From assembly GCF_019972815.1 (NCBI RefSeq), contig NZ_BPPA01000001.1:248001-312000 (forward strand): a stretch of 64,000 nucleotides of DNA. Direction: 5' to 3'. Under the pieces are notes generated by a model. It did no database searches. It was not told the origin of the DNA and was given only the letters and a program-made list of their open reading frames with translations. Source of the DNA: Lactobacillus huangpiensis (lineage in GTDB: Bacteria > Bacillota > Bacilli > Lactobacillales > Lactobacillaceae). Both the position numbers and the translations under genes were made by a program. Shown here piece after piece: positions 1-64,000 of this stretch. Numbering within the stretch: the first letter of the stretch is position 1; every line of letters starts with the position of its first letter.

Positions 1-965
1 TTATAGCCAAAGCGATTGAAGAAGCCGGAATACCACTAGCAGTAGTTGTTGATTTTAGGGAAGCAGAAACCTTTATGCATTATGGACTGCACCTTGGTAA
101 TGTGGGGAATTTGGTGCAAATGCCGAGAAGTTTGGTCAAAAAAGTCTTAGCTTATGGAACCAAATACGTGACGGTTTATTCGATGAACAATTTAGTATAT
201 ATCAATCAGATAGCTAAAGAATTAAAAGTAACTCAAAAAATTATCCTTAAAGTTATAGGAGACAATGACGAACTCTATCCGGGACAAGTGGGAGGGTTAA
301 CTATCAGCGAGTTTAAGTCTAATTTCACCAAAATAGTTAGCTTTTCAAATGTTGAGTTGGTTGGTATAACCTGCTTTCCCGCACTTTTATTTAATGACTC
401 TACTAATAAAATTGAACCTACTACTAATGTTAAAACTATAGAAAAAGTCAGAAAAATATTTCGGGAAAATAATTATCCTTTACGGGTTGTGAGTTTACCT
501 TCTGCTACATGTTGCAATTCAATTCCATTAATTAAAAAATTGGGAGGAAACGAAGGGGAACCCGGTCATGGTTTATCAGGTACTACGCCACTTCATGCAA
601 ATTCAAAGCAACCGGAAATTCCGGCATACTGCTATGTTAGTGAAATTTCGCATAGTTTTAAGGGCCACAGCTATTTTTATGGCGGAGGATATTACAGAAG
701 AGGGCATGCAAGCAATGCATTAGTATTTGCTGATGATCAGAAATATGAGAGTAAAGTTTTGCCTTTTGACAACGAAAGCATTGACTATTACTTGGAGCTT
801 GAAGATTCTTATACAGAAGGTGCAACAGTTATTACTGATTTTAGGACGCAAATTTTTGTTACAAGAAGTGTTGTAGCAATTGTAGATGGCTTGCAATCAG
901 GCAAGCCAAAATTATTAGGTTTATATGATAGTCAGGGCAAACATATGCCTAAGGAGATAATGTAA
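1..965 (+). CDS. yhfX: YhfX-like PLP-dependent racemase, 5' end outside window
   Basis: The reading frame is open from base 3, so the gene begins left of the window; the ATG at base 75 is internal. About 320 C-terminal residues are seen. The product resembles YhfX, a fold-III PLP protein related to alanine racemase. Visible family features are the VVVDFREAE stretch near the left edge, LHLGNVGNLVQMP, a cysteine pair in SATCCNSIP, and the glycine-rich EPGHGLSGTTPLHA segment. Its stop codon overlaps the next start (TAATG), and that gene is YhfW-like, so the two are translationally coupled as in the enterobacterial yhf operon. The substrate is not established for the family. The PLP lysine would lie in the missing N-terminal part. 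Confidence 0.8.
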   Translation, partial: IAKAIEEAGIPLAVVVDFREAETFMHYGLHLGNVGNLVQMPRSLVKKVLAYGTKYVTVYSMNNLVYINQIAKELKVTQKIILKVIGDNDELYPGQVGGLTISEFKSNFTKIVSFSNVELVGITCFPALLFNDSTNKIEPTTNVKTIEKVRKIFRENNYPLRVVSLPSATCCNSIPLIKKLGGNEGEPGHGLSGTTPLHANSKQPEIPAYCYVSEISHSFKGHSYFYGGGYYRRGHASNALVFADDQKYESKVLPFDNESIDYYLELEDSYTEGATVITDFRTQIFVTRSVVAIVDGLQSGKPKLLGLYDSQGKHMPKEIM

Positions 966-2191
966 TGAGTAAATTTGGTGTAATAGTTTTAGATGGTTTT
1001 GGTGTTGGTGCAATGGACGATGTACCTCAAGTCCGGCCTAATGATGTTGGTTCAAATACAGCTTTGAATATCATTAAAGCTGAGCCGAACATTGATATTC
1101 CCAATCTTGAAAGATTAGGTTTAATTAATGCAATTGGCGTTGAACGTGGCAGACATATTTTTTCACCAGACGCGAATTGGGGTACAGCTCTTCTTAAACA
1201 TCACGGGGCTGATTCTTATTTAGGACACCAAGAAATAATGGGAACTAATCCACCAATGCCTTTACTTCAACCCTTTAATGAAGTAATTGATCAGGTTGAA
1301 AAACAAGTAAGGGAAGACGGCTTTACTGTAAAAAGATACGGAGATCCGGGATTAGAAATTTTAGTTGTTAATAACTGTGCGACTGTTGCTGACAATTTAG
1401 AAGCAGATCCAGGACAAGTATATAATGTTACGGCTACTTTAGATAAAATGTCATTCGCAGAAATTACAAAATTAGGAGAATCCGTTAGAAAAGTAGTCAA
1501 AGTATCCAGAGTAATTGCTTTTGGTGGTAGTGATGTGACCATTGATAATATTCTTGATGCCCGACACATTAAAAAAGAAAAGTATGTTGGTATTTCTGCA
1601 CCGGAATCAGGTGTATATAAGAAAAATTACCATGTTGTTCATTTAGGTTACGGTATTAATCCCAAAGTACAGCTAGCCAGTATTTTAATTCGTCATGGGA
1701 TTGATGTTGCTTTAATTGGCAAAGCTTCTGATATAGTAAGAGGTGACACTGATAGACGATTTCCTGGTGTAGATAGTAACTACTTGTTTGATAGATTTAT
1801 AGATCAGGCAAAAGAAATAAGTAATGGATTAATTTTCATGAATATTCAGGAAACTGATTTAGCTGGCCACTCTGAGGATACAGATCATTATGCAAATATT
1901 TTGGAGATAGTTAATAGAAGATTGCCAGAAGCGGAACAGTATTTTACCGGAGATGATATTTTAATTGTCATGGCTGATCATGGTGATGATCCTACTATTG
2001 GCCATGCACAACATACTAGGGAAAAGGTTCCTTTATTAATATATAAAGAGAATGTACATTATAAATATGTTGGTGAAAGAGAATCTCTTTCTGATGTTGG
2101 TGCAACTGGAGCTGAATTCTTCGGAGTAGAAATGCCACAGAATGGAACTAGCTTTCTTAATAGAATAACAGGAGGTGTAGATATTTCCTGA
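965..2191 (+). CDS. yhfW: YhfW-like phosphopentomutase-family metalloenzyme
   Basis: A 408-residue member of the alkaline-phosphatase-like metalloenzyme superfamily, close to phosphopentomutase. The N-terminal LDGFGVGAMDD segment supplies metal ligands and TALN lies near the position of the phosphorylated Thr. C-terminal metal ligands are visible in DLAGHSED and in MADHGDDPTIGHAQHTREKVPLL. The start overlaps the upstream stop by one base, and AAGGAGA at 952-958 provides the ribosome site. Length matches phosphopentomutase (about 390-410 residues). With a yhfX neighbour, the specialised YhfW subgroup is more likely than housekeeping deoB. The actual sugar phosphate is unknown. Confidence 0.8.
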   Translation: MSKFGVIVLDGFGVGAMDDVPQVRPNDVGSNTALNIIKAEPNIDIPNLERLGLINAIGVERGRHIFSPDANWGTALLKHHGADSYLGHQEIMGTNPPMPLLQPFNEVIDQVEKQVREDGFTVKRYGDPGLEILVVNNCATVADNLEADPGQVYNVTATLDKMSFAEITKLGESVRKVVKVSRVIAFGGSDVTIDNILDARHIKKEKYVGISAPESGVYKKNYHVVHLGYGINPKVQLASILIRHGIDVALIGKASDIVRGDTDRRFPGVDSNYLFDRFIDQAKEISNGLIFMNIQETDLAGHSEDTDHYANILEIVNRRLPEAEQYFTGDDILIVMADHGDDPTIGHAQHTREKVPLLIYKENVHYKYVGERESLSDVGATGAEFFGVEMPQNGTSFLNRITGGVDIS

Positions 2192-2235
2192 TAGTGCTAT
2201 AACATATTTAAGATTTTTGCTATTTATATAGAAGA

Positions 2236-2271
2236 AAAATGCGACCACTTTGTGAGTCGCATTTTTTGTTT
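2236..2271 (+). terminator. Rho-independent terminator after yhfXW
   Basis: Inverted repeat ATGCGAC / GTCGCAT at 2239-2262 followed by six T. The 36 bases 2236-2271 recur exactly at 5117-5152. It lies between yhfW and the convergent LysR gene. Confidence 0.9.
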
Positions 2272-2275
2272 TGTC

Positions 2276-3199
2276 CTAATTTTGCCAACCTGTTTTGATT
2301 ATTAAATCTGCAAAACTTTTAGCAATATTTTGTAATTGAATAGGAGCATCTCTGCTGATACTTAAGCCTGTATCTAAGTTTAAACTGGATAATGGTAATT
2401 TCATGTAGTTGAATTCTAATGAACTGTCAATATAGTTTAACGTATTAGCGAGAGTAATAGTTATACCAAATCCTTGAATTGCTAATTCTACAGCTCCTAT
2501 AAAGTCATTGACTGTGATAGATTGATTAACCTTAATCCCATTATCTATAAAAAGATGGTTAACCGCTTCTTGAAACCAAGAATCATTTTCTAACGCTACT
2601 AAATTTGAACCATTAAGTTGATTAAATTTTGCTTTACTAAAAGAAATTTCTCTTAATCCTCGTTGATAAATTGCAGAATTTTTAGGAATAATTAAATAGG
2701 CTATTTGTCTGTATAAAAACTTAGAACGAATTTCATTGCCTTTAAGATAACGTCCCCAAAATATATCATAAATATGATTAGCAATTAGATTATAAGATGT
2801 ATTGCTGGTGAATACTTTTTGCAGGAAAAATTTAGTATGTGGAAATTCGTTTTGTAACTGTTTAATTATTTTACCTTGTTGTTTTGTCCATATAGGAGTA
2901 TATGCAATCTTAATTGTATCTTCTTTTGACGCAATAAATGGTCTTAAATTGGCATTGATTTCGTTTCTATCGCTAATAATTTTAAGCAAGCCATTCCGAA
3001 CTTGTTCTCCTGCAGGGGTTATACTAATTGGTATTGTTTTACGATTAATCAGTTTAACCTTGTAATATGCCTCTGCATTTTTAAGAACTTGACTAATATA
3101 TGGTTGACTTAAATATAACTGAGTTGCAATTTCGCTAATGCTTTTACAGTATTTAGTACTCTCTAAAATTTTAAAGACTAATTCTTCATCAAGTTTCAT
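2276..3199 (-). CDS. LysR-family transcriptional regulator
   Basis: A 307-residue LysR-type regulator. The winged helix-turn-helix lies at about residues 18-60, with recognition-helix region ISEIATQLYLSQPYISQVLK followed by a typical KLINR turn. The remainder is the periplasmic-binding-like effector domain. It is divergent from the flavin reductase at 3315 with 115 bp between them, the classic arrangement in which the regulator controls both genes. The likely inducer is the reductase's substrate or product. There is no strong Shine-Dalgarno before the ATG. The effector cannot be read from the sequence. Confidence 0.88.
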   Translation of the reverse strand: MKLDEELVFKILESTKYCKSISEIATQLYLSQPYISQVLKNAEAYYKVKLINRKTIPISITPAGEQVRNGLLKIISDRNEINANLRPFIASKEDTIKIAYTPIWTKQQGKIIKQLQNEFPHTKFFLQKVFTSNTSYNLIANHIYDIFWGRYLKGNEIRSKFLYRQIAYLIIPKNSAIYQRGLREISFSKAKFNQLNGSNLVALENDSWFQEAVNHLFIDNGIKVNQSITVNDFIGAVELAIQGFGITITLANTLNYIDSSLEFNYMKLPLSSLNLDTGLSISRDAPIQLQNIAKSFADLIIKTGWQN

Positions 3200-3238
3200 T
3201 ATTGATATTCACTTATATTCAACTTATAAAATAACTAT

Positions 3239-3286
3239 TTAACAAGTCACATTATATCATTGATAATAAGGATGTAAACGGTTATA
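3239..3286 (+). promoter_or_regulatory. Promoter of flavin reductase with overlapping cre site
   Basis: A -35 TTAACA (3239-3244) and -10 GATAAT (3262-3267) are separated by 17 bp. TGTAAACGGTTATA at 3273-3286 matches the CcpA cre consensus TGWAANCGNTNWCA with one mismatch and sits at the expected transcription start, which would allow carbon catabolite repression. A LysR site is also expected here, but I could not single one out. Confidence 0.6.
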
Positions 3287-3314
3287 TGAAGTCAAATAGT
3301 AGGAGAACATAATA

Positions 3315-5096
3315 ATGAAACCAGAATATAAAGCGAAATATGATGTTGTTGTTCTAGGCTTTGGTGGAGCGGGTGCTACCGCTGCACGTTTTGCAGCAGA
3401 TAATGGAGCAAAAGTCTTGCTGGTTGACTCTGCTCCATATGGCCATGAAGGTGGAAATACAAGGTATTGTGTTCAGCTGATTGGAACAGGGGATAACTAT
3501 GAGAAGCTGTTAGCCTATTATAAAAATTTGTCTACACCGATGGATGAAGATGAAAAAGTACAAGAAGTTTATGCAAAAGGTATGACTAACATGAGAGAAT
3601 ATTTGAAAAAATATCTAAATGTTAATCCAGTTAGTGTACGACATGATAACTTAGACACCTCTAAATATGCTTTTCCTTTACAAGAGATGCTGGAAGAATT
3701 TCCAGAATATGAAGGAGCCAATACATTTGACTTTTCATTAGTTCATGAAGGGATAGCTGACAGTGCATTATGGAAAATATTGCGGCAAAAGGTAATTGAT
3801 AGAAGTGCGAATATTGATGTTTGGCTTAATTCAAGAGCTAAACATTTGATTATTGATCCGGATGATAAAACTGTAGTAGGTGCAATTATTGAACGTAATG
3901 GTAAAAATATTAGTGTTGCTGCGACTAAAGGGGTAGTTTTAACGTTAGGTGGTTATGAAAATAGTCGTGAAATGGCTCAGACATATTTGAATAGCAAATA
4001 TCTGTCACCATTTGGCACTTTGTACAATAAGGGAGATGGCATTAGATTATCTATTGAAGCTGGCGCGCAATTATGGCACATGTGGAATTATGAAAGTGCA
4101 GGTGTATTGCCAGGACTTGCTTTCTATACGAAAGAAGGAGAGCGTGCGCGACTTGTATTTGATAATTCACAGTTTAGAAATGGAAGCATTATAGCTGTAA
4201 CTGAAGATGGTACAAGGTATATGAATGAGAGTGGGGCAAATCGTCATGGCCATGTTTATAATCATGGCAGATGGGATATACCACGTTATCACACAAATAT
4301 CCATCTTGTTTTTGATCAAAAACAACTTGAAAAAATAAAATCAAAACCAGATCCATTTGAAGGTTTTGACAAAACTTTAGTTAAAGCAGCCACTGTTGAA
4401 GAATTAGCTGAAAAGATTAATGTTCCCGTTGCTAATTTAAAGCAATCGATTAGCGATTTTAATTTCTTCGTTGATCAAGAAAAAGACTATCAATTTAATA
4501 GAGATGTTAAAACAATGAGCAAATTTGACCATGGACCATTTTATGCCATCAAGATGGTAAACTGTGTTTTAAATACTCAAGGCGGACCTAAACGTAATAG
4601 TAAGGCTCAAATTGTCGATCAAACAGATCAGCCTATTAAACATTTGTATGGTGCTGGTGAACTTGGTGGGGTTTGTGTAAATAACTATCAAACAGCATGC
4701 AATATCGCCGAATGTTTAATATTTGGGAAAATAGCTGGTGAGAATGTTACAAAAGAAGAGAGTAAGAGAGTTGCTGCTTCTACAGAAATGAATGGGCAGA
4801 ATGATCTAATTAATCATGAAGATAAAATTACATTAGACAGTAACCAATACCTGGGTGTTTCTCATTCAGGTATGGGTGACGAAATTAAAGTTCGGGTTAC
4901 TTATCAAGATAGTCGAATCACCAACGTAGAAATTGTTTCTGAAAATGAAAGTGAGGATGTTGGTAAAAGAGCGTTAAAGGTTGTACCGCAAGAAATAGTT
5001 AATGCAAATTCAATAGATGTCGATGCCGTTACTGGAGCAACTAGGACAAGTAAAGCAATTGAAGAAGCTGTAGAGAATGCACTGAAAAATAAGTAA
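3315..5096 (+). CDS. Soluble FAD/FMN reductase of the fumarate reductase family
   Basis: A 593-residue flavoprotein. The N-terminal FAD_binding_2 domain starts with a dinucleotide fold (G15-x-GGAG20) and runs to about residue 490. The C-terminal FMN-binding domain (about 510-590) carries D570-AVTGA-T576, the motif whose last Thr receives covalent FMN from ApbE. There is no signal peptide or haem domain, so the enzyme should be cytoplasmic. In fumarate reductases of this family the active site has a His before the MGG/xGG turn and an Arg in the NRLGGNA motif. Here the corresponding places read N420-TQGG and NNYQTACN (456-463). The true acceptor is therefore probably not fumarate, but another alkene such as an acrylate or urocanate analogue (inference). 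It is preceded by AGGAGAA and regulated by the divergent LysR and probably CcpA. Confidence 0.85.
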   Translation: MKPEYKAKYDVVVLGFGGAGATAARFAADNGAKVLLVDSAPYGHEGGNTRYCVQLIGTGDNYEKLLAYYKNLSTPMDEDEKVQEVYAKGMTNMREYLKKYLNVNPVSVRHDNLDTSKYAFPLQEMLEEFPEYEGANTFDFSLVHEGIADSALWKILRQKVIDRSANIDVWLNSRAKHLIIDPDDKTVVGAIIERNGKNISVAATKGVVLTLGGYENSREMAQTYLNSKYLSPFGTLYNKGDGIRLSIEAGAQLWHMWNYESAGVLPGLAFYTKEGERARLVFDNSQFRNGSIIAVTEDGTRYMNESGANRHGHVYNHGRWDIPRYHTNIHLVFDQKQLEKIKSKPDPFEGFDKTLVKAATVEELAEKINVPVANLKQSISDFNFFVDQEKDYQFNRDVKTMSKFDHGPFYAIKMVNCVLNTQGGPKRNSKAQIVDQTDQPIKHLYGAGELGGVCVNNYQTACNIAECLIFGKIAGENVTKEESKRVAASTEMNGQNDLINHEDKITLDSNQYLGVSHSGMGDEIKVRVTYQDSRITNVEIVSENESEDVGKRALKVVPQEIVNANSIDVDAVTGATRTSKAIEEAVENALKNK

Positions 5097-5116
5097 TTAT
5101 GTATACTAACTTGTTG

Positions 5117-5152
5117 AAAATGCGACCACTTTGTGAGTCGCATTTTTTGTTT
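5117..5152 (+). terminator. Terminator after flavin reductase
   Basis: Stem ATGCGAC / GTCGCAT with a T run. The 36 bases are identical to 2236-2271. Confidence 0.9.
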
Positions 5153-5202
5153 GGGCAAAAAATAATTTGGGTTTAAAATGAAATAAAAGAGAGGCTCAGT
5201 TT

Positions 5203-5712
5203 ATGGAAAATATCAAAATAATTCAAGGGGACATAACCAAATTAACGGTAGATGCAATTGTTAATGCTGCCAATAAGACATTGTTAGGTGGCTTGGGAGT
5301 TGATGGGGCAATTCATCAAGCAGCTGGACCGGAATTATTGGCAGAGTGTCGCCAGCTTCATGGCTGTGAAACGGGACAGGCTAAAATTACCAAGGGCTAC
5401 AAGTTGCCTGCTAAGTTTGTAATTCATACTGTGGGACCAATTTATTCGGGGTCTGCAGAAGATAATAAGTTATTGAAAAGTTGCTATATCAGCTCCCTAA
5501 ATTTAGCCAAAAGCCATGGCTTACATAGTATCGCGTTCCCGGCAATTTCTACTGGGGCTTACGGCTTTCCGGCTGCAGCTGCTGCACATATTGCTTTTAC
5601 TGCCGTGCAAAATTGGCTCATTCAGCATTCTGATTATCAAATGGAAGTTATTATGTGTGCCTTTGATTCCAAAACAACCCAGTTATACCAAGCAGAAATT
5701 AAAAAATTTTGA
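5203..5712 (+). CDS. Macro-domain ADP-ribose hydrolase
   Basis: A single-domain 169-residue macro protein of the YmdB/MacroD type. The N-terminal motif is GDITKLTVDAIVNAANKTL, followed by the glycine-rich ligand loop GGLGVDGAIHQAAG. The second loop is PAISTGAYGFP, which binds the diphosphate and distal ribose. Known members deacetylate O-acetyl-ADP-ribose or remove mono-ADP-ribose from proteins. The asparagine and aspartate expected for MacroD-type catalysis are in place. It is a monocistronic unit with its own terminator. No ADP-ribosyltransferase or sirtuin lies beside it, so the target is unknown. Confidence 0.92.
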   Translation: MENIKIIQGDITKLTVDAIVNAANKTLLGGLGVDGAIHQAAGPELLAECRQLHGCETGQAKITKGYKLPAKFVIHTVGPIYSGSAEDNKLLKSCYISSLNLAKSHGLHSIAFPAISTGAYGFPAAAAAHIAFTAVQNWLIQHSDYQMEVIMCAFDSKTTQLYQAEIKKF

Positions 5713-5721
5713 GTAAAAGTT

Positions 5722-5749
5722 AAAAACCACCCTAACTAGGATGGTTTTT
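5722..5749. terminator. Bidirectional terminator
   Basis: AAAAACCA and TGGTTTTT arms around a CCTA/TAGG inner stem, between convergent genes. It can serve both the macro-domain gene and the MFS gene. Confidence 0.8.
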
Positions 5750-5772
5750 AATTGCCAATAAACATTTCCAAA

Positions 5773-7029
5773 TTATGCTGCCTCAATTGCTGGCTTTTTG
5801 TTAATTGAGCAAGCAACTTTGACCGTTATTACGAGTACTATTAAACTTGTGATTCCCAGTAGTATTAATGCAGTAGTAACATTAAACGAAGCAGTAATTG
5901 TAGTAAAAATGGTAGTCATAACAGGACTGGTTATTATTAAAATTGTGTTCAACAATCCAATCGTTGAAGATAGAATATCTTGGTCAACGGCACCAACCAG
6001 CCATTGCGTTAATTTAGGACTGGCAGTACCAATAAATGCTGCAAGACTTGCCATAACAGGTAAGCAAATAAAAATATTTTTAATAAGCATGCTGCCTACA
6101 ACTGCTGTGCTTAAGGCAGTGGCAATTATTGCCACAGTAAATAATGACATGTTTTTAAATAATTTAGTGCCTACGATACTGCCAAGAGCCATGCCGGCAG
6201 TCATCACACCGCCAATTAGAGCAATGGTAAAACTATATGTTACGATAATAATAGAGGATTTATTGCCTGCAACTACGATTGAAATTAAAGGTTCAATAGT
6301 GCCTAAAATACCATTTAGCAAGGCAATTACTAAAACAACAGTTAATAGTCCATTAGCTTTTTTAACTTCTTTGAATGAAAAAGCAATCGTCTTAAAAAAG
6401 CCATGCTCGTTAACCTGAACAGTTTCTTTTTGAGAATGATTTTTGTGATAATTGAAACCAACATTGGCAAAAAGGACACCTGCTGCTAGAAATGTTAACG
6501 CGTTAAGGATTGCCAGGCTAGAGTAGGACATAAATAGTAATAAACCTGATCCAATAAATTGGGCAATCATATTTATAATACTGTTAATGCCGCTGGCAAA
6601 GCCTTCAGCTTCAGCGAGATCATCGTTTCCAACAATAGCAACAATTAGTGGAGTTTGCAAACCACCAGAATATGAACCGGCAATATCTGACATCAGGTTG
6701 ATGCCAATAACAGTTAAAACTAGATTCCAACCAGCAAAGCCACTGGCGAAAAGTATACCAACGATTAAGTAAAGTCCAAAACGGATAACGGCTAGCCAAA
6801 CCATCAATTTAAATTTATTTTTAGTGCGGTCAGCTAAATAACCAATAAAAACTTGCAGTATTTCAGGTATTGATTCAGAAATTGAAATCAATGAAATTGC
6901 TAAAGCATAATTTCTTAATTTACTGGCGTAAGTAATAAGTGCCAGATAAAATAAAATGTTGCCTGCACCAGATAAAAAGCTGGCGATTGTAAATTTGCGA
7001 TAATTCTTATTTTTTGCGAAAACGTCCAT
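5773..7029 (-). CDS. MFS transporter, paralogue of the Rgg-linked MFS
   Basis: A 418-residue protein with about 12 hydrophobic segments and a motif-A-like loop GYLADRTKNKFK between segments 2 and 3, typical of the major facilitator superfamily. It is collinear with the MFS protein at 28671-29915, sharing blocks such as ILFYLAL.TYAS, GSGLLLFMSYS, TIEPLISIV.AGN and PKLTQW.VGAVD. The two are therefore paralogues of one exporter-like subfamily. The start has AGGAGC (7039-7044) nine bases upstream. Unlike its paralogue, it has no adjacent Rgg regulator. The substrate is unknown; export of a peptide or drug is a guess. Confidence 0.85.
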   Translation of the reverse strand: MDVFAKNKNYRKFTIASFLSGAGNILFYLALITYASKLRNYALAISLISISESIPEILQVFIGYLADRTKNKFKLMVWLAVIRFGLYLIVGILFASGFAGWNLVLTVIGINLMSDIAGSYSGGLQTPLIVAIVGNDDLAEAEGFASGINSIINMIAQFIGSGLLLFMSYSSLAILNALTFLAAGVLFANVGFNYHKNHSQKETVQVNEHGFFKTIAFSFKEVKKANGLLTVVLVIALLNGILGTIEPLISIVVAGNKSSIIIVTYSFTIALIGGVMTAGMALGSIVGTKLFKNMSLFTVAIIATALSTAVVGSMLIKNIFICLPVMASLAAFIGTASPKLTQWLVGAVDQDILSSTIGLLNTILIITSPVMTTIFTTITASFNVTTALILLGITSLIVLVITVKVACSINKKPAIEAA

Positions 7030-7097
7030 GATTTTGTAGCTCCTAACGTAAAACTTTTATACTTAAGTTATAACTTGGGCATAATAAGAATTAGCAA

Positions 7098-7118
7098 AAA
7101 TGTCGTATTCGAACATTT
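7098..7118. promoter_or_regulatory. Operator-like inverted repeat upstream of MFS
   Basis: AAATGT and ACATTT arms enclose a CG-TATT-CG core. It lies about 70-90 bp upstream of the MFS start. The cognate regulator is unknown. Confidence 0.35.
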
Positions 7119-7228
7119 AAGGATAAATATGAATTAATCAAGGGCATATACTGCTGAAAATAGTAATATTAGTGCAACAATTAATGAAGCATATTATCGC
7201 AGGTAAAAAGAATCAACTTGAGCAAATT

Positions 7229-7268
7229 AAAAAGCCGTATTTGAGGTTAAACTTAAATACGGCTTTTA
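7229..7268. terminator. Terminator of the alpha-glucosidase gene
   Basis: Thirteen-base arms AAAAGCCGTATTT / AAATACGGCTTTT with a 12-base loop, just beyond the minus-strand stop codon. Confidence 0.9.
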
Positions 7269-7272
7269 CTAT

Positions 7273-8919
<1,647 letters not shown>

Positions 8920-8972
8920 TCAGTTAATTATAACACTGCAAGATAGTAAAAATTATTGTTACCGGTATCTGA

Positions 8973-10046
8973 TTAAAGTCCTAAATCTGCAATTAATTGC
9001 ACTGCCTCTTTATCATCACCAAGATGCAATAGGGCATCTTTTAGACAAAACATGGGCTTACCCTCACGGTCAGGCGTTGTTTGGGCATGAGCCAAAGAAC
9101 TGAGAATGGCTTCGTGCACAATATCTACCGTAATCCTAAAGTAACGGTCGATTTTGTCATCAGTAATTGCCTGAATTGTGCTCAACTCATGGTCGGGGAA
9201 ATGACTTACCCGGTTAGCAGTAGAGAAAGCTAGAGTAATCTCGCCACTACCGTTGCCGCTAAATGAGCCACTGCGAGTGATACCGATACCGGAACGTTTG
9301 GCAATGCGTTTTAATTGTCTCGAGCTAAACGGAATGTCAGTAGCAATTACTGTGATAATGCTGCCTTTTTCCTTACTATCCTTGTTATCCACAAACTTTT
9401 TACCAATGGCATGGCCATAAATGTTCAAATCAGCGCTAAGACCAAAATTGGACATAACAAGTGCGCCCATTGTAAAGGTCTTACCGTCAATTTCGACTTG
9501 TCTTGAAGCAGAGCCAATACCACCCTTGAGTTCGTAGCAGCGCATTCCTGTGCCACCGCCAACTCCGCCTTCAGCGAAATCTGCACTAGCAGCTGCAAAA
9601 GCATCATTCACATCGTCTTCGGTGACGCCTAAATCGCGAATATGGTTAATCGAACTGTCATTGCACTCCATGATGATCGGGTTGACGCTGCCAGTGGAAA
9701 GACCAATTTCAGGATTTTCAGCCAGCATTCTTTTGACTAAAGCCATTGATGCGGTACCCACGCTGAGAGTATTGGTTAAAACCAGTGGTGTTTCAATTGT
9801 ACCCAGCTCGTTAACTTGAATGATTCCTGTGCTTTTGCCAAAGCCGTTGATAACGTGTGCAGCAGCCGGCATTTTTTCGCGAAAGATATTATCTGGGCAA
9901 GGGTTGATCACAGTCACACCAGTCCTGAGTCTGTCAGTGACAACCGTCTTGTGGCCAACGGTAATGCCCGCAACATCTGTAATTAAGTTTTTTGGTCCAG
10001 GCTTAGTATCGCTAAGCGCAAATAAAAGTGGTTTATTAAGTCCCAT
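8973..10046 (-). CDS. P1/DmpA-family aminopeptidase (peptidase S58)
   Basis: A 357-residue protein of the DmpA (L-aminopeptidase/D-Ala-esterase) family. These are Ntn-like hydrolases that cleave themselves into two chains. Recognisable blocks are DVAGITVGHKTV near the N-terminus, NGFGKSTGIIQVNELG, the glycine-rich GGVGGGTGMRCYELKGGIGSASR segment, the GALVMSNFG stretch where the self-processing Ser is expected, and SGNGSGEITLAFSTAN near the C-terminus. Length is typical (about 340-375). AAGGAG precedes the ATG. No signal peptide is present, so it is intracellular. It is a single gene with no partner. The natural substrate (beta-amino, D- or L-peptides) cannot be told from sequence. Confidence 0.88.
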   Translation of the reverse strand: MGLNKPLLFALSDTKPGPKNLITDVAGITVGHKTVVTDRLRTGVTVINPCPDNIFREKMPAAAHVINGFGKSTGIIQVNELGTIETPLVLTNTLSVGTASMALVKRMLAENPEIGLSTGSVNPIIMECNDSSINHIRDLGVTEDDVNDAFAAASADFAEGGVGGGTGMRCYELKGGIGSASRQVEIDGKTFTMGALVMSNFGLSADLNIYGHAIGKKFVDNKDSKEKGSIITVIATDIPFSSRQLKRIAKRSGIGITRSGSFSGNGSGEITLAFSTANRVSHFPDHELSTIQAITDDKIDRYFRITVDIVHEAILSSLAHAQTTPDREGKPMFCLKDALLHLGDDKEAVQLIADLGL

Positions 10047-10112
10047 TTTTACTCCTTTTTTTAAAAAATTTCTTCTCTTATTAAAACGGTTCGTTTATTT
10101 TTATGCAAGACA

Positions 10113-10142
10113 AAAAATTCCGTCAATTATGACGGAATTTTT
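10113..10142. terminator. Terminator of the LPQTG BspA-like gene
   Basis: Arms AAAAATTCCGTCA / TGACGGAATTTTT around a very short loop, 10 bp beyond the minus-strand stop. Confidence 0.9.
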
Positions 10143-10152
10143 GAATTTGCAA

Positions 10153-12099
10153 TCACCCTTTTTTATTTTTACTAAAGCAGCTGGTAAGCAGGCTGCAAAT
10201 TACCGACAAAAAGCCTAACAGCAGCACGATTATTTGTGAACGGTCATTAGTGCCAGTTTGTGGCAACTCTTCTTCTTGGCCATTGTTGGTGATAAGTAAT
10301 GGATTCGTGGAGTCAGAATCACTGTCAGAGGATTTGAAAATAGTATAGTTCTCAGTAACACCATTAGTGCGGGACTTGTGTTTATTTTGGGACTCATTAG
10401 TTTGTGAAGTCCCTTTTTGGCTAGGGTTATTACTGGATGAATTTGTTGGACTATTTTGGTCATTTTCTTCAGGTATGGCATTATTTCGAGCATAAATATA
10501 AGTTACGCTTTGCGGTTCAGTGCTGAAAAAACCGGTGGCATTCGCAGGTCTTACTTTTAAAGTATAATCTGGGATCTCAACAGTACCAGTAGTATAGCCG
10601 TCACCCACATTGCCCTGTAATATTGTTTCAGGCGCAATTTGATTGCCGTTTTCATCTTGATAATAGACGGTAACACCTGCAGCTTTAATTGGTGCATTTG
10701 TAGAGTTAGATTCGGGGTCAGCAGAATAAATAAATTTGACGTTCTGCGGCTGATCAGTGAAAACCTCAGTGGCATTATCTGGAACTTTCTTTACGATATA
10801 TCCCGGAATTGTCTTCGTTGTCACTTTATAATCATCGCCAATTTTGCCCTTCAAACTAGTATCGGGTGCAAGTGATCTTTTACTAGTATCCAAGTAAGAA
10901 ACAGTAATAGGATTACCTGGTCGAATATAAGTGTCGCCAAGAATGTCGTGAGCATGGGCAATTAAGTCTTCAGACAGATATTTATTATTTGCTTGTGGTT
11001 CGTCTTCGCTTCCATCGCCGATATTGACCCAAGTTCCTGGAGTGTTAAGATGCGTATCATTAATATATGTACTTTTACCTAGTTTAAGGGTATTTAATTT
11101 AGCGAGGCCATCTAACATATAACCCTTATCAATATTGGGATCTATGACAAAACTCCTGAGATCAAGTTCTTTTAAGCTACTACAATTATTAAACATTCCA
11201 TTCATATCAATTACATTAGACGTGTCAAATGATGATAAATCCAACTTGGTTAAGCTGGAGCAATCCTTAAAAGTCCAAATCATTTTTTTAACTTGGCTAG
11301 TATTAAACTTACTAAGATCTAAAGCAGTTAAGCTTGAACATCCACTGAACATGTGACTTATATCGTCCACCTTGGCTATTGTGAAATCAGGTGAAAACTT
11401 AATGCTCTGTAAATTTTCACAATCTTGAAACATGCTCTCTACATAACTAGTATTAGCAGTATTAAAACTTGATAGGTCCAGACTTGCTAATTTACTGCAG
11501 CCCGCAAACATAAAAGACATATTAGTAACTTTGGTGGTCTGCAAATTATCAATGCCATCTATGCTGGTTAAATTTTGGCAATTCGCAAACATGTACCGCA
11601 TATCACTGGTAGCAGATGTATCCAGATTTTCCAAACCAGTGATTTTAGTTAAATTAGTTAAATCCTTAAACATTTCAGAAGCTGAGCCAATCTTTAGTTG
11701 ACCTGTAAATTTAACTTCTTGCACATCGTCACTATTAATGCCGTTAATGTGAGCTAAAGAATCCGGTTGACCTACACTGCCACTGGGGACGGTAATTACA
11801 TGGTTACTATAGCTGACATCAAGGTTGCCCCATTTAAAATTAGCAGCACTTGGAGCAGTAGACTCTGCAGTTTTTGGTTGAAGCTGTTTTTGAGAGTTTG
11901 GCTGCTCTTTGCTAATTAACTTAGAATTAGCATAATTGGTATTATTAATTTGTTTATTTTTAATTTGTGCAGGAGAGGGCAGAGATAGATCTGCTTTAAC
12001 TGTTATAGAGCTAACAGTTAGTGAACTTAAAATTGCTGTAGCAACACTAAAAAACATTGTTGCTGTTTTGGTTCGCATAGGTTTCTTTTTCTGGCTCAT
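10153..12099 (-). CDS. BspA-type LRR surface protein with MucBP repeats and LPQTG anchor
   Basis: A secreted, covalently anchored adhesin-like protein of 648 residues. A cationic signal peptide ends near SSITVKA. About residues 130-340 hold DUF285/BspA leucine-rich repeats, each with the core MF..C..L..LDLS.F.T. Two MucBP-like modules follow at roughly 400-465 and 485-550, each starting V.Y.DE.G..(I)AP and ending with Y.Y(A/S). A Ser/Asn-rich spacer leads to ELPQTGTND, a hydrophobic helix and KNKKG, a complete sortase signal. AAGGA directly abuts the ATG at 12111, so I prefer the second ATG at 12099, 12 bases downstream. MucBP modules bind mucus glycans in characterised lactobacilli; binding here is inferred. 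A sortase gene lies 4.4 kb away. Confidence 0.88.
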   Translation of the reverse strand: MSQKKKPMRTKTATMFFSVATAILSSLTVSSITVKADLSLPSPAQIKNKQINNTNYANSKLISKEQPNSQKQLQPKTAESTAPSAANFKWGNLDVSYSNHVITVPSGSVGQPDSLAHINGINSDDVQEVKFTGQLKIGSASEMFKDLTNLTKITGLENLDTSATSDMRYMFANCQNLTSIDGIDNLQTTKVTNMSFMFAGCSKLASLDLSSFNTANTSYVESMFQDCENLQSIKFSPDFTIAKVDDISHMFSGCSSLTALDLSKFNTSQVKKMIWTFKDCSSLTKLDLSSFDTSNVIDMNGMFNNCSSLKELDLRSFVIDPNIDKGYMLDGLAKLNTLKLGKSTYINDTHLNTPGTWVNIGDGSEDEPQANNKYLSEDLIAHAHDILGDTYIRPGNPITVSYLDTSKRSLAPDTSLKGKIGDDYKVTTKTIPGYIVKKVPDNATEVFTDQPQNVKFIYSADPESNSTNAPIKAAGVTVYYQDENGNQIAPETILQGNVGDGYTTGTVEIPDYTLKVRPANATGFFSTEPQSVTYIYARNNAIPEENDQNSPTNSSSNNPSQKGTSQTNESQNKHKSRTNGVTENYTIFKSSDSDSDSTNPLLITNNGQEEELPQTGTNDRSQIIVLLLGFLSVICSLLTSCFSKNKKG

Positions 12100-12360
12100 T
12101 TTGCTATTCATTCCTTGATTATAAAATAAACATATACATGATTAATATTTTTCTTATACCTTATTTCCCTTATTATACAATTCATTAAACTTAATAACAC
12201 TATTTATACATTTCACCTTGTTTGGCAAGAATAAATAATTAGCTCACCTAAAAACTATTTTTGATTTATAATTTCAATTTGGTTATTTGCTGGAAGATAT
12301 GGCACTAGTTAGTAATATGGACACACAATTTTAAAGTGATTTATTAATTTTTGAGCATAG

Positions 12361-12406
12361 AAAAAGAACTCAGTTAGCAGTTTTAACTACTAGTTGAGTT
12401 CTTTTT
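12361..12406. terminator. Terminator of the SLAP/BspA gene
   Basis: Arms AAAAAGAACTCA and TGAGTTCTTTTT with an inner TTAG/CTAG pairing. The rest of the gap 12112-12431 is AT-rich and shows nothing else I can name. Confidence 0.88.
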
Positions 12407-12431
12407 ATTTATAAAGTAAATCTCTTAATCT

Positions 12432-14120
12432 TTAAAAGTTTGCTTTCTTGACAAATTGGTTCTTGCCTACGATGTAGTATAACTTATTGTGCATCTTAAC
12501 AGCACCGCCGTAAGTTCTAACTGTCTTGTTCTTCTTCAGAACATCACGACCATAACGTTTAACTTTGTTATTGGCTTTCTTAGTGTAAATAAAGGCATTG
12601 TGCTTTAATTTACGGTTGATACCAGTAACATTATTAGCTTTAACGAAACGGTTCTTGCCTAAAGCATAGAACTTCTTGCCGTTAATGGTCTTAGTACCAT
12701 AAGTGGTAATAGTTTTACCAACGAAGTATTCACCTTTTACACGCTTGCCTTTTTGGTTAAAGATATAAGCGTTGTGGGTAACTACTCTTTTAACACCTTT
12801 CTTGGCCTTCTTAGCTGGCTTCTTGTTGTCAGTAGCAGGCTTGGTAGTGTCTGGCTTGTTAGTATCCGTCTTATTAGTGTCTTGCTTATCAGTCGTAGTA
12901 TTTGTGTTGGTGTTACCTGTGTTAGTAGTATTACTTGGAGTAGTCGGTGTGCTTGGTGTATTGTTATTGTTGTTATCAGTAGACTTGGTAGTAGTATATT
13001 CACCTACATAACCTTTAACATCATTTTTACCGTCAAATTTCTGTATAAGTTCTACTGAACTTAATCCCTTGTTTTTACTATCCTTTAAGAACCAAGTAGT
13101 CTTAGTCTTTCCATCTTGTAGACTCTCTTCTACTGAACCAGGGAGTCCTGAATTATTAATGATATTGCCTGCACCAAGTTTAATATCATTTAAGCTATCC
13201 ATACCTGATAACATATCTTGATCAATGGTATATGTTTGACGAGATGGCTTTGTAGTACCTTTATTATCGTCGGTATTGTTAGTGTCAGAAACGTTATCTT
13301 TAATAGTTTCATTATTTTCAAGCATCTTAAAACTACTAATGTCTAGGGATGTCAAAGCCTTATCACCTTTAAACATTTCCCACATCTTAGTAACTTTTCC
13401 GGTGTTGAATTTCTCCAAGCCATCAATTTTGGTTAAGCTTGAATCATTACTAAACATATAAGACATGTCTTCTACTGAATCTGTAGTAAACTTGGATACA
13501 TCTAAAGTACTTAATGCTTCATCATCAAAGAACATGCCCATCATGTCAGTTACGCTAGAAGTGTCAAAGTTTGACAGGTCTAAAGAAGTCAATTTAGGAT
13601 CACTAGCAAACATTTGTTTCATGTTAGTGACTTCTTTTGTATCGAGACTCTTTAATCCCTCAATTTTCTCCAGGTTTGGTAAACCAGCAAATAAGGAACT
13701 AGCATCACCTTTGAAAGTAACGGCACCATCAATTTTAATGGTTTGAATTTGATCTGTATTAACACCATCAATGTTCCAAGCTATTTGGGCAGGATTGATA
13801 GGGTTATCTTCACTAACTTTGTAATCATTGTCAATTATACTGGCTTTAATAGTTAAAGTCTTAGTCTTTTCATCATAACTGCAATTGTCTTTAGTCCATT
13901 TTGAAGGCAATAGCATATTTGAATCATCTTCGCCAGCGTTATCACCAGAATTAGCTGGTATTGTCGGCTTTGCGTCAGCAGGCTTAGAAGTTTGCTCTCC
14001 CTGTGATTCAGCAGCCTTAGCTGCAACTGGATTGGCAGCTATGACGCTTAAGGCAGCAACTGCCATACTACTAAACAATATTTTTTTACCTTTATGATAA
14101 AAAATATTATGCTTGCTCAT
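12432..14120 (-). CDS. BspA-type LRR surface protein with C-terminal SLAP domains
   Basis: A 562-residue secreted protein. The signal peptide runs to about VAAKAAE. DUF285/BspA leucine-rich repeats occupy about 130-290 (repeating MF..D..L..LDLS.F.T). A low-complexity Asn/Thr/Pro/Lys linker of about 80 residues comes before two SLAP-type modules near 440-562, with the hallmarks HNAYIF..KGK, G.TI.TYG and (R/Q)FVKANN. SLAP domains hold proteins non-covalently on wall polymers or the S-layer in Lactobacillus. The LRR half is related to that of the LPQTG protein downstream, so the two differ mainly in how they are anchored. GGAGGA precedes the ATG by seven bases. The gene is monocistronic, with its own terminator. 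Confidence 0.9.
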   Translation of the reverse strand: MSKHNIFYHKGKKILFSSMAVAALSVIAANPVAAKAAESQGEQTSKPADAKPTIPANSGDNAGEDDSNMLLPSKWTKDNCSYDEKTKTLTIKASIIDNDYKVSEDNPINPAQIAWNIDGVNTDQIQTIKIDGAVTFKGDASSLFAGLPNLEKIEGLKSLDTKEVTNMKQMFASDPKLTSLDLSNFDTSSVTDMMGMFFDDEALSTLDVSKFTTDSVEDMSYMFSNDSSLTKIDGLEKFNTGKVTKMWEMFKGDKALTSLDISSFKMLENNETIKDNVSDTNNTDDNKGTTKPSRQTYTIDQDMLSGMDSLNDIKLGAGNIINNSGLPGSVEESLQDGKTKTTWFLKDSKNKGLSSVELIQKFDGKNDVKGYVGEYTTTKSTDNNNNNTPSTPTTPSNTTNTGNTNTNTTTDKQDTNKTDTNKPDTTKPATDNKKPAKKAKKGVKRVVTHNAYIFNQKGKRVKGEYFVGKTITTYGTKTINGKKFYALGKNRFVKANNVTGINRKLKHNAFIYTKKANNKVKRYGRDVLKKNKTVRTYGGAVKMHNKLYYIVGKNQFVKKANF

Positions 14121-14202
14121 ATTTTTTCCTCCATCTAAATTATATTATGATAAAAATAAGTCTATACACATGTCATAAGTATTTCAATATAATTTAATAA
14201 TA

Positions 14203-14227
14203 ATTATCATTTGTATTTAATGATAAT
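14203..14227. promoter_or_regulatory. Inverted repeat upstream of SLAP/BspA gene
   Basis: Nine-base arms ATTATCATT / AATGATAAT around seven bases, in an AT-rich 340-bp gap (14121-14461). A regulator site is possible; AT-rich chance is the alternative. Confidence 0.3.
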
Positions 14228-14400
14228 TTATTGAGAGAGCATATAACTATGTTTTTAATAGCAGTTTATTTATTTTTTAATAAAACAGTTATTGACTAGT
14301 AATTATTTTCCAAGACTAAAAGATAGTAACAAGATTTAATTTTTATCATTAGTTTCTTTAGATAGCAAATCAAAATAAATAATAAAAATCTTTGAATTTA

Positions 14401-14441
14401 AAAATACTCCGAAAAGCCTATCATGCCTCACGGAGTATTTT
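14401..14441. terminator. Terminator of the MucBP LPQAG gene
   Basis: Arms AAAATACTCCG / CGGAGTATTTT, 20 bp beyond the minus-strand stop. Confidence 0.88.
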
Positions 14442-14461
14442 AAAGTTTACATTAAATTTAG

Positions 14462-15589
14462 TTATTCTTTCTTTTTACGATTAAACCAAGCACCTACTAT
14501 ACTAGTAATAATTGCCATAAAACCAACTAGCAAAGCAACAAATCGTGATTGCTTGTCAAAGCCGGCTTGTGGTAGTTTTTTACCCTGTTTTGTATCTTTA
14601 TTGCTTAATACCTTAGTAGCAGCATGACCATTATGGTTGTCAGAGCCAGTTAAATTACTTGGATCGCCATTATTTTTACCACTATTAATAAGCTTGTGGT
14701 TTCCAGCATTGTCATTATGATCTTTTGTTTTGGGTAAGTTATTGGTCTTGCCAGTTCCATCAGTTATATCAATATCATTTCCTGTATTATTGTCATTAGT
14801 TGGAAGATTATCCTGATTGTCTTTGACATATACGTAAATTACGCTTTGAGGATAATCACTAAAGAAACTGGTAGCGTTATCCGGTCTTGTTTTTAAAGTA
14901 TAACCTGTAACTTCTTTAGCGCCAGTTGTATACCCATCGCCAACATAACCATTTAAAATTATGTCATCCGCTAGGGTATTGCCCAATTCATCCTGATATT
15001 TTACAGTAACTGCTGCAGCCTTGTTACGATAATAGGTTTTTCCCACTTTGGCATAGACAAAGGTAACTGTTGGGTTAGAGTCAGCTCCAGTATAGTCTAG
15101 ACTTGCAGTGTCAGTATCGGTTACTTTGTTACCATTGATTAATATGTAGCTAAGCTTGTAGCCTTTAATTTCAGGGGCAGTGAAATGCTTACCTTTTTCG
15201 CCTTCTTCAATAGTGCCGTGATCAGAGGTCTTGCCTTCATTATCAGGCAAAGCTTTCCCACTTTCATCCTGATAATAGATACTGACTTGTTCTTGAAGTT
15301 TGGTATCAGCTTTGCCAACATTGCTGTTTTGATTTTTGTCGGAACCAGTAGTATTTTGGTCTAAATCTTCTTCTTGCACGATTTTGGCTGAAGCAATTGA
15401 AGTAGGAACAGCGCTAACTGGTTTTAAATTATTATTTTGATTAACTTTTTGGGTCATTAAATAGCCAGCTGATAAATTATCGGCTTTAACAGTATAAGCT
15501 TTTGTACCCAAAAGACTAATAGCTGTTATTGTTATACCGCTAACAAACAGCTTTTTGCTTTTTTTATAAAATTTACTTTGTGTAGTCAT
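14462..15589 (-). CDS. MucBP-domain cell-wall protein with LPQAG sorting signal
   Basis: A 375-residue secreted protein with a signal peptide ending near AYTVKA. Two MucBP-like modules lie at about 100-185 (VSIYYQDESGK...) and 190-260 (VTVKYQDELGN...), followed by an Asn/Asp-rich spacer. The C-terminus is KLPQAGFD, a hydrophobic span and RKKKE, i.e. an LPXTG-type signal with Ala in place of Thr. LPQAG is used by other lactobacilli, so the protein is probably still a sortase substrate. It lacks the leucine-rich repeats of its neighbour but shares the second MucBP module type (GYTTG...GYTLK.RP.NAT.FFS). AGAGGGA precedes the ATG. Confidence 0.88.
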   Translation of the reverse strand: MTTQSKFYKKSKKLFVSGITITAISLLGTKAYTVKADNLSAGYLMTQKVNQNNNLKPVSAVPTSIASAKIVQEEDLDQNTTGSDKNQNSNVGKADTKLQEQVSIYYQDESGKALPDNEGKTSDHGTIEEGEKGKHFTAPEIKGYKLSYILINGNKVTDTDTASLDYTGADSNPTVTFVYAKVGKTYYRNKAAAVTVKYQDELGNTLADDIILNGYVGDGYTTGAKEVTGYTLKTRPDNATSFFSDYPQSVIYVYVKDNQDNLPTNDNNTGNDIDITDGTGKTNNLPKTKDHNDNAGNHKLINSGKNNGDPSNLTGSDNHNGHAATKVLSNKDTKQGKKLPQAGFDKQSRFVALLVGFMAIITSIVGAWFNRKKKE

Positions 15590-15627
15590 ATAATCCCTCT
15601 TTTACTGATGTTATTGAATATAAACCA

Positions 15628-15656
15628 ATTATATGTCGTGACTTTTTGAAAGTCAA
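15628..15656 (-). promoter_or_regulatory. Strong promoter with overlapping palindrome, MucBP gene
   Basis: On the minus strand TTGACT (15656-15651) and TATAAT (15633-15628) are 17 bp apart. A perfect repeat TGACTTT-N3-AAAGTCA (15639-15655) overlaps the -35 and spacer, as a repressor site would. Confidence 0.7.
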
Positions 15657-15672
15657 TGCAACTTTGTAAAAT

Positions 15673-15712
15673 AAAATAACATGTGTACTATAATTTATAA
15701 AAATGTTATTTT
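15673..15712. repeat. Inverted repeat upstream of the MucBP promoter
   Basis: Ten-base arms AAAATAACAT / ATGTTATTTT separated by 20 bp, just upstream of the promoter at 15628-15656. It may be a second regulator site. Confidence 0.4.
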
Positions 15713-16525
15713 ATTGTTTTAAAGTCTAACTGGGTACACTGAACTCAAGCTAGGCTATACCAGTAGTTTTCAATCCGAAAAAGGGTTTAAGGATATCATA
15801 CAAACAGAGTTGTAACAAATCAGTATTATCTAGGGTTTGGCTAGAAAGGGCAAGTACAGGGGATGACCTTCGATTTAATGAAGCTAGGATGTTTCACTGC
15901 TATTAAGATCAAACTATTTATGCAAATAAAATAAAACCGAGAACTACATTAATTGACTTAACAACATAAGAAAATATCATAAACTAAAATATACAATGTC
16001 GATCAATAATGAAGAATCGTGTATTAAATCTTTATCAAAGTTTAAATCCTTAACTTTTAGTAAATAGGATTAAGATTATTAAGTATGAATGGTCTTTAAC
16101 ATGATAGCCATTTTTGATAGTTTTCATAACTGATATTTTTGTCTCTTATCAATTTTTGAAAAGGAGAGATTATATTAAAGTTGAAATCTTCGACAGAATT
16201 TTGCAGTTTAAATGCAGGCTCAATTGTATCATTCAAGTCGCTTGATTCTCGGGTTTTAGTCGTCATTTAGTCACCATCTTCTTTACTAATCCAAATAGCA
16301 GTATATTTGATGCTAAGAGCGCTTACTTAGAACTAACAATAGCAATTGTAATGCTTAAATGAAATTCCTTTTTAAAATTTAACTATCTATTTTGTATGTA
16401 AAAGTAACCGCAGTCAAATATTATTCTCATGATATTGTATTACCCTCAGTATAGCATGGATTAATAAAGATGACTATTTCGAAATTGGTAATTTTACTAC
16501 CAGTATATAGTTAAACTTGTAATCG
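15713..16525. other. Gap without recognisable gene between MucBP protein and sortase
   Basis: About 0.8 kb with no coding frame that I recognise. The only frame with some substance is a 56-codon minus-strand ORF at 16096-16266. The segment could be eroded coding DNA. Confidence 0.5.
16096..16266 (-). CDS. Possible 56-residue hypothetical protein
   Basis: Begins MTTKTRESSDLNDTIEPAF and ends YENYQKWLSC. The product is polar with no membrane segment and no family that I recognise. The ribosome site is weak (AAGAAG well upstream). It lies alone in a large gap, so it may be a fragment or chance. Confidence 0.2.
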   Translation of the reverse strand: MTTKTRESSDLNDTIEPAFKLQNSVEDFNFNIISPFQKLIRDKNISYENYQKWLSC

Positions 16526-17479
16526 CTATTTTAAAAACCAGATGTGAATAAGTCTCCAGCATATAGCGAGGACAAAAACAACGTTAAAGATAATAATTAC
16601 TGTTCTGATGAAAGTCATATTTTGATAAAATTTTGGTTTAGTATTTGCGCGGACTTGAACAGCCTTGTTAATTGTCTTTTGCTGTTTACTGTTTTTCAAA
16701 GATACTTGATGTTCTTTTTTACTATGCTTTGGCTTAGCAGTCAATTCGCTAAGAGCTAAATTATGCTGACTTGCTTTCATTTTGCTGATCAAGTCGCCCT
16801 GTGCAACTGTACGGTGTTGACCGTAACCGTATTTGGAAGTGTTAAAGTCTGAACATGTAATTAGTGTAATCATACTCTTATCCTGCACATTGTTTTCAAC
16901 TTCAACTTGAGTTGGTTTGATGGCAAAAGACATCCTTTTTATTTTATATACATAAATATGATGCAAATCTGTGACATAGATGAGGTCACCAGGGTGTGCC
17001 AGATGTAAATTATCCAAAACTGCAGGACCATAAGACCCCATATAGTGTCCTGCAAGCACATAATTATTAGCACCGCCCATGACGCGATCGGGCAGACAGG
17101 TAACGACACCGTATTCTAAGTTTTGGTTTTGATCGCCATAACCGGCAAAAAGGGGATTATGAATATTAACAGCAGGAATAGCAATGCGGCCAATAGCGTA
17201 TGCCTTGATTTGCTTGGCTCTAAGGACGCTGGCTGCACTAACTGATTTGGTTTTGCTGGCATCATAACTTGTTTTGCGTTTTTTATTTCTATCTGCTTTC
17301 TTTTGTGTTAAAGTGGTATTTGCTTTTTCCGCATTTTGCTGAACTACATAGGAGTTGCCAAAACCGGAGCCGAAAAAGATTAAAGTTACGCCCAGATAAA
17401 AAAGGGCACCTAAAAGTAACACTCGAATAGTAGACCATATTTGCTGTTTTGAAGATTTTGCTTGCTTTTTACTTGCCAT
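16526..17479 (-). CDS. Sortase with C-terminal membrane anchor
   Basis: A 317-residue transpeptidase. An N-terminal membrane helix (about 18-40) and a Lys/Arg-rich stalk lead to the sortase barrel. The catalytic triad is visible: H145 in LAGHYM, C209 in TLITCSD and R223 in GQHRTV. A second hydrophobic segment closes the C-terminus (about 287-315), which is unusual for housekeeping class A sortases and lengthens the protein by about 80 residues. The TLITCSD signature is class A-like. It is encoded on the same strand as the LPQTG and LPQAG proteins, so these are its most likely clients (inference). The ATG follows AAAGGGA. Confidence 0.9.
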   Translation of the reverse strand: MASKKQAKSSKQQIWSTIRVLLLGALFYLGVTLIFFGSGFGNSYVVQQNAEKANTTLTQKKADRNKKRKTSYDASKTKSVSAASVLRAKQIKAYAIGRIAIPAVNIHNPLFAGYGDQNQNLEYGVVTCLPDRVMGGANNYVLAGHYMGSYGPAVLDNLHLAHPGDLIYVTDLHHIYVYKIKRMSFAIKPTQVEVENNVQDKSMITLITCSDFNTSKYGYGQHRTVAQGDLISKMKASQHNLALSELTAKPKHSKKEHQVSLKNSKQQKTINKAVQVRANTKPKFYQNMTFIRTVIIIFNVVFVLAICWRLIHIWFLK

Positions 17480-17596
17480 TTGATCCCTTTTCTTTAAACT
17501 ACTATTAGTCTTCTGCTACTATTTAAGTATAAATTTGCGTAAAGTACAATTATTTATCTCGAATTGAAACACTTAAAAAAAATAATCAAATAAGTA

Positions 17597-17625
17597 TTGA
17601 AATCGCTTTAATACTGATTTATAAT
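17597..17625 (+). promoter_or_regulatory. Promoter and cre site of the beta-glucoside operon
   Basis: TTGAAA (17597-17602), 17 bp, TATAAT (17620-17625). TGAAATCGCTTTAA at 17598-17611 matches the CcpA cre consensus except one base and overlaps the -35 box, consistent with catabolite repression. Confidence 0.8.
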
Positions 17626-17642
17626 ATCAGCTGTAAGTAGAC

Positions 17643-17709
17643 GTGTTACTGACTTGATCAGGCATTACCTATGAACAATACTTTTTTGGTACTGTTTGTA
17701 GGTTTTTTT
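17643..17709 (+). promoter_or_regulatory. LicT-type RAT antiterminator and terminator in licT leader
   Basis: The RAT-like sequence (17643-17671, GTGTTACTG ... CAGGCATTACC) overlaps the 5' arm of a terminator (ACCTA ... TAGGTTTTTTT, 17667-17709). LicT-family proteins bind RAT and prevent the terminator from forming, so the regulator gene controls itself. Confidence 0.8.
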
Positions 17710-17730
17710 ATTGGAAAGGAAGTAGTTGAA

Positions 17731-18600
17731 TTGAAATTTGTTAAAAATTTTAACAACAACGCTGCCTTGGTGTCTGATAAGGCTGGAGTAGATTGGGTGG
17801 TGATTGGCAACGGGATTGGCTTTGGCAAAAAAGTCGGTGATCCCATTGATGAGGACAAAATTTCACGCCGTTTTGTAGCTGTCGGAAAAAATATTAAATT
17901 GGTTGACAGTGTAAGAGATATTGATCAGCGGACTTTGAAGTTGACAACTGAAGTGATTAGCATGGCCAGTCAAAAATTACAGATCACTTTTTCTGATTAT
18001 GAATTTTTGGTGTTGGCTGATCACATTGATTTTATGTTAACCCGTGCTACAGGAAATATTGAATTAGGTCAAGATACGCTTGGCTGGGAAATGAAAAAAA
18101 TATTTCCTAAGGAATATGGCACGGCTCAAGAAGCCTTAAGGTTAATGAAGGAAAAAACTAAGCTTGACTTTCCTCAAAGTGAGGCAGCTTATCTGACATA
18201 TCACTTCATTAATGCAGGTTCTGGTCAAACAAAGCTGCAGGATACAATTAAAATTACTAAACTGATTAAGGGAGTAATTGATATTATCCAGTATCAATAC
18301 GGAATGCAGCTAGATACTGAATCGTTTAACTTCAATAGGTTCATGACACATTTACGTGCTTTTATGGTAAGGCATATGTGTGGTGAAAGCGACCAGGATT
18401 CTGGCAGTGAGCTTGATCATTCCTTAATTGAATTAATGAAAGTCAAGTACAAAAAGGCTTATGATACTGTCCAAAAAATCGGCACGTACTTATACAAGCA
18501 GGCAGGCTGGCAATTGCAGCCTGACGATCAGGTATATTTAACTCTTCATGTCTGGCGGGTAACGCATAGACAAAAAGATGCTCAATCGCAGAAGAATTAA
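17731..18600 (+). CDS. licT: LicT/BglG-family transcription antiterminator
   Basis: A 289-residue antiterminator. The RNA-binding CAT domain occupies about 1-57 and starts K(F/V)VKNFNNNAALV, followed by two PTS regulation domains with conserved His residues (LADHIDFML near 95 and FMTHLRAFMVRHM near 205-215). The start is TTG at 17731, chosen because the CAT domain begins there and GGAAAGGAAG lies just upstream; the ATG at 17671 falls inside the terminator hairpin and should not be used. It regulates the EIIBCA and GH1 genes downstream and itself through two RAT elements. Activity is expected to depend on phosphorylation by the adjacent EII and by HPr. Confidence 0.93.
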   Translation: MKFVKNFNNNAALVSDKAGVDWVVIGNGIGFGKKVGDPIDEDKISRRFVAVGKNIKLVDSVRDIDQRTLKLTTEVISMASQKLQITFSDYEFLVLADHIDFMLTRATGNIELGQDTLGWEMKKIFPKEYGTAQEALRLMKEKTKLDFPQSEAAYLTYHFINAGSGQTKLQDTIKITKLIKGVIDIIQYQYGMQLDTESFNFNRFMTHLRAFMVRHMCGESDQDSGSELDHSLIELMKVKYKKAYDTVQKIGTYLYKQAGWQLQPDDQVYLTLHVWRVTHRQKDAQSQKN

Positions 18601-18634
18601 ATTTACTATATTTTAATAATTTATAAGTTTAAAC

Positions 18635-18728
18635 GGTGTGTTACTGTTTACAGGCATTAACCCGAGAACTTCAGGTGAAAATCTCACAATAAATTAGTGA
18701 GGTGCTTTCTTGAGGTCCTCGGGTTTTG
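18635..18728 (+). promoter_or_regulatory. Second RAT antiterminator plus terminator before PTS gene
   Basis: RAT GGTGTGTTACTG ... CAGGCATTAACCC (18635-18663). The competing terminator pairs AACCCGAG (18659 on) with CTCGGGTT (to 18725) and carries an inner CTCAC/GTGAG stem. Confidence 0.88.
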
Positions 18729-18745
18729 ATATTTAGGAGGAAAAA

Positions 18746-20719
18746 ATGGCTTACGAGGATCTAAGTCGTGAAATTATCGCTGATGTTGGCGGTAAAGATA
18801 ACGTGATCAGTGTTGTTCACTGTACTACGCGCTTACGTTTTAAATTAAAAAATATGAAAAAGGCTAACGATGACAAATTAAAGGCCACCGATGGCGTAAT
18901 TTCTGTTGTGAAATCGGGTGGGCAATACCAAGTTGTGATTGGCAATAATGTCGCTGATGTTTATGACACGCTGGTTAAAGTAGGCGGCTTTTCTGGTGGC
19001 GGCAGCGTGCCCGATGATTATGAAGATACCAGCAACATGAGTTTAGCAGATAAGTTTATTGATTTAATCTCTGGCATTTTCAATCCGATTTTAGGGCCAA
19101 TGTGTGCTGCCGGTATGATCAAGGGCTTTAATGCCATGTTCTTAGCTTTTGGCTGGGAAGCGCAAACTTCTGGTACTTACATTATTTTGAATGCCATTGG
19201 TGACAGTTTATTCTACTTCCTGCCAGTTATTTTAGGAATTTCAGCAGCTAAAAAGTTCGGCATGAACGGCTATCTAGGTGCAACAATTGGTGCTGCACTT
19301 TGCTATCCTTCAATTGTCGCAATGGCCAGCAGTAAAACCACTCTGTTTACTGTATTTAAGGGTACTATTCTCCAAGCACCAATTCACATGACTTTTTTGG
19401 GAATTCCGGTAATTTCGATGAACTATACTTCATCAGTCATTCCAATTATCCTGTCAATTTGGTTTGCTTCTAAAGTGCAAAAATTGGCTAAAAGGATTAT
19501 TCCTGATGTTGTCAAAACTTTCTTAGTGCCATTTATGGTTTTACTAATTACTATTCCTGTTACCTTTATTGTCATTGGCCCTGTTGCTACCTGGCTTGGT
19601 AATGCTATTGCAGCTGCTGTTAGTGGAGTTTACCACTTCAGCCCAATTGTTGCCGGCATTTTAATGGGAGCATTCTGGCAAGTATTTGTTATCTTTGGCG
19701 TTCACTGGGGCTTTGTGGCAGTTATGATGACCAATATTGCTGCTTTAGGCTATGATCCAATCTTAGGCTTATCTTTAGCAGCTTCATTTGCTCAAACAGG
19801 CGTTGTTTTAGCAATTATTTTCCAAACTAAAGATGAAAAAACCCGCAGTATTGCAATTCCAGCCTTTGTTTCTGGTATTTTCGGGGTTACTGAGCCGGCT
19901 ATTTATGGTGTCACCCTTGAAAGAAAGAAGCCTTTCATTTTAAGCTGTATTGCCTCTGCAATTGGTGCCGGCATCATTGGTTTCTTCCAAGTAAAAGTAT
20001 TCCAGATGGCCGGAATGGGAATCTTCTCAATTCCAGATGCAATTGGTAAAAATGGTTTTGATACTGGCGTTTATGGTTTAATTCTAGCAATGGTTATAGC
20101 AACAATTTTAGGCTTTGCTTTCCAAATGCTATTTGGTAAAAACAGTGTTGATGCACCAATAACTGAACAAACTGCCATAGCGACAGCTACAAATGCAGGT
20201 ACAGATAATGCTGCAACAAACAATTCTGCAAGTTCCGCAAGTGTAAAACCAGAAGTTTCATATAATAAGGAAGAAAAATTGGTAGCTCCGTTAAATGGAC
20301 AGGTTGTGCCATTAAGCGAGGTTAAAGATGAAGTCTTTTCCAGTGGCTCAATGGGCAAAGGCGTTGCGATTGCACCACGAGAAGGCAAAGTTTGTTCACC
20401 CCTTGATGGTGAAGTTGTAATGGTTTTCCCTACCGGCCACGCAATTGGTCTTAAATCAACTAATGGCGCAGAAGTAATGATTCATATTGGTATGGATACT
20501 GTGGAACTTGATGGCAAAGGCTTTACTACTTTAGTTAAAAAAGGTCAGAGTATCAAAAAGGGCGACCCTCTTATTAAATTTGACCTTGAAGCTATTAAAA
20601 AAGCTGGCTTTGAAACTACTACACCAGTAATTGTTACTAATTCTAATAATTACCATGAGGTTAATGCAGTTGCGAATGGTACAATAACCATTGGGGATGC
20701 ATTATTAGACCTGAAATAA
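18746..20719 (+). CDS. bglP: Beta-glucoside PTS permease EIIBCA
   Basis: A 657-residue fused PTS transporter. EIIB (about 1-85) has phospho-cysteine C26 in VVHCTTRLRF. The EIIC membrane domain (about 105-460) includes the GVTEPAIYGV loop of the Glc superfamily. A linker rich in Ala/Asn/Thr precedes EIIA (about 500-655) with phospho-His H580 in MIHIGMDTV. The family imports and phosphorylates aryl-beta-glucosides or cellobiose. It is followed after 15 bp by a 6-phospho-beta-glucosidase. Expression depends on LicT antitermination at 18635-18728. AGGAGG lies six bases before the ATG. The exact beta-glucoside is not determined. Confidence 0.95.
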   Translation: MAYEDLSREIIADVGGKDNVISVVHCTTRLRFKLKNMKKANDDKLKATDGVISVVKSGGQYQVVIGNNVADVYDTLVKVGGFSGGGSVPDDYEDTSNMSLADKFIDLISGIFNPILGPMCAAGMIKGFNAMFLAFGWEAQTSGTYIILNAIGDSLFYFLPVILGISAAKKFGMNGYLGATIGAALCYPSIVAMASSKTTLFTVFKGTILQAPIHMTFLGIPVISMNYTSSVIPIILSIWFASKVQKLAKRIIPDVVKTFLVPFMVLLITIPVTFIVIGPVATWLGNAIAAAVSGVYHFSPIVAGILMGAFWQVFVIFGVHWGFVAVMMTNIAALGYDPILGLSLAASFAQTGVVLAIIFQTKDEKTRSIAIPAFVSGIFGVTEPAIYGVTLERKKPFILSCIASAIGAGIIGFFQVKVFQMAGMGIFSIPDAIGKNGFDTGVYGLILAMVIATILGFAFQMLFGKNSVDAPITEQTAIATATNAGTDNAATNNSASSASVKPEVSYNKEEKLVAPLNGQVVPLSEVKDEVFSSGSMGKGVAIAPREGKVCSPLDGEVVMVFPTGHAIGLKSTNGAEVMIHIGMDTVELDGKGFTTLVKKGQSIKKGDPLIKFDLEAIKKAGFETTTPVIVTNSNNYHEVNAVANGTITIGDALLDLK

Positions 20720-22180
<1,461 letters not shown>

Positions 22181-22226
22181 ATCTTGGCGGAGATACGACT
22201 CGGCTCATGTGAGCAAAATAAACAAG

Positions 22227-22255
22227 AAAAAGCGTGCTTAAAAGCACGCTTTTTT
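22227..22255. terminator. Terminator of the beta-glucoside operon
   Basis: Arms AAAAAGCGTGCTT / AGCACGCTTTTTT. Confidence 0.93.
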
Positions 22256-22304
22256 GCTATGTCAATTTCTATTGCAATTTTTTCAAAACATTGATTGCAA
22301 TAAA

Positions 22305-24021
22305 CTAATTAGTCATAGTCAGGCTGCATAGATTATATAAATCACCTTTTTGCTTCATCAATTCTTTATAAGAACCTTCCTCAGTAATAGTGCCATCTTT
22401 CATAAAAATTATCGCATCATATTTTTGTAATAAGTTGGGATTCAATTTATGTGTTACCACAATTGATGTTAAATCCTTTATTTCTAAAATAGCATTTTCA
22501 ATTGCAGTAGTATTTTTTTGATCTAAAGATGACGTTGCTTCATCCATTAACAAGATGGGTGTTTTTCTAATTAATGCTCGCGCTATAGAAATTCTCTGCT
22601 TTTGGCCACCAGATAACTCTTTGCCATTTTCGCCAACATTCATAGCAACGCCCTTAGAATTGCCGTTTACTAGCTTTCTTAAACCAGCCTTATTTATAGC
22701 ATAATTCAGTTCTTTGTCTGTAAAAGATTTGCCTAGCATTATATTATACGCAAGAGAATTATCGAAAATATAGACGTCCTGTTGGACAATATTTATTAGT
22801 TTATAAAGCGATGACAAATTAATGTTATTGATATTTACGTTATCTACACTGATGTTGCCATCCTTAGTCAATCTGTAATATCTCATTAGTAACTTTAATA
22901 ATGTTGTTTTACCACTACCCGACATACCTACAAGCGCGTATTTTTTGCCTTTTTCTATTTGTAAATTGATGTGTGAAAGTACCCTCTTTCCCGTTTCACC
23001 ATGCTGGGGGTAGGAAAAACTAACATTGGTCAATTTAATCTCATTTTCAAATCTGTTCAATTCCAAATAGTTACTGTTATCTTTTACCGAATTATGCACT
23101 TTCTTCAGCAACTGATTCAGAGTTTTGCTGGCAGCCAAGCCAGCCTTTTTGTTATTCATTTCCAGACCTAATTTGCTTAGTGGCATTACAATAAAATTAA
23201 CTAATTGCACAATTGCTGTAACTCCACCAATACTGGTGCTTCCGTTAATTACCATAAACATTCCGAGTCCGTATGCAACCAGAAAAACTAAATATCCAGA
23301 GAAGTTTGAAATTGATACCGAAATATTATTAAGTTCTGCCAAAGAAAACTCGCTATCAGCCCGTTTATCGTTACTATTCTGGAATTCTTTGCTAATTTGT
23401 TTTTCAATATTAAAGCTTTTAATTACTAAAAAACCCGAAAATGTGTCTTTTACTTTGGAAACATAGGCATTTTGTTGCGTCAAAGCCAGATTCTGCTTTG
23501 CCTGCATTTTTCCTCCCACCAAACTCATCACAAAAATTGGCATTAAACTTACAATTAGCACTGCTATTGACAGCTGCCAGTTAATCATAAACATCCCTAT
23601 AATTGAGAAAAGCAATAATGACGAGTCAGACACAATACTAAAGAAAGATTTGATATATTTTTCCTCAATTGTCGAGATAGTATTGGTCATTGTTGCTAAA
23701 AAATCTCCAGTACTATTGTTACTGAATTCATTTAGATCACTTGCGATAATTTCATTAAAAATATGCCTGCGATATTTTTTACTAAAATTATTAACAAACC
23801 TATTTTTGGTTAGTTCACTGGTAAAAACAGCAGCTGCCAAAAATATACATACTAATAAACAAATATTGCATTTTTTAATTCATAAACATTCCTGGCAATC
23901 CCTGAGTCATTTAATATTTTTAACACCAAAGCAAGCAATAAGTTTATAAACGGATAGACTATTCCCGAAAAAAAAGCGCGAGATAGTAATTTAATTTATC
24001 ATATTTTTTATACTTTTCCAT
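22305..24021 (-). pseudogene. ABC exporter (membrane-ATPase fusion) with two N-terminal frameshifts
   Basis: The intact part (511 codons from 23840) lacks the first membrane helices. Upstream, a proper start is found at ATG 24021 behind AGAAAGGATG, encoding MEKYKKYDKLNYYLALFF. The frame is lost in an 8-base homopolymer (23968-23975) and must shift again in a 6-base run (23871-23876) to rejoin; each is restored by one extra base. The repaired protein would be about 571 residues, normal for a homodimeric exporter. The ATPase part is sound: Walker A GMSGSGKTTLL, signature LSGGQKQR, Walker B ILLMDEATSSLD, and H-loop VVTHK. It resembles the ABC exporter at 47320-48903. The substrate is unknown, perhaps a peptide. 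Sequencing error is a real alternative to decay. Confidence 0.82.
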
Positions 24022-24389
24022 TAATATAAACATCCTTTCTATTCTAAAAAACATAAGTGAAAGTATCTAATTATTTTAAATTCTTCTACGTCTTCTCACT
24101 ATACGCTAAACATTTTATAATCGAAAGAACTATTTTAAAATAAAGCTATATTTTTTAAAATTATAAAATAATAGTTATTTTGATAGTTCTGCGTGAAAAA
24201 ATTATAGAAAGATTTTTTTAAAATAGGCAGGTCAAGTTAGTATTAATTTGAAGGATATTAAGCATAGAAAAAAGCATTTCATTATAAATACAGAAAAAAA
24301 AGTTTTTACGATTCACAAAGGATTGTTTATATTCTGTCTTAATGAGAACATCTGATCTGGAGTATTTAAATAGATACAGGAGGAAAATA
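24022..24389. other. AT-rich gap between ABC exporter and PTS gene
   Basis: Holds the divergent promoter regions of the two neighbours. I see no convincing -35/-10 pair, cre site or RAT element. Confidence 0.5.
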
Positions 24390-26537
24390 ATGAAGGGAAA
24401 AATTTATGCTAAGGCGCAACAAGTTGGCAAGACATTCATGTTGCCAATTTCCTTGCTTCCGATAGCGGGATTATTTCTAGGATTGGGTGCTTCTTTTACT
24501 GGTCCGACTTTTATAAAGTTGTATCATTTGGAAAGTATTTTATCGCCGGGGATGCCGTTAAACAGGTTTTTAAGCATTTTAAATGACTGTGGCTCTGTAG
24601 TCTTTGACAATCTAGGCTTGCTATTTGCTGTCTCTATAGCGTTGGGAATGGCAAAAAGTGAAAAAGGGGTCGCTGCGCTTTCTGCGGTTGTAGGCTACTT
24701 TTTAATGTACGCTTCCTTAACCAGTTCAATTAAAAATCTCAGAAATTTAAATCAGCTCAAACAAGTTAACGGCTTAATTACAAATGTGTTGGGTTTTAAC
24801 AACACAATGAACCTGGGAGTATTCGGGGGCATTATCATTGGTTTAATAGTCGTATGGCTACACAATAAGTACTACAATATTAAACTGCCTGATGTAATTT
24901 CATTTTTTGGCGGTGCTCACTTTCCGCCAATAGCCGCTGCGGTTTCTGGCGTAATAATAGGAATTTTGCTTTCATATATTTGGCCTTATTTTGCTGCTGG
25001 AATTTCTGCTTTGGGCTTCTTTATTGCTAAATCAGGAGTAGTTGGTTCCTTTCTATACGGATTAATCTACAGAATGTTGATACCCTTTGGTTTACACCAC
25101 ATTTTCTATTTGCCGTTTTGGCAAACAGCAGTAGGTGGGACGGCCGTTGTTGCTGGTCATACCGTGCAAGGTGCCCAAAATATTGTCTTTGCACAATTAG
25201 CTGCCGGCGGGAAAATTTCGTATGAAGCTGCCAGATTCTTTTCATTTCAGTTCCCAGAAATGATTTTTGGCTTGCCAGCTGCTGCCCTGGCAATGTACTC
25301 TGTTGCTCGTAAAGATAAACGAAGTGAAATTAAGGGACTATTAGTATCTTCTGCAGTAACTTCCATTTTAACTGGAATTACCGAGCCGCTTGAATTTACT
25401 ATTTTATTTGCTTCACCATTTTTGTATTTTGGCGTTCACTGTGTACTTTTTGCTTTTTCTGCAGTCTTTGTAACATTGCTAAAAGTAGGAGTAGGCTTTA
25501 CCTTTTCCGGTGGCTTAATAGACTTTATTCTTTATGGTGTGTTACCCGGAAATGCCAGAACTAATTGGGTTCCAATCATCTTCTTAGGTATTGCTTATTT
25601 CGTTGTTTACTATTTCTTGTTTAGATTTGTAATTACTAAGTTCGATCTCAATACGCCTGGTCGTAAAGATGATACTACTTTAAAAACCAAGAAAGATTAT
25701 GTTGATAATAAGAAATTTACTGCTCTAACTAAAGATGAGCAAGTAGCTTATGAAATAGTAGCAGCTCTAGGCGGAACTGATAATTTAGTGAATGTTGACA
25801 ACTGTGCCACAAGGCTGCGGGTGACAGTTAAAGACGGCAATTTAGTAGATAAAGAAACCTTAACCTCAACGGGAGCAGCCGGGACAGTAGTTAACGGTGC
25901 GTCTGTCCAGGTAATTTATGGCACTACTGTCGGCAACATTAAAACAAATGTAATGGATCTGATTAATAGCGGCAAAGCGCCAAAAACTGTTGCGAACTCA
26001 GTTAAGCCAGTAAAAAGTTCGAAGTTAGATTCAGAGGATAAAAAAGTTCAAAAGTCAGTTGAAACGGGTCCGAGTCAAAAAATTGCATTGTTTGCACCTG
26101 CTGATGGGCAGCTGGAATCATTGCAAACCTTAAATGATGGTGTTTTTTCCAAAGAGATGGTAGGTAAAGGCTTTGCGATTTTACCAGAAAATGGCAATAT
26201 CTACGCTCCAGTTGATGGCACTATAACAACAATTTTTTCGACTAAACATGCAATTGGCATAAAAGATGAAAATGGCATTGAGTATCTTTTGCATATGGGA
26301 TTGGATACTGTTGAGCTTAAGGGCAAAGGCTTTAAGATTCTTTGCTCTGAAAAAGAACAAGTCCATCAGGGTGACAAGCTGGCAGAGATGAATTTAACAG
26401 AAATTAAATCTGCTGGAAAAGCAACCGATGTTATCTTTGTAGCTACTCTGTCTGACAGATTATTAGATGTCAAAGTTGCTGACAATGATAGAGTCGCTGC
26501 TAATGATCAAGTAGCCGAGTTGTTTGTTAAAAAATAA
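24390..26537 (+). CDS. Glc-family PTS permease EIICBA (glucose/maltose type)
   Basis: A 715-residue fused PTS transporter in the order C-B-A. EIIC (about 1-420) has the Glc-family blocks PISLLPIAGLFLGLG, FGGAHFPPI, PFGLHHI and GITEPLEF. EIIB carries phospho-cysteine C472 in DNCATRLRV. EIIA carries phospho-His H635 in LLHMGLDTV. The EIIC part is closest in appearance to the MalX/PtsG branch, suggesting glucose, maltose or a related alpha-glucoside; GlcNAc cannot be excluded. The start at 24390 follows AGGAGGAAA; the upstream ATG at 24342 lacks a ribosome site. No hydrolase or regulator accompanies it. Confidence 0.9.
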   Translation: MKGKIYAKAQQVGKTFMLPISLLPIAGLFLGLGASFTGPTFIKLYHLESILSPGMPLNRFLSILNDCGSVVFDNLGLLFAVSIALGMAKSEKGVAALSAVVGYFLMYASLTSSIKNLRNLNQLKQVNGLITNVLGFNNTMNLGVFGGIIIGLIVVWLHNKYYNIKLPDVISFFGGAHFPPIAAAVSGVIIGILLSYIWPYFAAGISALGFFIAKSGVVGSFLYGLIYRMLIPFGLHHIFYLPFWQTAVGGTAVVAGHTVQGAQNIVFAQLAAGGKISYEAARFFSFQFPEMIFGLPAAALAMYSVARKDKRSEIKGLLVSSAVTSILTGITEPLEFTILFASPFLYFGVHCVLFAFSAVFVTLLKVGVGFTFSGGLIDFILYGVLPGNARTNWVPIIFLGIAYFVVYYFLFRFVITKFDLNTPGRKDDTTLKTKKDYVDNKKFTALTKDEQVAYEIVAALGGTDNLVNVDNCATRLRVTVKDGNLVDKETLTSTGAAGTVVNGASVQVIYGTTVGNIKTNVMDLINSGKAPKTVANSVKPVKSSKLDSEDKKVQKSVETGPSQKIALFAPADGQLESLQTLNDGVFSKEMVGKGFAILPENGNIYAPVDGTITTIFSTKHAIGIKDENGIEYLLHMGLDTVELKGKGFKILCSEKEQVHQGDKLAEMNLTEIKSAGKATDVIFVATLSDRLLDVKVADNDRVAANDQVAELFVKK

Positions 26538-26595
26538 ATAGCTATAATGTCAGATTTCTATGTTAGAACATATTGCTTCAGCCAATTGCTGCAAG

Positions 26596-26634
26596 TAAAA
26601 AAGCCAAGCTTTTCATTTAGAAAGCTTGGCTTTT
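26596..26634. terminator. Terminator after EIICBA
   Basis: Arms AAAAGCCAAGCTTT / AAAGCTTGGCTTTT. The following 26635-26869 shows no gene that I can support. Confidence 0.9.
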
Positions 26635-26869
26635 GTTTTACTCAAAAATTAAATTGGTGCCAAATTTGAAATAGGTTTTAGTTACCAATTTCTTTACGCT
26701 ATATTTATTTACATTTTATTTTTACTGTCATAGATTCAACAAAAAAATCGACCTTTTGTGGACAATACAATTGTGCATTTTCTACTTATGCAGGATGATC
26801 TACTAACGCTATTTGGGAATATTTCATCAGAAAATTAAGCAAGTTTTGCCTTTTCCAACTATGATGCCA

Positions 26870-27505
26870 CTATAGTGATGCCCACTTACCATTGTGAAAA
26901 TGATTAAATAAATTTTTATTCTCTTTAAGCAGCCAAACTATCTGTTGTCTATCATAAACAGCTATTCCATGATTATTGAGTATAGTGACTATTACTATTA
27001 AATCTTTTGCTTGAATATTTCCTAATTCTAATTGAATAACTTTTTTATCCACAGTCAAATTTAGTTTAAAAAAGTCTGGGTTAAAATCAAGTGGACTAAT
27101 TCGAACTTTTTTACGGTATGTAATTTCAGCACTAGTGATATTCTCAAATAAATATGATTTTGCATATATTTTTTTGATATGTAACAGCTGCATAAGTTTT
27201 ATTGCATCATTTGAACTATAACTCACTACAGTAATTCCATTTTTATCGATCAGCCAATATCCACTAAAACATGTTGGTAAAGTAATAAAAATTCCTGCCA
27301 AAATTGTGAAACCCAGTACCCACCATGGTTGATAGCCAAATCCAGTCATAAATAATGACACTAAAATGACTAAAATTATTCCTATGATTACATGCAGAAT
27401 GTTTACTTTATGTCCAACAGTCACACTTTTATTGGAGTTAGTAAATCCTGAATTATTTGAAGGATAGAGTTGTTGTCCTTCAATCATTTCTTCGTTTGAC
27501 TTCAT
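26870..27505 (-). CDS. Membrane protein of unknown function
   Basis: About 211 residues. Two membrane helices (about 38-60 and 66-88 from the chosen start) are followed by a soluble domain of about 120 residues rich in beta-prone stretches, ending HNGKWASL. The overall look is that of a small membrane-anchored PH-like protein, but I do not recognise the family. I prefer the ATG at 27505 (MKSNEEMIEG); a longer frame from 27550 would add 15 residues that look non-native. Ribosome sites are weak for both. It stands alone between the PTS gene and the Rgg regulator. Confidence 0.65.
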   Translation of the reverse strand: MKSNEEMIEGQQLYPSNNSGFTNSNKSVTVGHKVNILHVIIGIILVILVSLFMTGFGYQPWWVLGFTILAGIFITLPTCFSGYWLIDKNGITVVSYSSNDAIKLMQLLHIKKIYAKSYLFENITSAEITYRKKVRISPLDFNPDFFKLNLTVDKKVIQLELGNIQAKDLIVIVTILNNHGIAVYDRQQIVWLLKENKNLFNHFHNGKWASL

Positions 27506-27660
27506 GATATTTACACTTTCACAACTTAGCAGTAACTGCTTTATTTTCATTTAATTATACTACGTCTTAGCTTTAGAAAACGCTTTTCTTGGCAGCAACG
27601 GAAAATTTTTGCTTTTTGTTGATCCCTAGACTATAGGAGTGTCTTAATCAAATTGATAAT

Positions 27661-27700
27661 AAAAAGCTGGTTACCAGTGAATGCTGGAACCGGCTTCTTT
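27661..27700. terminator. Terminator of the Rgg gene
   Basis: Imperfect arms AAAAAGCTGGTT / AACCGGCTTCTTTTT with an inner CCAG/CTGG, abutting the minus-strand stop. Confidence 0.8.
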
Positions 27701-28564
27701 TTATACTAAATTGCCACCTGTCTTTTCTTGCACAGTTTTTTGCAACTGCTTACTAAATTCAGTCATGCCGATTAAGGCAAACTCTTCTATTTGCCTTGCG
27801 CAATTATCCAGATAAACCTGTTTAGGATCAAAATGATAGTTAATAATGTTCTCCAAAAATAATAGAACCATCTTATTAAAGAAGGTTAGTGGCTGGGTGT
27901 GAATCTCATGGGATTTTTCCACCAATTGCTTGGCTTCCTGGTACTTGCTTTTTTCCAGACACATACTAATCATATTGATTAATATTCCCAACACTATAAA
28001 TTGTATATCGTCATTATCACTATCTTTAAATTGCTGAAAAATTTTGTTAGTAATGATCATGTCACTGGCAAAATCATAAAAAACCATGCAGTTCAGGAAA
28101 ATTTTGATAGTTTTCCAGTCGAAATTCTCTTCATTAAAGAATTTATTTTTAAGTTGCTGAATTTCTGCAGCACTCAATTTTTCTCTATTACCATCTATAA
28201 TAGCTAAGATTGAGTTCACACTTAGCATTAAATCATTTTTACTGGTAAGCTCGCTACCCGCAATGGCCTGCTTAATTTCTTTTAGGCGCTTAGTATCAAA
28301 ATTATAATAAGCGTCCGTCATTTGGGCAACAATCCTCTTTTTGAGATTATCTTCACTTTCAGACTGGTAATCAAGTTGTTTAAAAAAATCAGCAATTTTA
28401 ACGTGATTTTGCCGTAATAATTCAATTAGGTCTGCCGCTGAAATGCGCGTCAGATCTTTTTCTACTTTGGAGTAAAAAGAAGGGCTGATAACGTCACCAA
28501 TCCATGCGCGTTGAGTTTTGCCAGCTTCTAAGCGGTATTGTCTAAGTAATGCACCGATAGTCAT
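27701..28564 (-). CDS. Rgg-family peptide-responsive regulator
   Basis: A 287-residue protein with an N-terminal XRE-type helix-turn-helix (about 5-60, LLRQYRLEAGKTQRAW...FYSKVEKD) and a helical repeat domain for the rest. This is the architecture of Rgg/GadR/MutR quorum-sensing regulators, which bind short secreted peptides. It is divergent from an MFS transporter gene with 106 bp between, and Rgg proteins often regulate such a neighbour. I found no SHP-like peptide ORF in the flanking intergenic DNA, so the ligand may be encoded elsewhere. Confidence 0.88.
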   Translation of the reverse strand: MTIGALLRQYRLEAGKTQRAWIGDVISPSFYSKVEKDLTRISAADLIELLRQNHVKIADFFKQLDYQSESEDNLKKRIVAQMTDAYYNFDTKRLKEIKQAIAGSELTSKNDLMLSVNSILAIIDGNREKLSAAEIQQLKNKFFNEENFDWKTIKIFLNCMVFYDFASDMIITNKIFQQFKDSDNDDIQFIVLGILINMISMCLEKSKYQEAKQLVEKSHEIHTQPLTFFNKMVLLFLENIINYHFDPKQVYLDNCARQIEEFALIGMTEFSKQLQKTVQEKTGGNLV

Positions 28565-28670
28565 AATTTAACCTCATTAAATTTTTTTGTTTCATATATG
28601 ACACTTTTCTTTTCTTAATTTTAGCTTAAGTACAATTGAAAATAAAGAAAGTTAAAAAGGAGAAAAAATT

Positions 28671-29915
28671 ATGACTATCTTTTTTAAAAATAAAGAATAT
28701 CGCAAGTTTTCAATTGCCAGTATTTTATCCAGTGCGGGGGATATTTTATTCTATTTAGCGCTGATGACTTATGCCAGTCGGCTCAAAAATTATTCGCTGG
28801 CCTTGTCTTTAATTGCTATTTCGGAGTCAGTTCCCCGGCTGTTCTCCAGTGTTGGTGGCTATCTAGCTGACAGGACGCAGAACAAATTTCAAAAAATAGT
28901 CTGGATGGCTATGATCAGAGGTGCGCTTTATCTACTGGTTGGTTTTCTTTTTAGCCAGAACATCGCTGGCTGGAATCTGGTAATTATGGTGATTATCATC
29001 AACTTTATTTCTGATACGGCCGGAACTTATTCTGGCGGACTGACCACACCATTAATTATTAGTCTGGTTAAAAAGGATGAGATTGCTGAAGCTGAAGGTT
29101 TTACTAGTGGTGTTTCGCAAGTAATCACTTTGATTGGTCAGTTTGTTGGATCAGGACTTTTGTTATTCATGTCATATTCTGCGCTGGCTGTAATTAACGG
29201 TCTGACTTTCGTTGTGGCAGGGTTGATCTATTGCAATATTGCCAGGAGTAGACGAAAAAAGGGCATTTCAACTGTCACACAAGAAGTCGATGATCGTGGC
29301 TTTTGGTCCACCTTGGCCTTAGCATTAAAGCAAGTTAAAAAGGCTAGTGGCTTAATTACTACCTTACTGGTAATCGCCATTTTAAACGGAGTTCTCAGCA
29401 CGATAGAGCCTCTGATTTCTATTGTAATTGCGGGCAATCGTCAGGTGATGGTCATTGGAACCTATAGTTTTACAATTGCATTAATCGGCGCTATGGCAGG
29501 AATAGGCGCTGCCTTAGGCAGCATTTTTGGTACTAATCTATTTAAAAATGTTAGCCTTTATATCATCATTATGTTTGCTTATATTGCTGGAGCAAGTGTC
29601 ATAATTGCTATTTTAAGTAAACAAATTTGGTTCTGTTTAATAACTTATTGTATCTTAGGCTTCTTTGCAGGAACTGCTACTCCAAAATTAACTCAATGGA
29701 TGGTAGGTGCAGTTGATCGTAAAATTTTGGCGTCCTCTGTTGGTCTGATTAATACGATTTTATTAATTGCCAGTCCCTTAATGACAACTGCTTTTACTAC
29801 CTTATCGGCTGTGACAAGCGTTATCTATTCTCTTTGGGGTCTGTTTATCGTCAGTATTCTGCTCTTTGTAATTACCTTATTGGTGATGAGAAAATCCGCA
29901 CAAAAAGGAAAATAA
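28671..29915 (+). CDS. MFS transporter divergent from Rgg
   Basis: A 414-residue, roughly 12-helix MFS protein with motif-A-like GYLADRTQNKFQ. It is a clear paralogue of the protein encoded at 5773-7029 over its whole length. A strong ribosome site (AAGGAG) precedes the ATG. Its promoter sits in the 106-bp space shared with the Rgg gene, so peptide-dependent control is likely. Drug efflux or peptide export is possible; the substrate cannot be read from the sequence. Confidence 0.87.
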   Translation: MTIFFKNKEYRKFSIASILSSAGDILFYLALMTYASRLKNYSLALSLIAISESVPRLFSSVGGYLADRTQNKFQKIVWMAMIRGALYLLVGFLFSQNIAGWNLVIMVIIINFISDTAGTYSGGLTTPLIISLVKKDEIAEAEGFTSGVSQVITLIGQFVGSGLLLFMSYSALAVINGLTFVVAGLIYCNIARSRRKKGISTVTQEVDDRGFWSTLALALKQVKKASGLITTLLVIAILNGVLSTIEPLISIVIAGNRQVMVIGTYSFTIALIGAMAGIGAALGSIFGTNLFKNVSLYIIIMFAYIAGASVIIAILSKQIWFCLITYCILGFFAGTATPKLTQWMVGAVDRKILASSVGLINTILLIASPLMTTAFTTLSAVTSVIYSLWGLFIVSILLFVITLLVMRKSAQKGK

Positions 29916-30047
29916 ACAGCCAGTTTAGCTGGTAAATTTGCAGTATCTGATTTTTGCCGTCATTCTTTTCTATCAAGTATATAAAAACTGTCAAGATAAT
30001 GATGTGAATCACCAAATTAGGATATTTTACTAGTTGTAAGTTAGCTC

Positions 30048-31286
30048 TTATTTATTAGTGCTTTTTCTCAAACTGAAAAAGATAATCAGAATAAAGTTAA
30101 TCAGTAGGGTGAAACCTGTAGTCCAGAAAACTGTAGCGTAGTTGAACAGACCGGAGATAGTAGAACCCATTAGTGAACCAAACACAGAACCAACTGCTTG
30201 GAAAGACTGATTGTAGCTAAAGATGCGACCAAAGCTTTCGGCCGGAGTGTTCAATGTCAAAACAGTCTGTGCTGCCGGTAACATTGCTGCACTGGCAATT
30301 CCCAGCAAAAAACGCAATCCTGCCAACACCCAAGGTGAGTGTGTTAAAGCCATGGGTACGAAGAGAATCGCACCTACTATTAAACCTAAGCGTAATATTT
30401 TTAGTGGTCCAATTTCATCCATTTTATGTCCGATTTTGGAAGCAGCCAGCAGTGTTCCGAGACCTGGGGTTGCGGCTACGATCCCCGCTACAAAGGCAAT
30501 ATTCTTGCTATTAGGCATCATCGATTTGACATACAAAGAAACAATTGGATCAATTGACATGTTAGCGGCCTGCACTAACAGGGTGGTTATGAACATGACT
30601 ACAATCAGTTTAACGCTTGGTAGAGAGTGCATGATTTCTTTCATAGGCTTCATTTCTTCACGAGAAATTGGGGTGAAGTTTTCATGAACTAAGAATGTCG
30701 ACCCTAAGAAGACGAGCACCATCAAAAAGCCGGTGATGAAGAATGGGATCCGGTAGCCCCAGACGCCACCAAGCCAATTACCGAAGAAGTTTGACAAAAC
30801 ACCACCTAAAAGTGGTCCAACTAAGTTTCCAGCTGTACCGGCAGTCATCATTTGACTCATTACCCAGCCACTTTTTCTGTGGGGAGTTTCTCCTGCGATC
30901 AAGGCAGTAGCATTGTTAATGTAGCCGGAAAAAGCACCCTGAATAAAACGCATGACAATTATGTAAATAGCATTAGGGGCAAAGCCGGTAGCAGTAATAG
31001 TTAAAGCCATGACCCCAGATGCCCGCATGCACATTAATTTACGACCCTTGCGGTCAGCCAAGTTGCCCCAATAAGGTGAAACAATTGCCTGAGCAATAAA
31101 GGTCATGGCAAATGCAAGACCGGAATACATACTAATCTGCAACTTGCTGTAGTGGCCCAGATCAGCGATAAATAATGAGATAAAGGGCATTGTCATGGAA
31201 TAGCCCATGCCTGTGATGAAGCAGCCTAGCCACAAAGTAACAAATGCCTTGTGCCAGCCAGCTGGAAATTTGTCGGAAACTGTCAA
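30048..31286 (-). CDS. DHA1-family multidrug MFS transporter
   Basis: A 412-residue MFS protein with about 12 helices. It has the motif A loop GNLADRKGRKLMCMRA and a motif C-like segment GTAGNLVGPLLGG in helix 5 that is typical of drug/H+ antiporters (MdtG/PmrA-like). The start is TTG at 31286, supported by GAGGACG eight bases upstream; no ATG is near. It is distinct from the two paralogous MFS proteins in this window. It stands alone. The substrate range is unknown. Confidence 0.87.
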   Translation of the reverse strand: MTVSDKFPAGWHKAFVTLWLGCFITGMGYSMTMPFISLFIADLGHYSKLQISMYSGLAFAMTFIAQAIVSPYWGNLADRKGRKLMCMRASGVMALTITATGFAPNAIYIIVMRFIQGAFSGYINNATALIAGETPHRKSGWVMSQMMTAGTAGNLVGPLLGGVLSNFFGNWLGGVWGYRIPFFITGFLMVLVFLGSTFLVHENFTPISREEMKPMKEIMHSLPSVKLIVVMFITTLLVQAANMSIDPIVSLYVKSMMPNSKNIAFVAGIVAATPGLGTLLAASKIGHKMDEIGPLKILRLGLIVGAILFVPMALTHSPWVLAGLRFLLGIASAAMLPAAQTVLTLNTPAESFGRIFSYNQSFQAVGSVFGSLMGSTISGLFNYATVFWTTGFTLLINFILIIFFSLRKSTNK

Positions 31287-31435
31287 AACGTCCTCGCTTT
31301 CTTTTTAATATTTTCCTAAAAAATACGATATCTTTTATATTTTAGCACAATAAATTTGCTAAGAATTTGCTAAATAGATGATATTTTCATATTAAACATG
31401 TTAGGATATTATTTCTGAAAGGAAGGGATGTTGGT

Positions 31436-32353
31436 ATGGGAAGAGATTCGCACTTAACTAGGCAGGAATACCGCCAAAAATCCCAGTCGCACACAAACAA
31501 GGTGCCAAAGGCAACGATTAGAGAAAATAATACTTCTCAAACTCGTGCTGACTATCGCCATTTAAAGTTAAATTTCTGGGATATTTTTGCAGATCGGCCA
31601 TACATCGCGGTGGCAATAGTTGTTTTGGCTATTTTCTTAGTTATGGCTAAACTCTGGTGGCTTCTTGCTGCACTGGCAATTGTGGTCGCAATTGGCATCT
31701 TTGTGATTGGCCGCAGTCATCATCCTAACCGTGTACTTAGCCTTGAATTTAAAATGAAGTCATCCCGGAAATTAAGCATGTTACGAGCTTTGCAATTTGG
31801 TGGCTCGATTATCATGTTTCTGGCCACTTATATGAAAAAAGTGGTAACAGTTAATTTTTCCACAGCTGGTTCGACTGATAGCTTGCAAGTCGTTCAGGGC
31901 ATCTTGTCTAATCGTGGTGGCGTCTATGGTCAACAGGGATCATACTTCTTGAGTTTATTAAATACCCTAACTGGCGGACAGCTGTGGGGTAAATATCGTT
32001 ATGCGGCTAACAGTGCCCAAATGATGAGCAGTGGTGCAGGTCGTTTAATTATTATGTGGGTTTTGCTTTTAATGATTGCACCGGCATTTTGCGTTTTAGC
32101 ACAATTTTTTCGGGAACCATATTCGCGCAATACGGCCTTGGTAGCTTCAATCATAGCTACTATCAGCTTTGTTTTAACTCCTCGTTTTTTGAGTAAGTGG
32201 ATTGTAGAATACGCTGTCGAAAATCGTATGGCCAGCAGTCAAGCTCAGGCTGCTATTAGTGTCGGACCTATGGCCTATGTGGCAATGCTCTGCGCAATTT
32301 TAGTTTTAGTTATTTCAGTTTACCGGGTAATTAAAAAGGACAGATTCGTTTAA
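31436..32353 (+). CDS. Conserved-looking membrane protein, function unknown
   Basis: A 305-residue protein. A polar 45-residue N-terminus rich in Arg/Gln/Ser precedes two helices (about 55-92), another near 118-130, then a 65-residue stretch rich in Gly/Ser/Gln that should face outside. Helices at about 205-225, 235-255 and 275-298 follow. I do not recognise the family. GGAAGGGATG provides the ribosome site. It is divergent from the multidrug MFS gene and has its own terminator. Confidence 0.75.
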   Translation: MGRDSHLTRQEYRQKSQSHTNKVPKATIRENNTSQTRADYRHLKLNFWDIFADRPYIAVAIVVLAIFLVMAKLWWLLAALAIVVAIGIFVIGRSHHPNRVLSLEFKMKSSRKLSMLRALQFGGSIIMFLATYMKKVVTVNFSTAGSTDSLQVVQGILSNRGGVYGQQGSYFLSLLNTLTGGQLWGKYRYAANSAQMMSSGAGRLIIMWVLLLMIAPAFCVLAQFFREPYSRNTALVASIIATISFVLTPRFLSKWIVEYAVENRMASSQAQAAISVGPMAYVAMLCAILVLVISVYRVIKKDRFV

Positions 32354-32375
32354 AAACCAGAAAAAGTTTTAAATT

Positions 32376-32443
32376 AAAAACCAGCTTTGTTTTCTATAAG
32401 CCGGTTTTTTATGATTTTAAAAACTGCTTTGAAAAAGCAGTTT
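32376..32443 (+). terminator. Two consecutive hairpin terminators
   Basis: First hairpin: AAAAACC-AGCTT / AAGC-CGGTTTTTT (32376-32410). Second hairpin: AAACTGCTTT / AAGCAGTTT (32420-32443). Confidence 0.8.
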
Positions 32444-32588
32444 ATTATATTTTGCATAGCAAATTTATTTTTACTTAATATTGTAAAGGTATAGGTTTGT
32501 CTTTAAAATCAAGTTAAACAGTAAATAATAAAATATCATCTGTTTAAAAATTTTTTTGACTTAAATTGTAAATAGGAGGGGATTATTT

Positions 32589-32913
32589 ATGCTTAATGAT
32601 ATTGTTTTGATTTTACTAATAGTTGATGCTATTTACTTAATATATCTAGTTTGCGTCAGATTAACACACAAAACACCGCAGAATTCTAAACTTATCCAAT
32701 TTTATCAGCACCAACATTTACGGTGGGCTAAAGTTAAGTACTTCTTCCTTGTAATTCCTATTGTTTTTATTTCTTCTACCATATGATAATAGCTGGAATA
32801 ATTATGTAACATCCTTGTTTGTGCGCATTATTGGAATTGTTTTGTGGACGCTGATATTTGTGATTGGTGACTTTCTCGATGGGAAAATGTATCACTGGTT
32901 TTTAAAAAAATAA
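32589..32913 (+). pseudogene. Small membrane protein gene with a one-base frameshift
   Basis: The first 65 codons give MLNDIVLILLIVDAIYLIYL...FFLVIPIVFISS and stop. Removing one T from the run at 32764-32768 joins this frame to LFLLPYDNSWNNYVTSL...FLDGKMYHWFLKK, ending at TAA 32911-32913. The repaired protein has about 107 residues and three membrane segments. Hydrophobicity and codon use continue smoothly across the join. I do not recognise the family. AGGAGG lies before the ATG. Either the gene is broken or the T run is miscalled. Confidence 0.65.
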
Positions 32914-32934
32914 TACGGATAAGTAAAAAAACAT

Positions 32935-32965
32935 AAGCACCTCAGGTTAAACCTGAGGTGCTTTT
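32935..32965. terminator. Strong terminator
   Basis: Arms AAGCACCTCAGGT / ACCTGAGGTGCTT with A and T runs on either side. It separates the small membrane gene from the toxin remnant and can act in both directions. Confidence 0.9.
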
Positions 32966-33023
32966 AAAATGAAACTATTTTTATTTTTTGAGTGACTAGA
33001 ATTAAGCAACGTTTTGATAAAAA

Positions 33024-33365
33024 TTAGTGCTTATCTAAAATTTGATATGCTTTAGATAGCAAGTTATCCAAGTCTTTATCACTAACATGTCCAACAATTT
33101 TACCATTTCGACCGGAAAATCATAATTAGGCATTTGAAAAGTAACTACACTACCAGATATCCCACTGCTGATATCAGCAAGACGATAGTATAGACCACGA
33201 TTATCTTTTTTAAAATCATGCGTAAGAGGCATGCAGATAACGAGTCCTGTTTTTTGATTATATGCATTATTTAATGTAACTATCGCTGGTCTTTGAATAA
33301 TGCCAGATTGGGGATTATGGCCGCCTTCTTTTCGTCCTGCATGTGGTTCAGCATCTATCCGAATA
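33024..33365 (-). pseudogene. PemK/MazF-type toxin, frameshifted
   Basis: On the minus strand the frame reads SRDIIRIDAEPHAGRKEGG...IIQRPAIVTLNNAYNQKTGLVICMPLTHDF, an unmistakable MazF/PemK endoribonuclease N-terminal half. It continues to NYDF near 33115. There the frame changes; adding one base to the four-base run at 33117-33120 restores GRNGKIVGHVSDKDLDNLLSKAYQILDKH up to TAA at 33024. At the 5' end an in-frame stop lies just before SRDII and no ATG is present, so the start also appears lost or altered. It follows an intact antitoxin gene. The toxin is probably inactive unless the sequence is wrong. Confidence 0.82.
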
Positions 33366-33633
33366 ATGTCTCTTGATTAGATGCTACATTTTCCTTACCA
33401 ACCTGCATAGTATCAGGGTTACCTATTTTTTCAGTTTCTTTTTTAAAGTCAATATCGTCATATTCTTCATTAAACCGCGGATTAGAGTCAATAGCCTTAT
33501 AGATTAAAGTGCTATTATCTTCTTGAATCAATTCAAATCGTTGTCCAGGTTTAACTCCAGCCTTACTCGGGATCATAAGTGCTATAGAATTACCAACTTT
33601 TCTAGCAACAAAGTTACCCAGTTTCTTTTTCAT
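33355..33633 (-). CDS. AbrB/PemI-type antitoxin
   Basis: A 92-residue protein. The N-terminal swapped-hairpin DNA-binding domain is seen in ARKVGNSIALMIPSKAGVKPGQRFELI. The acidic C-terminal tail would cover the toxin's RNA-binding face. AGGGAGC precedes the ATG. It overlaps the start region of the toxin remnant, the usual antitoxin-first order, and should repress its own promoter. It is intact although its partner is frameshifted, a common end state for such modules. Confidence 0.82.
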   Translation of the reverse strand: MKKKLGNFVARKVGNSIALMIPSKAGVKPGQRFELIQEDNSTLIYKAIDSNPRFNEEYDDIDFKKETEKIGNPDTMQVGKENVASNQETLFG

Positions 33634-33878
33634 TAATATTAGCTCCCTAATTTATGTTAGTACAAGTATACACCGCACCCGATGAGATTTCGATTATGTC
33701 TCTCCATAATTTAGGTGATCTTGATTTTAAGCAGCAATATAGTCTTAACAGCTATTGAGCATAATTAATAGAAGTCATAATCATATTTTCAATGCGATAA
33801 AGCCTTAAGACTAAAAATATATAGATAAATCATGAGCCAAAAGCTTAATTAAATGTCTAATATAATTTTTAAATAAAA

Positions 33879-33911
33879 GAGCCCCAAGTTTAGGACAACT
33901 TTTGGAGGCTC
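33879..33911. terminator. Terminator of the GH31 gene
   Basis: Arms GAGCCCC-AAGTT / AACTTTTGGAGGCTC. The rest of the gap 33634-33941 shows nothing that I can name. Confidence 0.75.
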
Positions 33912-33941
33912 AGTATATATTAGTTTTTTGTTTATATTTAT

Positions 33942-36929
33942 TTACCTTTTTGCTCTGAAAAAGATAATTTCTCTTGCAGCAATAATCGGACCAGATGATT
34001 GATAGATAGTCAAATGCACTTTCTTTGCACGGACATCTCGCAGACCAACCACCTTGTTTTTCGTGTCAGCTTTCCACTGCAAGTAGTCTGCATAGGTAGT
34101 ATATTGCTCGCCATCCGCTGAAACAGCAATTGATATCGCAAGAGGATCACCATTATGATCAATATTTCGTGGCACATAGACCATTCTGCTTAATTTCTCA
34201 ACTTTTTCAAAAGTAAAGGTTAGTTCCAGTGGTTGTTCAGGTAAAATTGATTGATCCGTTTGCCATTCGCTTGCCAGTTTAAGATCAGTTAAATAAGACA
34301 GGGGATGATTTTCTTTGCTGGTATAGTTGCTAGTCACCTCAATGTTTTCAATAGCATAATCTTTAGCAGCATGCTTGGTAATAACACCGAAAAGATCAGA
34401 CCATTCAGAAACTTTATTTCCTATTACATACCTCATTCTAATGATATAGCGAGTATTAGGAGTTAATTCGTGAAAAGTGAAATTTTTGCCGGTAATGCCC
34501 ACATAAAGGAGATTATTAACTTCTATCTGAACTGCACTTTCATGAGGCCAGGCAAGCTCGAACGAATGAGCTGAAATTTTACTTGAATCAACTGCCGGCA
34601 ATTTAGGTGAAGGCAATACGCCACTGGTAATTTCATGTACTAACACTTTCTTGCCATAATTAAAATTGTGCACTGTAATTTCGATTTTAGTTGTGGTAAT
34701 GTCTCGACTTGCTAATTTTATTTGCAGGGCAGTTTGCGTGTTCTTGTGATATTGTTTAAATTCATCCAAGCCATAATTAGTATTGTAAAAAATGCCTTCG
34801 CGAGCATGGTTGAAAGCGTCGAGCGAGCCGTATTCTTCCACTGGGACAACTTGATCGTTAATTTTAATAGTGATGCGATCAGGGTAAGAATCACACATAA
34901 TAGTCAGTTTAGTAGGTTGTTCAACATCTTGGTTTTCCCAGTTGCCTTCAACTGGTGGAATAGTTACCAGCAACGTTTCATTTTCAGTTTCATTGAAAAT
35001 TTTTGTGGTAGAACCATTGGATTCAGCGGCTTGAGAGTTATCGTTGTAAATAACTGTCTCACTTTGATCTCCTGGGTAAAGCAGAAAATCACGATTGCCC
35101 CAGTCAAAAATACTGCCGCCGCGAACAAAGGCTGGTAGGTGCCATAATGGAAAAGATAAATTATTGTAGACCTTGCCACCGGCATATTTTTTACCTGTAA
35201 AAAGATCAATCCACATTGTCTTCTTCCCGGGTAAATACAGATTATCTTTGCGTGAATCTCCGTTTTCATCTTCGCGGCCATTAGTAATTGGTGCAATTAA
35301 CAAATCGGAGCCTAACATGAACTCATTGCCAAACTGTGCTGTGTAATTAGCCAGCTCGTCTGGAAAGTCACTAAAAAGGGGACGCATGATTAATGCGCCA
35401 TTTTTTGCCTGTTCATTTAGTGTATATATGTAGTTAGTCAAATGCTGGCGTAATTTGAGGTAAGCCAAATTAATGTCGGTTATTTTCCTATTATAAGCAA
35501 ACGGGTTTTTACTGAAGTTGCCCTGATCATCGAAATTAAAGAGCAGTGGGGTAAAACATTTCCATTCAAAATCACGGACATTGATTTGTGCATTGCCACC
35601 GCCTTGCAGTCCATCAACTGCTGCACCAACTAAAGGCTGACCTGAAAGATTTGCTCCGAGCATACCAGCTACTTGTGTAGCAACATTGCCCCAGTTGCCG
35701 CCAACATCTCCAAAGATCAAAGCAGCGTTTTTTTGCATGCCGGTACTGCCGCTATCAGCAAGCACTAGTGAACGCTTTGTTTGTGATTCGTTTTGAAGCT
35801 GTGCTTTATCTTTAGTCGCTATTTCATTAGTAGTAAAAGTAAAAGTAGTTTTTTCCGGTAATTCGACTTCGCTTTGGTGCCAAAATCCGGGATGAACGTC
35901 TTGGTTTAACGCATATTCATTAAAGAAACTGAGAGCTTGTTGATTGTTGGCTTGAACACCATAATTGGGCACAAACCAGCTCAAAGGAAAATGCATGGCA
36001 TGATAGCGATCAATTAGTGCTCGCGCGGAAAACTGGTAGTTTTCTTCGCCGTTAAGTGAAGATTTGCCCGATGCGGCTTTTTCATCTTTTGTACGAGTAT
36101 AATAATTATTGCCAATTTTACTGGCATTGCGTTTCTTAGCTTGACTTGGTTGCCACAAAGTTGTACAGAAATTGCCAATATGACCCAGACCTAAGGCGTA
36201 TTTGGGCAATAACATTGGTTTGCCCGTTAAAGTATAATAGCGTTGCAAAATTTCCTGAGGATTAGTACCAAGAAGGTAAAATGCATCAAAGACTGCATCT
36301 TGGTGGGTGAGAACAGTGACTCCTCTCTTGGTTTTGCCAAAATCATAAGTTCCTTCTGCAGTAGTATTTCTTAATTCACCATAACCAGCATTCGACCAGA
36401 AAAAAGGGACAGGCATAATGACGCCACCTTTACCGGTTATTTGGTCATGCTTAATTGCGATTTTGTGTCCTCTGTGACTAAAGTAGCCGTTTTGCAAGCC
36501 GCCACCATAAAAAAATTCATTTTTATTTTCTGTTAAAAACTCACGGGTTCTGGTAGAACTAAGTTCAAGTGGTTGAGATTGGTGCATCCTGTTATGGTGC
36601 AATGATTCATCAAAAATACTTATAACAGCTGGATTTTGCCCAAAAATAATTTGGTAATTGCCAGTATGGATAATTAAGGAATCATTGGTGGCTCTGACCT
36701 GCGACTTTGCAAAGGCAGAGTTATCAAACTGGGTTAATTGAATAGTTTCCGTTCGATTTTCAGTAAAATTTTGCTCTGGATCAATTAAAAGACGAAAAAT
36801 GCCGGCAGCTAAGACATAAAAGCGCGCAATTTCGCCCGTGGCAAAATGTAATTCGTAATAGTGGTCACACTTGCTGGCACCAGTAAGTGCTCCTAGTTGA
36901 TGTTGATTTGTTTGCGTATTTTGAATCAT
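33942..36929 (-). CDS. GH31-family glycosidase with FN3 and F5/8C-like modules
   Basis: A 995-residue enzyme without a signal peptide. A GH31 N-terminal beta-sandwich comes first (ends near HKIAIKHDQITGKGGV), then the barrel beginning LLPKYALGLGHIGNF. The region ALIFGDVGGNWGN ... GQPLVGAAVDGLQGG matches the GH31 acid/base stretch, with Asp in GDVGGNW. I could not place the nucleophile Asp with confidence, because the strand-4 region (HFPLSWFVPNYG ... GFWHQSEVELPE) is divergent. After the GH31 C-terminal domains, an FN3-like module (about 780-855) and a discoidin/CBM32-like module (about 865-990) follow. The divergent neighbour is nagA, with a NagR-like operator between. An amino-sugar alpha-linkage such as alpha-GalNAc is therefore a testable alternative to alpha-glucose. 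Confidence 0.82.
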   Translation of the reverse strand: MIQNTQTNQHQLGALTGASKCDHYYELHFATGEIARFYVLAAGIFRLLIDPEQNFTENRTETIQLTQFDNSAFAKSQVRATNDSLIIHTGNYQIIFGQNPAVISIFDESLHHNRMHQSQPLELSSTRTREFLTENKNEFFYGGGLQNGYFSHRGHKIAIKHDQITGKGGVIMPVPFFWSNAGYGELRNTTAEGTYDFGKTKRGVTVLTHQDAVFDAFYLLGTNPQEILQRYYTLTGKPMLLPKYALGLGHIGNFCTTLWQPSQAKKRNASKIGNNYYTRTKDEKAASGKSSLNGEENYQFSARALIDRYHAMHFPLSWFVPNYGVQANNQQALSFFNEYALNQDVHPGFWHQSEVELPEKTTFTFTTNEIATKDKAQLQNESQTKRSLVLADSGSTGMQKNAALIFGDVGGNWGNVATQVAGMLGANLSGQPLVGAAVDGLQGGGNAQINVRDFEWKCFTPLLFNFDDQGNFSKNPFAYNRKITDINLAYLKLRQHLTNYIYTLNEQAKNGALIMRPLFSDFPDELANYTAQFGNEFMLGSDLLIAPITNGREDENGDSRKDNLYLPGKKTMWIDLFTGKKYAGGKVYNNLSFPLWHLPAFVRGGSIFDWGNRDFLLYPGDQSETVIYNDNSQAAESNGSTTKIFNETENETLLVTIPPVEGNWENQDVEQPTKLTIMCDSYPDRITIKINDQVVPVEEYGSLDAFNHAREGIFYNTNYGLDEFKQYHKNTQTALQIKLASRDITTTKIEITVHNFNYGKKVLVHEITSGVLPSPKLPAVDSSKISAHSFELAWPHESAVQIEVNNLLYVGITGKNFTFHELTPNTRYIIRMRYVIGNKVSEWSDLFGVITKHAAKDYAIENIEVTSNYTSKENHPLSYLTDLKLASEWQTDQSILPEQPLELTFTFEKVEKLSRMVYVPRNIDHNGDPLAISIAVSADGEQYTTYADYLQWKADTKNKVVGLRDVRAKKVHLTIYQSSGPIIAAREIIFFRAKR

Positions 36930-37006
36930 ATTTCTTGTTTCCTAATTAGTTACCTATACCACTATTATAACTAAAAAATAAAAAGTTTCTGTACTATTTG
37001 AAATTG

Positions 37007-37049
37007 AACTGGTAAATACCAGTTGATTAAGCTAAAATTAAGCTATAAA
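37007..37049 (+). promoter_or_regulatory. NagR/DasR-like operator and nagA promoter
   Basis: AACTGGTAAATACCAGTT (37007-37024) is an inverted repeat with half sites ACTGGT/ACCAGT, as in GntR/HutC-family DasR/NagR sites (ACTGGTCTAGACCAGT). It overlaps a putative -35 TTGATT (37023-37028); TATAAA at 37044-37049 may be the -10. No NagR gene is in the window. Confidence 0.65.
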
Positions 37050-37085
37050 TACGAGTTTTATTTTAAAAAGAAAGGCAAAAATATT

Positions 37086-38240
37086 ATGACTTATTATATT
37101 CATGCAGATAAATTCTTTCTTGAAAATGTGACAGAACAAGGTGGTTACCTAGAAGTTCAAGATGACGGCAAATTTGGCTTTTACTATACTGAAGATCAAA
37201 AACCTGAAGGCAAAATAGTAGACTATAAAGGCAAATGGATTGCACCAGGACTGGTTGACACACATGTACACGGTTCACTAAAAGAAGACGTGATGAAAAG
37301 TGATTGGGCGGGAATCAACCGTCTGTCAGAAGGCTTTTTACGGTCTGGCGTTACCAGCTGGCTGCCAACGACTTATACTGCTGGTGCAGATACATTAAGC
37401 AAAATTTGCCAGATGTTTGGCGCCCATAAAGGTGAAGAAACTGGTGCTAAAATTCAAGGGTTGCATTTTGAAGGACCATACTTTACTGCAGAACATGCTG
37501 GTGCAGAAAACCCTAAATATTTGATTGATCCTGATATTAATCAATTTAATGAGTGGCGTGAAGAATCTAAAGGGCTGCTGAATAAAATATCTCTTGCGCC
37601 TGAGAGAAAAGGTGCCCGGGAATTTATCCGTGCTGCTGTTAAAGAGGGTGTAGTTGTTTCTTTGGGGCACTCGAGTGCTGACTTTGAAGAAGCTAAAGCC
37701 GGTGTTGAAGCTGGTGCAACAATGTTTACTCATACTTTTAACGGAATGCCTGATCCTTCACACCATGATACATCAATTTCTAACGCTGCGATGGCTCTGC
37801 ATAATGTAACAGATGAATTGATCTGTGACGGTCACCATGTTCAAAAAGAAATGGTGCGGGCATTGGTTCAGCTTAAAGGTGCCGAACACATTTGTTTAAT
37901 CACAGATTGTATGGAAGCTGGCATGATGCCTGACGGTGACTATATGTTAGGTGAATTGCCTGTTTATGTTAAAGAGGGCATGGCTCGTTTGAAAGGTGGC
38001 AATAATTTAGCCGGCAGTATTTTGCAATTAAAGACTGCAGTCAAGAATGTTGTTGACTGGAACGTTGCTACTCCTGAAGAAGCTGTTATGATGGCTTCTT
38101 ATGTTCCGGCTAAGAGTGCGCACGTACTCGATAAATGTGGTTCAATCGCACCTGATAAAGATGCCGATTTCTTAGTATTAAACCCTGACATGACTTTAAG
38201 TGAAACTTATTTAAATGGTGAGTCACGCTACCAGGCATAA
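37086..38240 (+). CDS. nagA: N-acetylglucosamine-6-phosphate deacetylase
   Basis: A 384-residue amidohydrolase that removes the acetyl group from GlcNAc-6-phosphate, feeding glucosamine-6-phosphate to glycolysis or wall synthesis. Visible motifs are VDTHVHG (HxH), FEGPYF with the metal-binding Glu, the His in SLGHSSADF, HTFNGM, CDGHHV, and the catalytic Asp in LITDCMEAG. The start is ATG 37086 behind GAAAGG; an upstream frame from 37023 adds a lysine-rich stretch that is not part of the family. nagB is not in the window. Control by a NagR-type repressor is suggested by the operator upstream. Confidence 0.95.
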   Translation: MTYYIHADKFFLENVTEQGGYLEVQDDGKFGFYYTEDQKPEGKIVDYKGKWIAPGLVDTHVHGSLKEDVMKSDWAGINRLSEGFLRSGVTSWLPTTYTAGADTLSKICQMFGAHKGEETGAKIQGLHFEGPYFTAEHAGAENPKYLIDPDINQFNEWREESKGLLNKISLAPERKGAREFIRAAVKEGVVVSLGHSSADFEEAKAGVEAGATMFTHTFNGMPDPSHHDTSISNAAMALHNVTDELICDGHHVQKEMVRALVQLKGAEHICLITDCMEAGMMPDGDYMLGELPVYVKEGMARLKGGNNLAGSILQLKTAVKNVVDWNVATPEEAVMMASYVPAKSAHVLDKCGSIAPDKDADFLVLNPDMTLSETYLNGESRYQA

Positions 38241-38266
38241 AGCAGCTTATTAATTATTATATAGAA

Positions 38267-38301
38267 TAAAAAACCAATTCATTAACTTGAACTGGTTTTT
38301 T
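38267..38301. terminator. Terminator after nagA
   Basis: Arms AAAAAACCAATTCA / TTGAACTGGTTTTTT. Confidence 0.88.
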
Positions 38302-38455
38302 ATTTGCACAATTTTTAATATAAACTATATTTAAGCACATATTATATACTATATGCTGTTAATATAAGCTTAATTTATTGCACTTTTTACATGCTGGTTA
38401 TAGTCTAATCATATAGTACGTGCTAATAATAATTAAATAGACGGAGAGTGAAAAA

Positions 38456-40099
38456 ATGGCTAAAACAGGACAAGATAGGTTGAATGACCCATTTTTAAAC
38501 AAAGGTACTGCTTTTACAGAAGAGCAGCGAGAAAAGTATCAGCTGGCAGGGATGTTACCTCCTAAGGTGCAGTCATTAGAAGAGCAGGCGCGGGAAGTTT
38601 ACCTGCAGTATCAGGAAAAATCAACTAATTTGGAAAAGCGCATTTTTTTGATGACCGTTTTTAATACTAATCGGGTGCTGTTTTTTAAGGTCTTCAGTGA
38701 GCATGTTACCGAATTTATGCCGATTGTGTATGACCCGACGATAGCTGAGACTATCGAAAATTACAGTCATTTGTTTGTAAATCCGCAATATGCCGCATTT
38801 TTGTCAATTAATGAACCTGATCAAATCGAAGATAGTTTAAAAAATGCGGCTGATGGCCGTGATATAAAACTAATAGTGGTTACTGACGGTGAAGAAATTT
38901 TAGGAATTGGTGACTGGGGTACACAGGGAGTTGACATTTCTGTTGGCAAGTTGATGGTTTATACTGCTGCAGCTGGTGTTGACCCAGCGTGTGTATTGCC
39001 AGTAGTGCTAGATGTTGGCACTAATAATGACAAATTACTTAATGATTCGCTCTACTTAGGCAATCATCAGCGTCGCGTAAATGGTGAACCATATTATCAA
39101 TTTGTTGATCGCTTTGTGCAAACTGTAGAAAAATTATTTCCGGGACTATATTTACATTTTGAAGATTTTGGCCGAGATAATGCTGATAATATTTTAAAAC
39201 ATTATCGTGATCATATTTTAACCTTTAATGATGATATTCAAGGTACCGGTGTCATTGTTTTGGCCGGAATTCTCGGAGCATTGAAGATTAGTGGTCAGAA
39301 ATTAACAGACCAAAAGTATGTCTGTTTTGGTGCCGGAACAGCTGGTACAGGAATCGTTGAGCAAGTCTATGCCGAGATGCTGCAAGCAGGCTTACAACCT
39401 GAAGAAGCGCGCAGGCATTTTTACTTAGTAGATAAACAAGGTCTGCTTTTTGAAGATACGCCTGAACTAACACCTGCTCAGAAACCATTTGTCAGAAAAC
39501 GTTCTGAATTTAGCAATGCTGACCAGCTTAAAGATTTAAAGAGTGTTGTACAAGCAGTTCATCCTGATATTTTAGTGGGAACATCAACTCGCTCAGGTGC
39601 TTTCACTCAGGATATTGTGACGGAAATGGCAACCCATACCGAACGTCCAATTATTTTCCCATTGTCAAACCCAACTCAATTAGCGGAGGCAAAAGCAGAA
39701 GATTTAATTCATTGGACTAAAGGCAAGGCTTTAGTAGCTACTGGTATTCCTGCTGATCCAGTTGATTATGACGGCACTAAGTATGAAATCGGACAAGCCA
39801 ACAATGCTTTGGTTTATCCGGGACTTGGTCTTGGCGCTCTGGCAGTTAATGCCAAGATTTTAAGTGATGAAATGATTAGTGTAGCGGCCCACTCACTTGG
39901 CGGCATTGTTGATTCAAGTAAACCAGGTGCAGCAGTTTTGCCACCAGTTGAAAAACTAAATGTCTTTTCTCAAACTGTAGCAAAAGCTGTGGCTAACAAG
40001 GCAATTGCCGATCACCTCAACCAAAATGATTTTCAAGATGGTGACAAGGCAGTGGCTGCACTTCGCTGGGCGCCTGAATATAAAGATGAGCAGGAGTGA
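38456..40099 (+). CDS. mleS: Malolactic enzyme
   Basis: A 547-residue NAD- and Mn-dependent enzyme that decarboxylates L-malate directly to L-lactate and CO2. It has the malic-enzyme fold: the N-terminal [12 protein letters not shown].., [39 protein letters not shown] and the NAD site [10 protein letters not shown]. Length and the co-encoded malate permease favour malolactic over malic enzyme. ACGGAGAG precedes the ATG. It is the first gene of mleS-mleP. The usual mleR regulator is not adjacent, and the LysR gene at 2276 is too far away to assume a link. Confidence 0.93.
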
Positions 40100-40105
40100 G
40101 AATAA

Positions 40106-41071
40106 ATGCAAGCCTTTATTACTTCATTAACTAGCGTTGTTGAACTGTTGCTTGTAATTGCTTTAGGGTATTGGCTGCGAACCAGTGGCAAACTAGGCGA
40201 TCAGTTTAAGGGCAATATTTCTTATTTAATTATGAATATTGCTTTACCAGCTTCAATTTTTGTTTCCGTCTTAAAATATTTAAACAGGCAAAAATTATTT
40301 GGCTTAACAGGTGGTCTGATCTATGCCATTATCTGTTTTGCTTTAAGTTATTTGTTCGCATGGATATTATGTAAGCTTCTGCGGATCCGCAAAGGCCGCC
40401 GAGGTACTTTTATTAACGCCATTACGAATGCCAATACCATTTTTATTGGATTGCCATTGAATATTGCCCTGTTTGGACAAAAAAGTATGCCGTACTTTTT
40501 AATTTATTATGTGTTAAATACGGTTTCTACCTGGGCAATTGGTGTCTTCTTCATTTCTAGCGATGACCCAACTGAGCAAAAGGGAAAGCAACAAAAATTC
40601 AACTGGAAAAAATTGTTGCCAGCACCATTAGTTGGTTTTCTAATTGCCTTAATTTGCTTATTAGTTGAAGTACCAATTCCTAGTTGGATTACGGCTGTGT
40701 TAAGCATGGTTGGGGGCATCGTCACGCCGATGTCATTGATTTATATTGGTATTATATTGGCAGATGCCGGTTTGAAGTCAATCCACCTTGACCGCGATAC
40801 CATTTGGGCATTGCTTGGCCGCTTTATCTTAGTACCGGCTTTAATGATGATTTTAATTGTTGTTGGTGCAAATTGGCTGCCATCCTTGACAGGTCTAGCT
40901 AAACAAACCTTAGTTGTGCAATCAGCTACTCCTGCTTTGGCAGTTTTGCCAATATTAGTGGGTGAATCGCACGGGGATGTGCAATACGCTACCAACGTTG
41001 TGACTACTTCAACAGTTTTATTCGTAATAGTTGTTCCAGTGGTTTTGGAAATCACGCAAATGCTAATATAA
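40106..41071 (+). CDS. mleP: Malate permease, AEC family
   Basis: A 321-residue auxin-efflux-carrier-type transporter with about ten helices in two five-helix halves. It starts six bases after mleS, so it is part of the same operon and should import malate (or exchange malate for lactate). Family landmarks include the NIALPASIFVS segment in the first half and the C-terminal SATPALAVLPIL segment. Malolactic conversion with this transporter consumes a proton and helps deacidify the cytoplasm. A strong terminator follows. Confidence 0.92.
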   Translation: MQAFITSLTSVVELLLVIALGYWLRTSGKLGDQFKGNISYLIMNIALPASIFVSVLKYLNRQKLFGLTGGLIYAIICFALSYLFAWILCKLLRIRKGRRGTFINAITNANTIFIGLPLNIALFGQKSMPYFLIYYVLNTVSTWAIGVFFISSDDPTEQKGKQQKFNWKKLLPAPLVGFLIALICLLVEVPIPSWITAVLSMVGGIVTPMSLIYIGIILADAGLKSIHLDRDTIWALLGRFILVPALMMILIVVGANWLPSLTGLAKQTLVVQSATPALAVLPILVGESHGDVQYATNVVTTSTVLFVIVVPVVLEITQMLI

Positions 41072-41091
41072 TTAATAAAAATTCATGTTAT

Positions 41092-41130
41092 AAAAACCCG
41101 TCTTTGATCATGTAGATAAGGCGGGTTTTT
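41092..41130 (+). terminator. Terminator of the malolactic operon
   Basis: Arms AAAAACCCG-CTT / AAG-CGGGTTTTT. Confidence 0.9.
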
Positions 41131-41173
41131 GTTTGGAAAATATTTTAAATTAAAGTGCTATATTATTAAGTTG

Positions 41174-41611
41174 TTAATCCAACTTTTTACCAAATCTTTT
41201 CTGCATTTTATTGCTGGTATAGCCCAGTTTTTCGTAAAATTTATGAGCACCTAAACGTGATTCTCCTGAATTTAACCTGATTTCTTTCATGCCTAAATTT
41301 TTAGCCTGTTTTTCCAAAGTATGCATAAGTTGACTGCCAATGCCTTTCTTTTGCACAGAAGAATCTACTGCTAAAGCTAAAACGTTGAACATGGGGTCAA
41401 AATAGGTTTCTTCAAAAACTTCTGCATGCAAATAACCTTCAACTTTTTTGGTATTATCATCTTCAAAGACCCAGAGATAATGATGCGCAGGATCATTTAG
41501 CAGCCTTTTAATGTTGGCAGCCGTTTTTTCTACAGGATAATCATAACCTAGTTCAATTTGATTGATTTTTTGAATAGCTGGACTGTCAGCAACTTGGCAT
41601 TTTCTAATCAT
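41174..41611 (-). CDS. GNAT-family N-acetyltransferase
   Basis: A 145-residue single-domain GNAT protein. The acetyl-CoA pyrophosphate loop is SSVQKKGIGSQLM (QxxGxG/A type), preceded by strand LALAVDS, and motif B ends at HKFYEKLGYTSN. The substrate is not evident; small-molecule or protein N-acetylation are both possible. It is monocistronic, on the minus strand, between the malolactic operon and the ABC operon. Confidence 0.9.
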   Translation of the reverse strand: MIRKCQVADSPAIQKINQIELGYDYPVEKTAANIKRLLNDPAHHYLWVFEDDNTKKVEGYLHAEVFEETYFDPMFNVLALAVDSSVQKKGIGSQLMHTLEKQAKNLGMKEIRLNSGESRLGAHKFYEKLGYTSNKMQKRFGKKLD

Positions 41612-41706
41612 GAAAATTCCTTTCTTAATTTATTGTATTACGAGTTAAAGTTATTTTAGCGCTCTCAATAATAGATAGGAAGCTCTTTTGTATGTCTAGA
41701 TATAAT

Positions 41707-41751
41707 AAAAACACTATTAAAGTTGTACTGTCAAATTTAATAGTGTTTTTT
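41707..41751. terminator. Orphan hairpin terminator upstream of ABC operon
   Basis: Fifteen-base arms AAAAACACTATTAAA / TTTAATAGTGTTTTT. No gene ends here, so it may insulate the ABC operon or attenuate its leader. Confidence 0.7.
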
Positions 41752-41832
41752 TAATTCTGAACAAGTGGTATCATTAGTGTAAGCTTTTTCATTTTTGACT
41801 AGTGCGAGTGTAAACAAATAAGGAGAGAATAA

Positions 41833-42576
41833 TTGCATTCTAAAGCGGTAGACTCAAAAGCATCTCTTGTAAATTTATTTTGGGACCAATTTTTATTTTT
41901 GTGGCAACTAATAAAATCGCGCTTTCTTTTTTGGTTAGGCTTAATAAGCTTTGTAATACTGATGTTGAAATTAATGCCGAATTCTGCTATAGTTCCTATT
42001 TTTTTCATGGGTGTTGATTTTAACGCTGTTAAATCACGCCAAGTTATTTTGCCTGTTTTTTGGTTTGTTTATTTTGTAGTACCGCTACTGATAGTCTTAA
42101 GCGGTATTAAACAATTGTGGCAAGCAAGGGGAATGCAATTGCGAGGACTCAGATACTCTCCTTTAAGTTTCGCTGCAGTTAACATTGGATTAATGGGATT
42201 AATCACCATCATCTATGTGGTACTAACAGAAGGAATTATGGCTTTAGTGACTGATTTTTCCTGGCTAAAAAATTTTAAACTATTACAATTTAACGGATTA
42301 TCAGCTTTATTAGTACTGGTCATTAATAATTTTTTAGGAATATTTCTGTTGTTGATAATTCAGGCCACTATCGGTCGCTTCAATGCTCCACTGGGCATAA
42401 TTATTCCTTTTAGTTGGCTTATAATGACTGTTTACACCACTTGGAAATATAATCCGCTCAATAGTTTAATGTTGTTGCGGGTCAATAATAACAATTTTCT
42501 GTTGTTATTAGCTACAACCCTATTAATGCTAATTGTCTATTTAATTACTGACCGTTATAGTGAACCGGATTATTAA
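41833..42576 (+). CDS. LanE/G-like ABC permease subunit 1
   Basis: A 247-residue membrane protein with about six helices. It starts with TTG at 41833, supported by AAGGAGAGA just upstream. It is a tandem paralogue of the protein at 42737-43441: shared blocks are WDQFLFLWQ/WNQLLYLWQ, the loop QLRGL/HLRGL, INNFLGI/INNFFGI and ATIGRFNAPLGIIIP/GTIGKFNSALGLIIP. With the ATPase downstream it forms an ABC-2-type exporter of the kind used in lantibiotic immunity or peptide resistance. The family assignment comes from size, topology and context rather than a strong motif. Confidence 0.72.
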   Translation: MHSKAVDSKASLVNLFWDQFLFLWQLIKSRFLFWLGLISFVILMLKLMPNSAIVPIFFMGVDFNAVKSRQVILPVFWFVYFVVPLLIVLSGIKQLWQARGMQLRGLRYSPLSFAAVNIGLMGLITIIYVVLTEGIMALVTDFSWLKNFKLLQFNGLSALLVLVINNFLGIFLLLIIQATIGRFNAPLGIIIPFSWLIMTVYTTWKYNPLNSLMLLRVNNNNFLLLLATTLLMLIVYLITDRYSEPDY

Positions 42577-42736
42577 AAGTCTAATTCTACTATTTTTAAT
42601 AATACTAAAATGGTACTATGAATGTATAGAATTAAACGATAATGAAAAAATAAGAAACAAAACTGGCTATTTATAATAGTCAAATTAAATCATCAATATT
42701 GCTGCGGCTACCCTCACTCTTAAAAAGAAGGTCTTT

Positions 42737-43441
42737 ATGAAACGTCTGTTTTGGAATCAATTACTATATTTATGGCAAATAATTCGTTTCCGTTTTATTT
42801 GCTGGCTAAGTTTGATCTGCTTTTCAATTATTTTTCTCAGTACGCAGCTAATTAACAGTTCACATACTTCTATATTTAATTTTTTCTTTGCCGATACCAG
42901 TCAAGGCGCATCTTTTAATTTTATTTTGTGGCTGGTCTATTTCTTGATACCGCTGCTCATTGTATTAAATAGCTTTAAACTGCTTTGGCAAACTACCATT
43001 ATGCACCTAAGAGGATTACAAATTCCACCGAAAAATTTTACTGTTGTCACTATGTTATTAATGGGAGTAATAGCTTTTGTCTATGTGTTTGTTACACTTT
43101 TAGTTATGTTGCTTTTTACGGCTTTATTTAAATTGCCCTCTTTGTCTTTTTTTAATTTAACTGACTGGCAGGCGATCCCACTACTTTTCATAAACAATTT
43201 TTTTGGAATATATCTGACGCTTCTTTTGCAAGGTACAATTGGAAAGTTTAATTCGGCATTGGGTCTGATTATTCCAGCTTCACTTTTGATAATGACATCT
43301 CTTTTAAAGTGGCAAGTAAATCCTTTGAATTGCTTGATAATTATGAGATTTAATTTCCCTGGCTTTTTATTATTATTGCTGGCAACTTTGATTATGGTGA
43401 TTGTTTATGGGATTATTGACCATTTCTTTAGTGTAGAGTAA
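42737..43441 (+). CDS. LanE/G-like ABC permease subunit 2
   Basis: A 234-residue, about six-helix membrane protein that arose by duplication of its upstream neighbour. It is separated from that gene by 160 bp, so it may have its own promoter, but it lies only 10 bp before the ATPase gene. Together with the first permease it probably forms a heterodimeric channel. The substrate is unknown. Confidence 0.72.
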   Translation: MKRLFWNQLLYLWQIIRFRFICWLSLICFSIIFLSTQLINSSHTSIFNFFFADTSQGASFNFILWLVYFLIPLLIVLNSFKLLWQTTIMHLRGLQIPPKNFTVVTMLLMGVIAFVYVFVTLLVMLLFTALFKLPSLSFFNLTDWQAIPLLFINNFFGIYLTLLLQGTIGKFNSALGLIIPASLLIMTSLLKWQVNPLNCLIIMRFNFPGFLLLLLATLIMVIVYGIIDHFFSVE

Positions 43442-43451
43442 GGAGCAAAAA

Positions 43452-44087
43452 ATGAGTTTTATTGAGTTAAATGAAGTAGGAAAAATAGTGAAAAGACGGC
43501 CACTATTGCATGATGTTAGTGCAGATATTCCAGAAGGCAGTATCACTGTTTTAGAAGGAATAAATGGTTCTGGTAAAACGTTAATTTTAAAAGCAATTTT
43601 AGGTTTAATAAATACCAGTGGGGAAGTCATAGTTAATGGTAAGAAGATGAAGGTCCAAGAGCCTTATCCAATTAAAGCGGGAATTTTAATTGAAAATCCC
43701 AGTTTAATAGAAGAATTTACTGCTTATAAAAACTTAGATTTGCTGGCAAAATTAGATCCGGTTATTCAAGAAAAGCAGATTAATGATTTATTGGAATACT
43801 TTGATTTAACCAGGTTCCCTAAACAAAAAGTTAAGAAATTTTCACTGGGGATGAAGCAGAAATTAGGAATTGCACAAGCCTTTCTTGGAGCCTATCCGTT
43901 AATTGTTTTGGATGAACCCACCAATGCGCTGGATCATGAAAGTATTGGTAAATTAATCAGACTGATTGATGGGTATAACCATAAAGGTTCAACCTTTATT
44001 ATTGCTTCGCATGATCATGAATTTGTGAACAAAGTCGCCACGCAAAAGCTATATGTACAAGAAGGAACAATTAATCATGAAAAATAA
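43452..44087 (+). CDS. LanF/BcrA-type ABC ATPase
   Basis: A 211-residue nucleotide-binding subunit: Walker A EGINGSGKTLIL, signature FSLGMKQKLGIAQ, Walker B PLIVLDEPTNALD and H-loop ASHDH. In place of the usual Q-loop it has LIENPSLIEEFT, the Glu-containing loop described for LanF/BcrA ATPases of peptide-antibiotic immunity. Its last codons overlap the start of the lipoprotein-like gene. It is shorter than typical LanF proteins (about 230). Confidence 0.9.
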   Translation: MSFIELNEVGKIVKRRPLLHDVSADIPEGSITVLEGINGSGKTLILKAILGLINTSGEVIVNGKKMKVQEPYPIKAGILIENPSLIEEFTAYKNLDLLAKLDPVIQEKQINDLLEYFDLTRFPKQKVKKFSLGMKQKLGIAQAFLGAYPLIVLDEPTNALDHESIGKLIRLIDGYNHKGSTFIIASHDHEFVNKVATQKLYVQEGTINHEK

Positions 44088-44601
44088 AAAATTGCTATGG
44101 AGCTTCTTCGTGGTAATAATAATTGTAGTTGGGTGTGGGGGCTTTTATCGCTACCGCCAGGTAAACGCCCATCCTCAGCAGTATGGTGTGACTAAAGAAC
44201 AGCTTTTTCACAAAAATGAATTGGTAAAAGCCTATCACGTTGACTTTATTATTCATGAAGCTGCAGTTAAGAAAAGTAAGAATGTTGTACAAGCCAAAGT
44301 CAAATTTAATATACGTCAAACTGGCAAGCCATTCTATGGCGAGAGAAAGAACAATCCTAATTTTATAGAAAATATGTATCTAAATAATCCTTATGGTACA
44401 AGCAATCCCTCGGCAAAGTTGTATGACAAAAGTCACCACAGAATTAATCCTGATAAAGCATTAGCGCACGGCAAGCAGCCTTTTACAATATTTTTTACCA
44501 TTCCGCGTTATTCATATGACATGCGCAATAAAAAATTACGTTTCAGTTTCTTGGTACCAACTAAGAAGCACTATGTCAAATATTCGCTTCTGCTAGAATA
44601 G
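44077..44601 (+). CDS. Putative lipoprotein accessory of the ABC operon
   Basis: A 174-residue protein from the ATG at 44077, which overlaps the ATPase stop by 11 bases. The N-terminus MKNKKLLWSFFVVIIIVVGC fits a lipoprotein signal with lipobox VVGC. The remaining ~155 residues are basic and exported. I do not recognise a domain. In nisin and subtilin loci a LanI lipoprotein accompanies LanFEG, and this gene sits in the matching place; functional equivalence is inference only. Confidence 0.65.
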   Translation: MKNKKLLWSFFVVIIIVVGCGGFYRYRQVNAHPQQYGVTKEQLFHKNELVKAYHVDFIIHEAAVKKSKNVVQAKVKFNIRQTGKPFYGERKNNPNFIENMYLNNPYGTSNPSAKLYDKSHHRINPDKALAHGKQPFTIFFTIPRYSYDMRNKKLRFSFLVPTKKHYVKYSLLLE

Positions 44602-44611
44602 GGAGAATAAA

Positions 44612-45400
44612 ATGAAATTTTTGTGGTCACGTTTGAATAAATTATGGTTATTTTTGGCATTGGCAATAGGGTTAAGTATTAGCGTTGTACAATGTGCTGT
44701 TTCTGTGTCTAAATATATTTTTGCGACAAACTCACCTTATACTATGTGGATGTCAATAGATGGATTTACTTTTGTACCTACTATATTTTTTATCTTGTTA
44801 CCTTTAATAGCAAGTTTACCTGCCAGTACATTATTAAAAGAAGATTTTACCAACGGCTATTTTTATAAATTAAAGATGGAGAAGTCCATTAAACAAATCT
44901 TGTTAGGATACCTAGAAATCGCATTTATGACAGGTTTTATTGTGATCGCTGTTCCTTTACTGTTTAACTTCTTATCTTGGTTTATGATATTACCTAATAT
45001 TAAGCCCGATAACTTACTTAATATTAATATTGGTGCTAGGAATTTTACTATGATGTTTGTCTCCCTTTATTATTCCCATCCGTTTGTCCACGCTATTTTG
45101 TCAATTATATTTTCTTCTCTTTGGGGAGGATTGTTCGCTGTATTCGCAATGGTTACTTCTTTGTGGATTAAAAATAAGTTTGCTGCCATGTGTACAGGTT
45201 TAGTTTTGCAAATAGTTTTATTATTAATGAACGCAACTATCCATTTGCCATATCTCATAAGTTATTCACCGGCTGATTTCTTACGTGAACTCCCTGGAAT
45301 TATGACTAACATCTATGTGGTGGTGTTTATGACTGCAATATTATTACTTTATTGTATGATTATGTTTCATTTGGATGAAAAACGATTAGCAGAGTTATAA
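44612..45400 (+). CDS. ABC permease subunit 3
   Basis: A 262-residue membrane protein with about six helices. It is the last gene of the five-gene unit (10 bp after the lipoprotein), preceded by GGGAGAA. It differs from the paired permeases upstream: it has a longer external loop after helix 1 and a cytoplasmic LKEDFTNGYFYKLKMEKS segment typical of ABC-2 permeases that contact the ATPase. With three permeases for one ATPase, the module may form alternative complexes. Confidence 0.7.
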   Translation: MKFLWSRLNKLWLFLALAIGLSISVVQCAVSVSKYIFATNSPYTMWMSIDGFTFVPTIFFILLPLIASLPASTLLKEDFTNGYFYKLKMEKSIKQILLGYLEIAFMTGFIVIAVPLLFNFLSWFMILPNIKPDNLLNINIGARNFTMMFVSLYYSHPFVHAILSIIFSSLWGGLFAVFAMVTSLWIKNKFAAMCTGLVLQIVLLLMNATIHLPYLISYSPADFLRELPGIMTNIYVVVFMTAILLLYCMIMFHLDEKRLAEL

Positions 45401-45411
45401 AAGGTGAAAGT

Positions 45412-45450
45412 AAAAAGGATTAAGTCCAAATGTAGAACTTAATCCTTTTT
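45412..45450. terminator. Bidirectional terminator
   Basis: Arms AAAAAGGATTAAGT / ACTTAATCCTTTTT between the convergent ABC operon and lepB. It runs into the lepB stop codon. Confidence 0.92.
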
Positions 45451-46105
45451 AATATGCTTTGATTCTGTTAAGTGGCCAATAGCGATACTTGACAACACCT
45501 TCAATTTTACTTCTAGGGATTGCTCCTATATAACGACTATCTTTTGAAACGCTCCTATGATCTCCCATTACAAAATACGAGCCTTTGGGAACTTTGTTAG
45601 TTTTTTTCATTTCTTTTAATTGAGAAGGGGAATAAATACTTTTATATTCTTTTGTTCTTGCTAAAGAGCGAATTGAAAAGTCAGCAGTATAAGAATATTT
45701 TGTACCATAAAAGCCATCTTCATTATCCGTCAGCTTAAATCCTGGTTTTAAATAGTCTTGATTTATTTTTTTGCCATTAACATAAATCTTATTATTTTTT
45801 CCAGTAACAGTTTCACCCGGTAATCCTATAATTCTTTTTATATAAAAGGAATTACGTTCATCCGGAGCCTTTAAAATAACAATTTCATTTCGTTTCAATT
45901 TGCTATTGCGATTAGCTATAACTCTTTCTTGACTTTCAAAAGTTGGTTGCATCGAGATACCAGACACGGAACATTTGACTATTAAATATTTTGTCAGCAA
46001 AAAATTAATTAAAATAAAAACTGCAAATAAGACTATTGTATATTTTAAAAATTCATAAAATTGTTTTGTTTTCTCATTTTTTTCGTTATTCTGATTATTT
46101 GCCAT
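45449..46105 (-). CDS. lepB: Signal peptidase I
   Basis: A 218-residue type I signal peptidase from the ATG at 46105 (GGATTT upstream); a longer frame to 46195 lacks family residues. A single membrane helix lies at about 20-45. The catalytic Ser51 is in SGISMQPT and the general-base Lys90 in FYIKRIIGLPGE, followed by the conserved GDHRSVSKDSRYIG box. It removes signal peptides of exported proteins such as the SLAP and LPXTG proteins here. An insert between the Lys box and the GDHR box (about residues 100-170) enlarges the outer domain, as in other Firmicutes. Confidence 0.95.
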   Translation of the reverse strand: MANNQNNEKNEKTKQFYEFLKYTIVLFAVFILINFLLTKYLIVKCSVSGISMQPTFESQERVIANRNSKLKRNEIVILKAPDERNSFYIKRIIGLPGETVTGKNNKIYVNGKKINQDYLKPGFKLTDNEDGFYGTKYSYTADFSIRSLARTKEYKSIYSPSQLKEMKKTNKVPKGSYFVMGDHRSVSKDSRYIGAIPRSKIEGVVKYRYWPLNRIKAY

Positions 46106-46584
46106 AAGTAAATCCTTACAAATAAAATTACACATTAATATAACTAGCCTGTGGTTAATAGATAAATTATAGGCATATAAATAATTAAAAGTCAAAATAA
46201 TCTAAAAACCAACATAAAATTAAACAAATAACCTATTTAGATGATACAAACTTCTTCTAATTTTGGAGATCACAATCTATATCAGATCATAAAGCTAATT
46301 TCTGTTTTTATTGTAAATAGCAAGTGGATAGTTATAAAAAATTTGCAGTCAAAAAAGAACCAGGACAAAACAAAAAGGACTAACTTCGTTAAATATCAGA
46401 AGTTAATCCTTAATTGAAATCTATTAAACAGAGTAAAAAGTATTTACAATGGTTTCGTTAAAGCCAACATACTATTAACTTTTAATTCATCAGCTGGAAG
46501 AAAACAACTATTCTGTTGATTCTTTAAGGTGAGTGAAAGTTGTTTACACCAAGCCGTTTAGTTAATTATCTGGCTCTTCTTTTA
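46106..46584. other. Gap upstream of lepB
   Basis: Contains a minus-strand terminator-like hairpin at 46375-46411 (AAGGACTAACTTC / GAAGTTAATCCTT). Its sequence resembles the terminal coding hairpin of the IS3 remnant at 49141-49178. No gene was recognised. Confidence 0.45.
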
Positions 46585-46613
46585 TTCAATATGCAAACAG
46601 TATTTGTTATAAT
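46585..46613 (+). promoter_or_regulatory. Promoter of the type I toxin
   Basis: Extended -10 TGTTATAAT (TATAAT at 46608-46613) with a weak TTCAAT 17 bp upstream. Confidence 0.6.
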
Positions 46614-46714
46614 TAATTTAGAATTCAAGCAAATTGTTTTGAGGGCAGTTGGCTGTTGATCTGGAAAGGAGATGGTGCCTATGGCACGAAATCTTTTAGA
46701 AAGAGAAGCAGTTA

Positions 46715-46804
46715 ATGAGCGTTTACCAGGCATTACAAATAATGTTGGCATTCGCCACGTTTATTATTGTGCTGTTAGATTATATCAATAATCACAAGAA
46801 ATAA
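46715..46804 (+). CDS. Type I toxin, putative holin-like hydrophobic peptide
   Basis: A 29-residue peptide beginning MSVYQALQIMLAFATFIIVL and ending DYINNHKK. It has a short polar start, one membrane span of about 18 residues and a charged tail. This is the pattern of the Firmicute TxpA/BsrG and 'putative holin-like toxin' family of type I toxins, which damage the membrane when expressed. The leader region has AAGGAGATGG at 46664-46673, about 40 bases upstream, where a second start in another frame (46681) may matter for translational control. Downstream lie two hairpins and an opposing promoter that would make an antisense RNA. The gene is recognised by sequence pattern; toxicity is inferred from the family. 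Confidence 0.82.
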   Translation: MSVYQALQIMLAFATFIIVLLDYINNHKK

Positions 46805-46805
46805 A

Positions 46806-46932
46806 AAGACCGTCCCAATCATACTTTAGCAAGTCGAGGATAGTCTTCTATATTCCTACTCAGTTAACCGCCTTTAGAGCGGCTGCTTGTTTTCAAAGAG
46901 GTCTTGTTAGCGCAAGGCCTCTTTTCTTTACA
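46806..46932 (-). ncRNA. Candidate antisense RNA antitoxin
   Basis: A minus-strand TATAAT (46943-46938) would start an RNA near 46931. It would run leftward over the 3' end of the toxin mRNA and stop at a weak hairpin followed by T5-A-T3 (46852-46806). It would overlap the toxin transcript's last ~120 bases, the RatA/txpA arrangement. The -35 is weak. Confidence 0.55.
46895..46927 (+). terminator. Terminator of the toxin mRNA
   Basis: Arms AAAGAGGTCTTG / CAAGGCCTCTTT followed by T-rich sequence. Confidence 0.85.
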
Positions 46933-46944
46933 ATTAAATTATAT

Positions 46945-47319
46945 CATGACTGAATTAATTTTGCACAAGTGGACTGAGTCAGGGATTGCATGTTGCCATT
47001 TATAATCGTTTTTTTAACAGTTACAAAATAGGATTAAGGAAAAAATTAGTGCTAACGGGAAACTGTTCAGTATAAATATTAAAAGAAAATAAAATTATCT
47101 TATTGACTTTTAAAGATTCAAACCTTATTATTTTGGTTATCTAATATTTATTTTTTATTAATTTTAAAGCCTGAGTTTTAATAATTAAGCTAAAAATTTC
47201 TTCACATGGCTTATTGGACAAGCTTAAGAGCAATATTGAATTTAAAAATGAGTATACATACTATAAGTGATGAACTAGACTAACAAATTGCTATTTAAAA
47301 AATATTGGACGGGAAAACT
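46945..47319. other. AT-rich gap before ABC exporter
   Basis: No gene or strong promoter recognised. It must hold the promoter of the exporter at 47320. Confidence 0.4.
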
Positions 47320-48903
47320 ATGATTATAAAATACTCAAACCCATGGAAAATAGCCTTATACGTTTTTTTTGCTTTTTTGAAATCGCTTCAGGTTGTTTTT
47401 GCTGCCTTCATTTTTCAAAAATTTATTGATTTCGCCCAAAAGCCTCAAGGCAGCTTAATCAATCTGACTGTCTTTGCTGTTTGTGGTCTGCTAATATTTG
47501 GAATAGTCGGCGTTATATATCAGTATTTCTATTATAAAATTATAGAAGAAATTAATCTTAACCTAAAAAGTGCATCTGCCAATTATTTAGTTAATAACTA
47601 TGCTGACCATAACGAAATTGACAGTTCATTCATGACAAATGACCTCAAGCAAATTGAAACTAATAGTATTGAGGCAGAGCTTTCAATTATTTCTGATTTA
47701 ATTCAATTTTTGGCAGCTGTAGTCTCTGCATTTGTTAGTTCTTGGATTATTGCACTGGTATTTTTAATAGCTTCATTTACTCCTGCCGTTATTCAGTCTG
47801 TTTTTGGCCCTAAGATCGAAAAAAATTCTGAAAAGTGGGAAAAATCCAATAGCAACTACACCAACACCGTTATTGAAACTCATTCCGGAGCAGAAATGGC
47901 TAACATCTATGATGTTCAATTTTCAATGGTTAACAGGCTGATTAAAGCAGCGAAGCTAATGGAAACGGCTCTTTTCAAAACCAATTGGACTAAAGGTATG
48001 TCTAATGAGATGACTATGATAGTAGCATATATTTTCAGTATGTTCCTTCCTTTTGCCATTGGTATTAGTTTCATTGTTAGCGGTCGGCTGACTTTAGGCA
48101 CATTTATGATGATCGCACAACTGGCTAATAATTTTATTAATCCTGTAGTTGGTATTTTTGGCTCAGTTAACGATATTAAAACGGCAAAACCGATTTTGCA
48201 AAAAATCAAAAAAATCGACTTGTTGATAAAGCCGCAGGGCAGTAAAACTGCAACTGCTTCAGATACTTTTCAATCATTACAATTGACTGATGCTGGAGTT
48301 AGCCAGGGTAAACAGAAAATTTTTGCCAATGTTAATCTAAAAATTGATTCCGGAGAAAAAGTTCTCCTGCAAGCTCCATCAGGTTGGGGGAAATCAACTT
48401 TACTGAATGTATTAATTGGTATTCAACAACTTGATTCTGGATCTTATGAAGTTAATCATTCTGAAGTAAATGGTGATTGGGCAAAATTACACGAGTACTT
48501 CTCCTTTATTCAGCAAAAGCCTTTTATTCTAGATGATACTTTAAAATACAACATTACTTTAGGTCGGCATGTATCTGAAGAAGACTTAAATTATGCTGTT
48601 GAACAAGCCAGCTTAACTGATCTCGTAAACGAAAAGGGCTTGGACTACCAGCTTGGGAAGGGTGGCAGTAATTTATCTGGTGGTCAAAATCAACGAGTTG
48701 AAATTGCACGAGCATTAGTATCAAAAAGACCAATACTATTAGCTGATGAAGCAACTTCATCTCTTGATCAGAACTTATCTTTGCAAATACACCAAACAAT
48801 TCTAAGTGAGTTTAAAGGAACTGTTATCGAAGTAGCACACCACATATCAGAAAAAGAGCAAGAAATGTTTGATCAAATAATTGATTTATCAAAGCAATCT
48901 TGA
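47320..48903 (+). CDS. ABC exporter, membrane-ATPase fusion
   Basis: A 527-residue half-transporter expected to work as a dimer. The membrane domain (about 1-300) has roughly six helices. The ATPase (about 315-527) has Walker A APSGWGKSTLL, signature LSGGQNQR and Walker B ILLADEATSSLD. The H-loop position reads AHH, and the protein ends soon after it. It belongs to the same group as the disrupted exporter at 22305-24021. I chose ATG 47320 over TTG 47305 because it fits the hydrophobic start better; neither has a strong ribosome site. Drug or peptide export is the usual role. No peptide precursor gene is adjacent. Confidence 0.87.
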   Translation: MIIKYSNPWKIALYVFFAFLKSLQVVFAAFIFQKFIDFAQKPQGSLINLTVFAVCGLLIFGIVGVIYQYFYYKIIEEINLNLKSASANYLVNNYADHNEIDSSFMTNDLKQIETNSIEAELSIISDLIQFLAAVVSAFVSSWIIALVFLIASFTPAVIQSVFGPKIEKNSEKWEKSNSNYTNTVIETHSGAEMANIYDVQFSMVNRLIKAAKLMETALFKTNWTKGMSNEMTMIVAYIFSMFLPFAIGISFIVSGRLTLGTFMMIAQLANNFINPVVGIFGSVNDIKTAKPILQKIKKIDLLIKPQGSKTATASDTFQSLQLTDAGVSQGKQKIFANVNLKIDSGEKVLLQAPSGWGKSTLLNVLIGIQQLDSGSYEVNHSEVNGDWAKLHEYFSFIQQKPFILDDTLKYNITLGRHVSEEDLNYAVEQASLTDLVNEKGLDYQLGKGGSNLSGGQNQRVEIARALVSKRPILLADEATSSLDQNLSLQIHQTILSEFKGTVIEVAHHISEKEQEMFDQIIDLSKQS

Positions 48904-48973
48904 TCTTGAGCTATCAATAAAGCATAGTAAAGTAAGAGAGAAAAATAAGTAAAAAGGGATATGACCTTCGAAA

Positions 48974-49220
48974 TTGAAGTGTTCCATAATAGTTAGACAA
49001 TAATCCGACTATAAGGAGCACTTTTTTTCATGAATAAATGTTCCATTGCTTTGAAAAGCTGTATAAGAATCTCACCGAGCTGGGAGATGCAGTAAGAAAC
49101 TATTGAGTATTACAATCAGAAAAGAATTAAAATCAAACTAAAAGGACTAACTCCGATCGAATATCGGCAGTTAGTCCCCAGTAAAGCTAATAAAGTGTCC
49201 TAATTTTAGGGTTCACATCA
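48974..49220 (+). mobile_element. Internally deleted IS3-family element
   Basis: The right part encodes YYNQKRIKIKLKGLTPIEYR, the hallmark C-terminus of IS3-family (IS150-like) orfB. Just before it, LTELGDAVRNY is in another frame, so there is a small deletion near 49100. The left end TTGAAGTGTTCC...TTAGAC (48974-48998) is an imperfect inverted repeat of the right end GTCCTAA...TTCACATCA (to 49220). About 1.1 kb of transposase has been lost. Confidence 0.75.
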
Positions 49221-49260
49221 TTTAATAATTTCTTGCTTCTTTAATTAACTTTGTAAGTTT

Positions 49261-50721
49261 CTAATATTTTTCTGGCATTGTTTTTCTTGAAAGACCATAC
49301 ACAGAATATTCATAATTAGTTAGGTATGCTAGTTTTCCTTGCATTTGTAAACGTCTCGTGGCTTCTTTGACCTCGGAAATTGCTGCCTTATCTGAGCTAT
49401 TAATTTCTTTGGCCTTTTTTAGTGCATCATCATAAAGTTTGAAACCAGAAGCTTTATATCCATCAGTATTGTGAACTGCATTTTCCTGATCAATTTCCTT
49501 TTGGAGGTCTTTTTTATCTGCTGCAGTTGCTATTTTCGCATCTGCTTTAGCTTCATCAACCGTATTAAGAGGTTTCAAAAATGGACCAGAAATATATTTA
49601 CTGTCAGCAGCTTTGATGAATGACATATGTTCTTCATTGTTTTCTTCAAAGTTGGTGTGCGTAAAGCCATTTACGTCACCTAAATGATAGTAGAGCTCAG
49701 CTTTGTTGTCCTTATTCGACCAAATGTATAACAATTCATCAACCGGAATTTTTTCGCCCTCAATAAAGGTCGTTAGACCTGCTTTATCAACCTGATTTGG
49801 TCGTAAGTCTCCATTAGCATCAAAAATATCAGTTCCAGAAGTAATTAGAACATAGGTGTCAGCGGTAAAAGTCAGCAGCCTTTGTCTTGGCTCTTTTTGT
49901 ACGTATGATTTAGGAAACCAGCCAGTTTTTGTCCCACTAATAATGTAACTTGGTGAACTGGTTGGATCATACCTAAATAGCGTTTCACGGTTAACTTTTA
50001 TTTTTTGTAAAGGCTTAACCGTGATTTGCTCTTTGCCCAAGCCAATCTGAACTCCTTTGGAGTCAATATCCTTTGGACTAATTGTCACTGTTGCTTCTGC
50101 GACATAAAGGGGCTTGTTATCAATGTTGCCAATATTGGCCGCATTAACATAGCCACCGGCTCCAATATTGTAGTAATATTTACCACCGATTTTTTTATAA
50201 GGGAGCCATGACTGATTATAGTTGTCATCATTGACTAGGAAATACTGTTTGCTATTCCGGTCAATTTTTTCTACAGAGCCAGAGTATTTCAAAGGGGTGC
50301 CTTTGCGCAAATGCGTATTCTTTTTACTGCCACGGAATTTGTATAGCCGTTTACCATTCTTATCGTAAACATAAGAATTGTAATTGAGCTCCAAGTTGCC
50401 ATCTTGTACCTGTTTGTTAACAACACCAACATTAGCCGCCTTAACGTAGGCACCACCGGTTAAAGGATAGTAGCTTTTACCATTAATCGAAGTTGTTTTG
50501 GCATTACCGTTTACGGTGGTGCCCATACGTATAGTCTTCTTACCGTTATAATAGGTGCGCTTGCCCTGAGCCGTATAAACATAAGAATTATGATTCAACG
50601 TGAGAGTATCAGTCTTAGCAGCTACTACTTCTGTATTGCTTGGCATTACTGCGGGTAGCATAGGACTAATAGCAAGAATGCTTGCTATGGAACCATAAAC
50701 GAATTTTTTATTTAATTTCAT
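49261..50721 (-). CDS. SLAP-domain surface protein with shared C-terminal module
   Basis: A 486-residue secreted protein with a signal peptide ending near VVAAKTD. Two SLAP-type repeats lie at about 40-105 (HNSYVYTAQGKR...AYVKAANVG) and 110-205 (YNSYVYDKNGKR...GYVNAANIG). The central and C-terminal part includes VDELLYIWSNKDNKAELYYHLGD and KPLNTVDEAKADAK, which match the C-terminal parts of the three SLAP proteins at 55.7-59.4 kb. A Lys/Glu/Ala-rich helical tail of ~90 residues follows. It is non-covalently wall-bound by inference from SLAP. Confidence 0.85.
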   Translation of the reverse strand: MKLNKKFVYGSIASILAISPMLPAVMPSNTEVVAAKTDTLTLNHNSYVYTAQGKRTYYNGKKTIRMGTTVNGNAKTTSINGKSYYPLTGGAYVKAANVGVVNKQVQDGNLELNYNSYVYDKNGKRLYKFRGSKKNTHLRKGTPLKYSGSVEKIDRNSKQYFLVNDDNYNQSWLPYKKIGGKYYYNIGAGGYVNAANIGNIDNKPLYVAEATVTISPKDIDSKGVQIGLGKEQITVKPLQKIKVNRETLFRYDPTSSPSYIISGTKTGWFPKSYVQKEPRQRLLTFTADTYVLITSGTDIFDANGDLRPNQVDKAGLTTFIEGEKIPVDELLYIWSNKDNKAELYYHLGDVNGFTHTNFEENNEEHMSFIKAADSKYISGPFLKPLNTVDEAKADAKIATAADKKDLQKEIDQENAVHNTDGYKASGFKLYDDALKKAKEINSSDKAAISEVKEATRRLQMQGKLAYLTNYEYSVYGLSRKTMPEKY

Positions 50722-50954
50722 GTAATCACCTCAAAAATACTGATTAAATACCTTATAGTCATTATAGAACTGTATAACTATCTTTGCATAGACTTCCAAT
50801 GAGATTAATGCTAAGTTATTGAATTGAAAATAAGCTAAAGCTATTTAAATTTAAAGGCAGATAAAAAATTAATTTCCCAAGAATAGTGAAGTTAAGCAAG
50901 ATAAGCGTTTTATTTAGTTGTAGTGCTTTTTGACTCTCTAGATAATTTAGTCAT

Positions 50955-50990
50955 AAAAATAGTCCCAAAAGTTGTCTAACTTCTGGGACT
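50955..50990. terminator. Terminator of the NADH oxidase-type gene
   Basis: Arms AGTCCCA-AAGTT / AACTT-TGGGACT with a T run on the minus strand. The gap 50722-51097 is otherwise empty. Confidence 0.8.
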
Positions 50991-51097
50991 CATTTTATAG
51001 CAGTCTGCATTCCTTACTCTACTAATTGTCTTGGGAAAGATATATTAAGCATCTTAAATGGAGTTGCTTCACAAAGCTTAGTAATATCTAAAATTAA

Positions 51098-52450
51098 TTA
51101 AAACTTGTGTAAACCTAGCGCATGTTGTGCGGCTAAGTTTAAAATATTCCATTGCCGATCAAAACTTGGTGAGAAGAAGAAGTCTTGCTCAGCTAAATCT
51201 TCTAATGTTAATTTATGACCAATTGCTAAACTTAAGACATTGCCTTGAGCGGTGATATCATGCTTGGACATAACGGCACCTCCAAGAATCTGATGAGTGT
51301 CCTTATTATAAGTTAAGGAAATATATCCTAACGGATTATCATTTACAGGAATAAAGTCTGGACGCAAATGATCGATGTAGATGCTAGTTGCAGCATTAAT
51401 GCTGGCAAATTCAGCAGATTTTTGTGGGAGACCGCTAACTACTGCATGTACATCACCAAATTCTAGTAATTGTCCGCCAACTAAGCCTGGGAATGGACGG
51501 CTTGGTTTTTCTTCAAACAAATGTTGTACTAAGTAATTTGCTTCATGACGAGCAGCAACTGCTGAAGGGATTGGCATCCTTTTATTAGCCGGGATTGACA
51601 GTGGCCAAATAGCATCACCCAAAGCATAAACATCTTTTTGATTAGTCCTTAAATATTCGTCTGTTTCAATATAACCCCGTTGGTTTAAATTAATAGTATC
51701 TTTAAGCCAGTCTGTATTAGCAACAATGCCTGCCGCAACAATGACTAAATCAGCTTTAATGTCACCATGATCAGTTTGGACTAGGTGATCATTGGTAAAA
51801 CCAGTAACTTTTGTATCAAGCTTTAAATCGACACCCTTGTCTCGCATTTCTTGTTCAAAAACATCGGTAAAGTCTTTTGAAAAATAATTAGCCAAAATAT
51901 GGTTGCTGGCATCAACCAAGGTCATGTTTTTACCAGCTAAAACACCAGCTTCAACGGCAGCGATTCCGTTACCAGCACCCACCACAACGATATTTTTAAT
52001 TTCATCATTATGAAGAGCTTCATTGATCTTTTTAGCCCAACTGTAGCCCCGCATTAAATAAACGTAGTCTAAATCTGCCCCTGGAATTGGCAATTGGAGT
52101 GGATCAACTCCTGGAGACAAGATTAATTTGTCATAGTTAACTTCTTCAGTCTGACCAGTTTGGGTATTTTTAATTGTAACTTGCTTATTTGCCGGATTTA
52201 GCGCAACTGCTTGCGAATTATTGACAATCTTACCGCCTAATTTTTCCAGATCAGCAGGTGAAAAATTGCGTACATTGTCTTGTCCGGTAGTTTTTTCTTC
52301 TAAAAAGAGCTTCATTCCGCAAGACATAAATGAAACAAAATCACTTGCTTCATAAATAGTGACATCAAGATCTTTATATCTGTCTAATAATTCGATGGCT
52401 GCCTCATGACCTGGATGAGAAGCACCAATGATGACTACTTTTTGATTCAT
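51098..52450 (-). CDS. NADH oxidase / peroxidase-type flavoprotein
   Basis: A 450-residue FAD enzyme of the NADH oxidase, NADH peroxidase and CoA-disulfide reductase family. It has FAD fold VIIGASHPGHEA with active-site His12, redox Cys44 in SFMSCGMKL, NAD fold VVVGAGNGIAAVE, and FAD-binding YALGDA. Most lactobacillar members reduce O2 to water with NADH or remove H2O2. The start is ATG 52450 behind AAGGGGA; a frame extending to 52501 has no ribosome site. It is a single gene. TGAAAGCGTTTGTA at 52478-52491 resembles a cre site with two mismatches, suggesting catabolite control. Confidence 0.88.
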   Translation of the reverse strand: MNQKVVIIGASHPGHEAAIELLDRYKDLDVTIYEASDFVSFMSCGMKLFLEEKTTGQDNVRNFSPADLEKLGGKIVNNSQAVALNPANKQVTIKNTQTGQTEEVNYDKLILSPGVDPLQLPIPGADLDYVYLMRGYSWAKKINEALHNDEIKNIVVVGAGNGIAAVEAGVLAGKNMTLVDASNHILANYFSKDFTDVFEQEMRDKGVDLKLDTKVTGFTNDHLVQTDHGDIKADLVIVAAGIVANTDWLKDTINLNQRGYIETDEYLRTNQKDVYALGDAIWPLSIPANKRMPIPSAVAARHEANYLVQHLFEEKPSRPFPGLVGGQLLEFGDVHAVVSGLPQKSAEFASINAATSIYIDHLRPDFIPVNDNPLGYISLTYNKDTHQILGGAVMSKHDITAQGNVLSLAIGHKLTLEDLAEQDFFFSPSFDRQWNILNLAAQHALGLHKF

Positions 52451-52477
52451 TGAAAAAATCCCCTTTTTATCAGTATC

Positions 52478-52491
52478 TGAAAGCGTTTGTA
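52478..52491. promoter_or_regulatory. Possible cre site upstream of NADH oxidase gene
   Basis: TGAAAGCGTTTGTA versus TGWAANCGNTNWCA: two mismatches, 28 bp before the start codon. Confidence 0.45.
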
Positions 52492-52774
52492 GCACTTTCA
52501 TTGTATCTTATGGTAACACAAGAAATGTGTCAGTTATACAAAGATGCATCAGTATAGCTAATTTGTATATATATATTAAAATTTATAAAGTAGTAAAAAT
52601 TAATACCACCATATAAATTGACTTTACAAATTTCACTAAATATAAAATTTGCTGATAATTTATGAGTAAGATACAGCCAAGTAAATCATTTAAAAAGAAC
52701 CTAAGAAGTATAAGTAGTACTCAAATAATAGTACAAATAGAATATCATTTGAGAAAGGAAAGGTTCATTTAAGT

Positions 52775-52873
52775 ATGTGAGATCAAAATGAAATTGCAAC
52801 TTTTGCTATTGCTTTAAAATCCGAAAGAAAAGGCAAAAACAGTTCTTTGTCAAATTTTGTTGATAAAGAGTAA
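52775..52873 (+). pseudogene. Possible broken small-peptide ORF before LanFEG operon
   Basis: GAGAAAGGAAAGG is followed by ATG, but codon 2 is TGA (52778-52780). The frame then reads DQNEIATFAIALKSERKGKN and ends LSNFVDKE, followed by a hairpin. One base change would give an uninterrupted 32-residue peptide. The last codons (…VDKE, stop) recur at 55381-55392. I do not recognise the peptide, and chance is possible. Confidence 0.3.
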
Positions 52874-52938
52874 ATGAAAATAATAAAGTATATAATATAC
52901 TGATTATTTATTTTCTTTGTTTTCTTCCAATCTGATCC
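52857..52938 (+). repeat. Direct repeat left of LanFEG operon
   Basis: 24 identical bases (52857-52880 = 55376-55399) and 12 more (52927-52938 = 55445-55456) at nearly the same spacing, with a different hairpin in each copy between them. The rest of the gap to 53185 is AT-rich. Confidence 0.7.
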
Positions 52939-53185
52939 TTATCAGAAAATTTTTGAAATTGGTGTGACCAAAAGATGTGTGCTCAATTTGTTTGTTTAGA
53001 GCAAACTTCTTTTTGATATCTACTATTACAAAATATATTGATCTGCTTTTTTATATATAATATAATCATCTTTATTATGTTATACGAGTTGATTTTAATA
53101 TTGTTAAATTGCTTGTATATAGTTTGGCATTAAAAACTATTTGAGTATATTTTAACAACAAAAATTATTATAAAAGAGGGAAAAC

Positions 53186-53890
53186 ATGTCTGATTTAATA
53201 GTAACAAATAAACTAACAAAAAAGTTTAAAGATCAAGTTGTACTCAATCAAATAAGCTTACATGTCCCAGAAAATCAGGTCTATTGTCTGTTAGGACCTA
53301 ATGGCGCAGGTAAGACTACATTAATGAAGATTTTAACGGGAATCATACCCGCTACTAGCGGTACTATTACGTTTGCTGGTCACGATTGGTCTAGAGCGGA
53401 TTTATCTGCTATTGGTTCCCTGATTGAAAATGCACCTCTTTATGGAAATTTAACGGCTGCTGAAAATCTCCAGGTAGTTTGTCGTTTAAGAGGGGTCGAA
53501 GAAAACGAAATACAACCAATTCTGGAAAAAGTAGGTATTAACGATACGGGGAAAAAACTGACAAAAAATTTTTCTCTGGGAATGAAAGAAAGACTTGGAA
53601 TTGGATTAGCTCTAGTTGGTCAACCCAAGTTGTTAATTTTGGATGAGCCGACAAATGGACTTGATCCACTGGGCATTCAGCAGTTGCGGAATTTGATTAC
53701 TAGCTTTAAGAAAGAAGGCATTACTATTATCATTTCTAGTCATATGCTTTCTGAAGTAGAGCGTTTAGCTGATAAAATTGGTATTATCGGTAAAGGCCAG
53801 CTTTTGCTTGAAAAAACTATAGATCATACAGAAAATTTGGAACAATTATTTAATGATACTTTAATGAATGCTGGTGTAACGAATGCTTAA
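53186..53890 (+). CDS. LanF-type ABC ATPase (peptide antibiotic immunity)
   Basis: A 234-residue ATPase: Walker A GPNGAGKTTLM, signature FSLGMKERLGIG, Walker B LLILDEPTNGLD, H-loop SSHM. The Q-loop is replaced by SLIENAPLYGNLT with Glu, the 'E-loop' known from LanF/BcrA transporters such as NisF. Length matches LanF (about 225-235). It overlaps the next gene by eight bases. The module should expel or sense a membrane-active peptide. No lanA, lanB/C/M or lanT gene is present, so it is an orphan immunity or resistance unit. Confidence 0.9.
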   Translation: MSDLIVTNKLTKKFKDQVVLNQISLHVPENQVYCLLGPNGAGKTTLMKILTGIIPATSGTITFAGHDWSRADLSAIGSLIENAPLYGNLTAAENLQVVCRLRGVEENEIQPILEKVGINDTGKKLTKNFSLGMKERLGIGLALVGQPKLLILDEPTNGLDPLGIQQLRNLITSFKKEGITIIISSHMLSEVERLADKIGIIGKGQLLLEKTIDHTENLEQLFNDTLMNAGVTNA

Positions 53891-54611
53891 CTCATTGTCT
53901 ATTGAAGTGATAAAAACAAAAAGAACACTTGTCAGGCAGTTATTGTGGCTTTATCCTCTTTTAGTAATAATTGTAGTGACAGTGCTTTTTACCACTACTG
54001 GTTATGCTATTCAAAGTGTCATTAATCAGTGGAGTACCATTTGGTTTCCCTTATTTCTTGCTTTGATTGTTGGGCTGATTGACCGACACGAGAAGAATAG
54101 CACAAATTATAAGTTGATTTTGAGCTCACCTTACAATTTATTTGATTATGAATTAGGTAGAATTTTACACGTTGCACTTTTAACATTAGTTTCTTCTTTA
54201 TTCTTAGCTCTTTTTGTAAGTTTGCTTTATTTTATTTCTGAAATTAGTGTCTCGTTAATTTCATGTTTTTTGGCAATCTTAGGTATTTGGTTAGTTAATC
54301 TTTGGCAAATTCCATTATATATTTGGCTTAGTCGCCATACTAATATATATGTAACTATTGTATTGGCCTTTGCCGGAATTTTTAGCGGCATAGAAGTAAA
54401 TAGTTATTTCCTTGGCAAAATTTGGCCGTTTACCTGGTCTGAACTTTTTCCAGTACCGCTAATAAAAATGAATATTAACGGATTACCTCTAAGTCATAAT
54501 GTGGCAGGTTCAAATAATTATTGGATTATAGCAGCAGCTATTCTGCTTTTCATTTTGCTCAGTTATCTCGCTGCCAGATCATTTAAGAAGCAGGTAATTA
54601 AAAATGCTTAA
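53883..54611 (+). CDS. LanE/MutE-type ABC permease
   Basis: A 242-residue, six-helix permease with SIEVIKTKRTLVRQLLWLYPLL at the start, typical of MutE/EpiE/NisE proteins where a cytoplasmic helix contacts the ATPase. The genes overlap on both sides (eight bases each), so translation is coupled. It is paired with the following permease to form the channel of a LanFEG complex. Confidence 0.85.
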   Translation: MLNSLSIEVIKTKRTLVRQLLWLYPLLVIIVVTVLFTTTGYAIQSVINQWSTIWFPLFLALIVGLIDRHEKNSTNYKLILSSPYNLFDYELGRILHVALLTLVSSLFLALFVSLLYFISEISVSLISCFLAILGIWLVNLWQIPLYIWLSRHTNIYVTIVLAFAGIFSGIEVNSYFLGKIWPFTWSELFPVPLIKMNINGLPLSHNVAGSNNYWIIAAAILLFILLSYLAARSFKKQVIKNA

Positions 54612-55335
54612 AAATATTTTTCGGTCAGAAAACGTTAAACTTAAGCGGAGTTTTTTATTATATTTACATTTGTTAACTTTAATTGCTTATCCATTATTAA
54701 TGGGATTTTATTATGGTACAAGAAAAAACATTGTAAACTCATCCGTTATGATAATAACTTTTTACGAATTGCTGGCGCTTATTTCTCCGCTAGTTATTAG
54801 CATTTTTATCGGTCTAGTTTTTGATCGCGAAGAAAAAGCTGGTCATTGTAAAAATTGGTTGGCAAATCCTGGCAAAAGAGGCTTAACTATTGGGCTGCAG
54901 CTATTTTATTATTGGTTATTATATTTCTTTGAAATTATCGGAATGAGTTTAATTTATTTTTTTACTTTAAGATTTGCTTTTCAGATAAATAATATATCCT
55001 TTATTAAAATTTTACTAACCAGTTTTATTTTTGCACTTTTCGGTCTTATTCAATACGAACTAGCGCAATGGATAGTATTAAAGTTTAATGTTGGTGGTGC
55101 CATGATTCTGGGCTTTTTTGGTGTTGTAATCTCAGGTTTAAGCATTACTAGTCTTTTTGATTTTATCTGGCCCGTGATTCCTTGGGCATGGCAAATAAGA
55201 TTAATCACTTTTTGGGAAGCTACAATTAGCAGTCAAGTACAAACTCTGACGGCTTGGGAAATGATTATTCCGTTAATTTTAACTATGGTTATAACTTTGT
55301 TAATTATAAAAGTGTTCGACAACTGGCAAAATTAA
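54604..55335 (+). CDS. LanG/MutG-type ABC permease
   Basis: A 243-residue, six-helix permease starting FRSENVKLKRSFLLYLHLL, matching LanG/MutG. It is the third gene of the tight F-E-G set. It is followed by a direct-repeat copy with a terminator, which closes the operon. Confidence 0.85.
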   Translation: MLKNIFRSENVKLKRSFLLYLHLLTLIAYPLLMGFYYGTRKNIVNSSVMIITFYELLALISPLVISIFIGLVFDREEKAGHCKNWLANPGKRGLTIGLQLFYYWLLYFFEIIGMSLIYFFTLRFAFQINNISFIKILLTSFIFALFGLIQYELAQWIVLKFNVGGAMILGFFGVVISGLSITSLFDFIWPVIPWAWQIRLITFWEATISSQVQTLTAWEMIIPLILTMVITLLIIKVFDNWQN

Positions 55336-55375
55336 AACTGTCAATTAAATAAATACGAGTTTCTTGTCAAACATC

Positions 55376-55456
55376 TTGTTGATAAAGAGTAAATGAAAAG
55401 AACCAAGCAGCGAACAAACTGTTTGGTTTTTTCATTGTTTTATCCCAATCTGATCC
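55376..55456 (+). repeat. Direct repeat right of LanFEG operon, with terminator
   Basis: Partner of 52857-52938. It includes the hairpin AACCAAGCAG / CTGTTTGGTT with TTTTTT (55401-55432), which can end the operon. Confidence 0.75.
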
Positions 55457-55562
55457 AGCTACGGATGCAGATACTTATGTGTTTGCGGGATGCTCAAATG
55501 ATTTAAAGCCATCAAGTATCTCTTTTTATTAGAAAAGCTGTAGATTAATTATCATCCTGTTG

Positions 55563-55638
55563 TATTAAGATATTTGCCTAATTAAGCCCACCATTTTTTA
55601 CCTTCATTAATTACTGAGAAAGGTTCAGAATGAATTAT
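55563..55638 (+). promoter_or_regulatory. Conserved leader block, copy 1 of 3
   Basis: An approximately 75-bp block (TTTTTTACCTTCATTAAT core, then GAAAGG and CAGAAT) also found at 56829-56905 and 58163-58240, always upstream of a SLAP gene. A weak promoter (TTAAT(T/C), 18 bp, T(A/G)AA(A/T)T) fits inside. Role inferred from position and repetition. Confidence 0.6.
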
Positions 55639-55736
55639 AGCCAGTATGTTTGCGCTACCATTTGTTTTGCATTTTTATGAAATAAGAGCGATGCAGTAAC
55701 AACAGTGCCTGTCTTAAGAGAAAGGAGTAAAATTAT

Positions 55737-56822
55737 ATGACTAAAAAGTTTTTTCGTTACCTAGCAGTTGCTATATTGGTCATTTCTGCATGTCTGGTGC
55801 TAAACCAACAAACTAATACTGTAGAAGCTAAAAGTATTGTTAAGACAGTGATGCACGATGCCCAGGCTTATGATTTGTACGGTGATAAAGTAAAAGGAAA
55901 ATATGCAGCTTATACTCAGGTTAAGTTAGATGATCAACCAATTCCATTTTCTTTTAAGCCGTTTGCACCCGCATATCAAATTAAAGGTAAAAAGCAATAT
56001 ATCAAGGCAAGTAATATTGACGGTGTTAAGCGCAAGGTCAAACGAAACTCTTATGTTTACGCTACAAGCTCTCGTAGGACTGACTCCCGTTTGCTTAAAA
56101 AGGGCAAGACAATAACAACTTATGGCAATTCCTTCAAATTTAAGAACGGGCAACGTTACTACCGCATTGGTGGACCAAAAAAGCAATATGTTAAAGCCAG
56201 TAACTTAAGTAAGATTATTAGTTCTAATACAGAAGAAACAACTGTGAAAGTAACTGCAAAAGAAGGAGCTGGTCTTTATGATTTTATTAAAGACGATACT
56301 TATTCCAAGAAAGCCAAAAGGGGTACAAAATTTACGGTAGACTATGCTGAAAATAATGGAGGAGATGAAGATGATCCCCAAATATTTACTTATCATATTA
56401 AGGGTACAAAATATTGGTTACTGAGCAGTGAAGTTAAAGCCAAAAAGAAAATGCCTGTACATTACTATGATTCTGAACATTATTCTTACATTAAGTTTTA
56501 TAAAAATACAGATGTTTACAATGCAGACGGTACTATGCAAGATCATCACGGACAAAAGATCAGAAAACAAGGTGGGTTTTTAAAGGTAAATAAATTGCTT
56601 TATATTTGGGTACCAGCTGAAAAGAAAGCTGAATTATTTTACCACTTGAAGGGCCATGAATTTTACGCCTCTGCCTCACGAGAAGGGGGAACCTCTGTAA
56701 TAGATGTTAGTGATGGCTATGTTAAGAAAAAAGATGTTAAATTTATTGCTGGCCTAAAATTAAGCCCGAGCAACACCGCAGAAGAAGCCCAGCAAAACGC
56801 TAAGAAAAAAATGACCAAATAA
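55737..56822 (+). CDS. SLAP-domain surface protein 1 of triplet
   Basis: A 361-residue secreted protein with a signal peptide ending near NTVEA. A SLAP-type pair of repeats covers about 35-155, recognisable by DAQAYDLYGDKVKGKY, KRNSYVYATSSRR, KTITTYG and KQYVKASNLSK. A spacer with TVKVTAKEGAGLYD leads to the C-terminal module with TDVYNADGT, NKLLYIWVPAEKKAELFYHLKGHEFY and KLSPSNTAEEAQQNAKKK. It is the most divergent member of the triplet. AGAAAGGAG precedes the ATG. No terminator is evident after it. Function unknown; surface binding is inferred from SLAP. Confidence 0.87.
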   Translation: MTKKFFRYLAVAILVISACLVLNQQTNTVEAKSIVKTVMHDAQAYDLYGDKVKGKYAAYTQVKLDDQPIPFSFKPFAPAYQIKGKKQYIKASNIDGVKRKVKRNSYVYATSSRRTDSRLLKKGKTITTYGNSFKFKNGQRYYRIGGPKKQYVKASNLSKIISSNTEETTVKVTAKEGAGLYDFIKDDTYSKKAKRGTKFTVDYAENNGGDEDDPQIFTYHIKGTKYWLLSSEVKAKKKMPVHYYDSEHYSYIKFYKNTDVYNADGTMQDHHGQKIRKQGGFLKVNKLLYIWVPAEKKAELFYHLKGHEFYASASREGGTSVIDVSDGYVKKKDVKFIAGLKLSPSNTAEEAQQNAKKKMTK

Positions 56823-56828
56823 ATCATT

Positions 56829-56905
56829 TTAAGATATTTGGCTAACTAAGCCTATCATTTTTTACCTTCATTAATTATCAAGAAAGGCACAGAATAAAAT
56901 TATAT
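56829..56905 (+). promoter_or_regulatory. Conserved leader block, copy 2 of 3
   Basis: As copy 1; similarity with copy 3 continues to the start codon, including TTGTTTTGATT and AGAAATTAGA. Confidence 0.6.
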
Positions 56906-56983
56906 GATTCCTTGTTTTGATTACAGAAATTAGACAATCAAAAATAAAGATAGCAATTTTTTGAAGAAGAGAGGTTAAAACAC

Positions 56984-58093
56984 ATGAATAAGAAACTTAC
57001 TCATTATTTAGCAGCTGGTTTTTTAGGCTTAACAGCCATTTGGACATTTAATCATCAAGTCCATACTGTTCAGGCAAAGATTCCTAGTGCTATAAGAACT
57101 GTTATGTATACGTCACAAGCATACGATGAAGATGGACGGAAGGTTGAGGCTAAGTATCCAGCTTTTCATCAGGTCAAAGTTGAAAAAAGACCATTAATCC
57201 TAACTTTCAAGCCCTATGCCCCATACTATAAAATTAGCGGGAAAAAACAATATATCAAAGCTAATAATATCGATGGCGTTAAACGCAAGGTCAAACGTAA
57301 CTCTTATGTTTATGCTACAAGCTCACGCAGGGCTGACTACCGCCTAATTCGGAAAGGAACCTCAATTACAACCTATGGCGGTACCGTCAAGTTTAAGAAT
57401 GGTTTGCGCTATTACCGTATTGGTGGTCCCGCAAAGCAATATGTGAGAGCCAGCAACTTGGGCAAAATCACAGCTTCAAACACCGAAGAAACTATCGCAA
57501 CAGTGACAAGCGATAGTGGTGCACCAATTTATGAGATCAATAATGGTCTCAAAACTACTAAAAAGGCTAAAAAAGGTACTGCTTTTATAGTCGACCGAGC
57601 TCAAGAAGAAGGATATGCTGACGATATAACCAATATGGCTATCCCAAATGCAGTTATTTATCGTATTAAAGGGACGAATAATTGGCTCAATTGCCTAGAC
57701 GTTAAAGTTAAAAAAGAGCTTCCGCATCATTTTTATAACTCCGAGCATTATTCTTATATTAGATTTTATCAAGATACAGACGTCTATAATGCCGATGGCA
57801 CCAAGAAAGATATTAATGGACAAAGAATTAGGAAACAAGGCGGTAATATAAAGGTAGATAAATTGCTTTATATTTGGGTGCCAGCCGAAAATAAAGCCGA
57901 ACTGTTTTATCATATGAAGGGTCATTGGTTTTATGCCACTAATAAGCCAGACGGAAGTGGCGGTAGTGAAGTAGATTTTGGTGATAGCTATGTCAAAGCG
58001 AGTGATGTTAGATTTATTGACGGCGTAAAACTAAGCCCGATCAACACAGCTGAAGAAGCAAGTCAAGCTGCTAAGCAAAAAGTGACCAAATAA
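56984..58093 (+). CDS. SLAP-domain surface protein 2 of triplet
   Basis: A 369-residue secreted protein nearly collinear with the next gene. The signal peptide ends near HTVQA. SLAP-like repeats occupy about 35-165 (SQAYDEDGRKVEAKY...NSYVYATSSRRADYR...KQYVRASNLGK). The middle part has SDSGAPIYEINNG. The C-terminal module has TDVYNADGTKKD, DKLLYIWVPAENKAELFYHMKG, then KLSPINTAEEASQAAKQK. Bases 57365-57532 are identical to 58697-58864 in the next gene. A terminator (58120-58163) follows. Confidence 0.88.
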   Translation: MNKKLTHYLAAGFLGLTAIWTFNHQVHTVQAKIPSAIRTVMYTSQAYDEDGRKVEAKYPAFHQVKVEKRPLILTFKPYAPYYKISGKKQYIKANNIDGVKRKVKRNSYVYATSSRRADYRLIRKGTSITTYGGTVKFKNGLRYYRIGGPAKQYVRASNLGKITASNTEETIATVTSDSGAPIYEINNGLKTTKKAKKGTAFIVDRAQEEGYADDITNMAIPNAVIYRIKGTNNWLNCLDVKVKKELPHHFYNSEHYSYIRFYQDTDVYNADGTKKDINGQRIRKQGGNIKVDKLLYIWVPAENKAELFYHMKGHWFYATNKPDGSGGSEVDFGDSYVKASDVRFIDGVKLSPINTAEEASQAAKQKVTK

Positions 58094-58119
58094 ATTATTT
58101 TAAGAGAACTAAATAATTT

Positions 58120-58163
58120 AAATGCACCTAATAGTAAAAGCCAGCTATTGGATGCATTTTTTA
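58120..58163 (+). terminator. Terminator of SLAP gene 2
   Basis: AAATGCACCTAATAG / CTATTGGATGCATTT; a near copy follows gene 3. Confidence 0.88.
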
Positions 58164-58240
58164 TTAAGATATTTGCCTAATTTAATTCATCATTTTTTAC
58201 CTTCATTAATCACTAAGAAAGGTACAGAATGAAATTATAT
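58163..58240 (+). promoter_or_regulatory. Conserved leader block, copy 3 of 3
   Basis: As copies 1 and 2. Confidence 0.6.
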
Positions 58241-58315
58241 AATTTCTTGTTTTGATTGCAGAAATTAGAGAATCAAAAATAGAGATAGCATTTTTTGGAG
58301 AAGAGGTTAAAACAT

Positions 58316-59425
58316 ATGAATAAAAAAATTACTCATTATTTAGCAGCTGGCTTTTTAGGACTTACTGCAATTTGGGCATTTAATCATCAAGCCCATACTG
58401 TTCAGGCAAAGATTCCCAGCACTATAAGAACTGTCATGTATACATCACAAGCATACGATGAGGATGGACAAAAGGTAGATGCTAAATATCCGGCTTTTAA
58501 GCGGGTTGAAGTTGATAAAAAGCCATTAATCCTAACTTTCAAGCCCTATGCCCCATACTATAAAATTAGCGGTAAAAAGCAATATATTAAAGCTAATAAC
58601 ATCGATGGCGTTAAACGTGAAGTTAAGCATAATTCCTATGTTTACGCTACCAGCTCACGCAGGGCTGACTATCGTTTAATAAGAAAAGGAACTTCCATTA
58701 CAACCTATGGCGGTACCGTCAAGTTTAAGAATGGTTTGCGCTATTACCGTATTGGTGGTCCCGCAAAGCAATATGTGAGAGCCAGCAACTTGGGCAAAAT
58801 CACAGCTTCAAACACCGAAGAAACTATCGCAACAGTGACAAGCGATAGTGGTGCACCAATTTATAAGATCGATAATGGGGTCAAAACTGTTAAAAAGGCT
58901 AAAAAAGGTACTACCTTCGTAGTCGACCGTGCTGAAGAAGATAAATATGCAGAAGAAATTGGTCATTCGGCTATCCCTAATCCTACTATTTATCGTATTA
59001 AAGGAACGAATAATTGGCTCTATTGCCTGGACGTTAAAGTTCAAAAAGAACTTCCGCATCATTATTATGACCTTGAACATTATTCTTATATTAGATTTTA
59101 TCAAGATACAGACGTCTATAATGCCGATGGCACCAAGCAAGATAATGATGGACAAAGAATCAGGAAACAGGGAGGTAATATAAAGGTAGATAAATTGCTT
59201 TATATTTGGGTGCCAGCCGAAAATAAAGCAGACCTGTTTTACCATATGAAGGGTCATAGGTTTTATGCCACTGATAAGCCAGACGGAAGAGGCGGTGATC
59301 AAGTAGATTTTGGTGATAGCTATGTCAAAGCGAGTGATGTTAGATTTATTGCCGGTGTTAGACTAAGTCCTATCAATACAGCTGAAGAAGCACAGCAAAA
59401 CGCCAAGCAAAAAACTGTCAAATAA
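58316..59425 (+). CDS. SLAP-domain surface protein 3 of triplet
   Basis: A 369-residue secreted protein. The start is ATG 58316 behind AGAAGAGG; the in-frame TTG at 58295 lies inside the ribosome site region. The layout equals its upstream neighbour. Differences cluster in the signal peptide, the segment KIDNGVKTVKKAKKG...EEDKYAEEIGHS, and near PDGRGGDQVDFGDS. The shared C-terminal module carries LLYIWVPAENKADLFYH and RLSPINTAEEAQQNAKQK. The gene is a tandem duplicate, including leader and terminator. Confidence 0.88.
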   Translation: MNKKITHYLAAGFLGLTAIWAFNHQAHTVQAKIPSTIRTVMYTSQAYDEDGQKVDAKYPAFKRVEVDKKPLILTFKPYAPYYKISGKKQYIKANNIDGVKREVKHNSYVYATSSRRADYRLIRKGTSITTYGGTVKFKNGLRYYRIGGPAKQYVRASNLGKITASNTEETIATVTSDSGAPIYKIDNGVKTVKKAKKGTTFVVDRAEEDKYAEEIGHSAIPNPTIYRIKGTNNWLYCLDVKVQKELPHHYYDLEHYSYIRFYQDTDVYNADGTKQDNDGQRIRKQGGNIKVDKLLYIWVPAENKADLFYHMKGHRFYATDKPDGRGGDQVDFGDSYVKASDVRFIAGVRLSPINTAEEAQQNAKQKTVK

Positions 59426-59452
59426 ATAATTTTTTAGGAATTAAATTTACAA

Positions 59453-59496
59453 TAAAATGCACCTAATAGTAAAAGTCAGCTATTGGGTGCATTTTT
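59453..59496 (+). terminator. Terminator of SLAP gene 3
   Basis: AAAATGCACCTAATAG / CTATTGGGTGCATTTT, duplicated from the terminator at 58120-58163. Confidence 0.88.
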
Positions 59497-59503
59497 GTAT
59501 CAT

Positions 59504-59540
59504 AAAAAGGTTCCGAAATTGAGAAAATTTCGGAACCTTT
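59504..59540. terminator. Second hairpin after SLAP triplet
   Basis: Arms AAAGGTTCCGAAATT / AATTTCGGAACCTTT. The remainder to 59796 shows no gene. Confidence 0.8.
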
Positions 59541-59796
59541 ATCAAGTCAAGATTGTATTTTTCCAAAATAGCTATTTTTGAGTATTTCATTCGGTAAATA
59601 GTAAGAATACCAGACCAGCTTCCAGAGAAATAAGATCTAAACAGTTTTTAGGCTAATATATAAGTTCCATTAAAGTCATAAAAAGCATAACAAAACCTAT
59701 GCAGGTCAAAAATATCTGCCTATTCCTAAACTTTTGTAAGAATTGAATAAATAGCTGATAGCTTGACCATGCTGTTATTAAACTAAAGCTATCGGT

Positions 59797-60108
59797 CTAT
59801 TTATCTGTATCAGCAGGACCAAGTTTAACGCCATTTTTGTATATTCTTTTTTCGTTTATTTTCATTTTATTAACAATGTCTTCACCCAAATCACTGCCAA
59901 GCATTTCTGCAATGCCCAGTAAGAATATCCCCACATCGGCTAATTCTTCATTGATATTTTTCTTATTATTCTTGCGCCAAGCTTCAAATAACTCATTAGC
60001 TTCCCCATGTAATCGCAATAATTCAAACTCAATATCTGTGGTATTGAAATCGTGTTTTTTCTTATTTTCCATGATTGCTTTTTGCAGTTTCTTAGTATCT
60101 ATGATCAA
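59797..60108 (-). CDS. MazG-like NTP pyrophosphohydrolase
   Basis: A 103-residue MazG-family protein. The metal-binding acidic residues are visible in LHGEANELFEAWRK (ExxE) and NEELADVGIFLLG (EExxD). Small MazG-like proteins hydrolyse nucleoside triphosphates, including damaged ones. The start is TTG at 60108 with AGGAG six bases upstream. It follows the Rgg gene on the same strand after ~130 bp, so the two may be co-transcribed. Confidence 0.85.
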   Translation of the reverse strand: MIIDTKKLQKAIMENKKKHDFNTTDIEFELLRLHGEANELFEAWRKNNKKNINEELADVGIFLLGIAEMLGSDLGEDIVNKMKINEKRIYKNGVKLGPADTDK

Positions 60109-60239
60109 TTTGGACTCCTAAATAATGATTTTTTTCTATTTTATATTTAGTTTGTAAATAGGTGCAATATCAATATCTGGTCAAGTTATAGAACTTTTAT
60201 TGTGTATTTTTGATAACTCTAATTAAAAATAATTGCTAT

Positions 60240-61064
60240 TTAAAAAAATTCTGCGATTTCCTGTTTTAAATGCCTTGCTAAATTATCAGCACCAATTTTT
60301 TCTAATAAACTAATCTGTTCTAGTGCTTCTAATTTGTGCTTTTGACAAATTGCAATTCGGGCATTAACAACAAGCAATTTATCATACTGTCTTAGGCTCT
60401 TTAATAAAGGCTTTAAACTATTTAAAGTAGTCACAGCTAACTTAAATTTGTGATGCGTCATTTGTATTATTGCCTGATTAATTAGCGTATTAGTTTTCAG
60501 AGTTCTCATAAATGGGTAATGATTGTCTATATTTGCAATAATCTTGGCAATAATTTCGTTTGCTGTTCGATAGTCAAAAGCAAATAAGATGGAATTAAGG
60601 ATTGTAATATCCGTAACTGTGAAAACTTGGAGATCACTAAGGGAGTCGAACCAGATTGGTTGAACAAGTTCTTGTGCATGAGTATATCCCTTTGGTTTAT
60701 CAACTAATAATAGGGATTTAAGGATAATGGCAATACGTTTAATATCATTATCGTTTTTGACCCAAAGGCAATCTTCTAGCAAATTTTTTATTTCGTCTTG
60801 ATCAATGCTGCCGTCAAGGTTTAAAAACCGATGCAATAGCTGATTTTTGGTACTGATGTGATAACCATTACTAATATATTCAAACTCATTAGGGTTTAGA
60901 CCCAATCGTTCTATTAATTTAAGTTCATTTTCGTAAGTTGTTGATAATTCAGCATTTTCAATTTTAGAAATTGTGCTGCGGTCAAACAAATCCTGTGCTA
61001 ATTCTTGCTGGGTCATTTTACGTGTAGTTCTAAGTTTATGAATTGTTTTGCCAAAATTACTCAT
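60240..61064 (-). CDS. Second Rgg-family regulator
   Basis: A 274-residue regulator with an XRE helix-turn-helix (about 5-60, IHKLRTTRKMTQQELAQDLFD...ISKIENAE) and a helical-repeat ligand domain. I use ATG 61064; a GTG at 61118 would add 18 residues that do not belong to the family. It is divergent from two very small membrane protein genes with ~200 bp between, containing two inverted repeats. This suggests that the regulator controls that pair. It is a remote relative of the Rgg at 27701. The inducing peptide is not identified. Confidence 0.86.
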   Translation of the reverse strand: MSNFGKTIHKLRTTRKMTQQELAQDLFDRSTISKIENAELSTTYENELKLIERLGLNPNEFEYISNGYHISTKNQLLHRFLNLDGSIDQDEIKNLLEDCLWVKNDNDIKRIAIILKSLLLVDKPKGYTHAQELVQPIWFDSLSDLQVFTVTDITILNSILFAFDYRTANEIIAKIIANIDNHYPFMRTLKTNTLINQAIIQMTHHKFKLAVTTLNSLKPLLKSLRQYDKLLVVNARIAICQKHKLEALEQISLLEKIGADNLARHLKQEIAEFF

Positions 61065-61101
61065 GGTTGCACTCTTTTTAAGTTTAATTACTCTTAAAAC
61101 A

Positions 61102-61221
61102 ATGTGCTGATTTTGCACATTATTAATAATGATTTAATGTTATTCTTAGTTTAGAAATAAATCAATAATTATATTTGGTTTATTTCGCTGATTAAAAAGT
61201 CGTTATCTTACATATAACGAC
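61102..61221. promoter_or_regulatory. Two candidate operators between Rgg and small membrane genes
   Basis: ATGTGC-N7-GCACAT (61102-61120) and the perfect repeat GTCGTTAT-N7-ATAACGAC (61199-61221), both with seven-base spacers. The latter lies ~45 bp upstream of the first membrane gene. Confidence 0.5.
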
Positions 61222-61266
61222 GTAAGAATATGTCTTTTATACATTTGTTTGGAAGGAGGATAATTC

Positions 61267-61530
61267 ATGACTGAAATTATAGCAACTACAGCTTTGATCA
61301 TTTCATGTTGGTGTTTGGGTAAAATTTATGAAGATAAACCAATAATCAAATTTCTTAGAACTAATCGCGGAATGGTGTTGATATTAACCTCCGTTGCCTT
61401 ATTAGCCTATGACTTGGTAATACATAATTTTCAATTTGGCCAAATTATACCGTCTTTTTATTCTCTAATAGTTTTGCTTATTCTGTTAGGCTTCTTTTAT
61501 ATGTTTAAAGATCGTCGATCAACAAAATAA
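61267..61530 (+). CDS. Small three-helix membrane protein
   Basis: 87 residues with hydrophobic segments at about 3-20, 36-52 and 62-80 and a basic C-terminal tail (FKDRRSTK). GGAAGGAGGA gives a strong ribosome site. Family not recognised. It is followed after 27 bp by a similar-sized membrane protein. As the first gene opposite an Rgg regulator it is a candidate output, perhaps an immunity or peptide-processing helper (speculation). Confidence 0.65.
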   Translation: MTEIIATTALIISCWCLGKIYEDKPIIKFLRTNRGMVLILTSVALLAYDLVIHNFQFGQIIPSFYSLIVLLILLGFFYMFKDRRSTK

Positions 61531-61557
61531 ACGATAAAGTATTTATGAGGTAAAAAA

Positions 61558-61812
61558 ATGTTGTGGATTATGGTTTTACTTCTTGTATTATTTGCTGGAA
61601 TGGAATATACAGGAAGAGAGCAACTGCAAGCTCTTAACAAAATTTTTGCGGGTGTAGCGGTTGCAATTATTGTTATACCCCCAATTGTATCTTACTTGCT
61701 ATTTAAGAATTTCACTGCTTTAAACAGTGTCAGCATTCTTCTTGGAGTAGTTCAGGTATGTGCACTAGCAGCAGTATATTTTATATTCAGAAAAGTTGCT
61801 TTGAACGATTAG
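61558..61812 (+). CDS. Small three-helix membrane protein, second of pair
   Basis: 84 residues with hydrophobic segments at about 2-14, 29-50 and 58-77. A polar stretch (GREQLQALNKI) between helix 1 and 2 could be a membrane-surface helix. ATGAGGT precedes the start. Same operon as the previous gene. Family not recognised. Confidence 0.62.
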   Translation: MLWIMVLLLVLFAGMEYTGREQLQALNKIFAGVAVAIIVIPPIVSYLLFKNFTALNSVSILLGVVQVCALAAVYFIFRKVALND

Positions 61813-61857
61813 TTATTAAAAGCATAAAATAATTTGTAATAAGAATTTTAACGTTAA

Positions 61858-61905
61858 AGTGCTTCTATTAATAGATTAGTAATCTAATTATAAGAAGCAT
61901 TTTTT
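61858..61905 (+). terminator. Terminator of the small membrane pair
   Basis: Long imperfect hairpin AGTGCTTCT...AGAAGCATTTTTT with inner AGATTAG / CTAAT pairing. Confidence 0.82.
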
Positions 61906-62035
61906 CTATGATAAAAATAAAGCTATTTAACTGTGATAAAAAATCAAAATAAGCGTTTTGAATACATGTATAGTAATAATATGCTATTATAAAAGTGACA
62001 AAATAATAATCCAAATTTAAGAACAGGTTATAGCC

Positions 62036-63024
62036 ATGATTCAGTGCAATAAAAAAATTAATTTACTACACAAATTAAGGAATATGTCTTTTTCGAGTTT
62101 ACCTTGTAGCAAGATTAAAGAAATTAATGACATTGACTTAATAAAATTTAATGCAATTGGCTATATGGGGAGGAATTCTTCTTATTTATATTCCACTCAT
62201 AATGGCGAAATATTATGCACGAAATCCAGTAAAAGTCAAACTGCATTTCATGTAAAGCAAGTATTTGAAGATATTCAAGACTTTTCTACCAAAGCAGATT
62301 GTAAACTTCTTATTGTTGTTGAAGAGGATTACGTCTTAAAAGATATGCAAAAAGCAGACTTTGAAAATCAAAATACGATTCTCAATAGAATGAAAGAAAA
62401 TGGCTGCAAATTATTGGGGCAGCAGAATATCACAGCAGGTTTGGTTTTAAAGTTCCTAATAATACCCCGCCTTTAAATGAACAAGAAAAAAGAATTGTTT
62501 ATTGCTTATATAAAGGGAAATGTGCTTATTGTGGTAAGTGTCTCCGTTTTACTGATAGTCAAATAGATCATATTGTTCCTAAAAAAGAGGGCGGCAATGA
62601 TTATTATAAAAACTGGGCATTAGTTTGTGAGCCTTGCAACGAAAAAAAGTCTAATAGGATTTTTGGCGATCCTGAGGAATGTATCGGGGAGAAAGGAAAA
62701 AACTACATAAGAAGGTTAAGTGAGTGTTACCACTTTTATAAAGCAAAAATAGATAATGACGAAAGATATAGCTTAGTTAGAGAACAAAAAAATTTGGGCT
62801 TTAGAAAATACTTTACCATTTATAAAAAAGTAGATAATAAATATGTAAATAGGGATAATAAAAACGGTGGGTATCAGTTCATTATAAATACAGTTAACAA
62901 AGATAATCTTGAGAAAATAAAAGAAAATGGGAACGAAATATCTGGAAAAGAAATAGAAAACGCGCTGGATCCTAAGGGAACGGATATGTGTGGAACATCT
63001 AAGATAGATAATTGGCTGAGTTAA
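62036..63024 (+). pseudogene. HNH endonuclease gene with a one-base frameshift
   Basis: The first frame (62036-62476) encodes an N-terminal domain that I do not recognise. From about 62400 a different frame is open to 63024 and encodes CAYCGKCLRF...DHIVPKKEGGNDYYKNWALVCEPCN.KKS, a complete HNH nuclease core with two CxxC-type zinc pairs. Adding one A to the run at 62397-62400 fuses both frames into ~330 residues (…NRMKEKWLQIIGAAEYHSRF…). No start codon serves the HNH frame by itself until 62794, which is after the HNH core. The protein may be a restriction or mobile-element nuclease. A miscalled homopolymer is as likely as true decay. Confidence 0.75.
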
Positions 63025-63095
63025 ATTTGAAATTAATAAAATTTAAAGGAAATTTTTCTACTAATTAGAATAGCTTATCAATATATAGTTAAGGA

Positions 63096-63128
63096 CCGGC
63101 TATCATTATGCAAATGATAGCCAGTCAT
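63096..63128 (+). terminator. Terminator after HNH gene
   Basis: Arms GGCTATCATT / AATGATAGCC, then a T-rich tail. Confidence 0.75.
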
Positions 63129-63195
63129 TTTTATATGTTGCTTTTTTAAAAACATGAATTATTATTTGTTCAATATTATAAATGAGGGATCGCCT

Positions 63196-63558
63196 ATGAC
63201 TAGAAAAGTAAAATTTGTTATATTCGCGTGCATTGTTGCCGTTGGTCTTTTTTTATTTTACTATTGGGCATCAAATGATTATGTACCTGACGTAGCACAA
63301 TACCAGGTTAATCACATAATAAGGAATCACGATACACGAGAAATTAACCAAGTAGCAACTAATAGAAAAACAGCGGAATTTTTACATTCTCTTAAAACAA
63401 GTGATCGCTGCCAGAAAATTAGCGAGTTTCAAGGTGGAACTAAAGAACGGGGCTATTATGTTGTAAGTATCAAAAATAAAGCTGTTGGGATTTATATGCA
63501 AAAAAAATCCAATTCGTTTTGGAATTGGAAATTAAAAAGTATCGCATGTTTTGATTGA
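63196..63558 (+). CDS. Membrane-anchored hypothetical protein
   Basis: 120 residues from the ATG at 63196, which has GAGGGATCG upstream; the frame also opens at 63154 without a ribosome site. One N-terminal helix (about 5-24) anchors a ~95-residue extracellular domain rich in basic residues, ending WNWKLKSIACFD. Family not recognised; it resembles small exported proteins of unknown role. Confidence 0.55.
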   Translation: MTRKVKFVIFACIVAVGLFLFYYWASNDYVPDVAQYQVNHIIRNHDTREINQVATNRKTAEFLHSLKTSDRCQKISEFQGGTKERGYYVVSIKNKAVGIYMQKKSNSFWNWKLKSIACFD

Positions 63559-63604
63559 GCTGTTGCAGTACTTTTTATTTACTACTTTTCCTGGAACCAA
63601 TAGG

Positions 63605-63946
63605 TTAAAATAGGATAAAAAATAAGTATGCATCAATCTGTGGAATATACGAAGTTAGATTATTCCTATCAAAAATTAATACTAGAAGCGAAAATGCCAA
63701 AGTTGCTAAAAATAAGCACTTGAAAAACTTTTCTCCGCCATCCAGATTAGCTTTTTGAATAATTTTTACAGGGTGGGTGGTTTTAATGAAAATAGCGCTT
63801 AGCACTAATATTACACCAAAGAAAAAGTAAGTATATGTAGCTATTTTACCTTTGTCATAATAAATAAAAAGAATACCAATTAAAAATTGTAAAATGCCCA
63901 TTAAGAATAAGGCGATTTTCGGATTAAGTTTATACTTCAGCATCAT
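63605..63946 (-). CDS. Four-helix membrane protein, unknown
   Basis: 113 residues with hydrophobic segments at about 8-28, 33-52, 70-88 and 100-113. AAAGG precedes the double ATG. Charged residues are confined to short loops. Family not recognised. It is convergent with the preceding gene. Confidence 0.55.
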   Translation of the reverse strand: MMLKYKLNPKIALFLMGILQFLIGILFIYYDKGKIATYTYFFFGVILVLSAIFIKTTHPVKIIQKANLDGGEKFFKCLFLATLAFSLLVLIFDRNNLTSYIPQIDAYLFFILF

Positions 63947-64000
63947 TTGAACCTTTCAAATTAAATTTAATAAGGCTACGCAATAAAAAAATTAATCTTT

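Follow-up and report, generated by a model that had tools for sequence, protein, structure and literature searches.

A putative chromosomal type I toxin-antitoxin locus of Lactobacillus with a conserved overlapping leader ORF and a predicted two-state mRNA

Results

Gene content and signals of the locus

The window, that is, the whole 64,000-nt stretch of DNA analysed here, carries in its 46585-46950 region a short forward-strand ORF that a preliminary description had reported as a gene of 29 codons at 46715-46804. The ORF is present and encodes MSVYQALQIMLAFATFIIVLLDYINNHKK, 29 aa followed by a stop codon, which is the small hydrophobic product typical of a type I toxin-antitoxin system. In a profile search against the holin-like toxin family, the peptide matched Pfam Hol_Tox over its whole length (residues 1-29) and well above the cut-off (Table 1); no other Pfam family was matched, and with NCBIfam the peptide stayed below the cut-offs of both ComI (NF052249; 33.5 bits, cut-off 55) and PepG1 (NF041589; 19.8 bits, cut-off 70). 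At the RNA level, the Rfam rli28 match overlaps the toxin ORF and stops inside it, short of the 3′ UTR. Rfam BsrG (RF01412) aligns end to end and in place at 46664-46920 but reaches 41.1 bits against a cut-off of 55, and RatA (RF01776) lies on the correct strand and in the correct place (46936-46844, minus) but scores 28.3 bits against a gathering threshold of 49. Because these two models align in place but below their cut-offs, the toxin is, as judged by profile matches, a Hol_Tox member on the BsrE/BsrH side and not on that of TxpA/BsrG. Of the earlier label "TxpA/holin-like", the second half stands and the first gives way to BsrE/BsrH. The analysis was sequence-based throughout. A reading of the locus as a defence system was rejected, PADLOC giving no match.

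Further inspection revealed promoter and terminator signals on both strands, among them the two -10 elements and the terminator of the preliminary description. An exact forward extended -10 of the type present here (TGTTATAAT) occurs upstream of the toxin in 27 of 63 leader-bearing clusters (defined below), against 0.8% in mononucleotide shuffles. On the minus strand, the columns of the opposing extended -10 (TGATATAAT) are invariant or nearly invariant in an alignment of 34 genus-level relatives, and an exact antisense-type element 80-250 nt past the stop codon was found in 30 of the 63 clusters (about 1% in mononucleotide shuffles). Tolerating one mismatch raised the counts to 44/63 for the forward and 56/63 for the antisense element (shuffles, 17% and 19%). 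The strong terminator noted earlier corresponds to a predicted 13-bp hairpin. A generic consensus scan of the window returned neither promoter and not the terminator at 46895-46924, so that the assignment of all three rests on extended -10 identity, folding and conservation. The predicted toxin mRNA folds at -101.6 kcal/mol (z -5.24), a value that none of 100 shuffles equalled. The predicted antisense RNA covers the 3′ UTR of this mRNA and spares the toxin ORF, in keeping with the earlier suggestion of an RNA directed against the mRNA 3′ end; the minus-strand fold of 46795-46932 has a z of -3.68, and a strict antisense terminator pattern with a perfect stem recurs in 15 of the 63 clusters (1.2 in shuffles). 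Taken together, the Hol_Tox and rli28 matches and the promoters on both strands support, at the sequence level, the proposal of a type I toxin-antitoxin locus, and the region looks like a chromosomal one of the BsrE/BsrH-rli28-RatA kind.

Table 1. Features of the toxin-antitoxin locus, in window coordinates
Feature	Position	Strand	Evidence or remark
Rfam rli28 (RF01492) match	46598-46785	+	55.8 bits, gathering 45; model 1-186
Extended -10 TGTTATAAT of toxin mRNA promoter	46605-46613	+	sequence; exact in 27/63 leader-bearing clusters
Predicted toxin mRNA, about 311 nt	46620-46930	+	ends placed from -10 and terminator
5′ arm	46626-46655	+	partner of 3′ UTR (helix B); 46645-46657 alternatively with toxin start (helix A)
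Leader Shine-Dalgarno AAAGGAG, stronger of two	46665-46671	+	duplex -15.3 kcal/mol; conserved columns
Leader ORF, 36 codons plus stop	46681-46791	+	out of frame with toxin, overlaps toxin start
Toxin-proximal arm of helix A	46707-46716	+	holds first two bases of toxin ATG
Hol_Tox toxin ORF, 29 aa plus stop	46715-46804	+	PF16935, 48.8 bits, cut-off 23.3
Antisense terminator GACTATCC...GGACGGTC (one mismatch), then TTTTT	46803-46845	-	sequence
Predicted antisense antitoxin RNA, about 130 nt	46803-46931	-	predicted ends; sub-gathering RatA match
3′ UTR arm of helix B	46861-46889	+	folding; partner-swap z -13.7
Predicted toxin mRNA terminator, 13-bp hairpin then T-rich tail	46895-46924	+	folding
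Extended -10 TGATATAAT of antisense RNA promoter	46938-46946	-	columns invariant or nearly so in 34 relatives

Distribution and genomic neighbourhood

Profile searches found Hol_Tox in 51 of 75 genus genomes, 173 of 397 family genomes, 98 of 295 order genomes and 134 of 398 class genomes; these counts follow per-search thresholds on overlapping samples, and part of the matches were fetched for comparison. The peptide thus has the Firmicute homologues on which the preliminary description had made its reading depend, at the level of genus, family, order and class. On plasmids, tblastn (E up to 10) gave 614 records, mostly from lactic acid bacteria, and the homologues are annotated as "putative holin-like toxin" in 20 of 20 entries of one list and in 27 of 30 of another. 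Since these plasmid homologues carry annotation in NCBI records, the remark that the ORF is too short for routine gene calling holds only in part.

The nearest plasmid match comes from Apis mellifera. Relatives that share 97% identity with the flanking ABC transporter protein occur in Lactobacillus kimbladii (L255) and L. melliventris (L256), which we take to be bee-gut species, and the source Lactobacillus is probably from the bee gut as well. An identical toxin peptide adjoins the ABC transporter gene in both of these species. In the stretches fetched around this gene in L. bombicola (L258) and L. agrestimuris (L259), Hol_Tox gave no match, and next to it in an uncultured relative (L257) the match is truncated; the module therefore looks accessory.

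One further Hol_Tox match above the cut-off is present in the same genome, at C1:315025 (L002), roughly 3 kb after the window ends. It belongs to a different subtype: its leader closes with a TGATG in which the leader stop and the toxin start overlap, as is typical of translationally coupled genes. Multiple copies were also seen elsewhere. In L. melliventris (L256:145-3040), one Hol_Tox locus lies to either side of the ABC transporter gene (match 764-2344), which thus looks enclosed by direct repeats of the module; one genus genome (G049) has five same-direction copies within 3.5 kb (L071, 646-4097), and at L090 an intact copy is followed by one without a leader. Within the window, a minus-strand ORF at 49261-50721 encodes 486 aa, the start of which resembles a signal peptide; visual inspection also suggests repeated segments of a surface-layer-like kind.

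A conserved leader start ahead of the toxin

In the window copy, the toxin start lies 34 nt downstream of the leader start and at the weak site of the two: its Shine-Dalgarno duplex energy is -6.4 kcal/mol, against -15.3 kcal/mol for the leader ATG at 46681. These energies confirm the earlier observation that a second start in another frame has the sole good Shine-Dalgarno. For comparison, 256 unique loci with full context were kept from 270 hits with a start, and a leader was defined as an ATG with a Shine-Dalgarno of -11 kcal/mol or better no more than 75 nt upstream of the toxin. By this rule, a leader is present in 189 of the 256 distinct loci; the 67 leaderless loci, some of which are near misses (L015, L098 and L118), were excluded from the 63 clusters. 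Grouped by the search that fetched the locus, leaders were found in 82/96 genus, 41/43 family, 63/65 order and 3/52 class loci, where the order set contains a few same-family loci (L125, L129, L137 and L139), and the three class-set leaders come from a same-order genome (L161) and from one other family (L147 and L162). A strong Shine-Dalgarno on the toxin itself was found in 48/52 class, 6/65 order, 0/43 family and 5/96 genus loci. The conservation of the leader across the order supports, at the sequence level, the earlier idea that the upstream start may tune toxin translation.

Conservation of the ATG within the 63 leader clusters is given by construction, the ATG having been required. When the strongest Shine-Dalgarno was located first, in a second, distinct set of 63 clusters made from loci whose toxin lacks a strong Shine-Dalgarno, an ATG was adjacent in 44 and lacking in 8, a strong Shine-Dalgarno being absent in the other 11 (background 0.20).

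In 51 of the 63 clusters, the leader frame runs beyond the toxin start without a stop, against 26.3 expected from dinucleotide shuffles (z 6.7), and the other two frames over the same intervals are open in 17 and 25. With clustering at 70%, it is open in 15 of 17 clusters (expected 8.1; other frames 6 and 8); at 62% and 56%, 4 and 1 clusters are left (z 1.3 and 0.9) and the open-frame test says nothing. The distance between leader and toxin is spread over all three frames (27, 16 and 20 clusters). The leader ATG is in frame with the toxin in 20 clusters, 13 of them open, and out of frame in 43; in 12 of the 63, the leader stops after 2-11 codons, short of the toxin start. Mini-leaders of 2-5 codons, often M-V-stop, were seen at L055, L240, L241, L242, L137 and L035, mostly in other genera of the family.

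A leader that codes for a selected peptide was considered and rejected, since pN/pS in the leader frame is not lower than in the other frames and thus gives no sign of purifying selection. Pooled over 476 pairs, the ratio is 0.76 in the leader frame and 0.73 and 0.59 in the others; in 42 independent open pairs, it is 0.86 against 0.75 and 0.56. Because the frame is kept open without purifying selection on the peptide, initiation at the leader and passage over the toxin start seem to matter, whereas the leader product does not. On visual comparison, the surroundings of the leader start look like those of the toxin start in other Bacilli, and this resemblance suggests that an old toxin start was turned into a leader start, a polarity that we infer.

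Predicted competition between two helices

The 5′ arm of the mRNA has two candidate partners, the 3′ UTR (helix B) and the toxin-proximal stretch (helix A). Across the 63 clusters, each 5′ arm paired with its own 3′ UTR at -31.9 kcal/mol, compared with -25.1 kcal/mol for swapped partners, and with its own toxin-proximal stretch at -11.4 compared with -9.9 kcal/mol; 0 of 5000 permutations were as good in either case, and reversed-sequence controls gave z of -0.3 and -1.4. The median rank of the own partner among the 63 was 4th for helix B and 18th for helix A, which is the weaker case of the two.

Pair counts were made in an alignment of 34 sequences, restricted to genus loci whose leader lies 28-41 nt ahead of the toxin and whose identity stays below 88%. 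For helix B, 88.5% of cells are paired (shuffled, 85.9) with 17 double-changed cells (7.4), and for helix A, 94.1% are paired (89.5) with 13 double-changed cells (5.1). For either helix, none of 500 shuffles reached the observed percentage paired, number of double-changed cells or covariation score, and slid versions scored lower, a comparison that favours the named helices because they were drawn from one member (L016). Double-changed pairs and pair-type counts in the same 34 sequences were not above shuffles for helix A or B. From the 518-column alignment, RNAalifold recovered just 14 pairs and gave the 5′ arm a competing partner at columns 265-270, and for this reason the named-helix counts and the partner-swap test were used.

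In the full-length window RNA, 46645-46655 is predicted to pair with 46861-46871 (probability 0.96-1.0, one mismatch), and without the 3′ UTR the same bases are predicted to pair with 46709-46720 (0.97-1.0), a stretch that takes in the A and U of the toxin ATG, so that the predicted partner change is near complete. The mismatch in helix B of the window copy is an A-C, where the L091 copies have G-C. Folding was run on 42 of the 63 clusters in a first round and on all 63 in a second. On removal of the 3′ UTR, the unpaired probability of the toxin start falls by more than 0.1 in 38/63 clusters and rises in 1; with the 3′ UTR of another locus substituted, it falls in 20/63 and rises in 2. The toxin start of the window copy is mostly paired either way (unpaired 0.12 at full length, 0.09 without the 3′ UTR), and because of this the predicted switch would affect its accessibility less than its choice of partner; for the toxin Shine-Dalgarno, accessibility drops from 0.60 to 0.43. 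That of the leader Shine-Dalgarno is much the same in both folds (0.29 and 0.30, p 0.57), and folding therefore does not predict that the antisense RNA closes the leader in the way that Sok closes mok. Leader openness showed no link with helix A strength (-11.2 against -12.0 kcal/mol, p 0.28).

The 5′-3′ fold-back of the full mRNA is thus predicted and accompanied by covariation. The idea that such pairing is itself a novelty of Lactobacillales was rejected, as 34 non-leader clusters show it too (z -10.4; reversed control, z -2.4), and the Rfam BsrG consensus likewise pairs the 5′ end with the 3′ part.

Discussion

Relation to known systems

Loci of this kind, namely BsrE/BsrH, rli28/ratA and the rli28 of L. 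casei Zhang, are already known, as is 5′-3′ pairing, and Hol_Tox loci are mostly annotated as putative toxin or known as the sRNA rli28. According to the excerpted text of PMC6562991, BsrE/SR5 and BsrH/as-bsrH of Bacillus subtilis have toxins of 30 and 29 aa, and bsrE/bsrH-like systems have been noted in Lactobacillus and Enterococcus. The locus described here is alike in toxin size and in its predicted antisense RNA over the mRNA 3′ end; it differs in that the leader owns the strong Shine-Dalgarno, which in most class-search loci belongs to the toxin itself. On Listeria plasmids, a BsrH-like toxin overlaps rli28 with ratA opposite, and both rli28 and ratA are reported as expressed (PMC9484302, in excerpt); expression of rli28 is also reported in L. 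casei Zhang, in which a deletion strain grew better (PMC8249650, in excerpt). The window locus shares with these the rli28 match above gathering, whereas the excerpted descriptions in PMC9484302 and PMC8249650 mention neither a leader ORF nor a switch. With BsrG/SR4 it shares an end-to-end alignment to the Rfam model and the 5′-3′ pairing of its consensus; it is set apart by the sub-threshold score and by the overlapping leader, which is absent from the description of BsrG/SR4 in the available part of PMC6562991.

An overlapping leader ORF ahead of a small membrane toxin is described for hok/mok/sok and ldrX/ldrD (PMC4147584 and PMC8167048, both in part). The leader here likewise runs over the toxin start in a conserved manner, and the full mRNA is predicted to fold back as does that of hok. 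The likeness ends at the antisense RNA: in the partial accounts, Sok covers the mok region, whereas the RNA predicted here is confined to the 3′ UTR. It does not overlap the leader because its promoter is past the mRNA 3′ end and its predicted end, near 46803, is far from the leader start. The toxin also differs from those of hok and ldr in that its Pfam match is Hol_Tox alone.

Proposed mechanism and alternatives

We consider it probable, on the sequence evidence, that the locus is a chromosomal type I toxin-antitoxin module with a two-state mRNA and a mok-like leader. An mRNA of about 46620-46930 would encode the 29-aa hydrophobic peptide, and a convergent antisense RNA running from about 46931 to 46803 on the minus strand would cover its 3′ UTR and, if RatA and SR5 are a guide, promote its decay. 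The mRNA would adopt two mutually exclusive folds. With the 3′ UTR free, the 5′ arm (46626-46655) would be held by 46861-46889; with the 3′ UTR unavailable, being untranscribed, antisense-captured or removed, the 5′ arm would pair with 46707-46720, over the toxin ATG. This exchange is predicted by folding and supported by covariation, and its trigger is the part that we infer. The same fold in a transcript that has not yet reached the 3′ UTR would hinder early toxin translation, and antisense capture of the 3′ UTR could also free the 5′ arm to cover the toxin start, much as SR4 binding lengthens a helix that hides the Shine-Dalgarno in bsrG mRNA (PMC6562991, in excerpt). Against a switch of this kind counts the statement, in the same excerpt, that bsrE mRNA keeps its conformation when SR5 binds. 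Ribosomes would load chiefly at the strong leader site and translate the out-of-frame leader across the toxin start; their passage most likely opens the helix over that start, so that another ribosome could initiate at the weak site, as modelled on mok/hok. The leader would then most likely enable toxin translation, a sign of effect taken from analogy. A broader proposal, which we put forward tentatively as a possibility, is that Lactobacillales made the ancestral BsrE/Hol_Tox toxin start into a leader cistron whose translation, not product, gates a toxin that starts 30-53 nt further on, and that together with the switch this yields a mok-like ribosome-gated type I system with a 3′-acting antisense RNA.

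The main rival to coupling is that the strong leader site acts as a decoy, drawing ribosomes out of frame over the toxin start and keeping the toxin low. The large difference between the two Shine-Dalgarno energies in the window, the frame that is kept open across the toxin start without the peptide being kept, and the occurrence of all three frames in the leader-toxin distance would all fit such a role. The 13 clusters with an open in-frame leader speak against it, as translation there would extend the toxin and not occlude it. We regard this reading as somewhat unlikely and prefer coupling because mok, the established case of an overlapping leader, enables its toxin, and ldrX has been proposed to do likewise (PMC4147584 and PMC8167048, both in part). 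It is also conceivable, if quite unlikely, that the locus is an ordinary BsrE/BsrH-type system whose antisense RNA works solely through decay, the upstream Shine-Dalgarno being a ribosome standby site or a relic of the ancestral toxin start and leader elongation playing no part. Degradation is thought to be the sole action of RatA and SR5 (PMC6562991, in excerpt); the toxins of the class search mostly own a strong Shine-Dalgarno, from which the leader may be left over, and the leaders that stop early point the same way. A relic, however, would not be expected to preserve an open frame across the toxin start about twice as often as predicted by shuffles, nor to retain its Shine-Dalgarno and ATG in 63 of 65 order-search loci.

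That the leader start yields an N-terminally extended second form of the toxin has a precedent in the two toxins encoded by sprG1 (as stated in an abstract) and would suit the clusters with an open in-frame leader, but the leader is out of frame in most clusters and in the window copy, where an extended form is excluded by frame unless a frameshift joins the two; we hold this explanation to be very improbable. Hardly to be expected, too, is a decayed or non-functional remnant. The accessory character of the module, with its absence or truncation beside the related ABC transporter genes, would agree with decay, but the toxin peptide is identical at the L. kimbladii and L. melliventris loci, and the window copy retains its promoters, leader, helices and terminators.

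Significance

As far as the sequence comparisons go, the new elements appear to be an order-wide leader with a conserved open frame and a covarying competition between the toxin start and the 3′ UTR. A literature search, with most subscription journals outside it, found no description of such a leader or such a competition, nor, within the same scope, of a mok-like ribosome-gated type I system in Gram-positives. If the leader gates the toxin, type I control through an overlapping leader would not be confined to the Gram-negative hok and ldr systems, and the growth effect of the rli28 deletion in L. casei Zhang (PMC8249650, in excerpt) would gain a concrete candidate mechanism. The sRNA family rli28 would likewise become a two-state mRNA hypothesis open to testing. 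A separate observation concerns the hairpin just 3′ of the toxin stop (46808-46845), which bears a ACTTTGGCnAGTTA-like motif with strong conservation across the genus; on the minus strand, where it lies inside the antisense terminator hairpin, this motif could serve as a contact site.
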